This document shows, in pieces, positions 1 to 64,000 of a DNA stretch of 64,000 nucleotides (positions are counted from its first letter, which is position 1; each line of letters begins with the position of its first letter). This DNA comes from Rhodospirillum rubrum ATCC 11170 (GTDB taxonomy: Bacteria; Pseudomonadota; Alphaproteobacteria; Rhodospirillales; Rhodospirillaceae): positions 2,279,001-2,343,000 of the forward strand of contig NC_007643.1 in NCBI RefSeq assembly GCF_000013085.1, written 5' to 3'. The position numbers and the translations under genes were made by a program. Under the pieces are notes generated by a model. That model worked only from the letters and a program-made list of their open reading frames with translations, did no database searches and was not told the origin of the DNA.

Positions 1-214
1 GCCCGACATCCAGATCGCCGGTGCCGATCAGGATCACCGCCCTGGCGCGCACGATGGCGTCGTCGCTCAAGGCGTTGACCACGCCCTGATCGCTGCGCAC
101 CTCGATATCGATGCGGTGCCCCGCCCCGCTGGCGGCCCGGCGCAGGGCCTCGGCGACCAGCAGCGCCTGGGTGCTCCGCTCGCCCCCGCCGACGACCGCG
201 ATAAACTGGCTCAT
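1..214 (-). CDS. fruA: Fructose PTS permease FruA, N-terminal EIIB part (truncated by window edge)
   Basis: Only about the first 71 residues are present; the gene runs off the left edge. It starts MSQFIAVVGGGERSTQ and continues with an alpha/beta domain typical of the N-terminal EIIB-like domain of fructose-specific EIIBC permeases, which take a phosphate from FruB and phosphorylate incoming fructose. A GGAGGAG ribosome site sits 5-6 bases before the ATG at 214. It lies 43 bases downstream of fruK on the same strand, matching the fruB-fruK-fruA order known from Rhodobacter. The family call is supported more by context than by the short fragment itself. Confidence 0.8.
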   Translation of the reverse strand, partial: MSQFIAVVGGGERSTQALLVAEALRRAASGAGHRIDIEVRSDQGVVNALSDDAIVRARAVILIGTGDLDVG

Positions 215-257
215 GATATCTCCTCCCCGGCGGGTCTGCGCCCGCGTTGGCAACGCG

Positions 258-1241
258 TTAGGCTTGAAGACGCGCGATATGGGTTTGCCCGGCCAGGGCG
301 AGAACGACGTCGCGTCCGGGTAATTGGGCGCCGACATGGCGAAGCTTGGCCGCGGCGAAGGCCGTCGCCAGCCGGGCGGTGTCTTCAAGACCCAGGTCCT
401 GGCGCAGCGCCGCGACCAGACCGGCGACCATGGCGTCGCCGGCCCCGACCGTGCTCAGCGCCGTCATCGCCGGCAATTTGGCGTGCAGGGCCCCCTCGTC
501 GGAGACAAACAACGCCCCATCCGAGCCCAGCGACACCACCACCCGGGCAACCCCCTTCCCGCGCAAGCCATGGGCGGCCTCTTGAACATCGGCCAGCGTC
601 GGCAAGGCGCGGCCGGCCCAGGATTCCAGCTCGTGGCGGTTGGGCTTGACGCAATGGGGCAGGTGATCGGCCGGAGCTTCCAGGGCGCGGGTCAGGGGCC
701 AGCCGCTGACATCAAGCACCACTTTCGCGCCGCGTTCGCGCAAAGCCCCGACCAGTCCGACATAGGTCTTGTCATCAAGCCCGCGCGGCAGGCTACCCGA
801 CAGCACCACCGGCGTGCCCGGCGCCAGATCGGCCAATAAGGCCGTCGCCACCCGCTCAAGGCAGGGGCGATCGATTTCCAACCCCGGCAGATTGATATCG
901 GTGGTCGGCCCGCCGCCGCTGCTGACCAGCTTGATGTTGGTGCGGGTCTCGCCGGGGATGCGCACGAAGCGGTCGATCATGCCCTTGGCGGCGAACAGGG
1001 CGTCGAAGGGGCCGGAATTATCCCGCCCCAGAACGCCATAGACGGCGACGCTCTCGCCCCAATCGGCCAGACAGGCGGCGACGTTGATCCCCTTGCCGCC
1101 GGCGTCCGAGCGGGTGGCGCGAGCGCGGTGGACGGTTCCCGGGGTCAGGGCCTCAAGGGTGATGGTCTGATCGATGGCGGGGTTAAGGGTCAGGGTGCGG
1201 ACAATCAAGGCGGAGGGCAAGGCGGAGGGATCGCTGCTCAT
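258..1241 (-). CDS. fruK: 1-phosphofructokinase
   Basis: PfkB-family sugar kinase of 327 residues that would convert the fructose 1-phosphate made by the PTS to fructose 1,6-bisphosphate with ATP. Both family signatures are visible: DAGGKGINVA near residues 47-56 and TVGAGDAMVAG near 265-275, whose Asp269 is the expected catalytic base. The ATG at 1241 overlaps the fruB stop (TGATG), which argues for translational coupling and against the longer open frame reaching 1457. The gene sits between fruB and fruA, so the substrate assignment to fructose 1-phosphate is firm. Confidence 0.95.
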   Translation of the reverse strand: MSSDPSALPSALIVRTLTLNPAIDQTITLEALTPGTVHRARATRSDAGGKGINVAACLADWGESVAVYGVLGRDNSGPFDALFAAKGMIDRFVRIPGETRTNIKLVSSGGGPTTDINLPGLEIDRPCLERVATALLADLAPGTPVVLSGSLPRGLDDKTYVGLVGALRERGAKVVLDVSGWPLTRALEAPADHLPHCVKPNRHELESWAGRALPTLADVQEAAHGLRGKGVARVVVSLGSDGALFVSDEGALHAKLPAMTALSTVGAGDAMVAGLVAALRQDLGLEDTARLATAFAAAKLRHVGAQLPGRDVVLALAGQTHIARLQA

Positions 1242-3748
1242 CACAAGTCGGCCTCCAGGGCGCGCACATCGGTCGCGGTCTCGCAGGTCAGGGCGCGTTC
1301 GGCCAGGGCGCGCAAGGCCGTGGCGTCGCAATCGCGCAGGCGTTCCTTGACCGCCGGGATATCGCGCGGCGTCATCGACAATTCCTGCACCCCCAGCCCG
1401 GTCAGCAGGGCGGCGCCAAAGGGATCGCCAGCGATGCCGCCGCAGATGCCGACCCACCGCCCATGGGCGGCCGCGCCATCAACGGTCATGCGGATCAAGC
1501 GCAGCACGGCCGGATGCAGGCTATCGGCCTCGGCCGCCAGTTCGGGGTTCTGGCGGTCGATGGCCAGGGTGTATTGGGTCAAGTCATTGGTGCCGATCGA
1601 GAAGAAATCGGCGTGGCGGGCCAGCACATCGGCGGCCAGGGCGGCGGCGGGAACCTCGACCATGATGCCCAAAGCCACCTCCGGTCCCTCGACCTCGGCG
1701 CGGATGCGCTCGCAGATGCCGCGCAGGGCGATGATCTCGGGAACCGAGGTGATCATCGGGAACATGATCGACAAGGGCTTGCCGCTCTTGGCCGCCCGAT
1801 AGAGGGCGCGCAGTTGCGGATCGAGCAGATCGGGGCGGCGCAGCAACAGGCGGGCGCCGCGCACGCCCAGGAAGGGATTGTCCTCGCGCGGCAGATCCAG
1901 GTGGGCCACCTGCTTGTCACCGCCGATATCGAGCGCCCGCACGATCAGCGGCCGGCCGTTCAGCGCGTCTTGCATGGCCGTATAGGCCGCCAGTTGCGCC
2001 TCTTCGTCGGGGGTATCGCCGCGTTCCAGGAACAGGAATTCCGTGCGCATCAGCCCGACGCCCTCGGCGCCTTGCGACAGGGCGAAGGCGGCCTGATCGG
2101 CGAAATTGACATTGGCGGCGATCTCGACCCGGTGGCCGTCGCGGGTGCTGGCGGGCAGGCTGCGCCGCTCCTCCTCACGCGCCCGGCGCAGGCCCTGTTC
2201 GGCGATGAAGGCGCGGGCCGAAGACAGCGCCTCGGGCGAGGGATCGGGGTAAAGCCGCCCGCCATAGCCATCAAGGATGGCCAAAGTGCCGCTTTCCAGG
2301 GCCAGCAGTCCGGGACCGGCGGCGACCATCGCCGGCAGCCCCATGGTCCGGGCGAGAATGGCGGTATGGGCGGTCGGCCCGCCCTGGGCGGTGGCCAGCC
2401 CGACGACGCGGGACGGATCAAGGCCGGCGGTTTCCGAAGGCGCTAGATCGCCCGCGATCAGAATGCAGGGCTCGTCGGGCAAGTCGTGCAACGACGCGCC
2501 GCCTAGGCCGGGATCAAGCTGGCCCAGAACCCGCCGGCCGACATCGCGCAGATCGGCGGCGCGGGCGACCAGCAGGGCATTGCCCAAAGCCGCCAGCTTG
2601 CCGGCCATGCGTTCGATCGCCTGATCCCACGACCAAGCCACGCCATGGCCTTCCACCATCAACTGGCAGGTCAGGGTGATCAGATCCGTATCATTGAGCA
2701 ATTCGCCCTGGGCCTTGAAGATGCCGGCTTCCGAGGGACCAAGCCGACGCGCCGTGTCATCGGCCAGGGCCTTGAGCTGCAGGCGGGTGGCGCTCAGCGC
2801 CTCGTGCAGGATATTGCCGCCCTCGCTCAACGGCACCGGGTGGTCGGGAACGCTGCGGTCGGCGGCGGCCAGCACGTGAAGGCGGCCGATCGCCAGCCCG
2901 GGCGCGGCGGCGATCCCGGCCAAGGCCATCGGCGCGCCCGGCGGGTGCCAGCCGATCACCGGCTGCTTGGCGCGGCGCGCCGCCAGGGCGGCATCGGCGC
3001 GTTCCTGAACGGAAAGATCGAGCATGGTCGCCTTGAGCCGGGACAGCGCCTGATCGGCATCGGGCCCCTCGGCCGAAACCGAAATCCGCTCGCCCTGGGT
3101 CAGGCCAAGGCGCAGCAGGGCCACCAGATTCTTGACATCGGCCACCTCGTCGCCGTGGCGGATCTGACAGCGCGCCGCATAGCCCTTGGCCGTATCGACC
3201 CAGCGCGCCGCCGGCCGGGCATGCAGGCCGTTGGGATAATCGAGCACCCATTCGAAGCGCTTCGCCAGATCGCTAACCGGAACAGCCGGGGCGTTAACCT
3301 CGGGGTCGGTGGTCAGGGCGGTGATCACGTCGCCGGGATCGCTGGTCACGAACAGGCCGCCCAGGCGGTCCTCGTCCTGAAGCAGGCGGGTCAGGCGGCG
3401 CAAGATGGCGATATGGGTATCGGATTGGGCGGCGATGGCGACGACCAGCCGGGCCGACTGGCCGGGGTTCCATTCCACGCCATCGGGGACCTGAAGCACG
3501 GCGATGCCATTGGCGCGCACCAGGGCGCGGTCTTCGGCCATGCCGTGGGGAATGGCGACGCCGTGACCCAGGAAGGTGTTGGCCACCCCCTCGCGGCGGA
3601 TCATGCTTTGGGCATAGCCCGCTTCAACGCAGCCCGCCGCCACCAGCATCTGCGCCGCCTGGGCGATGGCATCGGCCTTGTCGCGCGGGCTGACCGCCAA
3701 ACGCACGAGATCGCGGGGCAAGGCCCCTACCGTATCGACGGACCCCAT
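1241..3748 (-). CDS. fruB: Fused PTS phosphoryl carrier EIIA(Fru)-HPr-EI
   Basis: Multiphosphoryl transfer protein of 835 residues that carries phosphate from PEP to the fructose permease in one chain. Residues 1-150 are EIIA with the phospho-His68 motif GVAIPHG. Residues about 165-255 are HPr with GLHARPA (His176). The rest is enzyme I with GGPTAHTAILARTMGLPA (His461) and a C-terminal PEP-site cysteine (Cys769, in VGICGG). The start at 3748 is chosen because GGGAGGAG lies seven bases upstream; an upstream open frame to 3823 lacks such a site. First gene of the fru operon. Length is close to R. capsulatus FruB. Confidence 0.95.
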   Translation of the reverse strand: MGSVDTVGALPRDLVRLAVSPRDKADAIAQAAQMLVAAGCVEAGYAQSMIRREGVANTFLGHGVAIPHGMAEDRALVRANGIAVLQVPDGVEWNPGQSARLVVAIAAQSDTHIAILRRLTRLLQDEDRLGGLFVTSDPGDVITALTTDPEVNAPAVPVSDLAKRFEWVLDYPNGLHARPAARWVDTAKGYAARCQIRHGDEVADVKNLVALLRLGLTQGERISVSAEGPDADQALSRLKATMLDLSVQERADAALAARRAKQPVIGWHPPGAPMALAGIAAAPGLAIGRLHVLAAADRSVPDHPVPLSEGGNILHEALSATRLQLKALADDTARRLGPSEAGIFKAQGELLNDTDLITLTCQLMVEGHGVAWSWDQAIERMAGKLAALGNALLVARAADLRDVGRRVLGQLDPGLGGASLHDLPDEPCILIAGDLAPSETAGLDPSRVVGLATAQGGPTAHTAILARTMGLPAMVAAGPGLLALESGTLAILDGYGGRLYPDPSPEALSSARAFIAEQGLRRAREEERRSLPASTRDGHRVEIAANVNFADQAAFALSQGAEGVGLMRTEFLFLERGDTPDEEAQLAAYTAMQDALNGRPLIVRALDIGGDKQVAHLDLPREDNPFLGVRGARLLLRRPDLLDPQLRALYRAAKSGKPLSIMFPMITSVPEIIALRGICERIRAEVEGPEVALGIMVEVPAAALAADVLARHADFFSIGTNDLTQYTLAIDRQNPELAAEADSLHPAVLRLIRMTVDGAAAHGRWVGICGGIAGDPFGAALLTGLGVQELSMTPRDIPAVKERLRDCDATALRALAERALTCETATDVRALEADL

Positions 3749-3871
3749 AAGCGCACTCCTCCCTGGTCCGGCTTGCCGCCGGTCCCGTTGCCAGACCTGG
3801 GATGCGGCCCTTGGCTTCCGCAAAACCGGCGAAAGCCGGTTTCATTCCCTGGCCTGATTTTCACCGAATGG

Positions 3872-3900
3872 AGTGAAAACGATTTCACAAATTTTGTCAA
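3872..3900 (-). promoter_or_regulatory. Predicted fruBKA promoter
   Basis: On the minus strand TTGACA (3900-3895) is followed after 17 bases by TTCACT (3877-3872), a good -35 and a weak -10. The palindromic operator at 3873-3888 fills the spacer and covers the -10, as expected for repression by the divergent LacI-family regulator. This leaves a leader of roughly 115 bases before fruB. Confidence 0.5.
3873..3888. promoter_or_regulatory. Putative FruR operator
   Basis: GTGAAAACGATTTCAC is a 16-bp near-perfect palindrome with a central CG, the form bound by LacI/GalR proteins and close to the E. coli Cra core. A further TTTTCAC at 3858-3864 faces the GTGAAAA half, so a second overlapping half-site is possible. 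It sits in the divergent fruB/fruR intergenic region. Confidence 0.6.
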
Positions 3901-3976
3901 AAACCAATTCGGAGAAGATATAAATCTTCCTTATCCTTCCCATCTCAAGGGGCTAGGTTAAAAAGAAGGGGGGACC

Positions 3977-5002
3977 ATGGATGACAATGATGCGAAACCG
4001 ATGACCGTCAGCATCAAGGATGTCGCCCGCCATGCCGGGGTCTCGCCCTCGACGGTGTCGCGCGCCCTGGGTCGCGGGCCGATCAGCGAGCCTTTGCGCC
4101 AGCAAGTCGAGGCCGCCGTCCGTGAAACCGGGTATCGGCCCAATCTTTCGGCGCGGCGCTTGCGCTCACGCGAGAGCGGAACCGTCGGCCTGATCCTGGC
4201 CGATATCGGTAACCCCTTTTTCACCGCCCTGACGCGGGCGGTGGAAGACGCCGCCTATCAGGCGGGGCTGCGGGTGATCTTGTGCAATACCGGCGAAGAC
4301 GCCGAGCGCGAGGCGATGTATCTGCGGCTGATGCAGGAAGAGCGGGTGAGCGGGGTGATCTTCGCCCCGACCCTGGCCTATCTCGACCACCCGCCGCAGT
4401 CCCCCCTGGATTTTCCCGTCGTTCTTGTCGACCGCGCCGGGCCCCAGGGCCTTTATGACAGCGTCGTGCTCGACAACGAGGCCGCCTGCGCCACCCTGGT
4501 CGATCATTTCCACGCTCGCGGCTATCGGCGCATCAATGGGCTGTTTGGCAAGACCAGCGCCACCGGCGTCGAACGCCGCCGGGGCTATGACGACACCATG
4601 CGGGCTTACGGCCTGGAGCCCAAAGCCTGCGCCATCGCCCCCCATGCCGAAGCCGCCGAGGTCGCCGTCAGCCGCTGGCTGAGCGAGCCCGAGCCGCCCG
4701 AGGCGATCGTCGCCAGCAACAGCCTGCTGCTGATCGGCGCCCTGCGCGCCGTCCGCCGCGCCTGGCTGCGCCTGCCCGACGACATCGCCCTCGCCGGCTT
4801 CGATAACGAGCTGTGGACCGAACTGGTCGAACCGGGAATGACGGTGATCGAACAGCCGATCGAAGCCATCGGCCGCGCCGCCATGTCCCTGCTGCGCGAC
4901 CGCATGGCCGATCCCACCCTGCCCCCCCGGCAGATCGTGCTCAAGGGCCGGGCGATCATCCGCGGCTCAAGCGCCCCCGCCTTGGACGAGCGGAGTTTTT
5001 AG
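3977..5002 (+). CDS. fruR: LacI-family fructose operon regulator
   Basis: A 341-residue repressor with an N-terminal helix-turn-helix (SIKDVARHAGVSPSTVSRA, about residues 12-30) followed by a periplasmic-binding-protein-like effector domain that begins at TVGLILADIGNPFF. It is divergent from fruBKA with 228 bases between starts and an operator-like palindrome between them, so control of the fructose operon, and probably of itself, is inferred. The ATG at 3977 follows a GGGGGGA run; an internal Met at codon 9 is a possible alternative. The effector (fructose 1-phosphate or 1,6-bisphosphate) cannot be read from the sequence. Confidence 0.85.
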   Translation: MDDNDAKPMTVSIKDVARHAGVSPSTVSRALGRGPISEPLRQQVEAAVRETGYRPNLSARRLRSRESGTVGLILADIGNPFFTALTRAVEDAAYQAGLRVILCNTGEDAEREAMYLRLMQEERVSGVIFAPTLAYLDHPPQSPLDFPVVLVDRAGPQGLYDSVVLDNEAACATLVDHFHARGYRRINGLFGKTSATGVERRRGYDDTMRAYGLEPKACAIAPHAEAAEVAVSRWLSEPEPPEAIVASNSLLLIGALRAVRRAWLRLPDDIALAGFDNELWTELVEPGMTVIEQPIEAIGRAAMSLLRDRMADPTLPPRQIVLKGRAIIRGSSAPALDERSF

Positions 5003-5081
5003 TTAAAAAATTGGGGCCCGCTTTATGACTCACTCCGCACTGTTCTCGAATCCATAAAATGGCGGTCCCCGCATCACCCCC

Positions 5082-5105
5082 GGTTCAAGTCCACCCCAGC
5101 AACCA
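5082..5105 (+). other. tRNA 3'-end-like string (possible old attachment site)
   Basis: The 24 bases begin with GGTTCAAGTCC, a T-arm and loop sequence, and end in ACCA about where a tRNA 3' end would be, but one base short. No upstream half of a tRNA is present and the T stem does not pair with the bases before it. It lies in the 224-base gap between fruR and hipA. It could be a leftover attachment site or chance. Confidence 0.2.
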
Positions 5106-5186
5106 TACCAACCTCCCCTGGCGCCCCGCCACTCCGTAGTGTCTTCGATACCATTTTCCATCCCTCCTTATCTGTCTGGTTATCGC

Positions 5187-5230
5187 CATATCTGACAGAT
5201 AAAGGATCATAACTTGTCATATATGACTAT
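5187..5230. repeat. Left copy of direct repeat bracketing hipBA
   Basis: This 44-base stretch matches 34 of 44 positions with 6850-6893 without gaps. The conserved blocks are CATATCTGAC, TCATAACT and TCATATATGACTA. It contains the perfect palindrome GTCATATATGAC (5216-5227), which touches the hipA stop codon, and the odd palindrome TATCTGACAGATA. It may be a second HipB operator downstream of the module or a scar of insertion. Confidence 0.75.
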
Positions 5231-6459
5231 ATTTTGAGTGCCTCCTCTATCTGATCATGGACAAAGGCCGGCTCATAATCGCGCGCCAGCGTGCCAGAAA
5301 CGCCAACCCGTCTGAAGGCTTCCCGCCATCCGCCCGAAACACGCTGCGCCGTTGTCCGGATGATATCCCGTGCCTCGGCCTCGGGAATCTCGAAAAACGC
5401 GCAGGCTTCCAGTGCAAGGTTGATCGACCGATCATGGGCCCCGCCCTCAAGGATCGCCGTCTCAAGATGCGGGGTGCGATCCGGCGCCGGGTTCACGTCG
5501 AACACCGGCGACAAGCGCCACTGCCCCGCCCCCACATAAAGGAAGCCGTGATTCTTCAGGTGATCGTCCTTGTTGGACACGAGGATGGTGAAGATCAGAC
5601 GCCGATAGAGTTCGCGGAAATCGTCAGAGGGATTAGGTGAATAAGACCGCATGAAATCGACGATCTCGGTATAGGATCCCAGTTCCGCCCCCGTCTTGCC
5701 GAGTGCGGTGCGCGCTGAGATATAGGGTATCCGTGCGGCTCCGCGTCGGTCGAACCGCTGGATCAGCGCAACGGGGAACGGTGTGTCCGCCAGTTCCAGC
5801 CGTGCCTCGGGCGTGCGGATGCCGCAGGCCGCCGCCAAGCGCAGCGTCGCGACCTCAACGCGCTCGATCGGCTGTTGATCGTGGACCGAGGTGAACTTTG
5901 CCAGCCACAGCGCATCGCCGTCCCTGACATTGGCCTTGGGGCGGGCGCCGCCGGAGCCGCCGGCGCCCGCCAGCGTCTGCATCTCCTCGGGCGAGATTTC
6001 CTTGCCTTGCTCATAGGCTCGCGCGATCGCCGTGATGGTTTCGAGAGCGACCAGACGCGGAACGGCGTCCGCTGCCTTACCGCGAATGACCTCGCCCTTG
6101 TCATCCAGAAAGCGCAACGCACCTTGCCGGCAGGCATCGTCGGAAAGCGTCAGATACTCGAATTCGTTGAGGCCATTGCCATAGGCGCGTTCGAGCAGCC
6201 TGCGTCCCCAACTGTCCGGAGCCGCATCGGCGAAAACGCCCGCCAATGCGTCGCGCATGGTGCCAGGCTGTCCCGAAGTGTGGAATGGACCGGCCTCAAG
6301 AGGGAAATCGGGCTGTATGGCGAAGGCGCGCGGGTTTTCGATCCACTCAGCGCCATAGGTGAAGGTCGAGAATTGCCGCGGCCCGGTATGGGTGAAACGC
6401 ACTTGGCCCACCGATGTTCGGCTTTCGCCAAGCGCGACGTGGGCGACGAAATCGACCAT
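5227..6459 (-). CDS. hipA: HipA-family serine/threonine kinase toxin
   Basis: A 410-residue HipA-type kinase. The glycine-rich loop AGAGGSGGARPK (residues 164-175) carries the serine region autophosphorylated in E. coli HipA. The kinase core NKDDHLKNHG (296-305) supplies catalytic Asp298, and the metal-binding FDVNP follows at 320-324. In E. coli the target is glutamyl-tRNA synthetase; the target here is unknown. The ATG overlaps the upstream hipB stop as TGATG. The stop lies inside a palindrome of the left flanking repeat. No truncation is seen, so it is probably active. Confidence 0.92.
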   Translation of the reverse strand: MVDFVAHVALGESRTSVGQVRFTHTGPRQFSTFTYGAEWIENPRAFAIQPDFPLEAGPFHTSGQPGTMRDALAGVFADAAPDSWGRRLLERAYGNGLNEFEYLTLSDDACRQGALRFLDDKGEVIRGKAADAVPRLVALETITAIARAYEQGKEISPEEMQTLAGAGGSGGARPKANVRDGDALWLAKFTSVHDQQPIERVEVATLRLAAACGIRTPEARLELADTPFPVALIQRFDRRGAARIPYISARTALGKTGAELGSYTEIVDFMRSYSPNPSDDFRELYRRLIFTILVSNKDDHLKNHGFLYVGAGQWRLSPVFDVNPAPDRTPHLETAILEGGAHDRSINLALEACAFFEIPEAEARDIIRTTAQRVSGGWREAFRRVGVSGTLARDYEPAFVHDQIEEALKI

Positions 6460-6845
6460 CAGAAGGAAGCCCCGTCAGGGTCCACAACGTCCCGCCGATC
6501 CTGCTTTTCCTCCGCCTGAGCCTTCTGCTTTCTCAGCCTTGCCGCGAAGGAGCGGCCCCGGCGCGGTCCGTGCTCTGCTGTCAGCGCCAGCCCCAGATCA
6601 TCCTTGCGGATATCGACTAGGTCGGCGAGCCGCTCCAGAAGGCCTAGAACAAGCAGAACGTCGGCAAGCGTTCCAATGGCAACGCCGGGATCACCCCGTT
6701 CAAGGCGGGCGATGGAACTTGGCGAGGTTCCCGCGCGCACGGCAAGATCCGCCACGGCGATGCCGCGCCGGAGACGCGCGTTGCGGATATCCTGGCCCAG
6801 CCGTTCCAGTGCTGGTTTCGCCTTGGGAGACCCCATCTCAGTCAC
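6459..6845 (-). CDS. hipB: HipB-like antitoxin, XRE family
   Basis: A 128-residue protein with a helix-turn-helix (IAVADLAVRAGTSPSSIARLERG, about residues 29-51, broken here only by description). It should bind DNA upstream of itself and neutralise HipA. The reading frame opens with GTG at 6845; an ATG three codons later is an alternative. The C-terminal 50 residues are basic and lysine/arginine rich, longer than in E. coli HipB (88 residues). It overlaps hipA at its stop. Palindromic operator candidates lie just upstream. Confidence 0.85.
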   Translation of the reverse strand: MTEMGSPKAKPALERLGQDIRNARLRRGIAVADLAVRAGTSPSSIARLERGDPGVAIGTLADVLLVLGLLERLADLVDIRKDDLGLALTAEHGPRRGRSFAARLRKQKAQAEEKQDRRDVVDPDGASF

Positions 6846-6849
6846 TCAT

Positions 6850-6893
6850 CATATCTGACGCAATATAGCTCATAACTAATCATATATGACTAG
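6850..6893. repeat. Right copy of direct repeat bracketing hipBA
   Basis: Partner of 5187-5230, with the same order and spacing of blocks (31 bases between CATATCTGAC and CATATATGAC in both). This copy is in the hipB promoter region. Confidence 0.75.
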
Positions 6894-6896
6894 TTA
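6873..6896. promoter_or_regulatory. Putative HipB operator
   Basis: A 24-bp palindrome with only one mismatched pair of positions: outer arms TAACTA and TAGTTA, inner ATCATATATGAC. It lies 28 bases before hipB. A TATATT -10-like box on the minus strand (6867-6862) sits between it and the gene, so binding would cover the -35 region. Autorepression is inferred from the HipBA family. Confidence 0.6.
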
Positions 6897-6963
6897 TAGT
6901 CACAATCAAGACTTCCAGCCCGCGTCCTCCTAGCAGCGTGAGCGTCTTGTTTCGATATCTGGG

Positions 6964-7022
6964 GCAGAAGGAGGGCAAAGCCCCCCTGTGGCTGAGCCAC
7001 AGCCTCGGCCGCCCCCTTCTGC
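6964..7022 (-). terminator. Nested hairpin downstream of paaK
   Basis: The outer arms (6964-6976 and 7011-7022) pair over 12 bp with one bulge. The inner palindrome CTGTGGCTGAGCCACAG (6986-7002) forms a second stem. There is no T run on the minus strand, so it may be a terminator, a transcript-stabilising 3' structure or a cruciform. Confidence 0.5.
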
Positions 7023-7030
7023 GCCCCCCC

Positions 7031-8344
7031 CTAATACTGTTTGCGCAGATCGCGCACCCGGGCGGCCTTGCCTTGCGAGCGGGCGATCTGGCCCGGGGGC
7101 ACCACGATGATGCGGGCGGTGACGCCGACCAGGGATTTGATATGGCGGCCCAGGTCGCGGCCGATGGCGTCGTAGTCGTCGCAGGGCAGCCCCTCGCGGG
7201 CCTCGACCTCGACGGTCAGGGTGTCCAGCGAGCCGTCGCGTTGCAAGATCAGCTGGTAATGGGGGGCGAGGCCCGGGCGGCCGACCATCACCGCTTCCAG
7301 CTGCGAGGGATACACATTGACCCCGCGGATGATCATCATGTCGTCGTTGCGCCCGGTCACCCGCAGGATGCGCCGGTGGGTGCGGCCGCAGGGGCAAGGC
7401 TCGTCCGACAGCCGGGTGATATCGCGGGTGCGGTAGCGGATCATCGGCAGGGCCTGCTTGGTCAGGGTGGTGATGACCAACTCCCCCTGCTCGCCCACGG
7501 GCAGCGGCCGCAGGGTTTCCGGGTCGATGACCTCGAACAGGAAATGATCCTCCCAGCCATGCAGACCGGCCTGCTCGGCGCATTCGACCGCGACGCCCGG
7601 CCCCATGATCTCGCTTAGGCCGTACACGTCCATGGCGCGGATACCAAGGCGCTCCTCGAGTTCCAGGCGCATGCCCTGGCACCAGGGCTCGGCGCCAAAC
7701 AGCCCCACCCGCAAGGGTCCGCCCTTGAGATCAACGCCCCGCCGCTCGGCCTCCTCGGCGAGATTGATCGCGTAGGATGGCGTGCAGCACACGACATTGG
7801 CGCCGAAATCCTTGAGCAGCAGGATCTGCTTTTCCGTATTGCCCCCCGACATCGGCACCACGGAACAACCCAGGGCCTCGGCGCCGTAATGGGCGCCCAG
7901 ACCGCCGGTGAACAGGCCGTAGCCATAGGCGTTATGCAAGATATCGCCCGGCCGGCCACCGGCGCAGGCGATGCAGCGCGCCATCAGCCCGGCCCAGGTG
8001 TCGATATCGGCGCGGGTATAGCCGACCACCGTGGGCAAGCCGGTGGTGCCCGACGAGGCGTGGAGCCGCACCACCTGATCGCGCGGCACGGCGAACAGCT
8101 TGAAGGGATAGGCCTCGCGCAGGTCGTCCTTCACCGTGAAGGGGAACCGCGCCAGATCCTCAAGCGTGTTCAGATCCTCGGGCGAGACCCCCTTGGCCTC
8201 GAAAGCCCGTCGGTAATGGGGAACGCTGGCGTAAACCCGGGTCAGGGTGTCCTTGAGACGGGCGAATTGCAGGCCGGCGAGGTGCTCGCGCGGCATCGTC
8301 TCGCGATCTTTCGCGAACATATAGCCATCGTTGGAAATATGCAT
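7031..8344 (-). CDS. paaK: Phenylacetate-CoA ligase family protein
   Basis: A 437-residue acyl-adenylate-forming ligase with the nucleotide loop SSGTTGLPT (97-105), the YGLSEIMGPG motif and a C-terminal GRNDDMMIIRGVNVYPSQLE hinge region typical of PaaK. It would activate phenylacetate or a related arylacetate to its CoA ester with ATP. It lies 54 bases downstream of iorB, so it probably uses acids related to those made from aromatic 2-oxoacids by IorAB. GGGGGGACC precedes the ATG. Genes for the epoxidase branch of phenylacetate breakdown are not in the window, so a role in assimilation or in balancing arylacetyl-CoA is equally possible. Confidence 0.88.
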   Translation of the reverse strand: MHISNDGYMFAKDRETMPREHLAGLQFARLKDTLTRVYASVPHYRRAFEAKGVSPEDLNTLEDLARFPFTVKDDLREAYPFKLFAVPRDQVVRLHASSGTTGLPTVVGYTRADIDTWAGLMARCIACAGGRPGDILHNAYGYGLFTGGLGAHYGAEALGCSVVPMSGGNTEKQILLLKDFGANVVCCTPSYAINLAEEAERRGVDLKGGPLRVGLFGAEPWCQGMRLELEERLGIRAMDVYGLSEIMGPGVAVECAEQAGLHGWEDHFLFEVIDPETLRPLPVGEQGELVITTLTKQALPMIRYRTRDITRLSDEPCPCGRTHRRILRVTGRNDDMMIIRGVNVYPSQLEAVMVGRPGLAPHYQLILQRDGSLDTLTVEVEAREGLPCDDYDAIGRDLGRHIKSLVGVTARIIVVPPGQIARSQGKAARVRDLRKQY

Positions 8345-8398
8345 CGGTCCCCCCTCAAAGATCAGCGGCGCCTTTCCCCCGCGCCGCCCGCAAAAAGC

Positions 8399-9016
8399 TC
8401 ACTCGGCCGCCGCATCCTCGGCGCGCGCCCGATGGGCGGCCGCCCGTCCGGCATCGAAGGCCCGGCCGTTGACCTCGGCCAGGGCCGGCTTGCGCGCCTG
8501 GAAACGGGCGACCACCTGGGCGCGCAGCGTTTCGGCGGCGATCGGCAGATCGTCGGCCACCGCGCCCAGCATCACCGTGTTCATCAGCTTCATCGATCCC
8601 AGATCCTCGGCCAGGGTGCGGGCGTCGATCGCCAGCACCCCCTTGATCCGCCCGCGCAATTGGCCGACCGGATCCTCGGGATAGGCAAACAGCCCCTGGT
8701 GGACGACCGGCGGCTTGACGCGCAGAGTGCTGACCACCGCCCGCCCCCCGGCGCGCAGCTCGCCACACCAGCGCAGGGCCTCGGCGACCTCGAAGCCGAT
8801 CAGCAGATCGGTCTCGCCCGGCGGAATGGCCGGAGCGAGCACCCGGGGGCCGAAGCGCAGATGCGAGGTGACCACCCCGCCGCGCTGGGCCATGCCGGCG
8901 ACCTCGGTCTTCTTGACATCATGCCCCTCGGCCACCGCCGCCTGGGCCAACAGTTCGGCGGCGGTCAGCACGCCCTGGCCGCCGATGCCGCAGAGCAGAA
9001 TATTCGTCACGCTCAT
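8399..9016 (-). CDS. iorB: Indolepyruvate ferredoxin oxidoreductase, beta subunit
   Basis: A 205-residue gamma-type 2-oxoacid oxidoreductase subunit. The N terminus NILLCGIGGQGVLTAAELLA and the block EVAGMAQRGGVV are typical of IorB. With IorA it oxidatively decarboxylates aryl pyruvates such as indolepyruvate to arylacetyl-CoA, reducing ferredoxin. It starts three bases after the iorA stop, so the two are translated together. The last 30 residues are alanine and arginine rich and probably not conserved. Confidence 0.93.
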   Translation of the reverse strand: MSVTNILLCGIGGQGVLTAAELLAQAAVAEGHDVKKTEVAGMAQRGGVVTSHLRFGPRVLAPAIPPGETDLLIGFEVAEALRWCGELRAGGRAVVSTLRVKPPVVHQGLFAYPEDPVGQLRGRIKGVLAIDARTLAEDLGSMKLMNTVMLGAVADDLPIAAETLRAQVVARFQARKPALAEVNGRAFDAGRAAAHRARAEDAAAE

Positions 9017-9019
9017 CGC

Positions 9020-10882
9020 TCAGACCCCTTCGCAGCGTTCAGACATCGCCGCCAGCGGCTGGATGCATTTGGGCGCGCACAGCCCGACGCAGGCGTTGCA
9101 GCCGGTGCAAAAGGCGCTGTCGATGGTGACGAAAGCCCGCTCCTTTTCCCGACCGCTTGGCGTCATCACGCGATCGCGGCGCACCACCTGGATCGCCGGA
9201 CAGCCGACCTGCAGGCATCCGCCGCAGCCGGTACACTCGGCTTCGACCACGCCCAGGGCCGGGCGCGAATGGTGGCGATCGGTCAACACGCAGGGACGGT
9301 TGGTCAGGATCACCGAGACATCATTGACCGCCGTCTCGCTGCGGATCAGCTTGAACAAACCGGGCAGGTCATAGGGATCGACGCTGTGAACCCGCTCGGC
9401 CTTGACCCCCAGCGCCTGGACCAGGGCGACGAAATCGACGCGGGGCGCCGGATCGCCGTGGATATCAAAGCCGGTGCCCGGATGCTCCTGGCCGCCGGTC
9501 ATCCCCACCGTGCGGTTATCGAGCAGCAGAACGGTGACATTGGCCCGGTTGTAGACAAGATTGAGCAGGCCCTGCATGCCCATGTGCAAGAAGGTGGAAT
9601 CGCCGATCACCGCGACCACCGCCTTCTCGGCGTCGTCACCGGTTTTGGCCACCGCCATGCCATTGGCCAGGGTCAGCGAGGCGCCCATGCAGGTGCAGGC
9701 GTCCATCGCCTGCCAGGGCTGGCCGGCGCCCAGGGTGTAGCAGCCGATATCGCCGCTGATCAGCAGCGACCCGCGTAAGCGCGACAGGCAATAGAACGGC
9801 GCCAGATGGGGACAGCCCGGACACATGGTCGGCGGCCGGGGAAACACATCAATGGGCGCCGCCACCGCCGGCGCCGCCTCGCCGCGCAAGCGGGCCCGGG
9901 CGCCGCGCAGCACGGCCACCGACAGCTCGCCATAGCGCGGCAGCAGATCCTTGCCGGTGACGGCGATGCCCTGGGCGCGCAGTTCGGTTTCCACCAGCGG
10001 CTCGGTCTCTTCAACCACCAGAAGCCTGCCAACGCCAGCGGCGAAGGCGCGGATGCGCTCGATGGGCAAAGGATAGCCAAGGCCAAGCTTGAGCAGCGGC
10101 GCCTCGGGAAAGGCCTCGCGCGCCGACAGCGCCGCCGGACCGCTGGCGATGATGCCGATGCTGGGATCATCGCCTTCGAGCTCGCAGAGCAGCGGGCTTT
10201 CCTCGGCATGCGCGGCCAGGGCGGCGTCGCGGGCGATCTGCACCGGGATCATCCCCCGCACATGGGCGGGCAGCATCACCCAGCGCTTGGGATCGCGGGC
10301 GAAGCCTAAGCTGGCGTGGGGTTGGCGCTCGCCGGTGGCGACCAGGGCCTTGACGTGGCAGACCCGGGTGGTCAGGCGCAGGATGACCAGGGTGTGGAAG
10401 CGCTCCGATAGGGCGAAGGCCGCCAGGGTGAAGGCATAGGCCTCCTGGGCGTCGGCGGGTTCGAGCACCGGCAGATGGGCGAAGCGCCCCCAATAGCGGC
10501 TGTCTTGCTCGTTCTGGCTTGACGACAGCCCGACATCATCGGCGACGGCGATCACCAGCCCGCCATGGATCCCGGCCAGGGCCTGACTCATCAAGGCGTC
10601 GGCGGCGACGTTGAGGCCGACGTGCTTCATGGCGCAGAAGGCCCGCGCCCCGGTCAGCGAGGCGCCGATGGCGGTTTCTAGCGCCACCTTCTCGTTGACG
10701 CCCCATTGGGCGACGATATCGGGGTACAGGGCCAGGGATTCGAGAATCTCGGTCGATGGCGTGCCGGGATAGGCCGAAGCGAGCGCGGCGCCGGATTCCC
10801 AGACGGCGCGGGCAACGGCCTCATTGCCCGACATCAGCGGGCGGGTTCCGGCAAGAACCCGGTTGAGAACGGTCACGGGCAT
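9020..10882 (-). CDS. iorA: Indolepyruvate ferredoxin oxidoreductase, alpha subunit
   Basis: A 620-residue subunit. The N-terminal half is the pyrimidine-binding and transketolase-like part. Thiamine diphosphate binding is near residues 375-460, with GDIGCYTLGAG, GDSTFLHMGMQGLLN and a downstream metal-binding Asn region. Two C-terminal 4Fe-4S clusters follow: CTGCGGCLQVGCP (about 549-561) and CTGCNACVGLCAPKC (about 588-602). The length is typical of IorA. It is first in the unit iorA-iorB-paaK. A GGGGGAG run is close to the ATG. The reaction is most useful under anaerobic or phototrophic growth, but the sequence does not show regulation. Confidence 0.94.
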   Translation of the reverse strand: MPVTVLNRVLAGTRPLMSGNEAVARAVWESGAALASAYPGTPSTEILESLALYPDIVAQWGVNEKVALETAIGASLTGARAFCAMKHVGLNVAADALMSQALAGIHGGLVIAVADDVGLSSSQNEQDSRYWGRFAHLPVLEPADAQEAYAFTLAAFALSERFHTLVILRLTTRVCHVKALVATGERQPHASLGFARDPKRWVMLPAHVRGMIPVQIARDAALAAHAEESPLLCELEGDDPSIGIIASGPAALSAREAFPEAPLLKLGLGYPLPIERIRAFAAGVGRLLVVEETEPLVETELRAQGIAVTGKDLLPRYGELSVAVLRGARARLRGEAAPAVAAPIDVFPRPPTMCPGCPHLAPFYCLSRLRGSLLISGDIGCYTLGAGQPWQAMDACTCMGASLTLANGMAVAKTGDDAEKAVVAVIGDSTFLHMGMQGLLNLVYNRANVTVLLLDNRTVGMTGGQEHPGTGFDIHGDPAPRVDFVALVQALGVKAERVHSVDPYDLPGLFKLIRSETAVNDVSVILTNRPCVLTDRHHSRPALGVVEAECTGCGGCLQVGCPAIQVVRRDRVMTPSGREKERAFVTIDSAFCTGCNACVGLCAPKCIQPLAAMSERCEGV

Positions 10883-11107
10883 ACTCCCCCTATGCCTTGG
10901 AGCTTCATCGCCTATGACTAAACAGTTTCCCCCCAGCCAACAACCTTAACCTTGCGCCAAGTAGGGCCTCTGTGATTGAAAATTCGCCGTTGAGAGCCAT
11001 TTTCAGTGGATCGCGACTCCCAAGACCATAGATTGCGCAAGAATATTACCAACACCCGGAAGGCCACCCGCTTTTGGCGTAAAATTATAAAGAAATTAAG
11101 GTCTTAT
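10883..11107. other. Intergenic region between iorA and trpB
   Basis: Together with the terminator at 11108-11153 this makes a 302-base gap with no gene. It is more AT rich than its surroundings toward 11040-11110. The iorA promoter must lie here, but no convincing -35/-10 pair was found. No riboswitch-like fold was recognised. Confidence 0.5.
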
Positions 11108-11153
11108 GAAAAAAAGCCCCCCGGGAGCCGCCGATCAAGGGCTCCCGGGGGGC
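11108..11153 (-). terminator. Rho-independent terminator of trpB
   Basis: A perfect 14-bp inverted repeat (11116-11129 with 11140-11153, arms GCCCCCCGGGAGCC and its complement) around a 10-base loop. On the minus strand it is followed by seven T residues (11115-11109). It lies 32 bases after the trpB stop and is among the strongest terminators in the window. Confidence 0.92.
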
Positions 11154-11184
11154 GAGGCTTTCACGCCGAAACCGGCGATCGGGA

Positions 11185-12543
11185 TCAGTCGATAACCGGC
11201 AGATCGGCCAAGGCTTCGTCAAGCAGACTGTCGTCGAACACCCGGTCCTTGAGCTTTCCGGCCAAATAATCCGTATAGGCCTGCATGTCGAAATGGCCGT
11301 GGCCCGACAGATTGAACAGGATCGTCCGCGCCTTGCCTTCGGCCTTGGCCAGCAAGGCTTCGTCGATGGCGGCCTTAACCGCATGCGAAGACTCGGGTGC
11401 GGGAACGATGCCTTCGTTGCGGGCGAATTGCAGGGCGGCGGCGAAGCATTCGGTCTGGTGATAGGACCGCGCCTCCATCAGGCCCAGTTCCTTGACGTGG
11501 CTGACCATCGGCGACATGCCGTGGTAGCGCAGGCCGCCGGAATGCGAGCCGGGCGGCATGAAGGTGGCGCCCAGGGTATGCATCTTCATCAAGGGCGTCA
11601 GCTTGGCCGTATCGCCGAAATCATAGGCATAGCGGCCCTTGGTCAGGGTCGGGCAGGAATGGGGTTCGACGCCGACGATGCGGATCGACCGCCCCTTGAT
11701 CTTCTCGCGGATATAGGGGAAGGCCAGTCCGGCGAAGTTCGAGCCGCCGCCGGTGCAGGCGATCACCACATCGGGCTCGTCGCCGGCCATCTCCATCTGT
11801 AACAGCGCTTCTTCGCCGATCACCGTCTGATGCAGGCAGACGTGATTGAGGACGCTGCCCAGGGCGTATTTGGTGTCGTCATGGGCGATGGCGACCTCGA
11901 CCGCCTCGGAAATGGCGATGCCGAGCGAGCCGTTGGACTCCGGGTCGCGGGCCAGAATGGCGCGGCCGGCCTCGGTCAGCGGCGAGGGGCTGGGAATGCA
12001 GGTGGCGCCATAGGTTTCCATCAGCGCCCGGCGATAGGGCTTCTGATTGAACGACACCTTGACCATGAACACTTGGACTTCCAGGCCGAACAGCGATCCG
12101 GCGAAGGCCAGCGAACAGCCCCATTGGCCGGCGCCGGTTTCGGTCGCCAGCTTCTTGACGCCCTCTTGCTGGTTATAGAACGCCTGGGGGACCGAGGTAT
12201 TGGGCTTATGGCTGCCCGCCGGGCTCACGCCTTCGTATTTGAAGTAGATATGGGCGGGGGTATCAAGGGCGCGCTCGAGCCGCCGGGCGCGGATCAGCGG
12301 CGACGGCCGCCACAGGCGATACACCTCGCGCACCGGTTCGGGGATATCGATCCAGCGCTCGGCGCTCATCTCCTGCTCGATCACCGCGCGCGGGAAGATC
12401 GGCGCCAGATCATCGGCGACCAATGGCTTCAGCGTTCCGGGGTTGAGCGGCGGCGGCAGGGGCACGGGCAGATCGGCGGCCAGATTGTACCAGGCCTTGG
12501 GCAACCGATCTTCGGACAGCAGGTATTTGGTACTCTCGGTCAT
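11185..12543 (-). CDS. trpB: Tryptophan synthase beta chain, TrpB2 type
   Basis: A 452-residue PLP enzyme. The PLP lysine is Lys113 in [11 protein letters not shown], and the phosphate loop [10 protein letters not shown] follows later. The extended N terminus and overall length (about 450 rather than 400) mark the TrpB2 class, which acts on indole and serine without a tight TrpA partner. No trpA is adjacent, and a canonical trpBA pair is expected elsewhere. The neighbouring iorAB handles indolepyruvate, so a role in indole recycling is plausible but only inferred. It is monocistronic, ending in a strong terminator. Confidence 0.88.
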
Positions 12544-12702
12544 CTCGTTATTTCCCTTGGACGGATAGGCGTCGGACGGCCCGTTCTACCCCTCCGAGGC
12601 CGGGCTTGCAAAGCGCGAGCGCGAAACCATCGTCTTGCCCGGGCCCGGCCCGGGGGATAGGGTGCGCCGGAAAAGCACCGGGCGATTCCAGCGAGGACCC
12701 CT

Positions 12703-13707
12703 ATGAGCGATCAGCCCGCCTTGGCGCCGCTAACCTGGGCGGTGACCACCGGCGAAGCCGGGATGACCAATCAGGCGATCGGTCTGGCCGAAGCCATCGG
12801 CCTGCCGGTGGTCGCCAAGGTCATCCATGTGCCCAAGCCCTGGCGCTGGCTGCCCACCCATTGGGCGGCGCCTTTGGGCATCAAGACGCTTTGCGGTCCC
12901 GGTTCCGACGCCTTCACCCCGCCCTGGCCCGAGGTGCTGGTCACCAGCGGCCGGCGCAGCGGCGCCCTGTCGATCGCGCTGCGCCGGGCCTCTGGCGGAC
13001 GCACCCTGACGGTCCATATCCAGAACCCGTTGGTTCCCTTCGAGAATTTCGATCTGGTCATCGCCCCCGAACACGATGGGGTGGCGGCGGCCAATGTCGT
13101 GCAAAGCCTGGGCGCCTTGCACAAGATCACCCCGGCCAAACTCGCCGAAGCGGCCGAGCGCTTCCGGGCGCGCTTCGCCGCCCTGCCCCGGCCGCTGGTC
13201 GCCGTGCTGGTTGGCGGCACTAGCGGCGCCTATCGCCTGGAAGCCGAGGACACCCGGCGTTTGGCCCGACAACTGGCCGATCTGGTCGCCGCGCGCGGCG
13301 TCGGCCTGGTGGTCACGCCCTCGCGGCGCACCGGGGCAGCCAATGCGGCGATCTTGCGCGAAACCCTGGAGCCGCTGGGCGCCCTGGTCTGGGATGGCGT
13401 TGGCGACAACCCCTATTTCGCCATGCTCGCCCTGGCCGATGTTTTGCTGGTGACCGAGGAAAGCGTCTCGATGGTGTCCGAGGCGTGTTTTTCCGGCAAG
13501 CCGGTTTACACCATCGCCTTGCAAGGCGGCTCCAGGCGCTTCAAGCGCTTCCATGCCCTGATGCGCGACCGCGGCTATGCCCGCCCCTTCACCGGAACCC
13601 TCGAGCCCTGGGCCCCGCCGGCGCCGTTGGATGAAACGGCGCGCTGCGCCGCCATCGTCCGCACCCTGCTCGCCCGCCGCCGCGAGGCCCTGGGCCTCAC
13701 GCCGTAA
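12703..13707 (+). CDS. ELM1/DUF1022 family protein
   Basis: A 334-residue protein of the family named after plant mitochondrial fission protein ELM1 and widespread in Alphaproteobacteria. Recognisable features are an N-terminal TTGEAGMTNQAIGLAEA, a central VLVGGTSGAYRL and a C-terminal DVLLVTEESVSMVSEA, which resembles the nucleotide-sugar-binding half of GT-B glycosyltransferases. Its bacterial function is not established. GAGGA precedes the ATG. It is convergent with the next gene and overlaps its end by 11 bases. Confidence 0.8.
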   Translation: MSDQPALAPLTWAVTTGEAGMTNQAIGLAEAIGLPVVAKVIHVPKPWRWLPTHWAAPLGIKTLCGPGSDAFTPPWPEVLVTSGRRSGALSIALRRASGGRTLTVHIQNPLVPFENFDLVIAPEHDGVAAANVVQSLGALHKITPAKLAEAAERFRARFAALPRPLVAVLVGGTSGAYRLEAEDTRRLARQLADLVAARGVGLVVTPSRRTGAANAAILRETLEPLGALVWDGVGDNPYFAMLALADVLLVTEESVSMVSEACFSGKPVYTIALQGGSRRFKRFHALMRDRGYARPFTGTLEPWAPPAPLDETARCAAIVRTLLARRREALGLTP

Positions 13708-14830
13708 GCAGAGTGCCGGTGCGGTGGGCCAAGGGCTCCTGGCCGGCGATCTTGCAGACGATATCGCCAGCGCGCACCAAACGCTGATCGGACAGCCGGG
13801 CGAAGATCGGGCCGCTCGTTCCCGCCAGCACGCCAACCCGCCGCGCCGCGCCTTCGGCCAAGGGATCAAGGATCTCGCCGATGACCTCGCCGGTCTCGAC
13901 CATCGCGCCGACGGGGCGCCTGTAGATCATCACGCCGCTGACCGGCGCGGCCACCATGTCAACGGCGGCCAAAGGGCAGACCCGGCCCCGCCATTCGGGC
14001 AAGGGCGCGGCCGCGCCGCTGATCAGGCCGCGCCGCGTCAACACCTCGGCCAGGGCGCGCGCATCCTTGGCCGCCAGAGCGTCATCGACCTCGGCCGCCC
14101 CGCGCAGTTCCACGGTCAAGGCCAGACAGCGCCCGGGCAAAGGCGCGCCGCGCCGCGCCGCCAGGGCGGTCCACGGCCCCGACAGGCTTTCATCGAAGGG
14201 CTGGTCGCCCGAGTGATCGGCCAGCAGCACCGCCTCCGCCCCCAGCAGCCGGGCGATATCCTCGGCCGCCGGCCAATCGGCGGTGGCGCCATAGAGATGA
14301 ACCACGGCGTCCAGATCGCAATGCAGGTCAAGGGCCAGATCGGCGTCCAGCGCCAGCCCCTGCAGGGTGTGGCGCAGGGCGGCGACCTCGCCGGGTGGCG
14401 GCTTGGTCCCGGCCCAAGCGGCGCTCAGGGCCTCGCGCACCCGGGCCGCATCAGCCCCAGGGTCGGCGCCAAGGTCCTCGGCCACAGCCAGGGCCGCCGG
14501 GGCGTAATCGCCGTAATGGCGGTTGAAATTGCCGCCGCCGTCCAGATCGAAGCGCCCGAAAGCCATGCCGCCGATTCTTTGGCCAAGGCCGATCGGATTG
14601 GCCAGCGGCACAAGGATGATCTCGCCGGTGATCCGCCCCTCGGCCTCGGCCCGGTCGAGCAGCCGGGCGAGGTGGTCAAGAACGACCACCCCGGGCAGTT
14701 CATCGGCATGCAGCGCCGCCTGAAGATAGGCCTTGGGCCGCGCCCCTCGCCGGCCATAGCGCAGACCGCCAAGGGCGCGGCTGGTGCCCGGCGTCGGTCC
14801 GGGCAAAGGCAGGGAGATCCGTTCAACCAT
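13697..14830 (-). CDS. Succinylglutamate desuccinylase/aspartoacylase family protein
   Basis: A 377-residue M14-like zinc hydrolase. Zinc-site residues are visible as His41 and Glu44 in ALHADELPG and His170 in LDLHCD. Enzymes of this family cleave N-acyl amino acids or related amides. The C-terminal 90 residues form a beta-rich, biotinyl-lipoyl-like domain seen in the longer members of the family. No arginine succinyltransferase pathway genes are nearby, so the substrate is unknown. Confidence 0.8.
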   Translation of the reverse strand: MVERISLPLPGPTPGTSRALGGLRYGRRGARPKAYLQAALHADELPGVVVLDHLARLLDRAEAEGRITGEIILVPLANPIGLGQRIGGMAFGRFDLDGGGNFNRHYGDYAPAALAVAEDLGADPGADAARVREALSAAWAGTKPPPGEVAALRHTLQGLALDADLALDLHCDLDAVVHLYGATADWPAAEDIARLLGAEAVLLADHSGDQPFDESLSGPWTALAARRGAPLPGRCLALTVELRGAAEVDDALAAKDARALAEVLTRRGLISGAAAPLPEWRGRVCPLAAVDMVAAPVSGVMIYRRPVGAMVETGEVIGEILDPLAEGAARRVGVLAGTSGPIFARLSDQRLVRAGDIVCKIAGQEPLAHRTGTLLTA

Positions 14831-14888
14831 ACTGGCAGATCCCTTTCCTCAAACCGCTGGCCTCAGGCCGTTGGCCGCCGTTGGGGTA

Positions 14889-15389
14889 TTAGGCCGCGAC
14901 CCCGCAGCACTTCTTGTACTTCTTGCCCGACCCGCAGGGACAGGGATCATTGCGGCCGATCTTGACGACGGAGCGCGGCGGCTCGGTCGGGTTCATCTCG
15001 GCATCGGCGCAACGCCACTGACCGTCCTCGCGCAGGAAATGCGAGCGTTCGTGGTGCAGCACCGACCGGCCGCCGATCTTGAAACGGGCGATGAATTCGA
15101 CCGTTCCCTCGTCGTCGTCGGCGCCGCCCTCGGTCACCTTGCGGATTTCCAGGCCCTGCCAATGGGCGTTCTTGGCGGTGGCGCGGATTTCCTCGGGATC
15201 GAAATCATCGTCGTGGCCGGTCGCCAAAGTGGCGCGCAGATACTCGGCGTTGCCCTGGCTGAAGGCGACATAACGCGAGCGCATCATGGCTTCGGCGGTG
15301 GGCGCCACGGCAAGACCATCGATCAAGGGGCCACAGCAGGCGCTGAGCGCCTTGCCCGAGCCGCAGGGGCAGTCGGTCGCCTGGGTCAC
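14889..15389 (-). CDS. ychJ: YchJ-family protein with two SEC-C motifs
   Basis: A 166-residue UPF0225 protein. A zinc-binding SEC-C motif occurs at each end: [13 protein letters not shown] (8-20) and [15 protein letters not shown] (about 147-161), with an NTF2-like domain between ([13 protein letters not shown] to the FIARF strand). The family is conserved but poorly understood; SEC-C domains bind zinc and often contact the translation or secretion machinery. It stands alone between convergent or spaced neighbours. Confidence 0.85.
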
Positions 15390-15494
15390 GGTAAGATACC
15401 TCTCTTGGAAAAACCGTCGCGAGCGGACAGGCGCCGCGCCGAAGCCGGCTTGGGCGCCGCCGCCCTCACTTTATGTTTGGGAACGATAGCGCGC

Positions 15495-15701
15495 TCACAG
15501 ATCCAGGTCGAGGATCACCATGTTGAAGGCATAGGACACTTCGCCCTCGTCCTCGTCGCGGTTCAGCGTGCCGATGAACTCGCCCTTGAGCAGGACCTCG
15601 CACGAGCCACCGGCTTTGGGCGGCGGCGTCAGGGTCAAAGCCTCGGTGGCGAAGGTGCGGCGGAGATAGGCTTCGACCTTGCGAATTTCGGCGGCGGTCA
15701 T
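15495..15701 (-). CDS. DUF3126 family small protein
   Basis: A 68-residue protein beginning MTAAEIRKVEAYLRRTF and ending in a hydrophobic strand NMVILDLDL. It matches the short alphaproteobacterial DUF3126 family of unknown function. The start at 15701 is chosen over a much longer open frame because GGGAGC lies just upstream and family members are this size. Confidence 0.8.
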   Translation of the reverse strand: MTAAEIRKVEAYLRRTFATEALTLTPPPKAGGSCEVLLKGEFIGTLNRDEDEGEVSYAFNMVILDLDL

Positions 15702-15912
15702 CGGGATGCTCCCTGAAGGGGGGGGATAAATGCCCTGCCATCTGGCCCCGGCCCCTGCTGGGGACAAGCCGGTCGACGGGCGCAGGGCGCGTTTTAGGCC
15801 GATCCGCCGCCAAGAACAACGCCGACGCGCGGCGAATTTCAGAAATTTCCTTGCGCCACTCCGATGAAAGCGCATTCTTTCAGCGGATCGATCCTTCCGG
15901 GAGGCCTTTCCC

Positions 15913-16272
15913 TTGCGCATCGGCATCAGCAGCCAGGATTTCCTCACCGTCTCGGGCCACGCCGGGCGGGCGCGGCATTTCCTGATCTTCGAGACCTCGG
16001 CCGATGGCGCCCTCGGCGCGCCCAGCCGGCTCGAGCTTCCCCCCGACAAGGTTCTTCACGCCTTCGGCGATGACGGCCCCCATCCGCTGTATGACCTGGA
16101 TGTCGTGGTGACCGCCGGGGCCGGCGGACATTTCGTCTCGCGCATGGAGGCGCGTGGCGTCAGGGTGGTGTTTTGCGCTGAAATCCCCGCCACCGAGGCG
16201 GCGCGGCAGGTCGCCTCGGGCGAACCGGCCAGCTCGCCCGCGCCCCTTGCCCAGGAATGCTGCCAGCCATGA
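15913..16272 (+). CDS. NifX/NifB-like cofactor-binding domain protein
   Basis: A 119-residue protein of the dinitrogenase iron-molybdenum cofactor (NifX/VnfX/MTH1175) superfamily. It begins RIGISSQDFLTVSGHAGRAR, with the typical HAG segment, and contains DVVVTAGAGGHFVSRMEARG. Such proteins bind metal-sulfur cofactors, but those outside nif clusters have no known role. Translation starts with TTG at 15913 behind GGGAGG; no better ATG fits the family N terminus. Its stop overlaps the next ATG as ATGA. Confidence 0.82.
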   Translation: MRIGISSQDFLTVSGHAGRARHFLIFETSADGALGAPSRLELPPDKVLHAFGDDGPHPLYDLDVVVTAGAGGHFVSRMEARGVRVVFCAEIPATEAARQVASGEPASSPAPLAQECCQP

Positions 16273-16700
16273 AGCCGCTTTTCACCCTTGCCCTGCTCGG
16301 CCCCTGTCTGGCCCTTGCCGCCTGCGCCGGTTCCGACGAGGACCGCACCCCCTCGCGCACCGCCGTTCAATATTCCTGCGGCGCCCGCGACGAGCAGGAT
16401 CTGACGGTGCTTTATAGCTTCGAAGGCGAAAGGCCGGTCGCCGCCAATGTCGCCTTCGAGGACCGCACCCTGGCGCTCAAACGCGATGACACCGCCGCCG
16501 ACGATCTGCTTTCGGTCAGCTTCTCCGGCGATGGCTATCGCTGGTCGATCGAAGCGCTCTCGCCGCAAAACGTGCTCAACGCCAATGGCGGCGTGCTCAG
16601 CCGTGACGACCGCGCCGTGATCGATGGCGTCGAGCGCCCCATCACCCTGATCCTGGCCAAACACTGCGCCGTCCACCAAATGGCGGTCGCCACCCGCTGA
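16269..16700 (+). CDS. Predicted lipoprotein, weakly MliC-like
   Basis: A 143-residue protein. A signal peptide ends in a lipobox (LALAACAGS, lipidated Cys about residue 19), so it should be anchored to a membrane. The following YSCGARDEQDLTVLYSF and SVSFSGDGYRWS resemble the layout of MliC-type lysozyme inhibitors, but the match is weak. ATGA overlap with the NifX-like gene suggests coupled translation; no functional link is known. Confidence 0.65.
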   Translation: MKPLFTLALLGPCLALAACAGSDEDRTPSRTAVQYSCGARDEQDLTVLYSFEGERPVAANVAFEDRTLALKRDDTAADDLLSVSFSGDGYRWSIEALSPQNVLNANGGVLSRDDRAVIDGVERPITLILAKHCAVHQMAVATR

Positions 16701-16830
16701 GGGATTGCCCGTGGAGACGGGCGGCGAAAATGTTCCCCAAAAAGCCGCCAGACGCTTCACCTCCCCCCTCTCTTTTTCATAGCCCTGTTTCCCGAAAACG
16801 GCGCTTAGAGCGGAGTTCACCCACACCACT

Positions 16831-17550
16831 CTAGAATGTCAGTCCCGGGTCGTCGGCCGACTGCGCAAGAAGCGTCGGTACGCGGCTGTGATGCTCGATC
16901 CAGTCCCGTGTCTTGGGATTGATCCACCCGACGACGCGCAGCAGGGAGTCATAGTCGGCGGCTAGATGCCGATCGAAAATGGGTTCGTGGTGCGCGATCC
17001 GGTTACGAAACGTCCGTAGATAATCGAGCGGCTCATGGACAGCTTTACGACTGAGACGGACGTGAGGAAAAGACCGGAATACGCCAGAACGCCAGATGGT
17101 CATTTCGTAGTTGGCCTTCCCTCCATCGGGCGTCCGCCCGCCGGCCCCCAGAAGGGCGACCCAAAACCCAAACGAAAGCGCCGCCACCATATGGGACGGA
17201 TCATCGGCGTATCTGCCCCGGCGCAGCTCCGATCGAGCCCTTGATAGGCGCTTAAGCGTTCCGTCATCCAGCCCCGCCGCAGGATTATCATACCAATTGG
17301 TGCCGTATTTTTCCGCAAGCTCGCGATGCAACGCGTTACGCAAGGCGACTTCCAACCCCTGAAGGGGCCCATAGAAGGCCGCGCTGATCGCCGTGTTCCA
17401 TGTATAAAGGCGAACAGCCTTCTCGCGATCATTGCCCGACCGTTTGGCGTAGGTCTCCATACGTTCCGGCGACAACGACGTCTCCAAGGCGTCGATCACC
17501 GCATCGGAATACGAGAAGGCGCTCTTGACCACGAACTCCTGGTCGCCCAT
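16831..17550 (-). CDS. Abi-like HEPN family protein
   Basis: A 239-residue protein resembling Abi_2/AbiD-F proteins. LYTWNTAISAAFYGPLQGLE and ALRNALHREL are followed by a late RNRIAHHEPIF block, an R-x4-6-H motif typical of HEPN ribonuclease domains. Abortive-infection members block phage growth. The start at 17550 is favoured by a GGGGGG run six bases upstream; a frame extension to 17592 exists. It stands alone with no partner antitoxin, so whether it is a defence gene or a housekeeping HEPN protein is open. Confidence 0.7.
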   Translation of the reverse strand: MGDQEFVVKSAFSYSDAVIDALETSLSPERMETYAKRSGNDREKAVRLYTWNTAISAAFYGPLQGLEVALRNALHRELAEKYGTNWYDNPAAGLDDGTLKRLSRARSELRRGRYADDPSHMVAALSFGFWVALLGAGGRTPDGGKANYEMTIWRSGVFRSFPHVRLSRKAVHEPLDYLRTFRNRIAHHEPIFDRHLAADYDSLLRVVGWINPKTRDWIEHHSRVPTLLAQSADDPGLTF

Positions 17551-17764
17551 ATTACCCCCCGTAGGCCCTGGGTTCGCCTCTGCCATTGGCATGCGCCCGG
17601 GGCTCAGCTTTTTTAGGGCTGAGACGTTTTCCCCTCCCCCATGCCAAAGCCCCCTTGGACCACAAGAACTTGTAATCTTGTTTGGTATCGACGTCCGCTT
17701 TTTTCCCTCTCAAGCGGGGCCGGACCCATACCACCGCCCCACAAAAGCGTCTTGACGCCCCACG

Positions 17765-18928
17765 TCACGCAAGAGGGCCCTCTTGCGAAACGGCTAGGTC
17801 CTCGGCGATGGGTTCGGGGGGTGGCTGGCGGGTGAAGCCGGCCAGACCGCGGGCGGTCTCCACGGCGTCTCGGCGGATCTCCACCGGGCTCAGCGCATAG
17901 GCGCTCAGCAATTCGGCCACCGACCGCAGGGCGTGCATATGGATGCGCTCATAGCCATGCGAGGCGTCGATGCCAAAGGTGACCAGCGCGTTGCGCACAT
18001 CGTGGCCGGCGACCACCGCCGAGGCGGCGTCGGAGCGGTAGTAGCGGAACACATCCTTGCGAAAGATGATGTCCTCGTCGCGGCAGAGCCGGATCAGCGC
18101 CCGGGTCAGATGATAATCAAAGGGGCCGGTCTGGTCGGCCATGGCGATGGTAACGCCGAATTCGGCCGAGTTCTGGCCGGGTCCGCTGGTGCCGTTATCG
18201 ACGGCGACCACCGAGGCGACGTCATCGGTCAGCGCCGAAGACGCGCCGACGCCGACTTCCTCGGCGATGGTGAAGATGAAATGGACATCGACGGGCGGCG
18301 GTTCGTTATGGGCGGTCAGGGCCTTCAAAGCCGCGAGCATCAGCGCCACCCCGGCTTTGTCATCAAGATGGCGGGACACGATATAGCCGTTGGCTAGGAA
18401 TTCCGGCTGGGGGTCGATGGCGACGATATCGCCAACCTCGATACCCAGGGCGATCAGATCGGCCTTGCTATGAACCCGGGCATCGACCCGCAACTCGGTC
18501 ATCGGCCAGCCGATCGGCAGGCTGTCGATCTCTTCGTTAAAGATGTGGCCCGAGGCCTTCAGCGGCAAAATCGTGCCGCGAACCGCGCCGCGATCGGTGA
18601 ACACCGTGACCCGCGCCCCCTCGGCGAAGCGCGCCGACCAGGTGCCGATCGGCACCAGTTCCAGGCGGCCGTTGTCTTTGAGCTGCTTGACCTGAGCGCC
18701 CAGCGTGTCGAGATGGGAAACGATGGCGCGGGCCGGCCGGGCTTCCCGTCCGCGCAACACCACGCAAACCGCCCCCCGTCGGGTCAGGGTCGGGGTCAGG
18801 CCCAGGCTTTCCAACTCGGCACAGGTTTCGCGGACGACGGTATCGGTATAGCCGGTCGGGCTGGGGGTGGCTAACAAGCGAACCAGAGTCCGGGCCAGAT
18901 AGTCCGTATCGATCGCCAGACGCGTCAT
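17765..18928 (-). CDS. M42-family peptidase of the NAGGN osmolyte system
   Basis: A 387-residue M42 (glutamyl aminopeptidase-like) metallopeptidase. Metal-site segments are visible: SHLDTLGAQV, RHLDDKAGVALML, FTIAEEVGVGAS and VAVDNGTSG. It is the third gene of the asnO-ngg-peptidase set described for N-acetylglutaminylglutamine amide (NAGGN) synthesis, where its role is not settled; turnover of the dipeptide is a reasonable guess. AAGGG precedes the ATG by seven bases. It lies 83 bases after ngg with a hairpin repeat in between. Confidence 0.85.
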   Translation of the reverse strand: MTRLAIDTDYLARTLVRLLATPSPTGYTDTVVRETCAELESLGLTPTLTRRGAVCVVLRGREARPARAIVSHLDTLGAQVKQLKDNGRLELVPIGTWSARFAEGARVTVFTDRGAVRGTILPLKASGHIFNEEIDSLPIGWPMTELRVDARVHSKADLIALGIEVGDIVAIDPQPEFLANGYIVSRHLDDKAGVALMLAALKALTAHNEPPPVDVHFIFTIAEEVGVGASSALTDDVASVVAVDNGTSGPGQNSAEFGVTIAMADQTGPFDYHLTRALIRLCRDEDIIFRKDVFRYYRSDAASAVVAGHDVRNALVTFGIDASHGYERIHMHALRSVAELLSAYALSPVEIRRDAVETARGLAGFTRQPPPEPIAEDLAVSQEGPLA

Positions 18929-18948
18929 GAAAAATCCCTTCGCATCCG

Positions 18949-18998
18949 TTTAAGCAAATCCCGAGCGCTCGGAATCAGAGCGCGACGACGATTTGCTT
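18949..18998. repeat. Intergenic inverted repeat with AAGCAAATC arms
   Basis: AAGCAAATC (18952-18960) is repeated in inverse as GATTTGCTT (18990-18998), with the perfect 12-bp palindrome CCGAGCGCTCGG (18961-18972) inside. The string TTTAAGCAAATC recurs at 31504-31515. It lies between ngg and the peptidase gene, where it could act as an RNA processing or attenuation hairpin. Confidence 0.6.
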
Positions 18999-19011
18999 CC
19001 CTCTCAAACAT

Positions 19012-20700
19012 CTAGATCATCGAGGCTTGGCGGACCGCCGCCGGGACCGAATTGGGAAACAGCAAATCGATGAAGCGTTCCGCCGTCGGCTGGGGCTGGT
19101 GGTTGGCAAGACCGGGTCGCTCATTGGCCTCGATGAACACATAATCGGGCGCGCGCGGCGACCGCACCAGCAGATCGATGCCGACGACCGGGATATCGAT
19201 GGCCCGCGCCGCCCGGATCCCCGCCGCGACCAGATCGGGATGAACCTCGTCGGTCACGTCGTGAATGGTGCCGCCCGTATGCAGATTGGCGGTGCGCCGG
19301 ACGACGATATCGCACCCCTCGACCGGCACGTCCTCAAGCGTGAAGCCGCTGGCCGCCAGACAGCGCACGGTTTCATCATCAAGTGGAATGGAGGATTCCC
19401 CCCCGGTCGCCGCCGCCCGCCGCCGACTTTGCACGGCGATCAGGTCGCGCAGCGTCGTTTTGGCATCGCCCGTCACCCGCGGCGGCCGGCGGAGAGCCGC
19501 GGCGACAAGGTGGAAGTCGATGATGATCAGCCGCAAATCCTCGCCCGCGGCGCAGCGCTCGACAAGCACCCGCTCGCAGAAGCGCCCGGCCGTGACGATC
19601 GCCGCGTCCACCGCCTCGGCCGTATCAAGACCAACGGCGATCCCCCGCCCCTGCTCACCGCGCGCCGGCTTGACGACGACGCTGCCATGGTGGGCGAGGA
19701 AGGCGCGAACGGCCGCCCCATCCCCGGCCTCGATCTGTTCGGGCACGCAAATGCCCGCCGCTTCGACCAGCCGCCGGGTCACCGCCTTGTCGTCGCAAAT
19801 ACTGACCGCCACGCCCGAGGTCAACTCGCTGAGGCTTTCCCGGCAGTGAACCGAGCGCCCGCCAAAGGACAGGCGGAAAAACCCGCCCTCGGCATCGGTG
19901 ACCCTCACGTCGATGCCCCGGCGCCGCGCCTCGGTCACGATGATTTCGGCATAGGGGTTGAGCCTCGCCTCGGGGGCCGGACCGGTAAACAGGCGTTCGT
20001 TGATCGGATTCTTGCGCTTCATGGTGAAAAAATCGACGCGCTCAAAGCCCAGCTTGTCATAAAGGGCGATGGCCTGATCATTATCGTGCATGACCGTGAG
20101 GTCGGTATGGGTGGCTCCGGCGCCAGCCAGTTGCTCGACGGCGGCGCGAACCAGGGCCTCGCCGATGCCGGGATGGATCGCCTGGGGATCCACGGCCAAG
20201 CACCAGAACGACGAGCCGCGCGCGGGATCGCCAAACGCCCGGCCATGATCGATGGCCATCACCGTGCCGATAATCCGTCCGCCGGCGCCCTCCTCGGCGA
20301 CCAACAGGGTGATCCCGCGGCTGGCGAGCGGCCCCTCGAAGAAATCGGGGCGGACCGCCACCATATGACGGGCGGCGTAGATGCGGTTGATATCATCGAC
20401 ATCGCCCGGCCCGGCCAAAGGGCGGATCGTGAAGCCATGGGGCTGACGGGCGCTTGGCCGATAGCGCGCCAGATCCAGACGATAGGTATGGGAGGGATCA
20501 AGGAACATCTCGTGGGGGGCCATCGCCAAGACCACATGGGGATCGCGCACATAGATCGCCACGTCGCGGCGCTCGGGTCCCTCGGTCCGCATCACCTCGG
20601 CAAGACGCCCGGGGCCGTCGAAGGTCTGACCAAAGACCAGCCGGCCCCAGCCGCAATCAATCGAGGCCTCTTTTTTGAACTCGTGGGAAAGATCGTCCAT
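19012..20700 (-). CDS. ngg: N-acetylglutaminylglutamine synthetase (GNAT plus ATP-grasp)
   Basis: A 562-residue fusion. A GNAT acetyltransferase domain occupies about residues 95-250 (LVAEEGAGGRIIGTVMAIDH, GIGEALVRAAVEQL, ALYDKLGFER). A C-terminal ATP-grasp ligase follows (VVVKPARGEQGRGIAVGLD, VPVVGIDLLV, IEANERPGL). Together they would acetylate glutamine and join it to a second glutamine to give the dipeptide precursor of NAGGN. The start at 20700 is five bases after the asnO stop; the longer frame would overlap asnO. Confidence 0.9.
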   Translation of the reverse strand: MDDLSHEFKKEASIDCGWGRLVFGQTFDGPGRLAEVMRTEGPERRDVAIYVRDPHVVLAMAPHEMFLDPSHTYRLDLARYRPSARQPHGFTIRPLAGPGDVDDINRIYAARHMVAVRPDFFEGPLASRGITLLVAEEGAGGRIIGTVMAIDHGRAFGDPARGSSFWCLAVDPQAIHPGIGEALVRAAVEQLAGAGATHTDLTVMHDNDQAIALYDKLGFERVDFFTMKRKNPINERLFTGPAPEARLNPYAEIIVTEARRRGIDVRVTDAEGGFFRLSFGGRSVHCRESLSELTSGVAVSICDDKAVTRRLVEAAGICVPEQIEAGDGAAVRAFLAHHGSVVVKPARGEQGRGIAVGLDTAEAVDAAIVTAGRFCERVLVERCAAGEDLRLIIIDFHLVAAALRRPPRVTGDAKTTLRDLIAVQSRRRAAATGGESSIPLDDETVRCLAASGFTLEDVPVEGCDIVVRRTANLHTGGTIHDVTDEVHPDLVAAGIRAARAIDIPVVGIDLLVRSPRAPDYVFIEANERPGLANHQPQPTAERFIDLLFPNSVPAAVRQASMI

Positions 20701-20705
20701 GGTCT

Positions 20706-22481
20706 TCAAATCCCATGCTCTTGCAGCCAAAGTTCAAGAAGCCCGACCTGCCAAAGCTCCGATCCGCGCAAGGGGGTGATGGCGTCGCGCGGATTTTCAT
20801 AAAGGCTGGCCAGATAGTCCTCGCGAAACAGGCCGCGCTGGCGCGCCGCCCGGCTTGACAGGCCATCGCGCACATAATCCAGGCGCGATCCTTCGATGTA
20901 TTTCAGCCCCGGCACCGGAAAATAGCCCTTCTCGCGATCGATCACGGCGGCGGGAACCACCCGGCGGGCGACCTCCTTGAGAATGCCCTTACCGTTCTGG
21001 GCCAGCTTGAGCGACGAGGGAATGCGCCCGGCGAATTCGGCCAGTTGATGATCGAGAAACGGCACGCGGGCTTCCAGGCCAAAGGCCATGGTCATGTTGT
21101 CAACGCGTTTGACCGGATCCTCGACCAGCATGACGGTGCTATCGAGGCGCAGCGCCTTATCGACCGGATCAGGGGCTCCGTCCTCGGCGAAATGGGCGGC
21201 GACGAAGGCCCGCGCCTCGTCGGTCGTCCCCAGCCAAGCCGGGGAAAGGTGGCGGGCCAGCCGCTCCGGGGTGCGGTCGAAGAAATGGGCGGCGTAATCG
21301 GCGACCGGATCGGTCGAGCCGACAAGCGGCCGATACCAGTGATAGCCGCCAAAGATCTCATCGGCGCCCTGGCCCGACAGAACGACCTTCACCCGCTTGG
21401 ACACCTCGCGGGCCAGCAGATAGAACGCCACGTTGTCATAGGAGACCATCGGCTCGGACATCGCGGCGATCGCCCCGGGCAAGGCGGCGATCATGTCGGC
21501 TTCGGGAATGAAGATCTTGTGGTGGCGGGTGGCGTAGCGTTCGGCGATCAGGTCGGAATAGAAAAACTCGTCGCCCTTTTCACCGTTGGCCTCTTCAAAG
21601 CCGATGGAAAAGGTTTCCACATCCCTTTGTCCGGCCTCGGCCAGCAAACCGACGATCAGGCTGGAATCCAGCCCGCCCGAAAGCAAGACGCCCACGGGCA
21701 CATCGGCGATTATCCGCCGCGCCACCGCCGCCCGCACCGCCTCGAACAGGCCATCCTCCCAGTCCTTGGCCGAGCGACCGTCCTCTCCGGGCAAGGCGCG
21801 GAAATCAAGCCGCCAATAGACCTCGTCAAAGCTGGAGCCATCGGCCGACACAACGCGCAAGGTCGCCGGCGGCAGTTTTCTCACGCCCTTGAGGATGGTG
21901 CGCGGCGCCGGCACCACGGCGTGAAAGCTTATATAGAACCGCAAGGCCAGCGGATCGATCGCCTTATCGACGCGTCCGGTCGCCAGCAAGGCCGGCAAGG
22001 AGGACGCGAACAGCAAACCGCCGTCGACCTCGGCCAGATACAGCGGTTTGATGCCGAAGCGATCCCGGGCCAGAACCACCTTGCCGCTGTCGCGTTCGTG
22101 AATGGCGAAGGCGAACATGCCGTTGAAGCGCTTGACGCAAGCCGTTCCCCAGGCGTGATAGGCCTTGAGGATGACCTCCGTATCACCGCCCGAGAAAAAC
22201 CGGTAGCCAAGGGCCTCCAACTCGGAGCGCAGCGCCGGATAATTATAGATGCAGCCGTTGAAAACGATGCTGAGACCAAGATCGGAATCGACCATCGGCT
22301 GAGCCGCCTTGGGCGAAAGATCGATGATGCTAAGCCGGCGATGCCCAAGCGCCACCGGTCCGTGGACCAGGATACCTCCGTCATCGGGACCACGGGGCGC
22401 CAGTTTGGCCGTCATCCGGTCTACGGCGGTTGTTCCGGCGAACTGGCCGTCAAACCGGATTTCTCCACACACTCCACACAT
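20706..22481 (-). CDS. asnO: N-acetylglutaminylglutamine amidotransferase, AsnB-like
   Basis: A 591-residue class II glutamine amidotransferase. The nucleophilic Cys2 is in MCGVCGEIRF, and the synthetase domain has the PP-loop SGGLDSSLIVG (about 260-270). It amidates the dipeptide to give the compatible solute NAGGN. It is first in a minus-strand unit asnO-ngg-peptidase. The 199 bases upstream are unusually AT rich, as expected for a regulated, probably osmotically induced, promoter, but no specific element was identified. Confidence 0.9.
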   Translation of the reverse strand: MCGVCGEIRFDGQFAGTTAVDRMTAKLAPRGPDDGGILVHGPVALGHRRLSIIDLSPKAAQPMVDSDLGLSIVFNGCIYNYPALRSELEALGYRFFSGGDTEVILKAYHAWGTACVKRFNGMFAFAIHERDSGKVVLARDRFGIKPLYLAEVDGGLLFASSLPALLATGRVDKAIDPLALRFYISFHAVVPAPRTILKGVRKLPPATLRVVSADGSSFDEVYWRLDFRALPGEDGRSAKDWEDGLFEAVRAAVARRIIADVPVGVLLSGGLDSSLIVGLLAEAGQRDVETFSIGFEEANGEKGDEFFYSDLIAERYATRHHKIFIPEADMIAALPGAIAAMSEPMVSYDNVAFYLLAREVSKRVKVVLSGQGADEIFGGYHWYRPLVGSTDPVADYAAHFFDRTPERLARHLSPAWLGTTDEARAFVAAHFAEDGAPDPVDKALRLDSTVMLVEDPVKRVDNMTMAFGLEARVPFLDHQLAEFAGRIPSSLKLAQNGKGILKEVARRVVPAAVIDREKGYFPVPGLKYIEGSRLDYVRDGLSSRAARQRGLFREDYLASLYENPRDAITPLRGSELWQVGLLELWLQEHGI

Positions 22482-22680
22482 AAGAATTCCAATACAACAA
22501 ACAATCGCCAGAGAAATACAGGTATGATTTCTTAGTAATTATTGGTGTATCCGACGATTTTTTATAGAAAATCCAACAAAAACGCAGCGAGACGCGTTTT
22601 CTAATCATTTCCAACGCCCATAATCCACCAAGGTTCCCCTGTTTTTTATGGAAATTCGGTTTTTTAATCGGAAAATTCCC
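22482..22680. other. AT-rich intergenic region upstream of asnO
   Basis: No gene was seen. The sequence is far more AT rich than its surroundings and contains two copies of TTTTTTATRGAAA (about 22559 and 22643). These may be curved DNA or regulator sites for the osmolyte operon. No confident promoter hexamers were found. Confidence 0.4.
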
Positions 22681-23085
22681 TCACGGATCGGAATAGCCCT
22701 CGATCCGCAAACGGATTTCCTGGCCGGCCTCCAGGGGTGGGAAGATCAGGCCGCCCTCGCGTTCCGAGCGTTCGGGCACATAATCAAGGGTGGTTTCGCT
22801 GCGATCGATCTCGCGGCCGTCCTGGCTGACGATGCCAACGACGGTGACGGTGGCGGCGGTGCCCGATCCGTCGTTGCGCACGCGAAAGCGCGTATGGTGG
22901 CCGCCGGCCTCGCGGCTTTCCCCAAGGACATCGACCCGCAGCTCGGGCCGGCGCTCGGGATGGGTCAGGCCCCACCATGTCAGATAGGCCAGGGCGGCAA
23001 GCAGCAGCGTTCCCCCCAAAGCGGCCAGGATCCATTCGGGGATCGAGGTGCCCTTGGGACGGCCGTGGCGCTTGGCCGGGCTCAT
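22681..23085 (-). CDS. TIGR02588-like membrane-anchored protein
   Basis: A 134-residue protein with a basic N terminus, one membrane helix (WILAALGGTLLLAALAYLTW, about 19-38) and an outside beta-sandwich domain (RVRNDGSGTAATVTVVGIV). It resembles the TIGR02588 family, which is found beside TIGR02587 proteins, as here. Function unknown. The start at 23085 is 11 bases after the partner gene's stop. Confidence 0.7.
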   Translation of the reverse strand: MSPAKRHGRPKGTSIPEWILAALGGTLLLAALAYLTWWGLTHPERRPELRVDVLGESREAGGHHTRFRVRNDGSGTAATVTVVGIVSQDGREIDRSETTLDYVPERSEREGGLIFPPLEAGQEIRLRIEGYSDP

Positions 23086-23096
23086 CGCCTCTCCCC

Positions 23097-23939
23097 TCAC
23101 AAGATCAGGCGGGCGGCGGCGGCGCCGATGGCCCCGGGGAAGGCGAGAACGATGGTCGCCCCCAGCAGTTGTTCCAGCCCCAGGCCATCGGTGCGGCCAA
23201 AAATCCACAACACCGCCAAACTGACCGCCAGCACCACGCAATAGCCGACCACGGAAAAGCGGGCGAACAGGCTCCAGCCGCCGGTTTCGGAACCGGGGGC
23301 CTCCTGACCGGAAAAACCGACCTCATAAACGAAGATATGCATGATGGCGAGCGAGGCGAGGATCAGGGCGATTTTCTGCCAAGCCCCCATGCCATAGGAA
23401 ATCAACATGATTTCCTCGGTCGGCGCCATGTTGAACGACAGAAACAGCGCCCCGACCGCCATCAGGAACACCTCGCCGAAATAGGTCGATCGCGGTTCGC
23501 CGTCCTCGGGGCTTTCCTGACCAAGCTGGCTGCGCGCCAACAGGGCGCCGATGCTGCCCGGCACCGCTTGCAGGGCGACCTTGCCGATCATCTCGCGCGC
23601 CGACATGCCCGGACCCAGGGCGCCGAAAACCGCCAGGATGGCGATCGCCGTGACCGTGGCGACCACCATGGCGACAAAGGCGTCGGCGATGTCATCGCTC
23701 CAGCACGAGGTTTCGCGGAAGCCGGCGATCCGCCCCAGCCCGATCAGCAGCGGCACCGAGACCCCCAGCAACAGGGCCAGACGAAAGGGATCCATCGACG
23801 CGCCCAGCGACCACATTTCCATGGTCATCAGCATCGGCAGGGAAAAGATCAGGGCGCCGGCGAAGGCCCGCCCCAGGGGCACGGGCAAGGCCGCCAAAGC
23901 CGATTCCGCCGTTTCCCCGTCGCCGTCCCCCTTGACCAT
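23097..23939 (-). CDS. TIGR02587-like integral membrane protein
   Basis: A 280-residue protein with about seven hydrophobic segments, among them FAGALIFSLPMLMTMEMW, LALLLGVSVPLLIGLG, FVAMVVATVTAIAILAVFG and a final LLGATIVLAFPGAIGAA. It matches TIGR02587, a membrane family of unknown function. The ATG at 23939 is preceded by GAGGGGGG; a TTG 14 codons upstream has no such site. It forms a two-gene unit with the TIGR02588-like gene. Confidence 0.72.
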   Translation of the reverse strand: MVKGDGDGETAESALAALPVPLGRAFAGALIFSLPMLMTMEMWSLGASMDPFRLALLLGVSVPLLIGLGRIAGFRETSCWSDDIADAFVAMVVATVTAIAILAVFGALGPGMSAREMIGKVALQAVPGSIGALLARSQLGQESPEDGEPRSTYFGEVFLMAVGALFLSFNMAPTEEIMLISYGMGAWQKIALILASLAIMHIFVYEVGFSGQEAPGSETGGWSLFARFSVVGYCVVLAVSLAVLWIFGRTDGLGLEQLLGATIVLAFPGAIGAAAARLIL

Positions 23940-24015
23940 GCCCGCGCCCCCCTCGCCGTGATTGGCCAAGGGTGACGCCAAAGCCGGGCAAAAGGTTCCC
24001 GAAGGCGGCGAAAGC

Positions 24016-24435
24016 TCAAGGGGTGGACGGGGCGGGGGCGGAAACGACCTCGCCGTCCTCCTTGGTGAAGGACCCGACCAAGGGAGTGGGCAGGATGGCC
24101 AGAACCGCTTCCGAAGGCCGGCACAAGGCCGCGCCCTTGGCGGTGACGACGATCGGCCGATTGATCAGGATGGGATGGGCGACCATGGCGTCGATCAGGG
24201 CGTCGTCGGACAGCGCCGGATCCTCAAGCCCGAGGGCGTCAAAGGGCGTGCCCTTGCGCCGCAGCAAATCGCGCACGGGGATCGCCAGAACGGCGATCAG
24301 ATCGACCAATTCGGCCCGCGACAGCGGCGTTTTCAGATAGTCGATCACCCGGGGCTCTTCGCCGCTCTGACGGATCATCGCCAGCACGTTGCGCGAGGTT
24401 CCGCAGGCCGGATTATGATAAATGGTGACGCCCAT
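24016..24435 (-). CDS. arsC: ArsC-family arsenate reductase
   Basis: A 139-residue thioredoxin-fold protein. The active-site Cys11 is in YHNPACGTSRNVL, and INRPIVVTAKGAALCRPSE supplies the arginines that bind arsenate in E. coli-type ArsC. It would reduce arsenate with glutathione and glutaredoxin. There is no arsB or arsR beside it, so a minor or different role, as for YffB/Spx-like relatives, cannot be excluded. It is 24 bases downstream of the C39-like gene and may share its transcript. Confidence 0.82.
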   Translation of the reverse strand: MGVTIYHNPACGTSRNVLAMIRQSGEEPRVIDYLKTPLSRAELVDLIAVLAIPVRDLLRRKGTPFDALGLEDPALSDDALIDAMVAHPILINRPIVVTAKGAALCRPSEAVLAILPTPLVGSFTKEDGEVVSAPAPSTP

Positions 24436-24459
24436 CGCCTTGCCCTCGCCGCCAAATCG

Positions 24460-24897
24460 TCAGATATCGAAAACCAGCAGGTCGCCGCACCACAGCGGGC
24501 CCAGATCATCGCGATCGAGCGATAGGCGGGTTACCTCCCCCGGCTCGTCGTCGTCGCCGTCCTCGCGCACCAGCACGGCGGCGGGGCCGCCCTCGGCCTC
24601 CTCGCCCTCGAAGCCATCAAGGATCGCCGTCGATTGGTCGCGAAAGATCATCAAGGCCGGCAAAGCGTCCCGCAAGGCCCCCAGACCCCGCCAGTCCAGG
24701 CGATGGTGGCGGGCGGGAAGACCGATCTCGGCGGCGACCGCCAGCACGGTGGCCAGCGAGACCGGATCGCCGGTGAAGCCATGGCGGGTTCCCACGGCGC
24801 GCGGATCGACCGACAGGCCGCGTCCCCGGGCCAGAGTCGTCAGGCGGCGCAGGAAACAGGTGTCAACCTCGAGGCCGGGCAAGGATCCTTCAGGCAT
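24460..24897 (-). CDS. Stand-alone C39-like domain protein
   Basis: A 145-residue protein resembling the N-terminal C39-like domain of type I secretion ABC transporters of the LapB/LssB type: CFLRRLTTLARGRGL, LATVLAVAAEIGLPARHH, then ALPALMIFRDQSTAIL. The catalytic cysteine-histidine pair of true C39 peptidases is not evident, as in other degenerate C39-like domains that only bind substrate. No membrane or ATPase part follows. The start at 24897 has GGGAGA nine bases upstream. It lies 14 bases after merR. Function unknown. Confidence 0.6.
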   Translation of the reverse strand: MPEGSLPGLEVDTCFLRRLTTLARGRGLSVDPRAVGTRHGFTGDPVSLATVLAVAAEIGLPARHHRLDWRGLGALRDALPALMIFRDQSTAILDGFEGEEAEGGPAAVLVREDGDDDEPGEVTRLSLDRDDLGPLWCGDLLVFDI

Positions 24898-24911
24898 GGC
24901 GCTTCGTCTCC

Positions 24912-25319
24912 CTAGCCCACGGCCTTGCGCGAACGCGGGCCTTCCAGCAGAGCCTGCCGGCATTGGGCTTCCACGGCCTCGATCTCGTCGATGGTGATGC
25001 GGATATCCTCCATCTGCTGGCGCAAGGCGGCGCGCGAGGTCTGGCAGGTGGTGATCAGGCGGCGCAACTGAGCCTCGCCCGTCGGCTCCGCATCATACAG
25101 ATCGATGATCTCCTGGATTTCCTTCAGCGAAAACCCCAGGCGCTTGCCGCGCAGGATCAGCATCAGCCGCACCCGGTCGCGCGGCGAATAGATGCGGCGC
25201 ATCCCGTCGCGGGCCGGGGTGATCAGCCCCTTGTCCTCATAGAAACGGATCGCCCGCGGGGTTACGGAGAACTCGGCGGCGAGATCGGCGATGGAGAAAC
25301 TGTCACGGCTCTTGGTCAT
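24912..25319 (-). CDS. MerR-family regulator, LiuR-like
   Basis: A 135-residue MerR protein. The winged helix begins SFSIADLAAEFSVTPRAIRFY, with the following EDKGLITPARDGMRRIYSP, and a coiled-coil dimerisation helix takes up the C-terminal half. It lacks the cysteines of metal sensors and resembles the LiuR/SoxR-like group linked to acyl-CoA breakdown. The start at 25319 is used rather than a longer frame because a palindromic operator (25328-25339) occupies the bases just upstream. It heads a possible unit with the C39-like and arsC genes. Confidence 0.82.
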   Translation of the reverse strand: MTKSRDSFSIADLAAEFSVTPRAIRFYEDKGLITPARDGMRRIYSPRDRVRLMLILRGKRLGFSLKEIQEIIDLYDAEPTGEAQLRRLITTCQTSRAALRQQMEDIRITIDEIEAVEAQCRQALLEGPRSRKAVG

Positions 25320-25327
25320 GGACCATA

Positions 25328-25339
25328 CTTTACGTAAAG
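25328..25339. promoter_or_regulatory. Putative MerR/LiuR-type operator
   Basis: CTTTACGTAAAG is a perfect 12-bp palindrome eight bases upstream of the merR start. It resembles the TTTACGTAAA-type sites bound by LiuR-like MerR proteins. Autoregulation is inferred. Confidence 0.6.
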
Positions 25340-25403
25340 GGCAAGTCAGCGTCGAGAACTTTGATCGCTTCCAAAACACACCCCGGCGGCGGACCCGTCC
25401 CTC

Positions 25404-26834
25404 TCAGGGCATCAGGAACAGCGAGGCCAGTCCGAGGAAGGCGAAAAAACCGACCACATCGGTGATCGTCGTCAGGAAAACCGCCGAGGCGATGGCGGGA
25501 TCGATCCGCATGCGCTCCAGGGCCAGGGGAATGACGATGCCCGACAGGCCGGCCACCGCCAGATTGATGACCATCGCCGCGGCGATGATCAAGCCGATTT
25601 CCGGGCGATCGAACCAGATCCAGGCGATCGCCCCGATCAGCACGGCGAAAACGACGCCGTTGAGGATGCCGACCAGAAATTCCTTGCCGATGATCCGCCA
25701 GGCGTTCGATGGCGTCAGTTCCTTGGTGGCCAGCGAGCGCACGGCGACGGTCAGCGCCTGGGTGCCGGCATTGCCGCCCATCGAGGCGACGATCGGCATC
25801 AGAACGGCCAGGGCGACGATCGATTGCAAGGTCGCCTCGAACAGGCCGATCACCAGAGAGGCGAGAATGGCGGTGATCAGATTGACCCCCAGCCACGAGG
25901 CCCGCGCCTTCACCGTATCGACGACGGCGCGATAGAGGTCGACCTCGGCGACGCCAGCCAGGCGCAGCATGTCGTCCTCGGCCTCCTCCTCGATCACGTC
26001 AAGAACGTCATCGACGGTGATCCGCCCGACCAGACGGCCCGAGACGTCAATCACCGGGGCGCTCATTAGGTTGCGATCGCGAAACAGCCGAGCCACCTCC
26101 CCCTGATCGGCGGTGGTCGACAGCGGCGGCATCTCGGCGTCCATGATGTCGCGCAGGCGGATGGAACGCTGGCTGCGCAGCAGCGTCGACAAGCGCAATT
26201 GCCCGACCGGGCGGTGGCGCGGATCGACGACATAGATCTCGTGGAAATCCTCGGGCAGGCGCGGGGCCGAGCGCAGGTAGTCCAGGGTCTCGCCGACCGA
26301 CCAATAGGCCGGAACCGCCACCAGCTCGCGCTGCATCAGCCGCCCGGCGGAATACTCGGGCAGCGACAGGCCCTGTTCGATCAGCGCCCGCGTCGCCACG
26401 GGCAGGCGTTCGAGGACGGCGGCCTGTTCGGCCTCGTCAAGCTGGGCGACGACATACAAGGCGTCATCGGAATCAAGCTCGGCCAGGGCCTGGGCCAGAT
26501 CCTGATAGCCCAGGGTCTCGATCACCTCGTCGCGGACGTAGTCATCGAGCTCGGGCAGGATTTCGGGGTCGAAGGCGCCCTTGAGCGCGCCGATCAGCGC
26601 CCGGCGATCCTCGGCGGGCAGGCTTTGGACAAGGTCGGCCTGATCGGCGTAGTGGAGGCGCAGCACCAGGGCGCGCGCCGTCTCGGCCCCGCGTGCCGCC
26701 TCCTCGTCATCCAGGGCGGCGCGAACCGCCTCGATCTGGTCGCGCGACAGGCCGAAGCCATCCTCGGCCGGGGCGGCGTCGTCTTGCGTCTTGTCCCGAT
26801 CGCCCGTCTTTTCCCGATCGCCAAGTCCGGCCAT
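25404..26834 (-). CDS. mgtE: Magnesium transporter MgtE
   Basis: A 476-residue MgtE channel. It has an N-terminal superhelical N domain (LVQSLPAEDRRALIGAL, LAELDSDDALYVVAQL), then tandem CBS domains (about 150-280, with DIMDAEMPPLSTTADQGEV), then five membrane helices from about residue 300. The pore-entry segment MPIVASMGGNAGTQALTVAVR is present. Cytoplasmic magnesium bound by the N and CBS domains gates the channel. The start at 26834 has GGGAG upstream. Confidence 0.93.
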   Translation of the reverse strand: MAGLGDREKTGDRDKTQDDAAPAEDGFGLSRDQIEAVRAALDDEEAARGAETARALVLRLHYADQADLVQSLPAEDRRALIGALKGAFDPEILPELDDYVRDEVIETLGYQDLAQALAELDSDDALYVVAQLDEAEQAAVLERLPVATRALIEQGLSLPEYSAGRLMQRELVAVPAYWSVGETLDYLRSAPRLPEDFHEIYVVDPRHRPVGQLRLSTLLRSQRSIRLRDIMDAEMPPLSTTADQGEVARLFRDRNLMSAPVIDVSGRLVGRITVDDVLDVIEEEAEDDMLRLAGVAEVDLYRAVVDTVKARASWLGVNLITAILASLVIGLFEATLQSIVALAVLMPIVASMGGNAGTQALTVAVRSLATKELTPSNAWRIIGKEFLVGILNGVVFAVLIGAIAWIWFDRPEIGLIIAAAMVINLAVAGLSGIVIPLALERMRIDPAIASAVFLTTITDVVGFFAFLGLASLFLMP

Positions 26835-26876
26835 TGCCGACTCCCGCTTTTTTACATCGCGATCCCGGACGTGACA

Positions 26877-26908
26877 GGGGCCCGCCGGCATTGCGCCGGA
26901 CGGGCCCC
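26877..26908 (-). terminator. Hairpin after tRNA-Leu
   Basis: Arms 26877-26889 and 26896-26908 pair over 12-13 bp (GGGGCCCG core) around a short loop. It lies between the tRNA 3' end and mgtE. It has no T run, so it may be an imperfect terminator or a processing barrier. Confidence 0.5.
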
Positions 26909-26923
26909 TTGGTCAGTCTTTAT

Positions 26924-27010
26924 TGGTGCGGTCGAGAAGACTCGAACTTCCACGGCCTTTCGGCCACAGCGACCTCAACGCTGCGCGTCTACCAGTTCCG
27001 CCACGACCGC
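26924..27010 (-). tRNA. tRNA-Leu(GAG)
   Basis: The 87-nt gene has acceptor arms GCGGTCG and CGACCGC. The D arm contains TGGTAGACGC. The anticodon stem CAGCG/CGCTG surrounds loop TTGAGGT, giving anticodon GAG for CUC/CUU. A long variable arm (GGCCGAAAGGCC) and T loop TTCGAGT complete the class II leucine form. CCA is encoded. Confidence 0.96.
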
Positions 27011-27188
27011 ATCGTGGACTTGTCGTCGGTAGAAAGGGACATCCCCTTGAGGTCGGGAGCCCTGGTCTCGCTGGTTTTTGGCGTTTCGCTTCTTGCCCTG
27101 CGAGGGCGGATGAAATAGCAAACCCCTTGGACCTCGGCAATCCCTTTTCTTTCACGCCTCGCACTTTTTTTCGAAGGATCCCGTCGTT

Positions 27189-27839
27189 ATGGAGTGGCGT
27201 TTCGCCGATACCCCCGTTTCCTACCCCGAAGCCCTGGCCTTCATGGACGACCGCATCGCCAAGATCCGCGAGGATCGGGCCGGGGAATGCGTCTGGCTGC
27301 TTGAACACCCCCCGCTTTATACGGCGGGGACCAGCGCCGATCCGGCCGACCTGCTCAGCCCCGATCGCTTTCCGGTCTATGCCGCCGGGCGCGGCGGCCA
27401 ATACACCTATCATGGCCCCGGCCAACGCGTCGGCTATGTGATGCTCGACCTGCGTCGACGCGGCAAGGACGTGCGCTGCTTCGTGCATAATCTGGAAGAG
27501 CTGATGATCCGCGCCCTGGCCGAGTTCAATATCCGGGGCGAGCGCCGCGAGGGCCGGGTCGGCATCTGGGTGGCGCGCGGCGGCGGACGCGAGGACAAGA
27601 TCGGCGCCATCGGCGTGCGGGTCCGCCATTGGATCACCTTCCACGGCTTCGCCCTCAACGTCGAACCCGATCTGTCGCATTTCTCGGGCATCGTGCCCTG
27701 CGGCATCAGCGACCACGGGGTGACCAGCCTGTGGGATCTGGGCCAGACGGCGACACTCCAAGAGGTTGATTCCGCTTTGATGCGCAGCTTTGATGCGGTA
27801 TTTGGGCCCTGCCCGACGGAAAGCTTGACCTCGACGTGA
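27189..27839 (+). CDS. lipB: Octanoyl-[acyl carrier protein]:protein N-octanoyltransferase
   Basis: A 216-residue LipB that moves octanoate from acyl carrier protein to lipoyl domains, the first step of lipoate synthesis. The substrate pocket [16 protein letters not shown], catalytic Lys137 (EDKIGAIGV) and thioester Cys171 (GIVPCGIS) are all present. AAGGA precedes the ATG by about ten bases. It stands alone; lipA is not in the window. Confidence 0.95.
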
Positions 27840-27871
27840 ACCAATCGCGCCAAATATGCGTAGTATAGGCC

Positions 27872-28765
27872 ATGAAAGCGCCCTCTCCTCCTCTGCGCGC
27901 TCTGCTCATGACCGCGCTCTCGCCGCTGTTCGCCGCCTGTACGGTGGGAACGCTGAACGCGATCATTCCGTCCGATGGCTATCGGTCGCAAACCAATGTC
28001 GCCTATGGTCCCGACCCCCGCCAAAGGCTTGATGTCCATGTGCCCGTCGCCGCCGCGCCGGCCGATGGGCGGCCGGTGGCGGTATGGATCTATGGCGGCT
28101 CGTGGCAAAGCGGCGCGCGCGGCGACTACGCCTTTATCGCCGATACCCTGGCCGCGCTCGGCTGGATCACGGTCATTCCCGATTACCGGCTGTTCCCCGA
28201 GGTGCGCTTCCCCGCCTTTGTGGAGGACACCGCCCAGGCCGTGGCCTGGACAAGGTCGGAGCAGGCCCGCGACATTCTGGGGCCGACCAATGGCACCCTG
28301 GTGCTGATGGGCCATTCCGCCGGCGCCTATAACGCGGCGATGGTGGCTTATGATCCGCAGTGGCTGCGCGCGGCGCGGGCCGATCCGGCGATGGTCAGCG
28401 GGTTCGTCGGTCTGGCCGGCCCCTATAACCTGTTCCCCTATGACGTCGAGGTGACCAAGCGGGTCTTCGGCCACGAAACCGACCCCACCGTGGTCGAACC
28501 CTTGAGCCATATCACCGCCGCCTCGCCCCCGGCCCTGCTGGTCACCGGCCTGCGCGACACCGTCGTCGGCCCCTATCATACCGACGCCATGGAAGCAGCC
28601 TTGGCCGCCAAGGGCGTGGATCATAGGACGGTGCGCCTGGCCGACGCCAACCATGCCGGGGTGGTTCTGGGCCTGACCCGCTATTTCCGCGACAAGGCGC
28701 TGACGGTGCCCTTGGCGGCCTTTCTAAAAGGCCTGGAAAAGCCCGCGCCCCGACACGACGGTTGA
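27872..28765 (+). CDS. Alpha/beta hydrolase lipoprotein, esterase-like
   Basis: A 297-residue hydrolase with a signal peptide ending in a lipobox (LFAAC, Cys23), so it is probably membrane-anchored on the outside. Catalytic features are the oxyanion segment IYGGSW, the nucleophile Ser149 in GHSAGAYN, an acid in GLRDTVVG and a histidine in NHAGV. It resembles the BD-FAE/kynurenine-formamidase-like esterases. It is 32 bases after lipB and 108 before the RubisCO-like gene; a link to either is not evident. Confidence 0.8.
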   Translation: MKAPSPPLRALLMTALSPLFAACTVGTLNAIIPSDGYRSQTNVAYGPDPRQRLDVHVPVAAAPADGRPVAVWIYGGSWQSGARGDYAFIADTLAALGWITVIPDYRLFPEVRFPAFVEDTAQAVAWTRSEQARDILGPTNGTLVLMGHSAGAYNAAMVAYDPQWLRAARADPAMVSGFVGLAGPYNLFPYDVEVTKRVFGHETDPTVVEPLSHITAASPPALLVTGLRDTVVGPYHTDAMEAALAAKGVDHRTVRLADANHAGVVLGLTRYFRDKALTVPLAAFLKGLEKPAPRHDG

Positions 28766-28873
28766 CCGGGCGGCCGTTCACCCGATATTTCCCATCTGGA
28801 TCGGAGCGTTCTTGCGAATTCTCCACAAGCGTTCTGATGATCGGACCCTTCGGCGGGCCGCGGGAGACATCGC

Positions 28874-29998
28874 ATGACGGACAGACTGCGCGCGACCTAT
28901 CGGGTAAAGGCGACGGCGGCGTCGATCGAGGCCCGGGCCAAGGGAATCGCCGTTGAGCAGAGCGTTGAAATGCCGCTCTCGGCCATCGATGACCCGGCGG
29001 TTCTCGACGGCATCGTCGGCGTGGTCGAGGAGATCACCGAGCGCGGCGAGGACTGCTTCGAGGTGCGACTCGCCCTGTCGACCGCCACCATCGGCGGCGA
29101 TGCCGGTCAGCTTTTCAACATGCTGTTTGGCAACACCTCGCTGCAAGACGACACCGTCTTGCTTGATATCGATCTGCCCGACGATCTTCTGGCCAGCTTC
29201 GGCGGGCCCAATATCGGCGCGGCCGGCCTGCGCGCCCGGGTTGGGGCTTCGGCCGATCGGGCGCTGACCTGTTCGGCGCTCAAGCCCCAGGGACTGCCGC
29301 CCGACCGTCTGGCCGATCTGGCGCGGCGCATGGCGCTGGGCGGCCTGGATTTCATCAAGGACGATCACGGCATGGCCGATCAGGCCTATGCGCCCTTCGC
29401 CTCGCGGGTCGGCGCGGTGGCCGCGGCCGTCGACGAGGTCAACCGCCAGACCGGCGGCCAGACCCGCTACCTGCCCAGCCTGTCGGGCCACCTTGATCAG
29501 TTGCGTAGCCAAGTGCGCACCGGGCTTGACCATGGGATCGATACCTTCCTGATCGCGCCGATGATCGTTGGCCCTTCGACCTTTCACGCGGTGGTCCGCG
29601 AATTTCCCGGGGCGGCCTTCTTCGCCCATCCCACCCTGGCCGGACCGTCGCGCATCGCCCCGCCGGCCCATTTCGGCAAGCTGTTCCGCCTGCTTGGCGC
29701 CGATGCGGTGATTTTTCCCAATTCGGGCGGCCGCTTTGGCTATTCCCGCGACACCTGCCAAGCGGTGGCCGAGGCGGCGCTTGGCCCCTGGGGCGGCCTG
29801 CATGCCAGCCTGCCGGTGCCGGCCGGCGGCATGAGCCTTGCCCGCGTTCCCGAAATGATCGCGACCTATGGCCCCGATGTCATCGTGCTGATCGGTGGCA
29901 ACCTGCTTGAAGCCCGCGACCGCCTGACCGAAGAAACCGCCGCCTTCGTCGCCTCGGTGGCCGGGGCCGCAAGCCGAGGCTGCGGGTTGGCGCCGTAG
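28874..29998 (+). CDS. RubisCO-like protein, methylthioribulose-1-phosphate isomerase type
   Basis: A 374-residue RubisCO-like protein. In R. rubrum this protein isomerises 5-methylthioribulose 1-phosphate to 1-methylthioxylulose 5-phosphate (established there; applied here by inference). Lys137 in ALKPQG and the carbamylation lysine Lys162 in FIKDDHG are kept. The metal-ligand Glu of true RubisCO, found next after KxD, is His165 here. The loop-6 lysine region reads NSGGRFGYS with no lysine. The length is 80-90 residues shorter than form II RubisCO. GGGAG precedes the ATG. The partner cupin begins 934 bases downstream, beyond brnTA on the other strand. Confidence 0.92.
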   Translation: MTDRLRATYRVKATAASIEARAKGIAVEQSVEMPLSAIDDPAVLDGIVGVVEEITERGEDCFEVRLALSTATIGGDAGQLFNMLFGNTSLQDDTVLLDIDLPDDLLASFGGPNIGAAGLRARVGASADRALTCSALKPQGLPPDRLADLARRMALGGLDFIKDDHGMADQAYAPFASRVGAVAAAVDEVNRQTGGQTRYLPSLSGHLDQLRSQVRTGLDHGIDTFLIAPMIVGPSTFHAVVREFPGAAFFAHPTLAGPSRIAPPAHFGKLFRLLGADAVIFPNSGGRFGYSRDTCQAVAEAALGPWGGLHASLPVPAGGMSLARVPEMIATYGPDVIVLIGGNLLEARDRLTEETAAFVASVAGAASRGCGLAP

Positions 29999-30067
29999 AG
30001 AATAAAGCGAAGCCTCGTCCCACTCTGGTCAAGGTCGCCAAGGGATTTGGTCCACGCTAGAAAAAGG

Positions 30068-30382
30068 TCAGCGTTTTGACCTCAACTCGCTTTCCATATA
30101 CGCCCTCAGAACCGCGTTGATACGGGTTTGATAGCGGGTGCTGGTGGTTTTAAAAAACGCCAGGACGTCTTTATCAAGGCGGATACTTACGGCTTCTTTA
30201 AGGGGAGGCTCGACAATCGCCGCTTGCGCGAACCACGCCTCGTCGGCAAGGGGTGCCGCATCAAGATCGGCTGTGACCGCATCTTCGATGTCGGCATCGG
30301 TCAGGACATCGAAGCGAGACCAATCACTCTCCTTGGTTTTTGGCGACGCCAGCGAGCGTCGCGTAATACGTTCTTCGCTCAC
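30068..30382 (-). CDS. brnA: BrnA-family antitoxin
   Basis: A 104-residue antitoxin. The C-terminal ribbon-helix-helix-like part, SIRLDKDVLAFFKTTSTRYQ then TRINAVLRAYM, is typical of BrnA, which binds BrnT and its own promoter. The middle has an acidic stretch LTDADIEDAVTADLDAAPL. GTG at 30382 is taken as the start because family members begin MSxERI as here. The gene overlaps the end of brnT by 59 bases, longer than usual, so a downstream start is possible. Confidence 0.85.
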   Translation of the reverse strand: MSEERITRRSLASPKTKESDWSRFDVLTDADIEDAVTADLDAAPLADEAWFAQAAIVEPPLKEAVSIRLDKDVLAFFKTTSTRYQTRINAVLRAYMESELRSKR

Positions 30383-30617
30383 GTGTTTGCGCCTTTCGTG
30401 CTGAAATAATCCGACATACCGTACCACGCCACGTGTAAACAACCGCGATAACCCGAGAGTTCACCTCTCCAAAAGCAATAAATCTATCTTCATTACCAAT
30501 TTTCTTGCCTTGAGCCGTTGCAATGACCCCATTCCATATCAAGATGGCATCTTCAAAATCAATGCCATGCTTAACTATATTTGTTTTATTTTTACTCTCG
30601 TCCCACTCAAATTCCAT
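30324..30617 (-). CDS. brnT: BrnT-family ribonuclease toxin
   Basis: A 97-residue RelE-fold toxin beginning MEFEWDESKNKTNIVKHGID, the standard BrnT opening, followed by FEDAILIWNG and a late RIISARKAQTRERR. BrnT cleaves mRNA when free. Codons and flanks are much richer in A and T than the neighbouring metabolic genes, which suggests recent arrival. It is oriented against the RubisCO-like gene and the cupin gene and lies between them. Confidence 0.88.
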   Translation of the reverse strand: MEFEWDESKNKTNIVKHGIDFEDAILIWNGVIATAQGKKIGNEDRFIAFGEVNSRVIAVVYTWRGTVCRIISARKAQTRERRTYYATLAGVAKNQGE

Positions 30618-30932
30618 TTTTGGAGACTCTAAAATGAAACTTTATTTAGAAATAACCAAAAATGTTTTTGATCCTTCATGATCTGGCCGCACCTTTCTGA
30701 TAGGAAGGGAAGAGCGTCCTTATAAGAGAAAGAGAGCATCACTCTGACGATATGACAAAATAACCAGGCCCCTAGCGCAGGCAGATCCCTGCCCTGTATA
30801 TACAAACGTAAATCACCCTTGAAGTCCTGTCAAAAAACGCGGCGATTTTCCACCTGACCGATCGAAAAATCCGCATCTCCCGCCGTTATCCGTCAGGAAC
30901 TCCGCCGGTGAAAAATGATGGAGAGCCCATTC
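30618..30932. other. Intergenic region between brnT and the cupin gene
   Basis: A 315-base gap with no gene. The first 50 bases are AT rich and should hold the brnT promoter and BrnA operator. A perfect TGTATATACA palindrome is at 30795-30804. The right part should hold the cupin promoter. No SAM-type riboswitch fold was recognised, although it would make sense for a methionine-salvage gene. Confidence 0.4.
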
Positions 30933-31403
30933 ATGAGTGATTCGAACGACGACCGGCCCTTTCGGCCCTTTCAATCCCAGTATCGCTGGCCGGGCGTCGA
31001 TCTGCTCGCCTATAAGGAGGAAGGCAGCGCGCCCTTTCGCTCGGTCACCCGTCAGGTGCTGTTCTCGGGCAATGGATTGACCGGCGAGCTGCGCTATTTC
31101 GAGGTTGGGCCGGGCGGTCATTCGACCCTGGAGCGCCACCAGCACGCCCATGGGGTGATGATCCTCAAGGGCCGGGGCCATGCCATGGTCGGCCGGGCGG
31201 TGAGCGCGGTCGCGCCTTATGATCTGGTGACGATTCCGGGGTGGAGCTGGCACCAGTTCCGCGCCCCAGCCGACGAAGCCTTGGGCTTCCTATGCATGGT
31301 CAACGCCGAACGCGACAAGCCCCAGCTGCCGACCGAGGCCGATCTGGCGATGCTGCGCGCCGACGACGCGGTCGCGGCCTTCCTTGACGGGCTGGCGGGA
31401 TAA
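30933..31403 (+). CDS. Cupin, 1-methylthioxylulose-5-phosphate methylsulfurylase type
   Basis: A 156-residue single-domain cupin. In R. rubrum the cupin beside the RubisCO-like gene removes methanethiol from methylthioxylulose 5-phosphate to give 1-deoxyxylulose 5-phosphate, an isoprenoid precursor. Likely metal ligands are Glu67, His69, His73 (in LERHQHAHG) and His107 (WSWHQF). Cys121 (GFLCMVNA) is the only cysteine, fitting a catalytic thiol. The start at 30933 has GGAGAG seven bases upstream; an ATG 18 bases earlier has none. Confidence 0.9.
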   Translation: MSDSNDDRPFRPFQSQYRWPGVDLLAYKEEGSAPFRSVTRQVLFSGNGLTGELRYFEVGPGGHSTLERHQHAHGVMILKGRGHAMVGRAVSAVAPYDLVTIPGWSWHQFRAPADEALGFLCMVNAERDKPQLPTEADLAMLRADDAVAAFLDGLAG

Positions 31404-31448
31404 GGGGCTCCGGCCGGGAGACGATCGCCGGCCGGGGCGCCCGGAGGG

Positions 31449-31515
31449 TTAGAGCGGCGCGCGTGAAACCAAAGTCCGCGCATACCGCTCTAACATGCTG
31501 ATATTTAAGCAAATC
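31449..31515. repeat. Intergenic repeat: TTAGAGCGG hairpin plus TTTAAGCAAATC
   Basis: TTAGAGCGG (31449-31457) pairs with CCGCTCTAA (31485-31493) to form a hairpin after the cupin gene. TTTAAGCAAATC follows at 31504-31515 and matches 18949-18960. Related TTAGAGCGG...CTCTAGAA strings occur near 16808-16836 and CTCTAGAA near 36079. This looks like a dispersed intergenic element. Confidence 0.5.
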
Positions 31516-31553
31516 TCTGTCGCAGTCTGCTTCAGAATGCTAAGGGATCTGCT

Positions 31554-32606
31554 CTAGAAGCGATAGGACAGGCTGATCGATCCGAAGATATCGGGCTTGT
31601 CCTGACCGTCGAATTCGGGCGAGCGGATGGCCTGGGTATAGGTCACCCGGGTATTGCCAAGGGTCACCGCCACGCCGGCCTGAACGTCGCCCACGAAGAT
31701 CTTCTTGTCGACGCTGGGGCTGTCGCGGAAGGTGTTGCCATCGAGGAAGATGTTGCGGGCGACGGCGCGGCCTTCGACGCCGGCGAACAGATAGCCGCCC
31801 AGACCGCCGGTCGGTTCGAACTGGGTCGAGCCGGGAAGGCTGGGGCGGATGCGCGGCGGGCCGTAATCATCGGGCAGGTTGAAGCCGACCCGCACGGTGC
31901 CGCCACCGGCGGCATAGGTATAAACGTTGCCCAGGGCGGCGCCGGCATGGGGCGAGAAGTCGAAGCCCAGGCCACCGGCCTTGAAGCTGCCCAAGGCCCG
32001 CCACATGCGTTCGTAATAGAGCACGGCGCCCGGCTCGTTATGCAATTGCGAGCCCCAGCCCTTGGCCGTATCGACGCCGATCAGGCTATGGAAGTTGTTC
32101 TGGGTCTCTTCGCCCAGGGCCCAGGGACCGACCACGCCCAAGTCGATTTCCAGGCGGTCAAGGGTATTGCCGGTTTCGGCCAGATAGCCCAGGCCGATAT
32201 AGGTCCAGCCCGCATAGGGGCGATCATCGGGATCGGGATCATCGGCCTGGGTGTCGGACGGCGTGAAAATGCTCTGACCAAAGCTCAGGCTGTAGCGCTT
32301 GATCGAATTGGTCGGAAAGAACGGCAAGGCGTTGCCGACTTCCTGGGCCCAGATCGGCATATCGCCGGTCCCCGACAACCAGGTGGCATGAAGGCCGTTG
32401 GTGTAATGCTGGTCGGTCCCGGAAAAGCCGAACTTGTCGTTTTCAACCTGAATCGACAGCGTGCCGTCATCCCACTTGGGATAATAGGACGGCGTACCGG
32501 TATCGGGATCGATCTGTTCGGTCGGATCGGCGGCGCTGGCGGGCGCGGCGACCACGGCGCAGCCCAGTGCGGCGGCCCCTAGAAGGGAAAACATCGGGCG
32601 CATCAT
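31554..32606 (-). CDS. LpxR-like outer-membrane protein (DUF2219)
   Basis: A 350-residue protein with a signal peptide (AAALGCAVVAAPASAA) and a beta-rich body ending in a C-terminal Phe (SISLSYRF), as in outer-membrane barrels. ENDKFG (55-60) and TDQHYTNGL (64-72) match the active-site strands of LpxR, which removes the 3'-acyloxyacyl chain from lipid A; DDRPYAGW is also a family block. The start at 32606 has GGAG about ten bases upstream. Expected to modify lipopolysaccharide. Confidence 0.82.
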   Translation of the reverse strand: MMRPMFSLLGAAALGCAVVAAPASAADPTEQIDPDTGTPSYYPKWDDGTLSIQVENDKFGFSGTDQHYTNGLHATWLSGTGDMPIWAQEVGNALPFFPTNSIKRYSLSFGQSIFTPSDTQADDPDPDDRPYAGWTYIGLGYLAETGNTLDRLEIDLGVVGPWALGEETQNNFHSLIGVDTAKGWGSQLHNEPGAVLYYERMWRALGSFKAGGLGFDFSPHAGAALGNVYTYAAGGGTVRVGFNLPDDYGPPRIRPSLPGSTQFEPTGGLGGYLFAGVEGRAVARNIFLDGNTFRDSPSVDKKIFVGDVQAGVAVTLGNTRVTYTQAIRSPEFDGQDKPDIFGSISLSYRF

Positions 32607-32882
32607 CGGACGCGAACTCCACAAATTGGAAGAGGTCTGGGGGGTGACGGGAGGAACGGGGGTGGAGACCGCAAAAAGGCGGCATGACGGCAAGAAGATG
32701 CTCTTTCGCGCCGCAAAAGAAAACGCCTTGAATGGCTCGTGGTTGCGAAAAATCTTGAATAAGCCCGCATGCCCTATCCCGGCACCGCCGACCAGCCGCT
32801 AGACAGCGCTCAGTCGGGGTGATTTGCTGATCCTACCGCCGTTCCCCCCCTCCCCCAAGCCTGGACCGCCTCAAGGACTGTC

Positions 32883-33806
32883 ATGACGATTCTTTTCAAC
32901 GGCCCGACACTTCCCCAAGAGATCTGGCAAACGGCGCTGCACCGCGCCCTGGCGCCGCGCCCGCTGGCCGTCTGGCCCGATGTCGATCCGGCTAGCGTCT
33001 CCACCCTGATCTGCTGGCGCCATGGCGAAGCGATCATTCCCCACTTGCCCAACCTGCAAAGGGTGATCACCCTAAGCGCCGGAGTCGATCACCTGCTGGC
33101 CGCCGGCCTGCCCGAAGGGGTGGAGATCATCCGCCTGGAAGACGCCGGCATGGGGGCGCAGATGGCCGAATACGCCCTGCATTGGGCCCTGCATTTCCAG
33201 CGCGACTTTGATCGCCACATCGCCGCCACCCGGGCCGGCCTGTGGGAAAAACGCCCCTATCGCCCGGCCTCTGACCTTCCTTGCGGCATCCTCGGCTTTG
33301 GAACCCTGGGCCGGGTGGTCGCCGATCGCCTGCTCGCCGCCGGCTTTCCAGTCAATGGCTGGTCGCGCCGCGGCCAGGGCTATCCGGGCGTGCGCCCCTT
33401 TGCCGGAGCCGATCACCTGGAAGCCTTCCTGAAGGCCAGCGAGATCGTCATCAATCTGCTGCCGGCCACGCCGGAAACCCGCCATCTGCTTGATGAGCGG
33501 CGCTTGGCCGCCCTGCGCCCGGGCGCCGTGGTGATCAACCTCGGACGGGGGGCGACCCTCGACGAGGCGGCGCTGATCGCCGCCCTGAACGCGGGCGCCT
33601 TGCGCGCCGCCGTTCTGGATGTCACCGACCCCGAGCCCCCGGCCGCCGACAGCCCCTTGCGCCGCCATCCCGCCGTCAGCCTGACCCCGCATCTCGCCGC
33701 CGAAACCCTGCCCGACCCGGCCGCCGCCCAGGTCGCCCGGGTGATCAAGGCGGTGGAGCGCGGCGAAACACCCCCCGGTCTGGTCGCCCGTGACCGGGGG
33801 TATTAA
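32883..33806 (+). CDS. ghrA: 2-hydroxyacid dehydrogenase, GhrA-like
   Basis: A 307-residue D-isomer-specific 2-hydroxyacid dehydrogenase that would reduce glyoxylate or hydroxypyruvate. The nucleotide-binding segment is CGILGFGTLGRVVADRL (about 134-150). Catalytic Arg is expected in NLGRGATLDE, Glu in DVTDPEP, and His in LTPHLAAET. The order and short length match GhrA. AAGGA precedes the ATG. The next gene is convergent, 11 bases away. Confidence 0.88.
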   Translation: MTILFNGPTLPQEIWQTALHRALAPRPLAVWPDVDPASVSTLICWRHGEAIIPHLPNLQRVITLSAGVDHLLAAGLPEGVEIIRLEDAGMGAQMAEYALHWALHFQRDFDRHIAATRAGLWEKRPYRPASDLPCGILGFGTLGRVVADRLLAAGFPVNGWSRRGQGYPGVRPFAGADHLEAFLKASEIVINLLPATPETRHLLDERRLAALRPGAVVINLGRGATLDEAALIAALNAGALRAAVLDVTDPEPPAADSPLRRHPAVSLTPHLAAETLPDPAAAQVARVIKAVERGETPPGLVARDRGY

Positions 33807-33817
33807 AAAACGCTCCC

Positions 33818-35941
33818 TCAGCGCCCGGTCGAGCGCCGGGGACGGCCCCGGCCGGGCTTGGCGCCCGGCGCCGCGTCGCGCGGGCAGGACGGGGCGCCGC
33901 GCGTCGGGTCATAGGGGCCTTGGCCCTGGCGGGTTTGCTGGGTAAGGAAGGTTTGGGCACCGTTCTTGCGCCCGGCCCGCGCCCCCTCGCCGCCGGCCAA
34001 TCCGGTGCCGGTGGGCTGGTGGCCGGGGATCAGGTGCTTCTTGCTCATGCCGATCAGATCGGTACGGCCCATCTGGCGCAGGGCCTCGCGCAGCATCGGC
34101 CAGTTCTCGGGATCGTGGTAGCGCAAGAAGGCCTTGTGCAGACGGCGCTGGCGCAGGCCCTTGGCCGTCGCCACCACCGGCCCGTCGCGGCGCACCGGCT
34201 TCAAGGGGTTGCGCTCGCCGTGGTACATGGCGGTGGCCAGCGACATCGGCGAGGGCAGGAAGGTTTGCACCTGATCGGCGCGGAAGTGATTGCGCTTGAG
34301 CCACAGGGCAAGGTTCATCATATCCTCATCCGTGGTTCCCGGATGGGCGGCGATGAAATAGGGGATGAGGAACTGCTGCTTGCCGGCCTGCTTGCTGAAG
34401 GTCTCGAACAGGGCGCGGAAGCGATCATAGGCTCCCATGCCCGGCTTCATCATCAGCGCCAGCGGCCCGTCCTCGGTATGTTCCGGGGCGATCTTCAGAT
34501 AGCCGCCGACATGGTGGGTGACCAGTTCCTTGACATAGGCCGGGGTCTTGACCGCCAGATCGTAGCGCAGGCCCGAGGCGATGGTGATCTTCTTCACGCC
34601 CTGGATGGCGCGGGCCTTGCGATACAGATCGACCAGCGGCGTCTGATCGGTTTCCAGGTTCTTGCAGATATCGGGATAGACGCAAGACCAGCGCCGGCAG
34701 ACCGCCTGGATCTTGGGGTCACTGCAATTCAGCCGCCACATATTGGCCGTCGGCCCGCCCAGGTCGGAGACGACGCCGGTGAAGCCCTCGGTCTTGTCGC
34801 GAATCTGTTCGATCTCGCGCAGGATGGAGCCTTCCGAACGGCTTTGGATCACCTTGCCCTCGTGCTCGGTGATCGAGCAGAACGAACAGCCGCCAAAACA
34901 GCCGCGCATGACATTGACCGAGAAGCGGATCATCTCCCAGGCGGGAATGCGCGCCCCGCCATAGGACGGATGGGGGGCGCGGGCATAGGGCAGTTCGAAC
35001 ACCCGGTCCATCTCGCCGGTTTCCAGGGGCAGCGGCGGCGGATTGAGCCAGACCTCGCGGTCGCCATGGGCCTGGACCAGCGGCCGGGCATGGCCGGGAT
35101 TGCTTTCCAGATGGCCGACGCGGCTGGCGTGGGTGTATTGCACCGGATCGTCGCGCACCACCTCGTAGGACGGCAGGCGGATGACCGCAGGCACCCCTAG
35201 GGGACCGCGCGGCATGGCGCCGCTGTCGGCATCGACATCGCTGGCGTCAAGCACCGCCCAGCCTTCGGGAACCCTGGGCAGCATATAGGCGGTGCCGCGC
35301 AGGTCGCGGATGGTCGAAATCGCCTCGCCCTTGGCCAAGCGGTGGGCCAACTCGATCAAGGCCCGCTCGGCATTGCCAAACAGCAAGATATCGGCCTTGG
35401 AATCAAGCATCACCGAGCGCCGCACCTTGTCGGACCAATAATCATAATGGGCGACCCGGCGCAGCGAGGCCTCGATGCCGCCAAGCACGATCGGCACATC
35501 GCGAAAGGCCTCGCGGCAACGCTGGGAATAGACGGTGACGGCGCGATCGGGGCGGCGCCCACCCTCGGCGCCCGGGGTATAGGCGTCGTCCTTGCGGATC
35601 TTGCGGTCCGAGGTATAGCGGTTGACCATGGAATCCATGTTGCCCGCCGTCACCCCGAAGAACAGCGTCGGCCGGCCCAGTGCGCGGAAGGGGTCGGCGC
35701 TGGTCCAATCGGGTTGGCTGATGATGCCGACGCGGAAGCCCTGGGCTTCAAGAACGCGGCCGATCACCGCCATGCCGAAGCTGGCATGATCGACATAGGC
35801 ATCGCCGGTCACCACGATGATGTCGCAGGCGTCCCAGCCAAGCGCGTCCATCTCGGCCCGCGACATCGGCAAAAAAGGCGCCGTGCCCAGGCGCTTGGCC
35901 CAGAACGGCTTATAGGAAAACAGGCTTTTGGCGGCTTCCAC
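33818..35941 (-). CDS. YgiQ-family radical SAM protein
   Basis: A 707-residue protein. The radical SAM cluster cysteines are Cys348, Cys352 and Cys355 in [12 protein letters not shown]. An N-terminal cobalamin-binding-like region precedes it ([18 protein letters not shown], and [11 protein letters not shown]). The C-terminal 60 residues are basic and low in complexity, with RxGRGRPRR-like repeats. The reaction is unknown. It is well conserved across bacteria and usually stands alone, as here. Confidence 0.9.
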
Positions 35942-36100
35942 TCTATCCTCCGGCTCCCGCGGACGCCCCCCCGCCGCCGGATACTTTAAAAACGCTTGCT
36001 GGGGGCGAGTTTTACCCTAAGGCGCGGCGGAAACAAAGCACGGCCCGCAGCGCCACCGCCTTATCTCTGAAAATTCGCTCTAGAATACTTCTCTAGATCA

Positions 36101-37015
36101 TTATTCTAGCCCGACCCCGGCGCCGTCGCGCACCAGCCGGCCGATCAGCGGCCGCAGCAACGGCAGGGCGTGGCGCAGGGCGATGCTGGGCGGGCGCAGG
36201 CGGGCCTGGGCCAGGCCGATCCTGCGGGTGATCGGCGGATCGATGATCGGGATCACCCGCACCAGCGCCGCCCCCGTCGATTGCAGGGCGACGCGCGGCG
36301 ACAAGATGGAATAGCCAAAGCCCTCGGCGACCAGGGTGTTGATCGGATCAAGGGCGTCGATCTCCAGGCAAACCTTGGCGACCAGCCCGCGACTGGCGAA
36401 GGCGCGCTCCACCTCGTCGCGCAGACCGTGCGGCGGGCCGGGCAGGATCAGCGGCAACGCCGCCGCCGCGTTGAGGGGGATCGGCGTGGGCAGCGAACTG
36501 GCCGCCGGGGCGATCAGCGCCAGACATTCGCTGGCCAAAGGCTCGACGCCAAGGTCGCCGCCGGTCTCGCCATTGAACACCAGCCCCAGATCGAGCGTGC
36601 CGTCGCGCAGCCAGCCCATGATATGGCCCGACAGCCCCTCGATCAGCCGCAACCGCACCTTGGGCAATCGCCGGGCGACCAGCCGGGCGACGGCCAGACT
36701 GACCACCGGCCCCAGCGAGGTTGGGATGCCGATCGCCAGATCGCCGGCTGGATCGTCACGCCGGGCGCGCAACAGGCCGCCCAGGCCATCCCACTCGGCA
36801 AGCAACCGCCGCCCCTCGGCCGCCAGAAGCAGGCCCTCCTCGGTGGGCAGGGTGCCGCGCGGCAGGCGGTGAAGCAGGGCGGCGCCGACCTCGTCTTCCA
36901 GCCGCTTCAGGCTTTGCGACAGCGCCGGCTGGGCGACGCGCAGGGCGCGGGCGGCGGCGGAAAACGACCCGGCGTCGACCACGGCCAGGAAATAGCGCAT
37001 CTGCCGCAGATCCAT
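36101..37015 (-). CDS. LysR-family regulator of the glutaryl-CoA genes
   Basis: A 304-residue LysR protein. The winged helix covers residues 1-60 (RYFLAVVDAGSFSAAARALR) and a ligand-binding domain follows from about 90. It is divergent from gcdH with 127 bases between starts. A long interrupted inverted repeat lies in that gap, so it probably controls gcdH and the CoA-transferase in response to glutarate or glutaryl-CoA; the ligand is inference. Confidence 0.85.
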   Translation of the reverse strand: MDLRQMRYFLAVVDAGSFSAAARALRVAQPALSQSLKRLEDEVGAALLHRLPRGTLPTEEGLLLAAEGRRLLAEWDGLGGLLRARRDDPAGDLAIGIPTSLGPVVSLAVARLVARRLPKVRLRLIEGLSGHIMGWLRDGTLDLGLVFNGETGGDLGVEPLASECLALIAPAASSLPTPIPLNAAAALPLILPGPPHGLRDEVERAFASRGLVAKVCLEIDALDPINTLVAEGFGYSILSPRVALQSTGAALVRVIPIIDPPITRRIGLAQARLRPPSIALRHALPLLRPLIGRLVRDGAGVGLE

Positions 37016-37036
37016 GGCCCGGGCCGCCCTTGCTTA

Positions 37037-37094
37037 CTTGCCATATCAAAAAATGATCGATCCCATAAAAACTCTGTTTTTGACCTATGGCAAG
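37037..37094. promoter_or_regulatory. Putative LysR operator between lysR and gcdH
   Basis: CTTGCCATATCAAAAA (37037-37052) and TTTTTGACCTATGGCAAG (37077-37094) form inverse arms that match except for two extra bases in the second. The 24-base centre is AT rich with an ATCGAT core. A two-site layout in a divergent gap is usual for LysR proteins. Confidence 0.6.
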
Positions 37095-37142
37095 CACCCG
37101 CCCACACTGGCGTCATGCTTTCGCCCGTAAGGAGCCGCCGCG

Positions 37143-38330
37143 ATGACCCGATCTCCGCTTGCCAATTGGGATGACCTGCTCGACCTGGACGGCGCTTTGG
37201 CCGAAGACGAGCGGATGATCCGCGACAGCGCCCGGGCCTATTGCCAGGACAAGCTGATGCCCCGGGTGGTCGAGGCCAACCGTCACGAACATTTCGACCG
37301 GGCGATCATGACCGAGATGGGGGCGCTTGGCCTGCTTGGTCCGACCATCCCCGAGGAATACGGCGGCCCCGGCGTCAACCATGTCGCCTATGGGCTAATC
37401 GCGCGGGAGGTCGAGCGCGTCGACAGCGGCTATCGTTCGGCGATGAGCGTGCAGTCCTCGCTGGTCATGCATCCGATCTACGCCTATGGCAGCGACGCGC
37501 AGAAGGCCACTTGGCTGCCGGCCTTGGCCAGCGGCGAGAAGATCGGCTGTTTCGGCCTGACCGAGCCCGACCATGGCTCCGATCCCGGTTCGATGAAGAC
37601 GCGGGCGACCAAAACCGCCGGCGGCTATCGGCTGAACGGCGCCAAGATGTGGATCACCAACAGCCCGATCGCCGATCTCGCCGTGGTCTGGGCCAAATCC
37701 GAGGCCCATGACGACAAGATCCGCGGCTTCCTGGTCGAACGCGGCATGAAGGGCTTTTCCACCCCGAAGATCGAGGGCAAGTTCTCGCTGCGCGCCTCGC
37801 TCACCGGCGAAATCGTCCTCGATGATTGCGTCGTGCCCGAAGCCAACCTGCTGCCTTTGGCCGAAGGATTGGCCGGGCCCTTTGGTTGCCTGAACAAGGC
37901 GCGCTATGGCATCTCGTGGGGGGCGATGGGCGCGGCCGAGTTCTGCTGGCACGCCGCCCGCCAGTATACCCTCGACCGCCTGCAGTTCGGCCGGCCGCTG
38001 GCCGCCACCCAGCTTATCCAGAAGAAACTGGCCGACATGCAGACCGAGATCACGCTCGGCCTTTTGGGCTCGCTGCGCGTCGGCCGGCTGCTTGACGAGG
38101 GCAAAGCGCGGCCCGAGGCGATTTCCCTGGTCAAGCGCAACAACGCCGGCAAGGCGCTTGATATCGCCCGCGTCGCCCGCGACATGCACGGCGGCAACGG
38201 CATCGCCGATGAATTCCACGTCATCCGCCATGTGATGAACCTGGAAAGCGTCAATACCTACGAGGGCACCCACGATGTCCACGCCCTGATCCTCGGCCGC
38301 GCCCAAACCGGGTTGCAGGCCTTCTTCTAA
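37143..38330 (+). CDS. gcdH: Glutaryl-CoA dehydrogenase
   Basis: A 395-residue acyl-CoA dehydrogenase of the glutaryl-CoA type, converting glutaryl-CoA to crotonyl-CoA with FAD. Flavin and substrate blocks are [16 protein letters not shown] and [17 protein letters not shown]. The catalytic base is Glu374 in [13 protein letters not shown], and [15 protein letters not shown] is characteristic of GcdH. It is 12 bases before the CoA-transferase gene. It serves lysine, tryptophan and benzoyl-CoA breakdown. Confidence 0.94.
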
Positions 38331-38342
38331 GGCATCCCAGCC

Positions 38343-39566
38343 ATGGCCGCAGCCCTTGATGGCATTCGCGTTCTTGATTTGTCCCGCGTGCTGGCCGGCC
38401 CCTGGGCCAGTCAGGCCCTGGCCGACCTGGGGGCCGAGGTCATCAAGATCGAGCGCCCCGGCGCCGGCGACGACACCCGGTCGTGGGGGCCGCCCTTCCT
38501 CAAGGACGAGGACGGGCGCGAGACCACCGACGCCGCCTATTTCCTGGCGGCCAATCGCGGCAAGAAATCCCTGACCGTCGATATCACCAAAGCCGAGGGC
38601 CAGGATTTGGTCCGCGCCCTGGCGGCGCGCAGCCATGTGGTGATCGAGAACTTCAAGCTGGGCGGTCTGGCGAAATACGGCCTGGACTGGCCCAGCCTGC
38701 GGGCGGTCAATCCGGCCCTGGTCTATTGCTCGATCACCGGCTTTGGCCAGACCGGCCCCTATGCGCCACGGGCGGGCTATGACGCGATGATCCAGGCGAT
38801 GTCGGGGCTGATGAGCGTGACCGGCGAACCCGATGGCGTGGCCGGCGGCGGACCGATGAAGGTGGGGGTGGCGGTGACCGATATCCTCACCGGCCTCTAT
38901 GCGGCCTTTGGCATCCTCGCCGCCCTGCGCCATGCCGAAGCCACCGGCGAGGGCCAGCACATCGACCTCGCCCTGATGGATACGGCGGTCGCCTGCATGG
39001 CCAATCAGGCGGCCAACGCCCTGGTTGGCGAGCGCGTGCCCGGCCGCCTGGGCACGGCGCACCCCAATATCGTGCCCTATCAGGCCTTCGCCACCCAGGA
39101 CGGCCATCTGATGCTGGCGGTGGGCAACGACGGCCAGTTCGCCCGCCTGTGCGCGATCGGCCAGCGCCCGGACCTGCCCCTAGATCCGCGCTTTGCCCGC
39201 AACCGCGACCGCGTGGCCCATCGCGCCGCCCTGCTGGCCGAGATCATCCCGATGATGGCGAGCCGCTCGACCGATGCCTGGATCGCCGCCCTGGAAAGCG
39301 CCGGGGTGCCTTGCGGCCCGATCAATACCCTGGATCGGGTCTTCGCCGATCCCCAGGTCATCGCCCGGGGCCTGCGCGTCGATGGCACCCACGCCGAGGC
39401 CGGCACGGTGCCGATGGTGCGCAATCCCTTGCTGCTATCAGCCACCCCGCCCACCCACACCGCCGGCCCGCCGACGCTGGGCCAGCATACTGATGGGGTG
39501 CTCAGCGACGTTCTGGGGCTGACCGCCGAGGACATCACCACCCTACGCCAAAAGGCGATCGTTTAG
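38343..39566 (+). CDS. Class III CoA-transferase, probably glutarate CoA-transferase
   Basis: A 407-residue CaiB/BaiF family transferase. The N-terminal [20 protein letters not shown] and catalytic Asp180 in [13 protein letters not shown] are typical. With gcdH immediately upstream and the same strand, it likely moves CoA from succinyl-CoA to glutarate, supplying GcdH with substrate, as in the human SUGCT/GCDH pairing; this substrate is inferred from context. A strong terminator follows. Confidence 0.85.
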
Positions 39567-39641
39567 CGTGTGGCGATAGGCTTCTCGCCCCACATCGCCA
39601 CGCCCAGAACGCGCCGCATATCGCGCAATGTCACCATCGGC

Positions 39642-39677
39642 GCCCCCCCTGTTCAAGACGGATAGGGGGGCTTTTTT
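39642..39677 (+). terminator. Rho-independent terminator of gcdH unit
   Basis: GCCCCCCCT (39642-39650) pairs with AGGGGGGC (39664-39671), followed by six T residues. It lies 75 bases after the CoA-transferase stop and abuts the convergent transporter gene. Confidence 0.85.
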
Positions 39678-39680
39678 GGG

Positions 39681-40718
39681 TCATTCGCGCCCTGCCTTGC
39701 CGGGGGTTTCCGAAGGGCCCAGGGTATCGGCCGGTAGGGCCGGGGTCCGCTTGCGCCCCGAAGCGCAGAGGAAAACTCCGCCGAGGGCGATAACGGCGCC
39801 ACCCAGGATGACGCCCGGCCCGGGAACCTCGTCAAACATCACCCAGCCGAGGGCGGCGGCGAAGATCAGCCAGGAATACCACACCGGTCCGGTGATCGAG
39901 ACCTCGGCCAGGGCGAACCCCCGGATATTGCAGAACTGGCCCAGCAGGGCCAGCGGCCCGAAGGCGATCAGCAAGGCCAGCGTCGGCCCCTCAAGGGGCA
40001 CCCAGGTCATCAAGGCGACCGGCATCAAGATCAGCGTGCCAAACAAATTGACGTGGAACAAGATCGCCATCTTGCCCTCGCGCAGCGCCAATTGACGCAT
40101 GAGAACGCGTTCCATGGCGACGAAGGCGGCGCCAGCCAGGGGATAGAACACCGCCCCGCCGGCCAGCAGGTGATCAAGCAAGCCGCTGAGGTCGGCCCGT
40201 CCGGCGATCACCAGCACGCCCCCCACCAGCGACAGCGCCACGCCAAGCCAGCGCAGGGGCCTCACCCGCTCGCCCAGCAGCACGATGCCCAGGATCACCG
40301 AGAAGACGCCGTCCAGCAGACCGATGGCCGAGGCCTCGGCCATCGGCAGCAAGGTCACCCCCTGGATCAGGCAGGCGCCGCCCAGGCCGCCCATCATCGC
40401 CCGGCTGAAATGGCGAAAGGGGCGCGGGCTGCGGCAGGCGCTCACCCCGCCGCGCCGGGCCAAGGCGAAGCCGACGATGCAAACCAGGGCCGAGGCATAG
40501 CGGATGGCCATGATCTGCAGGCCGCCGACACCGCCGCCGGCCAGACGGCCCGAAGCATAAACCAGGGTGAAGATGACGCAGGCGACCAGAACCCAGGCGA
40601 CGCCGCGCGCCGTATCATGGACGCCATCGGGGGCGCCATCGGGGGCACTGTCAGGGGCGCCGTCGGGAGCGCCGGCGGCACGATCGCCCGGACGCGGAGC
40701 AGCGGAAGAAACGGCCAT
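39681..40718 (-). CDS. DMT/EamA-family transporter
   Basis: A 345-residue protein with ten predicted membrane helices in two EamA halves (VLVACVIFTLVYASG to VGGVLVIAG, and AVFYPLAGAAFVA to ILGGAVIALGGVFLC). Such proteins export metabolites. The N-terminal 30 residues before the first helix carry a four-residue repeat (GAPD, SAPD, GAPD, GVHD) encoded by an imperfect 12-base repeat, so its length may vary between strains. The start at 40718 is the first ATG that leaves this N tail. Substrate unknown. Confidence 0.82.
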   Translation of the reverse strand: MAVSSAAPRPGDRAAGAPDGAPDSAPDGAPDGVHDTARGVAWVLVACVIFTLVYASGRLAGGGVGGLQIMAIRYASALVCIVGFALARRGGVSACRSPRPFRHFSRAMMGGLGGACLIQGVTLLPMAEASAIGLLDGVFSVILGIVLLGERVRPLRWLGVALSLVGGVLVIAGRADLSGLLDHLLAGGAVFYPLAGAAFVAMERVLMRQLALREGKMAILFHVNLFGTLILMPVALMTWVPLEGPTLALLIAFGPLALLGQFCNIRGFALAEVSITGPVWYSWLIFAAALGWVMFDEVPGPGVILGGAVIALGGVFLCASGRKRTPALPADTLGPSETPGKAGRE

Positions 40719-42928
<2,210 letters not shown>

Positions 42929-42997
42929 GAAGCCGGGGCAAGGGCGTTCGCCCTCGCGCGAAAATGGCGTAAACTGGCGGGCGTTCTTTTGAAAATG

Positions 42998-43029
42998 GGG
43001 GAGGCGGCGGATCATCCCGCCGCTTCCCC
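42998..43029. repeat. Strong hairpin in the glpK leader
   Basis: Arms 42998-43010 and 43017-43029 pair over 13 bp with one G-T pair and a six-base loop. No T run follows. It sits 24 bases before the glpK start, where it could affect translation, or it may end thiC transcription. Confidence 0.45.
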
Positions 43030-43052
43030 GCCCCGGATCAGGACCGTCCAGC

Positions 43053-44540
43053 ATGCCCTTTCTTCTTGCCATCGACCAGGGAACCACCAGCAGCCGGGCC
43101 ATCGTTTTCGATCACGAGGGCCAGCCGATCGCCCGGGCCCAAAAGGACCTGGTCCAGTATTTCCCCGGCGATGGCTGGGTTGAACACGACGCGACGGCGA
43201 TCTGGGAAGACAGCTTGGCGGTGGCCCGCGAGGCGCTGGACCGGGCCGATGTCGCCGCCCATGCCATCAGCGCCATCGGCCTGACCAATCAACGCGAAAC
43301 CGCCGTGCTGTGGGAGCGCGCCAGCGGCCAGCCGGTTCATAACGCCATCGTCTGGCAAGATCGCCGCACGGCGGCGCTGTGCCGCGAACTGAAGGCCCAG
43401 GGCCATGAGGCGCTGGTGCGGCGCAAGACCGGCCTGCTGATCGATCCCTATTTCTCGGCCACCAAGATCGGCTGGATGCTTGATCACGATCCGGTGTTGC
43501 GCCGGCGGGCCGAAGCCGGCGAGCTGGCGTTCGGCACGGTCGAATCCTGGCTGCTCTATAAGCTGACCGGCGGCGCCGTCCACGCCAGCGACGCCACGAA
43601 CGCCGCCCGCACCTTGCTGTTCGACATCCGCGCCAACCGTTGGGACGAGGATCTTCTGGCGCTGTTTCGCATCCCCGCCGCCCTGCTGCCCCGGGTGGTC
43701 GATAACGCCGGGCGCTTTGGCGAAACCCTGCCCGGGCTGTTCGGCGCGCCGATCCCGATCACCGGCATGGCCGGCGACCAGCATGCCGCCATGGTCGGCC
43801 AGGGCTGCTTCACCCGGGGCATGATCAAATCGACCTATGGCACCGGCGCCTTCGCCCTGCTCAACATCGGCCAGACCTTCGTCGAAAGCCGCAATCAATT
43901 GCTGACCACCCTGGCCTACCGGCTGAATGGCCAGAGCACTTATGCCCTGGAAGGCTCGATCTTCGTCGCCGGGGCGGCGGTGCAATGGCTGCGCGACGGG
44001 TTGCGGGCGATTTCCAGCGCCGCCGAAACCCAGGTCCTGGCCGAAGCCGTGGCCGATACGGGCGGCTGCTATATGGTTCCGGCCTTCACCGGCCTCGGCG
44101 CCCCCTATTGGGACCCGGAGGCGCGCGGCGCCATCCTTGGCCTGACGCGCGACACCTCGCTTGAACAGGTCGCCCGCGCCGCCCTGGAGGCCCAGGGCTA
44201 TCAAACCCGCGACCTGCTCGATGCCATGGCCGCCGACAGCGGCACCAAGCCGCTGGCCCTGCGCGTCGATGGCGGCATGGTCGCTAATGATTGGGTCTGT
44301 CAGTTCCTGGCCGATATCACCGGCATCGCCGTTGAACGCCCGCGGGTGATCGAAACCACGGCGCTGGGCGCCGCCGCCCTGGCCGGCCTGGGAGCGGGGG
44401 TCTTCGCCAGCCCGGCCGACCTTGGCGGCCAATGGCACCGCGACCGCCTGTTCACCCCGCATATGCCCGCCAGCCGCCGCGAAAGCCTGTACGCCGGCTG
44501 GGTCCAGGCGGTGCGCCGGGTGGCCAGCGATCTGCGGTAA
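43053..44540 (+). CDS. glpK: Glycerol kinase
   Basis: A 495-residue FGGY-family kinase. [15 protein letters not shown] (6-20), [21 protein letters not shown] and the C-terminal [21 protein letters not shown] match glycerol kinases throughout. It phosphorylates glycerol to glycerol 3-phosphate. Glycerol facilitator and glpD are not adjacent. It is convergent with the aminotransferase gene, seven bases away. Confidence 0.96.
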
Positions 44541-44547
44541 CGGACGA

Positions 44548-45714
44548 TCACATGCCGTCGATCACGGCGCGAACCGCGCTTTCGCCCGCCGGCCGATCGA
44601 CGGCGAGCCCCTGGGCGCTGGCTGCCGCTGCCAGGGCGGCGACGGCGCGCAGCGCGTGATCGGGTTGGGCGGCCGGGCCCATATGGCCGATGCGCAGAAC
44701 CTTGCCCGCCGTCGCCCCCCGCCCCAGCGACAGCAACACGCCCGACCGGTCGCGGGCATGATCGCGCAAGGCCTTGTCCGACAGGCCGTCGGGGATGCGG
44801 ATCGCCGTGGTGGTCGGCGAACAGAGCGCCTCGCTGGTCGGCCACAGCGCCAATCCCAGGGCCAGAATCCCCGCCCGGGTCGCCCGCGCCGTCAGGGCGT
44901 GGCGGGCCCAGACCGCCCGCTCGCCCTCGGCCAGATGGCGCGCAAGGGCGGCTTCCAGGCCATAGATCTCGGCGATCGACGGCGTGACCGGAAAGGTCCG
45001 GCCGTCCTCGATAACGTCTTGCCAATCAAGCAGGCTGAGGAACGAGCCGCGCGGCGCCTGGGGATTGGCCCGCATTTTGGCCCAGGCGCGATCGGACACG
45101 CCCAGCAAACTCAGCCCCGGGGTTCCGCCCAGGCATTTCGCCGGCGAGGTGATGAACAGATCGGCCGCCACCGCCTCGGGAAACACCTCCATGCCACCGA
45201 AGGACGACACGGCATCGACGATCAACAAGGCGCCGTGGGCGGCGACCACCGCGCCGATGTCGGCCAGCGGATTGAGCGTGCCCGAGGGCGTGTCATGATG
45301 ACAGACGGCGACCACGCCGATATCGGGGCGCGCGCGTAAGCTCCGGGCGACGTCCGCCGGATCGATCGCCGCGTCAAACGGCACGGCCAGTTCGATCACC
45401 TCGGCGCCGGCGCGCAAGGCATAGCGGCCAAAGCCCTGGCCATAAACGCCCGAGACCAAATTGAGCACCACGTCCTTGGGGCCGATCAGTCCGGCGGCGG
45501 CGGCCTCGATGCCCAAGATCGCCTCGCCTTGCAAAATCACCGGCGGCGTGGACAAGCCCATCACCCGGCCCAGCATCGCCAGAACCTGGGCGTAATAGCC
45601 GCGAAAGGCGTCGTCGCCATCATAAAGGATCGGTCGCGACAGGGCCTCGGAAACCTCGGGATAGGCGGTGACCGGGCCGGTGGTCAGCATCAGCGGCGGC
45701 GAAGGGGGAGCCAT
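44548..45714 (-). CDS. Class V aminotransferase, pyridoxamine-pyruvate transaminase-like
   Basis: A 388-residue fold-type I PLP enzyme. From memory, its sequence follows Mesorhizobium loti pyridoxamine-pyruvate transaminase more closely than serine or alanine-glyoxylate aminotransferases. Opening LTTGPVTAYPEV, DVVLNLVSGVYGQGFG, VCHHDTPSGTLNP and the C-terminal RIGHMGP all match. The PLP lysine is Lys193 (SPAKCLGG). Residues reported as key for substrate in the M. loti enzyme (Glu68, Arg336, Arg345) correspond to Glu64, Arg332 and Arg341. It is seven bases after the ABC ATPase gene, so uptake and transamination of an amine are probably linked. Confidence 0.75.
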   Translation of the reverse strand: MAPPSPPLMLTTGPVTAYPEVSEALSRPILYDGDDAFRGYYAQVLAMLGRVMGLSTPPVILQGEAILGIEAAAAGLIGPKDVVLNLVSGVYGQGFGRYALRAGAEVIELAVPFDAAIDPADVARSLRARPDIGVVAVCHHDTPSGTLNPLADIGAVVAAHGALLIVDAVSSFGGMEVFPEAVAADLFITSPAKCLGGTPGLSLLGVSDRAWAKMRANPQAPRGSFLSLLDWQDVIEDGRTFPVTPSIAEIYGLEAALARHLAEGERAVWARHALTARATRAGILALGLALWPTSEALCSPTTTAIRIPDGLSDKALRDHARDRSGVLLSLGRGATAGKVLRIGHMGPAAQPDHALRAVAALAAAASAQGLAVDRPAGESAVRAVIDGM

Positions 45715-45721
45715 GAGCGTC

Positions 45722-47404
45722 CTAAAGACCAAGGGGAACGGGCGCCGGGTCGTCGGCCCGCCGGTCGGCCGCCGTGACCGGGGGCATCCAGGCCCGTCCG
45801 GGCACCGCCGCCATCAGGGTTTTCGTATAGGGGTGATGGGGATCGGCGAACACCCGGGCGGTCGGACCGGCTTCGACCACGGCGCCATCCTTCATCACCA
45901 GGATATCATCGGCGATCTGTCCGGCCACCCGCAGATCATGGGTGATGAACAGCACCGACAAATTCAGCCGCTCGCGCAGATCGGCAAGCAGGGCCAGAAC
46001 CTGGGCCTGCACCGAGACGTCAAGGGCCGAGACCGCCTCGTCGGCGACCAGCACATCGGGATCAAGGGCCAGGGCGCGGGCCAGACCGATGCGCTGGCGC
46101 TGCCCGCCGGAGAACTCGTGGGGGAAGCGGTCCACCGCCTTGGGGTCGAGGCCGACCAGGGCGAACAGCTCGCGCACCCGGGCTTCGACCTCGCGGCGCG
46201 GCGCCCCGCGCACGATCGGCCCCTGGGCCACCAGCTCGCCAACCCGCCGCCGGGGATTGAGCGAGCCATAGGGGTCCTGGAACACCATCTGGATGCGCCG
46301 GCTTTCGCGGTGCCAGTCGTTGTCGGTCAGGGCCGATAGATCGATGTCGTCGAGATGGATGGAGCCGCTTTCGCTGGTCAGCAGGCGGACGACGCAGCGC
46401 GCCAGGGTCGATTTGCCCGAGCCGCTTTCGCCGACGATCCCCAGCGTCGCCCCGCGCCGCAGGGTGAACGACACATCCTTGACCGCATGGGTCACCCGTC
46501 CGCCCCGGCCAAAGAAGCCGCCGCTGCGATAGGTCTTCGATAGGCCCTCGACCCGCAGCAACGGCGGGCCGGTGACCGGCCGCGGCGGCGCCGGAACCAG
46601 CGGCGGCACGGCGGCGATCAGCGCCCGGGTATAGGGATGGAGCGGATGGTTGAGGACCTGGGCGGCCGCCCCCTCCTCGACCACCTCGCCGCCGCGCATC
46701 ACGGCGACGCGATCGGCGATTTCCGCCACCACGCCGAAATCATGGGTGACGAACAGCACGCCCGTGCCCTTGCGCCGCTGCAGATCGCGGATCAGGGCGA
46801 GGATCTGCGCCTGGGTGGTGACATCAAGCGCCGTGGTCGGCTCGTCGGCGATCAGCAGCGCCGGCTCCAGGGCCAGGGCCATGGCGATCATCGCCCGCTG
46901 GCGCTGCCCCCCCGACAGCTCGTGGGGATAGGCCTTGGCCGCCGCCACCGGATCGGGGATCAGCACCTCGGCCAGCAGATCAAGCACCCGGCGTTCGATC
47001 TCGGCGCGGCCAAGCGTGCCATGGGTGCGGAAGGTCTCGGCGATCTGATCGCCGATGGTATGCAGCGGATTAAGCGCCGTCATCGGTTCTTGGAAGATCA
47101 TCCCCACCCGGGCGCCGCGCACGGCGCGCATGGCCGCTTCGGACAGGCCGAGCAGATCCACGCCTTCAAGCAGGATGCGCCCGCCGGTGATCGGCGTCGA
47201 CGGCCCAAGCAGTCGCATGATGGCGCCAGCGGTCATCGATTTGCCCGAGCCGCTTTCGCCGACCAGACAGACGATCTCGTCGGCGCCGACGGTCAGCGAA
47301 ATGCCGTTTAGGGCGAAGGGACGGTCGGCGCTTTTAGGCAGGGCGACGCGCAGATCGTCGATAATCAGGCGGGGGGAGGCCAAGGGAAGGGTCGGCGCGG
47401 TCAT
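45722..47404 (-). CDS. Fused double ATPase of a peptide-type ABC importer
   Basis: A 560-residue protein with two complete ABC ATPase domains, as in GsiA. The first has Walker [13 protein letters not shown] and signature [15 protein letters not shown]; the second has [14 protein letters not shown] and [15 protein letters not shown], joined by the oligopeptide-type [11 protein letters not shown] region. It powers the adjacent permeases. Its ATG overlaps the permease stop as ATGA. Confidence 0.93.
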
Positions 47405-48231
47405 TGGTCGGCAAGCCTTGGGTTAAGGGCGTCGTTCAGCCCCTGGCCGACAAGCGACACCGCCAGAACGGTCAGAAGAATGGCAAAGCCGGGGATGGCC
47501 GAAACATACCACTCGCTGCGCAGCACCCCCCGGCCCTGGCCGATCAGATTGCCCCACGAGGACACATTGGGGTCAGACAGATTAAGGAAGGCCAGCGCGC
47601 TTTCCAGCAAGATGGCCGTCGCCATCACCACGCTGGCGTAAACGATGATCGGCGGCAGGGCGTTGGGCAGGATCTCGCGGAAGATCAGCCGCAGGTCGCG
47701 CAGGCCGGCAAGGCGGGCGGCCTGAACGAATTCCCGCCCGCGCAGCGACAGGAACTCCGCCCGGGTCAGCCTAGCCGGCGCCGGCCACGAGACGATGCCG
47801 ATGGCGATCACCACGGTTTCGATGCGCGAGCCGAAAACCGCGATCAGCAGCAGCAGCAACAGGAAATTCGGCAGGGTCTGAAAGGCGTCGGTGATGCGCA
47901 TCAGGGCGTCATCGACCAGCCCGCCGTAATAGCCGGCCAGGGCGCCGACCAGCACGCCGAGCGCGATGGCGATCGAGGTGGCGACGACGCCGATCACCAG
48001 CGACAGCCGGGCGCCATGGAAGATCTGGGCGGCGATATCGCGCCCCGAATTATCCGTCCCCAGCCAGAAGCGGGGATTGTCTAGCGGCCATTGCAGCGGC
48101 CGTCCGGCCAGGGCCAGGGGATCGCGCGGGAACAACAGATCGGCGCTGAGCGCCAAACCGAGGACGGCGATCAGCAAGACCAGCCCGAGCACGGCCGACG
48201 GATTGCGGAAATAGCGACGAAAAGCGGCCAT
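47401..48231 (-). CDS. ABC importer permease, DppC-like
   Basis: A 276-residue inner-membrane permease with six helices. The DppC-type opening [17 protein letters not shown] is followed by HWLGTDN-like [11 protein letters not shown], and the EAA loop [17 protein letters not shown] contacts the ATPase. The start at 48231 is five bases after the upstream permease stop; the open frame extends further but would overlap. Substrate class is peptide, nickel or similar, by family. Confidence 0.9.
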
Positions 48232-48235
48232 CGCT

Positions 48236-49216
48236 TCAGTGTCCTTTGGCGCGGATGCGCGGATCAAGCCGGGCATACAGCAGGTCGACGATGAAATTGA
48301 CGACGATCACCAGAACCGCCGACAGCAAGACAATGCCGAGCAGGGTATTGAGATCGCGCTGCACCACCGATTCGTAAGCCAGCCGGCCGAGGCCCGGCAG
48401 GGTGAAGACGCTTTCCACCACCACCGATCCGCCCAGCATGGTGCTGGCGTTCAGGCCGATCAGGGTCAGCATCGGCAACAGGGCGTTGCGCAGCACGTGG
48501 TGGGTGACGATCTTGGTCTCGTCCACCCCCTTGGCCCGCGCCGTGCGGACGAAATCGAGCGAGGAGACCTCGAGCATCGAGGCGCGCATGATCCGCAGAT
48601 AGGTGGCAAGGAAAATCAGCGACAGGGTGATCGTCGGCAGGGCCATATGGCGGGCGATATCCAGGGCCCGGGTCAGTCCCTGATAGCCCGCCCCCACCTC
48701 CTCGAAGCCGCCCGGCGGCAGCCAGCCCAGCTTGACGGCGAAGACGACCACGGCCATCAGCCCCAGCCAGAACGACGGCGTGGCGTAGAAGACCAGCCCA
48801 AGGGTGGAGATCAGCGTATCGGGCCATTTATTGACCCGCCGCGCCGCCAGAACGCCCAGGGCCACGCCGCCGCTCACCGCCACCACCAGCGAGGCGCCCA
48901 TCAGCAGCAAGGTGACCGGCAGGCGTTCGACGATCACATCGATCACCGGCTTGCCGTAGATGGCCGAATAGCCCAGGTCGAACTGCACGAGGCGCAGCAG
49001 ATAGCGCCCCAACTGCACCGCCACCGGGGCGTCAAGCCCATAGAAGTGGCGGAGCGTTTCGATGATCTGGGCATCGCCGCCGCCCATCTGGGCCAACAGC
49101 GCGTCGACCGTGTCGCCCGGGGCGAGTTGCAACAGCAGAAAAACGCCGACCAGAATGATCAGCAAACTGGGGATGCTTGTCGCCAACCGGCGCAGGGCGA
49201 ACAGGAAAAGGCTCAT
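48236..49216 (-). CDS. ABC importer permease, DppB-like
   Basis: A 326-residue DppB-type permease. It begins with the usual RRLATSIPSLLIILVGVFLL helix, has a large loop with APGDTVDALL, and carries the EAA motif LDFVRTARAKGVDETKI. The C-terminal VFTLPGLGRLAYESVVQRD is a family signature. Second gene of the importer, 65 bases after the binding-protein gene. Confidence 0.92.
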   Translation of the reverse strand: MSLFLFALRRLATSIPSLLIILVGVFLLLQLAPGDTVDALLAQMGGGDAQIIETLRHFYGLDAPVAVQLGRYLLRLVQFDLGYSAIYGKPVIDVIVERLPVTLLLMGASLVVAVSGGVALGVLAARRVNKWPDTLISTLGLVFYATPSFWLGLMAVVVFAVKLGWLPPGGFEEVGAGYQGLTRALDIARHMALPTITLSLIFLATYLRIMRASMLEVSSLDFVRTARAKGVDETKIVTHHVLRNALLPMLTLIGLNASTMLGGSVVVESVFTLPGLGRLAYESVVQRDLNTLLGIVLLSAVLVIVVNFIVDLLYARLDPRIRAKGH

Positions 49217-49281
49217 GAAATCGTCCGATTTTCACTCTGGCGGGCCACCCGAAAGCGGCCCGCCGACCCCGATGGTAAATC

Positions 49282-50886
49282 CTACTTGGCAATCCAGGTA
49301 TCATGCCAGTCACTGGACGGCCAGCGCGGGATATTATGGTGGTTTTGGACGACTTTATTGGTGACCGACACGAATTGCCGCTCGGTGGCGAACCACACCG
49401 GCAACTCTTCGTTGATCACATCGACCAATTGGGCGTAAAGGGCCTTGCGCTTGACCGGATCGATCTCGGCGGCGGCATCGTCGATCAGCGTATCGACCTC
49501 GGCCGATTCCCAACCGAACTGGTTGGTCCACGGCGCGCCCTTGGGGCTACCCGAGCGGAACCACACGGTGGTCGACACCGCCGGATCGCCCCGATACTGG
49601 TGCCAGCCGGTCGCCAGATCGAAGTTCCAATCCTTGTAGATCGCCGACAGGGCGCCAGCGACATCAAGCTGGACGATCTCGACCTTGATGCCGACCTCGG
49701 CCAGCGACTGCTGAAGGAAGGTGGCGAACTGGGGCACATCCTCGCCGTTCAGGATCGGCAACAGGCGCAGCGAAAAGCGCTCGCCGCCCTTTTGGCGCGG
49801 ATAGCCGGCCTCGTCGAGCAGGGCCTCGGCCTTCTTGGTGTCAAACGGATAGGGGAAGGCGCCGCCCGGATAAAAGGCCTGGGAAATCGACGGGATGAAG
49901 CCGGTCGCCCGCTTGCCGCGCCCATAGAGGAAGTTCTCGACGAAGAAATCGACATCGACGGCATGGGCGATGGCGCGGCGGACGCGGACATCGGCCAGTT
50001 CCTTGCGGCGATGGTTGAACTCGACCGTATTGTTGAACGAATTGGCCTCGTTGCCGCGCGACGACACCTCGAAGCGCGAATCCTTGGCCAGGCGTTCGAT
50101 GTCCGACAGGGCGAGCTGGGTATAGGCGCTGATCTGCACCTGCCCGGTTTCCAGGGCGGCGCTGGCGGCCGATTTATCGGTGATGAAGCGCCAGACGACG
50201 CGGTCGAGATAGGGTTCGCCCTTCCGCCAATACTCGGGATTGCGCTCGGCGACGATATACTGGCCGCGCTGGTATTCGACGAATTTGAACGGACCGGTAC
50301 CGATCGGCGCCGTATTCGCCGGGTTTTCCAGAACGTTGGTGCCCTCGAACAGATGGCGCGGCACGACATAGCCCAGATCGGCCAGGGCGCGCAGCAACAG
50401 GGGCAGCGGCATGGTCCGGCTATAGCGGAAGATCGCCGTGGTGGCGTCGGGGGTGTCGACGGCTTCCAGATAGCGCTGAAGCTGGGTGCCGTAATTCAGG
50501 TGCTTCTTCCACAGCTCCATCGCCGAATACTGAACGTCGGCCGAGGTGAAGGGCTTGCCGTCGTGCCACTTCACCCCCTCGCGCAGGGTGAAGGTCACCG
50601 ATTTGCCATCGGCGGCGGCCTCCCAACGCGTGGCGAGAACCGGCGTCGGCGCGCCATCGGGGCCAAGATCAACCAGCGATTCGATGATCTTGCTGGTGAT
50701 GACATAGACCCCCGTCGAGGCGCGCAGCGCCGGATTGAGGATGCGCTGCTCGGAACTGAGATGGGCGGTCAACACGCCGCCGGCGACCGGCGCCGGGGCG
50801 CCCTGCGCCCAGGAGAAACGCGGCAGGGCCGCCGCTCCCGCCAGAAGGGCGGTTGAGGCAAGAAAACTTCTGCGGGACAGGGACAT
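49282..50886 (-). CDS. ABC importer periplasmic binding protein, family 5
   Basis: A 534-residue family 5 solute-binding protein. The N terminus SRRSFLASTALLAGAAAL is a twin-arginine signal, implying export in the folded state. Family blocks are WEAAADGKSVTFTLREGVKWHDGKPFTSADV and FVEYQRGQYIVAERNPEYW (given by their start, residues about 88 and 205). It catches the substrate for DppBC-like permeases. First gene of the five-gene unit ending in the transaminase-like enzyme. Confidence 0.92.
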   Translation of the reverse strand: MSLSRRSFLASTALLAGAAALPRFSWAQGAPAPVAGGVLTAHLSSEQRILNPALRASTGVYVITSKIIESLVDLGPDGAPTPVLATRWEAAADGKSVTFTLREGVKWHDGKPFTSADVQYSAMELWKKHLNYGTQLQRYLEAVDTPDATTAIFRYSRTMPLPLLLRALADLGYVVPRHLFEGTNVLENPANTAPIGTGPFKFVEYQRGQYIVAERNPEYWRKGEPYLDRVVWRFITDKSAASAALETGQVQISAYTQLALSDIERLAKDSRFEVSSRGNEANSFNNTVEFNHRRKELADVRVRRAIAHAVDVDFFVENFLYGRGKRATGFIPSISQAFYPGGAFPYPFDTKKAEALLDEAGYPRQKGGERFSLRLLPILNGEDVPQFATFLQQSLAEVGIKVEIVQLDVAGALSAIYKDWNFDLATGWHQYRGDPAVSTTVWFRSGSPKGAPWTNQFGWESAEVDTLIDDAAAEIDPVKRKALYAQLVDVINEELPVWFATERQFVSVTNKVVQNHHNIPRWPSSDWHDTWIAK

Positions 50887-51184
50887 AGGGGGGAACCTTC
50901 ATACAAAGAGAGAAGGAAAAGCGGCAGAGAGAGGGACAGGGGAAGGGGATGATTCGGTCGGCGATCGCGGGGGAGGACGGCACCCCAGTTTTAAATGCTA
51001 AAAATCTATGATCTTTATATACTGACGATGCGCCGCCGCCGATGCAACCCTTTTCAAAATGCAAAAACGTCGGGGGCGTTCCCCCGGGGACGCCGCCTTG
51101 ACAGGCCGGTATCACCGCCCACATTGAACGACGAAGTCCCCGCATGGCGCGGTTGGCACGGATGCAACCAACAAGGCCTCGGCC
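50887..51184. other. Divergent intergenic region between binding protein and cbpA genes
   Basis: A 298-base gap with no gene. An AT-rich block at about 50990-51020 should hold the importer promoter; TATATA-like boxes are present but no matched -35 was found. GATGCAACC occurs twice (about 51038 and 51160). The cbpA heat-shock-like promoter is annotated separately. Confidence 0.4.
51097..51125 (+). promoter_or_regulatory. Candidate heat-shock (RpoH) promoter of cbpA
   Basis: CTTGAC (51097-51102) and CCCACATT (51118-51125) are separated by 15 bases. Both resemble RpoH elements (CTTGAA and CCCCATNT). The gene is a DnaJ-type chaperone, which fits. It lies 60 bases before the GTG start. Confidence 0.4.
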
Positions 51185-52186
51185 GTGAGCAAGGATCCCT
51201 ATCGCATTCTCGGCGTCGGCAAGGACGCCACCGCCGATGACATTCGCAAGGCCTACCGCAAACTGGCCAAGGCCTCGCACCCCGACCTCCATCCCGGCGA
51301 CCCGCAGGCCGCGGCCACTTTCCGCGAGCTGGCGGCCGCCCATGACATTCTTGGCGACAGCGCCAAGCGGGCGCGCTTCGATCGCGGCGAGATCGACGCC
51401 AGCGGCGCCGAACGCGCCCCCGAGCGGCCCTCCTCCGCGCCAGGGGGGCCGGGTTCCGGCGCCTCGTCGCGCTATTATTACCGCGATTACGCCGATGCCG
51501 GGGCCACCGGCGGCTATGGCACCACCGCCGGCTTTGAGGATTTCGAAGACCTCTCCGACCTGTTTTCCGCCGGCTTGGGACGCGGGCGCAAGGGGCCGCG
51601 CCCGGGACGCGACCTGCGCTTTCACCTCACCCTCGATTTCCTCGACGCGGCGAATGGCCTGCGCAAGCGCGTCACCCTGCCCGATGGGCCGGTGCTGGAT
51701 CTGACCATCCCGCCCGGAACCCGCGACGGCGAGATCCTGCGCCTGAAGGGCAAGGGAGCGCCGGGCCTGAACGGCGGCGAGGCCGGCGACGGTCTGGTCG
51801 AGATCAGCGTGCCCCCTCACCCCGCCTTCCAGCGCGACGGCGACGATATCGTGATCGAGGTGCCGATCACTCTTGACGAGGCGGTGCTGGGCGGCAAAAT
51901 CGAGGTTCCAACCATCAGCGGCAAGGTGGCGATGACCCTGCCCCCCGGGACGACCAGCGGCGACGTGCTGCGCCTGCGCGGCAAGGGCATTCATCCGGCC
52001 AATCGCCCGGCCGGCGATCAACGGGTGATCTTGAAAATCGCCCTGCCCCCGGCCATCGACGGCGCCCTGGCGAACTTCCTTAGCCAATGGCGCAAGGATC
52101 ACCCCTATGATCCCCGCGCCCCCCTCATGGCCCAAACAACCCCTGCCGCCCATACGGCCCATGCGGGTCGGAGTAAGACATCATGA
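51185..52186 (+). CDS. cbpA: DnaJ-class co-chaperone CbpA
   Basis: A 333-residue J-protein. The J domain is at residues 1-70 with the HPD triad (KASHPDLHPGD). A Gly/Phe-rich linker (about 75-130) and two C-terminal substrate-binding beta domains follow. The cysteine zinc finger of DnaJ is absent, so it is CbpA-like. GTG at 51185 is the start that fits the family. Its stop overlaps the cbpM start as ATGA. Confidence 0.92.
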   Translation: MSKDPYRILGVGKDATADDIRKAYRKLAKASHPDLHPGDPQAAATFRELAAAHDILGDSAKRARFDRGEIDASGAERAPERPSSAPGGPGSGASSRYYYRDYADAGATGGYGTTAGFEDFEDLSDLFSAGLGRGRKGPRPGRDLRFHLTLDFLDAANGLRKRVTLPDGPVLDLTIPPGTRDGEILRLKGKGAPGLNGGEAGDGLVEISVPPHPAFQRDGDDIVIEVPITLDEAVLGGKIEVPTISGKVAMTLPPGTTSGDVLRLRGKGIHPANRPAGDQRVILKIALPPAIDGALANFLSQWRKDHPYDPRAPLMAQTTPAAHTAHAGRSKTS

Positions 52187-52521
52187 GATTAAGTGAACGC
52201 GACGTGGTGGCGAGCGTCGGCCAGCTTTCCCTAACCCACCTGCGCCTATGGGTCAGCGAGGGCTGGGTCGCCCCCGCCCAGGGCGAAGCCGGCCCGGCCT
52301 TCGACGAGATCGACCTCGCCCGCGTCCGCCTGATTTGGCAGCTGCGCAGCGAGATGGACCTGAACGAGGAGGCGATCCCGGTGGTGCTGTCGCTGATCGA
52401 CCAGATCCACGGCCTGCGCCAGGAATTGCGCACCCTGGCCGGCGCCGTCGACGACCTGCCCGCCGACAGCCGCGCCCACCTGCGACGCGCCCTGGGCAAG
52501 CGCCGCCAGGGCGAGGGATGA
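52183..52521 (+). CDS. cbpM: CbpM-like chaperone modulator
   Basis: A 112-residue MerR-like small protein. LSLTHLRLWVSEGWVAPAQ is followed by FDEIDLARVRLIWQLR, then a C-terminal coiled coil. CbpM binds the J domain of CbpA and blocks its work with DnaK. Translational overlap with cbpA supports the pairing. Confidence 0.9.
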   Translation: MRLSERDVVASVGQLSLTHLRLWVSEGWVAPAQGEAGPAFDEIDLARVRLIWQLRSEMDLNEEAIPVVLSLIDQIHGLRQELRTLAGAVDDLPADSRAHLRRALGKRRQGEG

Positions 52522-52594
52522 TTTCGCAAAAAACCCGCACGTCACCCTTGACACCCCGCCAGCCCCCCTGTAAATAGCCGTCCTCCACAGCGAC

Positions 52595-52671
52595 GGCGGA
52601 GTAGCTCAGTTGGTTAGAGCAGCGGAATCATAATCCGCGTGTCGGGGGTTCGAGTCCCTCCTCCGCTACCA
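52595..52671 (+). tRNA. tRNA-Met(CAT), elongator type
   Basis: A 77-nt gene with acceptor GGCGGAG/CTCCGCT (one G-U pair), D loop AGTTGGTTAGAG, and anticodon stem GCGGA/TCCGC around loop ATCATAA giving CAT. The T arm is GGGGG-TTCGAGT-CCCTC and CCA is encoded. The first pair and sequence match the alphaproteobacterial elongator Met tRNA rather than the initiator. An Ile(CAT) isoacceptor is less likely. Confidence 0.93.
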
Positions 52672-52689
52672 CCAATACAGTGTGAAGAG

Positions 52690-52718
52690 CCTCGCCCGGT
52701 TTACGCCGGGCGAGGTTT
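52690..52718 (+). terminator. Terminator after tRNA-Met
   Basis: CCTCGCCCGG (52690-52699) pairs with CCGGGCGAGG (52706-52715) around a six-base loop, followed by TTT. It lies 18 bases after the tRNA. Confidence 0.75.
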
Positions 52719-53012
52719 ACTATTTGGGCCAAGTGCCCGTGAAGCTTCAGGTTTTTCTGCCCTCGCCCCTCGCCGGGGAAAACCTCGATGCAGGCGATCA
52801 AGGCGCGTAGATGCTCCACCGCCAGCGCGGTATTCGCGCCCCGCCAGCTCCGCCGTAGCCTTCCGTAGCCTTGATCTTGCGCTCGAGGCGCCGCAACGCG
52901 TCACGCATCTTGTCACGCTGCAGCATGCCTTCCGCGCGCAGGCGCTCCGCGTTGTAAGTCTCGACCACCAGGGCGACCATCTCGGGCGACAGCAGACGGC
53001 CGCGCAGGGCCC
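52709..53012 (-). pseudogene. Remnant of a large serine recombinase (C-terminal part, frameshifted)
   Basis: Two adjoining frames on the minus strand read as the C-terminal region of a site-specific serine recombinase. The first (53012 to about 52840) gives GRLLSPEMVALVVETYNAER and RDKMRDALRRLERKIKA. After a frameshift near 52838 the second gives EHLRALIACIEVFPGEGRG, then NLKLHGHLAQIVNLA. The catalytic N-terminal domain is gone and the linker between the halves is shorter than usual. The fragment ends 38 bases from the tRNA-Met 3' end. The family call is from pattern memory. Confidence 0.7.
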
Positions 53013-53121
53013 CGTCACCCGCAGGTGGTAACTCCCCCACCCTAAACTCGCCCTCTCCATCGGTGTCCTTCGAAGTATCGAAGCCATTACCGGCCTGAAG
53101 CTGCGTTAAGGGAGACGTGCC

Positions 53122-53511
53122 ATGAAAACCTTTTATCTGGCCGTTATCGACAAGGACCCCGAGTCCGATTACGGCGTGAGCTTCCCCGACTTTCCCGGCT
53201 GCGTCAGCGGTGGGGAAACCGTGGCCGAGGCGATCACCATGGCCGAGGACGCTTTGGCCCTGCACCTGGAAGGACTGGCCGAGGCTGGCCAACCGATCGC
53301 CGACCCGACGCCGGCGGATGCGGTGGTTGACGCCCCCGAGGTGAACCGCGTGGCTTTGGTGATGATCCCGGCCGATCGCCCGGGGCGCATGGTGCGGGTC
53401 AATGTCACGCTGGAAGAAGGGCTGCTGGCGCGCATCGATCGCACGGCCGGCCCGCGCGGCCGCAGCGCCTTCCTCGCCCAGGCGGCGGATCGCGCGCTGC
53501 GCCAGGGGTAA
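53122..53511 (+). CDS. hicB: HicB-family antitoxin, without hicA
   Basis: A 129-residue protein. The N-terminal RNase H-like HicB domain is seen in YGVSFPDFPGCVSGGETVAEA, and a C-terminal ribbon-helix-helix follows (RVNVTLEEGLLARIDRTAG). No HicA toxin frame of about 60 residues was found on either side, so the antitoxin is orphaned. GGGAGACG precedes the ATG. It lies between the recombinase remnant and higBA. Confidence 0.85.
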   Translation: MKTFYLAVIDKDPESDYGVSFPDFPGCVSGGETVAEAITMAEDALALHLEGLAEAGQPIADPTPADAVVDAPEVNRVALVMIPADRPGRMVRVNVTLEEGLLARIDRTAGPRGRSAFLAQAADRALRQG

Positions 53512-53567
53512 CGTTTCAGCGTCGAAGCGGTTGAAACGACTCGAACTTTATTCCTACGGGTAGCTTT

Positions 53568-53604
53568 CCGACATGCCATTGCGGGAGGGAGCACGGCATG
53601 TCGG
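53568..53604. repeat. Inverted repeat CCGACATGCC
   Basis: CCGACATGCC (53568-53577) and GGCATGTCGG (53595-53604) are perfect inverse arms with a 17-base loop, after hicB. It may serve as a terminator-like hairpin or be an end of a lost element. Confidence 0.55.
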
Positions 53605-53699
53605 ATAGTGGTTACGATGCGGCAATGAGAAATGTCGGCCAGGGACGATCGCGCGGGATCAGGATGGCAAGGCCGGTGATTCGCTTCGCTCCGCTCCCC

Positions 53700-53999
53700 T
53701 CAGGCGGCGCGGGGCTGCACCTTGGCGATGATCTGATCGCCCACGGCGATCTCGGCGACTTCCAGGTCGAAATCTCGCTGCATATTCAGCCAGAATTCCG
53801 GGGTGGTGCCGAAATATCGGGAGAGGCGCAGAGCGGTGTCGCCGGTGACGGACCGCCGCTCGGCGGCCAGATCCTGGATGCGGCTAACCGGAACGTCGAT
53901 GTCTTTGGCCAACTTATAGGCGCTGATTTTCAGCGGCTTCATGAACTCCTCCCGAAGCTGTTCGCCGGGATGGACGGGGGAGAGATCCCTGATGGTCAT
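53700..53999 (-). CDS. higA: HigA-family antitoxin, XRE type
   Basis: A 99-residue VapI/HigA protein. It begins LSPVHPGEQLREEFMKPL, the family signature, with a helix-turn-helix ISAYKLAKDIDVPVSRIQDL and a typical FGTTPEFWLNMQRDFDLE. It neutralises HigB and represses the pair. It starts 13 bases after higB. Confidence 0.93.
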   Translation of the reverse strand: MTIRDLSPVHPGEQLREEFMKPLKISAYKLAKDIDVPVSRIQDLAAERRSVTGDTALRLSRYFGTTPEFWLNMQRDFDLEVAEIAVGDQIIAKVQPRAA

Positions 54000-54012
54000 G
54001 TTCTTGATCTCC

Positions 54013-54294
54013 TTAGTGGTAGTCGACGATTTCAACATCTTCGGCACCGCCGTCTTTCCAAACAAAACAGATGCGCCATTGGTCATTGATCCTGATGCTG
54101 TGCTGCCCGGCCCGGTCCCGTTGCAGGGCCTCCAGGTGGTTGCCCGGGGGCGCTCGCAGGTCGGTCAGCACTTCGGCGGCATGGATCTGCCGCAGCTTGC
54201 GCTGGGCGATGCGTTGGATATCGTGGGGCAGCTTACGGGCAAAACGCCCGTGAAAAAGCCCCTCGGTATCCTTGTCTGCGAACGATCGGATCAT
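54013..54294 (-). CDS. higB: HigB-family ribonuclease toxin
   Basis: A 93-residue RelE/HigB toxin. It begins MIRSFADKDTEGLFHG and contains LPHDIQRIAQRKLRQIHAA and HSIRINDQWRICFVW, the standard HigB blocks; members cut mRNA at the ribosome. Toxin-first order fits hig loci. The promoter -10 box ends only six bases before the ATG, so the message is probably leaderless. Confidence 0.94.
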   Translation of the reverse strand: MIRSFADKDTEGLFHGRFARKLPHDIQRIAQRKLRQIHAAEVLTDLRAPPGNHLEALQRDRAGQHSIRINDQWRICFVWKDGGAEDVEIVDYH

Positions 54295-54300
54295 GCGCCA

Positions 54301-54329
54301 ACTATACCCGCCTCGGGTTCAGACTGCAA
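54301..54329 (-). promoter_or_regulatory. higBA promoter
   Basis: Minus-strand TTGCAG (54329-54324), a 17-base spacer and TATAGT (54306-54301). Transcription should begin at or one base before the higB ATG. A near-palindrome CGCGTGTATACGCG (54330-54343) abuts the -35 box and is a candidate HigA site. Confidence 0.65.
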
Positions 54330-54419
54330 CGCGTGTATACGCGGCGCGGGTTGTTTCAAACAGATCAATTCCCGCACCCTTATTGGGTTTCCATACCCTT
54401 ATCGATTTTCACCAGCCCG

Positions 54420-54689
54420 CTAGAAATCGTCGTCGTCGTCCTTGTCCGCGCCCTTGTCTTTGCTATCCGGCTCGGCGCTTTCGGCCGTGATGCTGGTGGT
54501 GAACCCGCCCGACCCGTCAACGGTGTGGCTCACCTCGTGGGCCCATCAGCGCACCGCGGTGATTTCCGGGCGGAAGCCGGTGACGACGAAGGGTTGACCG
54601 GCAACGATGTCGGCCCGGCCGAGGGCGAGCGACAGGCGCAGCGAGAATTGCCCGCGCTGAAGGGCCGACCAATCGGCTTGGGCCGCAAA
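54420..54689 (-). pseudogene. Phage late control protein D (gpD) C-terminal fragment
   Basis: Read on the minus strand from about 54689, the frame gives DWSALQRGQFSLRLSLALGR, GQPFVVTGFRPEI, an in-frame TGA, then WAHEVSHTVDGSGGFTTSI and a charged tail to TAG. This follows the C-terminal strands of P2-type tail protein D. The N-terminal three quarters are missing and the TGA interrupts the remainder. It implies that a Mu- or P2-like tail module once stood here. Confidence 0.7.
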
Positions 54690-54738
54690 GAAAAAGGGGT
54701 CAAAGAAAAAGGGGTCAGACCCGGTTTAGACCCCTTTT
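54687..54738. repeat. Tandem AAAGAAAAAGGGGTC and GGGGTC hairpin
   Basis: AAAGAAAAAGGGGTC is present twice in tandem (54687-54701 and 54702-54716). The second copy forms AAAAGGGGTC, which pairs with GACCCCTTTT (54729-54738). The hairpin ends on the stop codon of the endonuclease-family gene, serving as a bidirectional terminator. It also marks the break point of the gpD fragment. Confidence 0.7.
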
Positions 54739-55478
54739 CATTCGGTCCAAGCCTGAATATCCAAGATCAGGGCCGAGTGGTCGGAAATGCGGTCGAGGCG
54801 TTCGGCATGGGAATAGAAGACGTCGGTGACCCTTGCGGCCAGCGAGGGCGAGGCGAAAGCGTGGTCAAGGCGGAAGCCGTTTCCCTTGTGGCTGAACCAA
54901 GTGAACTCGCGGCCCTCGGGATTTCGGGCACGCCAGAGATCGACGAACCCGGCCTCTTCCATGCGGTTCATGAAAGGGGCGGAAACCAGAGAGGTCCCTT
55001 TCTCATCAATGAAGTGCTTGCCGGTGTTGAAGTCGCCGATGACCAGCGTCGGGCTGGCCTCGCGCCGCCGCGCGGCGGCGACGACCGCCTCCCAGTAAGG
55101 CGTCTTGGCCTCGCCCATCGGCATGTACACGCCAATAACCGAGAGTCCCGCAACCAGCCCTTCCAGCAAAAGATGGGGCTTTCGCACCGTGGTATCGAGG
55201 GGCTGCACCGCATCGACATAGTCCCGGGCGGCGATCAGCACGCCATTGGAGGTCTTATGAGTAGGAACAAAGTGTTCATACCAAAGACCAATGTCTCTCA
55301 AACCGGCCCGCAGCCGTTGGCCCGAGGCATCGTTACGGAACTCTGTGAGAATAAGCACATCAGGCCGATGACGAACGATCCGCGTCAGAATGGCGTCGAC
55401 CCGCCGCCCACCGCCATGCAGGATATTCCAACAGACCACCCGGATCAGGGGCGGGGTCTTTTCTCCGATTTTGCGCAC
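54738..55478 (-). CDS. Endonuclease/exonuclease/phosphatase family protein
   Basis: A 246-residue EEP-fold hydrolase. Metal and catalytic blocks are VVCWNILHGGG, LILTEFRND, LVIGDFNTGKH and FRLDHAFAS, with a final RISDHSALILD. It may be a DNA repair-type nuclease or phosphodiesterase. GTG at 55478 is chosen since AAGGA lies five bases upstream; a TTG at 55514 is also in frame. It ends inside the GGGGTC hairpin. Confidence 0.75.
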   Translation of the reverse strand: MRKIGEKTPPLIRVVCWNILHGGGRRVDAILTRIVRHRPDVLILTEFRNDASGQRLRAGLRDIGLWYEHFVPTHKTSNGVLIAARDYVDAVQPLDTTVRKPHLLLEGLVAGLSVIGVYMPMGEAKTPYWEAVVAAARRREASPTLVIGDFNTGKHFIDEKGTSLVSAPFMNRMEEAGFVDLWRARNPEGREFTWFSHKGNGFRLDHAFASPSLAARVTDVFYSHAERLDRISDHSALILDIQAWTE

Positions 55479-55683
55479 GAAGATCCTTTCGCTCGTGCGG
55501 TCACCATCACCCAAGAGGAGATCTTCGTCTACCTCATAGGCCTTATTCTGGTCCCTACCGCCACGGAAGGGGAGAGTCTCGGGAAAATCAACCAGCCCCT
55601 TCGCCGCAAAGACATGGACGAAGGGGGCTTGGGGGGCTTTTTATGGGCGAGTGTTTCGACCATCCCCCACAGGAGCCCCCCTC

Positions 55684-56105
55684 ATGCGATCCCCCCTCCC
55701 CCTCTCCTTCGCCTTCTGCGCCCTCGCCCTTCCCGCCGTGGCCGGCGAACCGATGGCCGCTTACGGCGAGTCCTATCAGGGACCAAAGACCTTGACGGTC
55801 GAGGTGGCGCCGACGGCCAAGGGCGATCACGTGCTGATCAAAAGCCATGGGGTCAACCATCCCTGGGATGGCAAGGTCTTCCTCGCCGAGGTGTGATCGG
55901 GGCCCAAGGGCCGCATCGATTACGTCATTCAGAACGAGGGGCCGATTACATGCTGATGCAAGACGGCCAACAGCAGGGCGCCGCCCTCTCGCTGCCCGGT
56001 CTGGGCGCCCTGTAGCTGCGCTTTGACCGCGACGCGGCGCTCAAGGTTCAGCCCGCGCATCTGATGACCGAGTATGAAAGCCAACCCTCCGCGGCCGCCC
56101 CCTAA
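55684..56105 (+). pseudogene. Decayed gene for a small secreted protein
   Basis: The frame starts MRSPLPLSFAFCALALPAVA, a signal peptide, behind AGGAG. It runs to HPWDGKVFLAEV, then TGA (55894-55896). Reading on gives SGPKGRIDYVIQNEG, a frameshift near 55945, MLMQDGQQQGAALSLPGLG, TAG (56013-56015), then LRFDRDAALKVQPAH to TAA. Two stops and one shift in about 140 codons of clearly coding character mark a pseudogene. No family was recognised. Confidence 0.7.
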
Positions 56106-56186
56106 CCCCCGACCCCGGTCGCGGCGGCCTCGCCGCCGCCGCTCCCGCCTTTCTCCAGAGTGCGATGCATTTTGCAAGAAAGCTTG

Positions 56187-56207
56187 CTTTCGGCGAGGCG
56201 CCGAAAG
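56187..56207. repeat. Hairpin CTTTCGGCG before the chemoreceptor gene
   Basis: CTTTCGGCG and CGCCGAAAG form a nine-bp stem with a three-base loop, 140 bases before the chemoreceptor start. There is no T run. Confidence 0.45.
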
Positions 56208-56347
56208 GGGCGCGCTGAGTACCGCTCTGTTATAACCCGCCCTTTCCCGTGGCATCGCGCATGCGTGAGATCGCCCGGGGCTCTCGCAAGCCCGGTCGCC
56301 AGCACAGGATACCGTCCTGTCTGTCTCATAAAAAGGCGCGGGAAATC

Positions 56348-58819
56348 ATGATAAAACTCCATTCCATTCAGATGAAGATCTCAGGCCTGTCGGGGGCCTG
56401 CCTGATCATCGCCGCCGCCACTTTGATTTCTTTTTCCATTTACTCGTCGAAAACCACCCAGACCTATGTCGGCGAGCGCACCGGCGCGCTGAGCCTCGCC
56501 AATGCCGAGGATATCTTGCGCAATCTGGCGACCACCCAGGCCGCCTCGATCAAGGCGACGCTGAACGGCGCTTTTGATGCCGCGCGCACCACCGCCAACA
56601 CCTTCGGCGCCCTGGAAGACGGCCCCAACAACAGCCCCGATCAGGCCCGGGCGCAACGTCAGGCGTTCAACGCCATCTTGTTGAACGTCTTGAAGGACAA
56701 TCCGGAATTCAACGGCACTTATTCGGCTTGGCAGCCTGATGGGCTTGATGGCCAAGACGCCCTGTTCGTTGACGGCACGGCGACCGGATCGGACAAGACC
56801 GGGCGATTTTTGCCCTATTGGACGCGCGGCGCCGATGGCACCCTGGCCATCCAGCCCTTGGTCGAATACGACAGCGAGGCCCGCCATCCCAATGGCATCG
56901 TCAAGGGGGCGTGGTATCTGGGGCCGCAGCGCACCGGCAAGGAAAGCATCGTTGGGCCGCTGCCCTATATCGTTCAGGGCAAGCCGGTTTTTCTCGCCAC
57001 CATGTCGGTTCCCGTCGTCGTCGGCGGGGTTTTCCAAGGCGTCGCCGGGGCGGATTACGATCTGTCTTTTGTGCAGAAGCTGGCGGTCAGCGTCTCGGCC
57101 TCGCTCTTTGACGATCATAACGATGTGATGATCGTCAATGGCGACGGCTTGGTCGTCGCCCACAGCAAATACCCGCAATCGATCGGCAAGCCGCTGGGCG
57201 AGAACGATCCCGATGCGGCGGCGCTCTTCCCCAAGTTCGATCCGACCAAGGCGGTGACTGTTGACGATGGAGCGACCAAATCGCTGGTCGCCATGGCGCC
57301 GATCGCCATGGGCCGCACGGGAACCTCGTGGGCGGTGGTCATCCGCGTGCCACGCGCCGTCGTGCTTGAACAAGCCATCGCCCTTGAAACCGAGATCCAG
57401 AGCCGCACCAACGATACCATCAGCACCCAGCTTGGCGTTGGCGTCGTCGTCGCCATTCTTGGCATCGGGCTGGTCTGGCTGTCGGCGGGCGGCATCTCGC
57501 GGCCTTTGGTGCGCGTCGCCCAGGCGATCTCCCAGATCTCCGGGGGCAAGACCGACATTACGATCGTCGGCCTGACCCGCAAGGACGAGTTGGGCACCAT
57601 GGCGCGGGCGACCGACGCCCTGCGCACCTCGGTCGACGAGGCCTTCAAGCTCAAGCAGATGGTCGAGCTGCAGCCCACCCCCACCCTGCTCTGCCATCCC
57701 GCCGATCTGACCATTACCTATATGAACGCCGCCGGGCGGACGCTGCTTGATCATGTTCTCAAGGGACGCGGCCTGTCGGCGGCCCAGGCGATGGGCCACC
57801 CGGCCAACGAGTTCCACCCGTCGCCGGGCGAAATGCGCCGCCGCGCCACCACCCCGTCGGCCATGCCCTTCAAAGAGCGCTTCACCCTTGATGGCGTGAT
57901 CATCGAAAGCAACGTCACCCCGATCTTCGATCAGGGCGGGGCCTTCCTCGGGCCGATGTTGAACTGGACCGACGTCACGCGCTATGTGCGCATGGCCGAT
58001 GATTTCGAAGGCAAGGTGCGCTCGGTGGCCTCGGCCGTCAGCGACTCGGCGCAGAAACTGTCCCATGATTCCGAAGACATGCGCCGCATCTCCGAGGGCG
58101 TCAGCCAGAAAAGCTCAAACGTCGCCGCGGCATCGGAGGAAATGGGCATCAACATGCAGACGGTGGCGGCGGCGACCAACGAACTGACCGCCTCGCAAGG
58201 CGAAATCGCCCGCACCATCTCGCTCACCGCCAATGGGGCGACCAAGGCCGCCGAATCGGTGACGACGGCGGTGGACCGGGTGCGCGGCCTGGAAAAAGCC
58301 GCCGCCGATATCGGCGCGGTGATCGCCCTGATCACCGACATCGCCAGCCAGACCAATCTGCTGGCCCTCAACGCCACCATCGAGGCGGCACGGGCGGGAG
58401 AAGCCGGCAAGGGCTTCGCCGTGGTCGCCGGCGAGGTCAAGGCCCTGGCCAATCAAACGGCGCGGGCCACCGATACCATCCGGGCGACGGTGGTCGATAT
58501 GCAGCAATGGATGGGTCAGGCCGTGGACTCGATCACCGAAGTCAATGACATCGTCATCGGCATGCGCGAACAGGCCTCGGGCGCGGCGGCGGCCACCGAA
58601 CAGCAAACCTCGGCCACCTCGGAAATCACCCGCAACGTCGAACAGGCCTCGATCGCCTCGCGCGAGGTCGGCCTGCATATCGGTTCGGTCGCCAGCGAAG
58701 CCATGCAGGCCCTTGAAAACACCCAGGGCATCAAAGCCGCCGCCGACGACCTGTCGGCCTCGGCCCGCCAGTTGGAAAAGGAGGTCGACGGCTTCCTCAG
58801 CCACCTGCGCGAGGTATAG
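56348..58819 (+). CDS. Methyl-accepting chemotaxis protein with Cache, HAMP and PAS domains
   Basis: An 823-residue chemoreceptor. Membrane helix 1 is at about 11-32 and helix 2 at about 361-383, enclosing a periplasmic double-Cache sensor (with YTGxYWxxR-like [17 protein letters not shown]). HAMP (about 385-435), a cytoplasmic PAS domain (about 450-560) and the signalling hairpin follow. The CheA/CheW-contact tip [20 protein letters not shown] is near 664-683. The start at 56348 follows CGGGAA; an upstream open frame is not supported. The ligand is unknown. Confidence 0.93.
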
Positions 58820-58840
58820 GCGGAGGGGCTGCGGTTTGGT

Positions 58841-59974
58841 CTAGCGGCTGGCGCCGATCCAGCCGCCGCCCAGCACCCGGGCGTCGTTGTCGTCAAGGCC
58901 GTAGAAGACGGCGGCCTGGCCGGGGGCGACGCCGTGGGCGGGTTCGTCAAGCACCACCCGGGCCTCGCCCGCCGCCGCGCCGGGGAAGATCTGGCCGGGA
59001 AAGGGCGGCGAGGCGTGGCGGATCTTGATGCGGGCCCGGGTTCCGGCGCTGGCCGGCCCCTCGCCCTCGCCCAGCCAGTTAAGGCCCGAGACCGCGATCT
59101 CGCGCCGCGCCAGGGCGGCGTGGGGACCAACGACCAGCCGGTGGGTCGCTGTATCCAAGGCGATCACATACAACGGCTCGGCCGAGCCGCCGATGCCGAC
59201 GCCCCGGCGCTGGCCCACGGTGAAATGGATCAGCCCGGGGTGATGACCAAGCACGGTGCCGTCCAGATCGACGATCTCGCCCGCTTCGACCACGCCGGGG
59301 CGCAGGCGCTCGACGACCTTGGCATAATCGCCATCGGGCACGAAACAGATATCCTGGCTGTCGGGCTTGTCGCCGACCGCCAACCCCAGACGGCGGGCGA
59401 TGGCCCGGGTCTCGTCCTTGCTGGCCATGGCGCCCAAGGGAAACAGCAGGCGGCCAAGCTGGCCTTTTGTCGTGGCGAACAGGAAATAGCTTTGGTCGCG
59501 GCCGGGATCGACGGCGCGATAGAGCCGGGGGCCTTCGGGGCCATCCAGGCGGCGCACGTAATGGCCGGTGGCCAAAGCTGTGCCGCCCAGATCCAAGGCC
59601 GCCGCCAGCAGGTCGCGGAACTTGACCGTCTGATTGCACAAAACGCACGGAATCGGCGTCTCGCCCCGGCCATAGGACGCGGCGAAGGGCTCGATCACGT
59701 CTTCGCGGAAGCGGCTTTCATAGTCGAGCACGTAATGGGCGATGCCGAGGCGATCGGCGACGCGACGGGCGTCATGGATATCCTGACCGGCGCAGCAGGT
59801 GCGCGCCCCCGGCCCCAGCGGCTTGCCGTGGTCGTAGAGCCGCATGGTCAGCCCGACGACATCGTGCCCCTGTTCCTTGAGCAGGGCGGCGGTCACCGAG
59901 CTGTCGACGCCGCCCGACATGGCCACGACCACACGGCCGCCGACCGGCGGGGGCGAAAGGGGCGTCTGGGACAT
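58841..59974 (-). CDS. mnmA: tRNA-specific 2-thiouridylase
   Basis: A 377-residue MnmA, which adds sulfur to U34 of Lys, Glu and Gln tRNAs using a sulfurtransferase-supplied persulfide. The PP-loop AMSGGVDSSVTAALL (18-32) activates the tRNA. Cys113 in PCVLCNQTVKF and the later Cys in DSQDICFVPDG form the catalytic pair. It is last in a minus-strand series beginning with cysE and iscS, which supplies the sulfur. Confidence 0.96.
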   Translation of the reverse strand: MSQTPLSPPPVGGRVVVAMSGGVDSSVTAALLKEQGHDVVGLTMRLYDHGKPLGPGARTCCAGQDIHDARRVADRLGIAHYVLDYESRFREDVIEPFAASYGRGETPIPCVLCNQTVKFRDLLAAALDLGGTALATGHYVRRLDGPEGPRLYRAVDPGRDQSYFLFATTKGQLGRLLFPLGAMASKDETRAIARRLGLAVGDKPDSQDICFVPDGDYAKVVERLRPGVVEAGEIVDLDGTVLGHHPGLIHFTVGQRRGVGIGGSAEPLYVIALDTATHRLVVGPHAALARREIAVSGLNWLGEGEGPASAGTRARIKIRHASPPFPGQIFPGAAAGEARVVLDEPAHGVAPGQAAVFYGLDDNDARVLGGGWIGASR

Positions 59975-60029
59975 GGTCTTGATCCTTTGCGGGCGTTTTG
60001 CCGGACGACCGGCGGCCCTTCGTCACGGG

Positions 60030-60728
60030 TCAGGCGCTCAAAGTCAGGCCCATCTGCCAGAAATCGGCTTCCAGGCGCGTCGCCTGACGGAAGGTGGCGA
60101 TCAGGGCGGGCATGCGGCCGATGCCGCCGCGCTCGACCAGCAGGCGATCAAGGGTTGCCACCGCGCTACGGGCGACGCCCTGATAAGCCTCGCCGGCATA
60201 TTCGCCGATCCATTCGGCGTAGGGGTGATCCTCGCTCAGACTCTGGCGAAGGGTCAGGGCGATCTCGGCATAGCCGACCACACAGGGGCTCAACGCCACA
60301 TGGAGATCAAGCAGGTCGCCCGCCAGCCCCTTGTCGAGCACATAGCGGGTATAGGCGATCGTCGCCCGCGCCTCGGGCAGGGCTTCCAGATCGGCCGGGC
60401 CCAGCCCCCAGCGCTGGCACAACGACACATGCAGGCGCATTTCATCAAGGATGGCGGCCATTCCCAGGCCGGCCGTCCGCAGATCGGCCAGCGCCTCGGC
60501 CTTATAGGCGGCGAGGGCGTAAGCGCGGGCGAACTGGATCAGGAACAGATAGTCCTGACCCAGATAATGGCGAAAACACTCTTCGCGCAGCGACCCCTCG
60601 CCCATCTGGCGCACGAAGGCGTGGCCGGTATAGGCCTGCCACTCCGTCGCGCAGGCGCCGCGCAGGCGGGCGAACAAGCTGTCTTGGGGAATAAGCCCCG
60701 GCACCGCCTCGCCTGGATAGCGCTTCAT
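60030..60728 (-). CDS. tenA: TenA-family thiaminase II
   Basis: A 232-residue TenA that hydrolyses aminopyrimidines for thiamine salvage. Active-site features are Asp59 in YLGQDYLFL, Cys149 in ALSPCVVGYAEI, and a C-terminal Glu region LEADFWQMG, which place it in the cysteine-bearing group. It starts 11 bases after the ferredoxin gene. No riboswitch precedes it, unlike thiC in this window. Confidence 0.93.
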   Translation of the reverse strand: MKRYPGEAVPGLIPQDSLFARLRGACATEWQAYTGHAFVRQMGEGSLREECFRHYLGQDYLFLIQFARAYALAAYKAEALADLRTAGLGMAAILDEMRLHVSLCQRWGLGPADLEALPEARATIAYTRYVLDKGLAGDLLDLHVALSPCVVGYAEIALTLRQSLSEDHPYAEWIGEYAGEAYQGVARSAVATLDRLLVERGGIGRMPALIATFRQATRLEADFWQMGLTLSA

Positions 60729-60739
60729 CGGCCGCGTCC

Positions 60740-61069
60740 CTAGCCCCGGCTATCGCGGGTTTCGGTCGGCAGGCGCAGCACCAGACCGTCAAGCTCTTCG
60801 GTCATGATCAGCTGGCAGCCCAGACGCGAGGTGCGGGTCAGACCGAAGGCCATGTCGAGCATGTCTTCCTCTTCCTCGGTGGCCTCGGGCAGCTTGCCAT
60901 ACCAGTCGGGATCGACGACGACATGGCAGGTCGAGCAGGCCAAAGAGCCCTCGCAGGCCCCTTCCAGCTCGATATTGTTCTGGTGGGCGGCTTCAAGAAC
61001 CGACAAGCCGACCGCGACTTCGACGTCGTGGCGAACCCCATCGGGATCGATAAAAATGACCTTGGGCAT
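60740..61069 (-). CDS. fdx: ISC-type 2Fe-2S ferredoxin
   Basis: A 109-residue adrenodoxin-like ferredoxin. The cluster cysteines are in [14 protein letters not shown] plus a later Cys in SRLGCQLIM, and an acidic [11 protein letters not shown] loop precedes it. It donates electrons during iron-sulfur cluster assembly. AGGAG precedes the ATG. It lies 80 bases after iscS, which fits that job. Confidence 0.93.
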
Positions 61070-61149
61070 GTCAACTCCTGAGCGGATGCGAAAGGTTGCC
61101 CGGCGATATACCTCTCCCAAGCCCGGGGAGCAAGGCCCCGGGGACGAAA

Positions 61150-62256
61150 TCACGCGGTCAGACGAGCGGCCATCGCCCCATAAGCCTCGATAAAGCCGCT
61201 CACCTCGTCCTCGGTGGTCGTCCAGCCAAGACTGACCCGGATCGCCTGACGGGCGGCGTCCTCGCCCACTCCCATCGCCAGCAGCACCGGCGAGGCCGAC
61301 AGGGTGCCGCTGGAACAGGCGCTGCCGGCGCTGACCCGCAGCCCGGCGAGATCCAGGGCCATCACCTGACGATCGGCGCCGACGCCGGGCAGCCCGACAC
61401 AGGTGGTGTTGGGCAGGCGGGCGACGCCGGCGCCGTAAATCACTACCCCGGGGACTGCCGCCGTCACCGCCGCCTCCAAACGCCCACGCAAGGCGCCAAG
61501 GCGCGTGGACTCGGCCGCCGTTTGGGCGCCCAGGGTGGCGGCGCTGGCGCCAAAACCGACGATGCCAAGCAGATTCTCGGTTCCGGCCCGCCGGCCGCGC
61601 TCCTGGCCGCCGCCGCGCAAACCGGGGCTCACCTCGTGGCCCTCGGCCAGGATCAGGGCGCCCGATCCGGCCGGCCCGCCGATCTTGTGACCCGAGAGCG
61701 CAAGCGAGTCACAGCCCAGCGCCGCCAGCGACAGCGCCATGCGCCCGGGCGCCTGAACCCCGTCGCAATGGACCAGGGCGCCATGGGCATGGGCCAGGGC
61801 CACCGCCTCGGCCACCGGCTGGACGACGCCGGTTTCATTATTGGCCAGCATCAGCCCGACCACCGCCGGGTTGCGCTCGGCCTGCAGCAAGGCCTCGAGA
61901 TGGCCAAGATCGACAACGCCGTGGCGATCGACGCGGATGCGCAGGGCGGCCGGATCGGCGCGCAGCACGCAAGGATGTTCCGTCGCCCCGACGATCAGCC
62001 GACGACCGCTTCCCAGCAGACCAAGGGCATTGGCCTCGCTACCGCCCGAGGTGAAGATCACCCGCTCGGCCCGGGCGCCGACAAGGGCGCCGACGGCGTC
62101 GCGGGCATCCTCGATCAGGGCGCGGGCCCGCCGTCCGTCGCGGTGGATGCTCGACGGATTGCCAAGAACCTCCAGGGCGGCGGTGATCGCCGCGACCGCT
62201 TCGGGGCGCAGCGCCGTGGTGGCGTTGTGGTCGAGATAGACGCCGGCGTGGGTCAC
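61150..62256 (-). CDS. iscS: Cysteine desulfurase, IscS/NifS-like
   Basis: A 368-residue PLP cysteine desulfurase. His94 (TEHP) and Asp165/Gln168 (HCDGVQ) hold the cofactor bound to Lys191 ([10 protein letters not shown]). The persulfide cysteine is Cys314 in [10 protein letters not shown]. It is about 35 residues shorter than E. coli IscS and lacks the C-terminal IscU-docking tail, so it is nearer NifS-like forms. Its ATG overlaps the iscR stop. Confidence 0.9.
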
Positions 62257-62717
62257 TGCACCGCGACGATGGGGGGCATCTCGCCGATCAGGCCGCTGGT
62301 GCCAAGGACCCGGCGCTGGGTGACATCTTCAAGCGAGACGCTGCTGAGATAAAGATAGATCTGATTGGCCAGTTCTTCCCACAGGTCATGGGTCATACAG
62401 CGGCCCTTGTTGTTGTGGCAGCCGGCCGGCGAGCCCGGCGAGCAGCGGGTGGTCTGGATCGGTTCGTCGACGGCCAGGATGATATCGGAAATCCGCATAT
62501 CTCCGGCCTCGCGCGACAGAAGATAGCCGCCGCCGGGGCCGCGCACGCTTTTGACCAGCCCGCCCTTGCGCAAGCGGCCAAACAGCTGCTCCAGATAGGA
62601 CAGGGAAATTTCCTGGCGATCGGCGATATCGGCCAAAGCCACCGGCTTGCCCCCGGAATGGGCGGCAAGGTCGGCCATGGCCATCACCGCATAGCGACCC
62701 TTCGTGCTCAACCTCAT
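62253..62717 (-). CDS. iscR: Rrf2-family iron-sulfur regulator IscR
   Basis: A 154-residue Rrf2 protein. The winged helix lies in residues 1-65 (MRLSTKGRYAVMAMADLA, SLSYLEQLFGRLRKGGLV). Cys92, Cys100 and Cys107 with a nearby His110 match the 2Fe-2S site of IscR. It should repress cluster-assembly genes when holding a cluster. ATGA overlap with iscS supports an operon. Confidence 0.93.
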   Translation of the reverse strand: MRLSTKGRYAVMAMADLAAHSGGKPVALADIADRQEISLSYLEQLFGRLRKGGLVKSVRGPGGGYLLSREAGDMRISDIILAVDEPIQTTRCSPGSPAGCHNNKGRCMTHDLWEELANQIYLYLSSVSLEDVTQRRVLGTSGLIGEMPPIVAVQ

Positions 62718-62795
62718 GACTTAAATTCCTCTCAGACGTCGGGCGCGCATGGATGCGCGGTGCCATTCACCACACGCTTGGGCGTGCGTTCGTTG

Positions 62796-63560
62796 TTATC
62801 CATTAACCCGCGCTCCGTCTTTGAGGCGGTCTTCGACCAGGGCCGGGCCCCGGCGTTCGGCGGGGGGGTCCCCCACCCCGGACCCCGTCTCGTCAAGCCG
62901 GCCTTCCAGTTCGGCGATGCGGGCGTTCAGGCGGCGCACATCGTCCATCAGGCCGTTCAGGGTTCCGGCGATCGGATCGGGCACCCCCTCGGGAATGCCG
63001 TAACTGCAGAATTCGCCATCCTCCTTGCGCAGGCTGCGGCTGGCGATGCGCGCCGGGATGCCGACCATGGTGGCATCGGCGGGCACCTCGGTCACCACCA
63101 CGGCGTTGGCGCCAACCCGGGCGCCGGCGCCCACACGCAAGGGCCCGAGGATCTGGGCCCCGGCGCCGATGATCACGCCGTCTTCAACCGTCGGATGGCG
63201 CTTGCCCGGCAGCAGCGAGGTGCCCCCCAGGGTCACCCCCTGATAAAGGGTCACATCATCGCCGACCTCGGCGGTCTCGCCGATCACCACCCCGGTCGCA
63301 TGGTCGATGAACAACCGTCGGCCGATGGTCGCCCCCGGATGGATCTCGACGCCGGTGACGATCTTAGCCAGATAGCTGACGAAACGGCCCGTGGTCAGCC
63401 AGCCGCGCCGCCACAGCGCACTGGCAAGGCGATGAATCAGCACGGCGTGAAGGCCGGGATAGCACAGCAAAACCTCGAGACGCGACCGAGCCGCCGGGTC
63501 CCGGTGCATGATGGCGTCGATATCTTCCCTTAAACGCTTGAAAACCATAGGGCCGCTCAT
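62796..63560 (-). CDS. cysE: Serine O-acetyltransferase
   Basis: A 254-residue CysE. The N-terminal helical region is followed by a left-handed beta helix with hexapeptide turns: [39 protein letters not shown], then VTLGGT and GAGAQILGP. It makes O-acetylserine for cysteine. The ATG at 63560 is chosen; a longer GTG frame and an internal Met at codon 5 are alternatives. It is first of the series, supplying the cysteine that IscS uses. Confidence 0.93.
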
Positions 63561-63887
63561 GATATTATCGTCCACTGCCGCTTGCCCGGCGAACCGCCAC
63601 TGGATATCGAGACCATCTCGGAGACCCCCTGTCGCAGGCACCGAATATATGGTGTCCGAGAAAATCGGTCAAGAATAGCCGGACGGCAGTTCGGGCTATA
63701 TCCTTCTAATTTCCTACCCCAGGACTATGCTGGGCTGGGGCACGGATTTCCTCGCGGAAGCCGGTGTTTTTGGAAGGACCTCCACGGATCGCGAGTGATC
63801 GTCTTTATTCTTTTTGACAAGCCCTTCAGTCCGGTCCCGTTTTTTTCGCCCCGTTCGTCGGATGCAATAGACCAAACAAACACCGAG
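63561..63887. other. Divergent intergenic region between cysE and the hydrolase
   Basis: A 327-base gap with no gene. It holds the cysE promoter near 63644-63672 and two T-rich stretches near 63812 and 63841. No other structure was recognised. Confidence 0.5.
63644..63672 (-). promoter_or_regulatory. Predicted promoter of cysE-iscR-iscS
   Basis: TTGACC (63672-63667) and TATATT (63649-63644) on the minus strand are separated by exactly 17 bases. The start would be about 75-80 bases before the cysE ATG. Confidence 0.6.
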
Positions 63888-64000
63888 ATGCCAGAGATAA
63901 TCTTCAACGGCCCCGAAGGCCGGCTAGAGGGTCGCTACACCCACAGCAAGCGCCCCAATGCCCCGATCGCCCTGATCTTGCACCCCCACCCCCGCCAGGG
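63888..64000 (+). CDS. Alpha/beta hydrolase, N-terminal part (truncated by window edge)
   Basis: The 37 residues present start MPEIIFNGPEGRLEGRY and end ALILHPHPRQG, matching a conserved alphaproteobacterial alpha/beta hydrolase family whose HPHP segment forms the oxyanion region. It is divergent from cysE. The rest is outside the window. Confidence 0.7.
   Translation, partial: MPEIIFNGPEGRLEGRYTHSKRPNAPIALILHPHPRQ

Follow-up and report, generated by a model that had tools for sequence, protein, structure and literature searches.

The RubisCO-like protein (RLP) gene and the cupin gene examined here are, with high confidence, the characterised MTA-isoprenoid shunt pair of Rhodospirillum rubrum, between which a brnTA toxin-antitoxin module was inserted in the R. 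rubrum lineage. The shunt of Rru_A1998 and Rru_A2000 is an already known system, found here in the species where it was described. The split by brnTA is the one fresh detail, of modest interest; the rest was already known. According to PMC4958253, the R. rubrum genome consists of a 4,352,825-bp chromosome and a 53,732-bp plasmid, 4,406,557 bp in total.

Locus layout

In the window, meaning the whole stretch of 64,000 nt that was analysed, the RLP gene (Rru_A1998, 374 aa) is an open reading frame at 28874..29998 on the plus strand, matching Pfam RuBisCO_large at E 5.3e-18. The cupin gene (Rru_A2000, 156 aa, with a lone cysteine, Cys121) lies on the same strand at 30933..31403, and was recognised by the Pfam model Cupin_2 and by identity to PDB entry 3jzv. 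The two are parted by a 934-nt segment (29999..30932) with a low GC content of 0.48. Two adjacent domains on its minus strand mark brnT, a ribonuclease-toxin gene of 97 aa at 30324..30617 (BrnT_toxin, 85.6 bits against a cut-off of 34.5), and brnA, an antitoxin gene of about 104 aa at 30068..30382 (BrnA_antitoxin, 66.8 bits against 26.1). RLP, cupin, BrnT and BrnA all exceed their curated Pfam cut-offs (4/4). Directly downstream of the cupin gene, and convergent with it, Pfam places a gene for an LpxR-family outer-membrane protein (31554-32693, minus strand).

Identity of the cupin and the RLP

Residues 2-156 of the cupin are identical to 3jzv, deposited as 'uncharacterized protein Rru_A2000', with the first Met aligning with a Leu of the construct; the identity to the characterised protein is therefore anything but low. 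The longest cupin frame starts at ATG 30915 (162 aa) and also ends at 31403, which would number the single cysteine 127. It is residue 121 only with ATG 30933, a start that is preceded 9 nt upstream by GGAG, as judged by eye, and that also agrees with the 3jzv construct. Cys121 was invariant, together with His69, His71, His73 and His107, in 84/84 aligned cupins, a set that includes four probable duplicate rows and omits L004, L027, L050 and L074 as broken or partial, so neither the metal ligands nor the cysteine have been lost. We take Cys121 to have the catalytic role given to it in the 2012 literature.

The RLP was assigned to Rru_A1998 by place rather than by alignment: on the plus strand, the gene that next precedes Rru_A2000 is RuBisCO-like. 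A PDB search with it found no identical chain; the top match, 3qfw (E 2e-117), is a related but different protein. The original prediction, that the RLP and the one-cysteine cupin match the R. rubrum pair, holds in the fullest sense, since they are that pair itself.

K137 and the stretch K162-D163-D164-H165 of the RLP were kept in 91/91 aligned rows, of which four are probably duplicates and one is the remote relative L092; these residues probably have a functional role. At the position of H165, the enolase 2oek aligns with a glutamate, and true RubisCO also has a glutamate at the equivalent position. No NCBIfam model scored above its cut-off. The best sub-threshold match was the model for MtnW, the DK-MTP-1-P enolase (NF007095, 153.4 bits against a cut-off of 409), and TIGR03332 gave 108.6 bits against 513.6. 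By these scores the RLP falls short of the MtnW family, and automatic annotation may misname it. The sole further RLP relative in the genome at E <= 0.001 (2794726-2795796) is 29% identical and is taken to be the form II RubisCO.

The prediction had also called the system already described, and the steps of A1998 and A2000 are indeed in print (PMC4958253). There, A1998, taken here as a DeepYkr-type RLP, is presented as 5-methylthioribulose-1-phosphate 1,3-isomerase converting MTRu-1P to MTXu-5P, with the activity reported for Rru_A1998. A2000 is presented as 1-methylthioxylulose-5-phosphate methylsulfurylase, turning that product into methanethiol and DXP. Deletion of A1998 abolishes MTXu-5P and, as the same paper cites, methanethiol formation. 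An isomer ratio of 3:1 and mediation of the cupin step by glutathione are stated in PMC5893883. Following these published accounts, MTA would be cleaved and then isomerised elsewhere, by MtnP and MtnA, to methylthioribulose 1-phosphate. The RLP would isomerise this compound, with methylthioxylulose 5-phosphate as the main product. Using glutathione, the cupin would then form a methylthio-glutathione adduct as well as 1-deoxyxylulose 5-phosphate, and the adduct probably releases methanethiol for use in making methionine. The significance of the pathway, an O2-independent coupling of sulfur salvage with isoprenoid synthesis in which methanethiol is released, is likewise in print.

Gap between the RLP and cupin genes in other genomes

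The R. rubrum gap was compared with that of 85 other loci, comprising the best 80 of 159 confirmed relatives and five extra family loci. Gaps were estimated from the residue aligning with the R. rubrum cupin start, not from called start codons. Excluded from the 85 were the R. rubrum locus itself (L001) and its own 29% relative (L002), four loci (L085, L086, L088, L090) taken as duplicates of L048, L065, L041 and L071, the locus L092 (39% identity), whose genome (G072) gave no cupin at E <= 1e-20, and L093-L103, which are repeat retrievals of the same places.

In 75/85 loci, the cupin lay on the same strand as the RLP, its start an estimated 50 nt or less away from the stop of the RLP, too short a distance for an intervening gene. 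This count leans to close relatives, because 80 of the loci are the top-ranking ones among 159. The gap was 51-200 nt in five loci and above 200 nt in two (L044, 1361 nt; L057, 321 nt). In the rest, the cupin frame was broken (L004), the contig stopped 33 nt past the RLP (L033), or there was no cupin (L058). The R. rubrum genes, at 934 nt with opposite-strand genes between them, do not form a tight pair. In L084 the RLP stop and the cupin ATG share nucleotides; an overlap in L003 was ruled out by the ORF list, which gives an RLP end of 1718 and a cupin start of 1725. Downstream of the L058 RLP (11200-12219, minus strand) no cupin match was found within 9,970 nt, and the next long frame, on the opposite strand, resembles by eye a cysteine-synthase-type enzyme.

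A joint RLP and cupin tree of 79 rows grouped R. rubrum with L007, L009 and L010. All four belong to a clade of 13 (support 0.85), in which the 12 members besides R. rubrum have estimated gaps between -4 and 28 nt. In the family, the RLP was found in 11 and the cupin in 10 of 73 genomes, R. rubrum counted; the sole other genome of the same genus (G038) gave neither at E <= 1e-20.

When the R. rubrum brnT and brnA were searched against the best 80 of the 159 loci (tblastn, E <= 1e-4), no match lay between RLP and cupin. The only matches were in L060 and L075, where they lie past the cupin. Divergent brnTA genes in the flanks may be missed by this search, since in L075 it hit BrnA only and passed over a BrnT that Pfam detects. 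The opposite-strand split that had been predicted is therefore real, as Pfam identifies both genes, and among the compared loci it was seen in R. rubrum only. Comparison suggests that the ancestral state was a tight RLP-cupin pair, and that the low-GC module would have entered between the two, on the opposite strand, in the R. rubrum lineage. The simplest reading would be one lineage-specific insertion. In the literature searched for the tags Rru_A1998, Rru_A1999 and Rru_A2000, Rru_A1999 did not occur and no discussion of the split was found; the 2012 primary papers may discuss it.

The pair appears to be splittable elsewhere too. In L044 (Methylocapsa aurea), an opposite-strand Cupin_8 gene (11113-12084, minus strand), unrelated to brnTA, occupies the same place and represents an independent split. 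A decayed copy of this gene was suspected by eye in L057, and was dismissed when tblastn gave no match at E <= 1.

The brnTA module

The BrnT protein matched PDB entries 7vd7, a 'toxin' (E 1.9e-11), and 3u97, 'Ribonuclease toxin BrnT' (E 1.2e-07). The brnA frame has its stop at 30068 and is open to 30442, with GTG 30382 as the probable start. Neither protein matched NCBIfam at E <= 0.001.

The GC content of the 934-nt insert (0.48) compares with 0.66 for the 64-kb window, in which it is the lowest-GC stretch of its size. When the scan was made in 10-nt steps, the only equally low segments were four starting at 30001-30051. A search of the insert flanks for mobile-element ends found no second genomic copy better than E 0.31. 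An exact 12-nt repeat (30014-30025 and 30597-30608) brackets brnA and most of brnT. Two were found against 0.02 expected in the window; the repeat was spotted after the fact, and one copy is coding sequence of brnT. It is a possible recombination scar, and suggestive only.

Flanking genes were compared by clustering the reading frames within 6 kb. The cupin formed the largest cluster (68/85 loci), and clusters near +200 (42, 36 and 20 loci) are taken to be alternative reading frames across the cupin gene. A cluster of ABC ATPases (21 loci) was discounted as a conserved neighbour, the family being very common. The remaining clusters held 19, 16, 16, 13, 13 and fewer loci, the larger ones mostly upstream, and may include a neighbour that is conserved in some of the loci.

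Promoter, terminator and motif searches

A sigma-70-like match (TTGACC-16-GATATT, 28762..28789, plus strand) precedes the RLP gene, and another (TTCAAA-18-TATATT, 30552..30581, plus strand) lies in brnT, facing the cupin. Both agree at 9/12 positions and are weak, as the region holds three such matches against 0.9 +/- 0.9 in shuffled sequences. By eye, TTGnCn-17-TAnnnT recurs upstream of the RLP in several family members. No plus-strand terminator-like site was found between RLP and cupin. This absence says little, since shuffled versions of the region as a whole contained more of these sites than the region itself (3.1 against 2). A search for riboswitches and other known RNAs in 24000-36000 at E <= 1 returned only a tRNA (26927-27010, minus strand) and two matches below the gathering score, Guanidine-II and P10. 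An EM search for a shared MTA-response motif in the upstream regions of 84 loci yielded ATCGACaTCAACCC, which scored far above three shuffled sets; it is a candidate motif only, and might instead reflect coding or other sequence conserved among some of the close relatives.

Alternative explanations for the locus and its expression

The identity of the cupin with 3jzv, that is with Rru_A2000, contradicts the idea that the genes come from another bacterium and are only homologous to the characterised pair, which we regard as extremely improbable. We also consider it very unlikely that brnTA, rather than having been inserted by chance, has long been a functional partner of the pathway that couples its control to stress. 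Such a partnership would be in line with the BrnT genes that lie directly downstream of the RLP-cupin pair in L060 (2261-2888) and L075 (6635-7301). However, neither brnT nor brnA gave a match at E <= 1e-4 in the 78 others of the best 80 loci, although many of these offer little flanking sequence. In the five extra family loci, the gaps are too small to hold a gene. Moreover, the BrnT partner in L060 is an HTH_3 protein, with no BrnA seen beside BrnT; the partner in L075 is BrnA. Matches to brnT occur in 25/73 family genomes (R. rubrum included), so chance neighbours are likely. The BrnA frame of L075 (6861-7301) also encodes a ClpB D2-small domain, which extends to where the contig stops, through either a fusion or an assembly join.

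As the original prediction pointed out, a transcript shared by RLP and cupin would have to cross brnTA, which is true by geometry. How the cupin is expressed admits two main answers, and we lean towards the one in which it is transcribed at least partly from its own promoter in or next to the insert. Less probable, though far from negligible, is read-through, in which an MTA-inducible RLP transcript continues antisense across brnTA into the cupin, making one unit with brnTA as a passenger. In PMC4334135, taken to be the aerobic study cited by PMC4958253, qRT-PCR at 20 min after MTA gave +4.3 for A1998 and +3.1 for A2000, and RNA-seq is stated to have reconfirmed the qRT-PCR results for R. rubrum. 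These transcript data suggest common control, as a shared transcript would give. The tight pair that was probably ancestral also favours read-through, as does the lack of a terminator-like site, uninformative as it is against shuffles. Against it, PMC4958253 reports unequal protein induction during anaerobic growth. A1998 rose 7 +/- 3-fold in transcript and 8.13-fold in protein, whereas A2000 protein stands at 0.96 in the table, yet the text says that the cupin 'showed changes'. The protein data thus suggest unequal control. Furthermore, a largely untranslated RNA stretch of 934 nt would be expected, on general grounds, to invite Rho-dependent termination. Taken together, the expression data in these two sources fit partly uncoupled control, without proof.

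Beyond a separate cupin promoter, the insertion may, though this is an improbable extension, have rewired the pathway. MTA-induced transcription from the RLP, antisense to brnTA, would then tie toxin-antitoxin expression to the state of sulfur salvage, and the cupin would have a separate, less MTA-responsive promoter derived from the AT-rich insert. Such rewiring, if true, would account for the unequal anaerobic induction of RLP and cupin. The locus is a small natural experiment, in which a toxin-antitoxin module splits a conserved enzyme pair in the very species where the pathway was characterised. Conclusions on expression drawn in R. rubrum, such as anaerobic induction of the RLP with hardly any of the cupin, may therefore not transfer to those relatives in which the pair is intact.

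Comparison with known systems

The R. rubrum MTA-isoprenoid shunt, as described in PMC4958253, involves the same organism and the same genes as this locus, with no difference. The RPA2169 and RPA2170 proteins of Rhodopseudomonas palustris resemble the R. rubrum pair with 53% and 56% identity, and deletion and metabolite tests showed that they carry out the same steps (PMC5893883). R. palustris differs in that the consecutive tags RPA2169 and RPA2170 leave no annotated gene between, whereas the R. rubrum pair is split. The intervening genes are like BrnTA type II toxin-antitoxin modules (PF04365/PF14384) in having both subunits, with the toxin gene first and overlapping frames. Unlike the usual BrnTA, the R. 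rubrum module, with its predicted toxin, sits on the opposite strand within an otherwise conserved metabolic gene pair.
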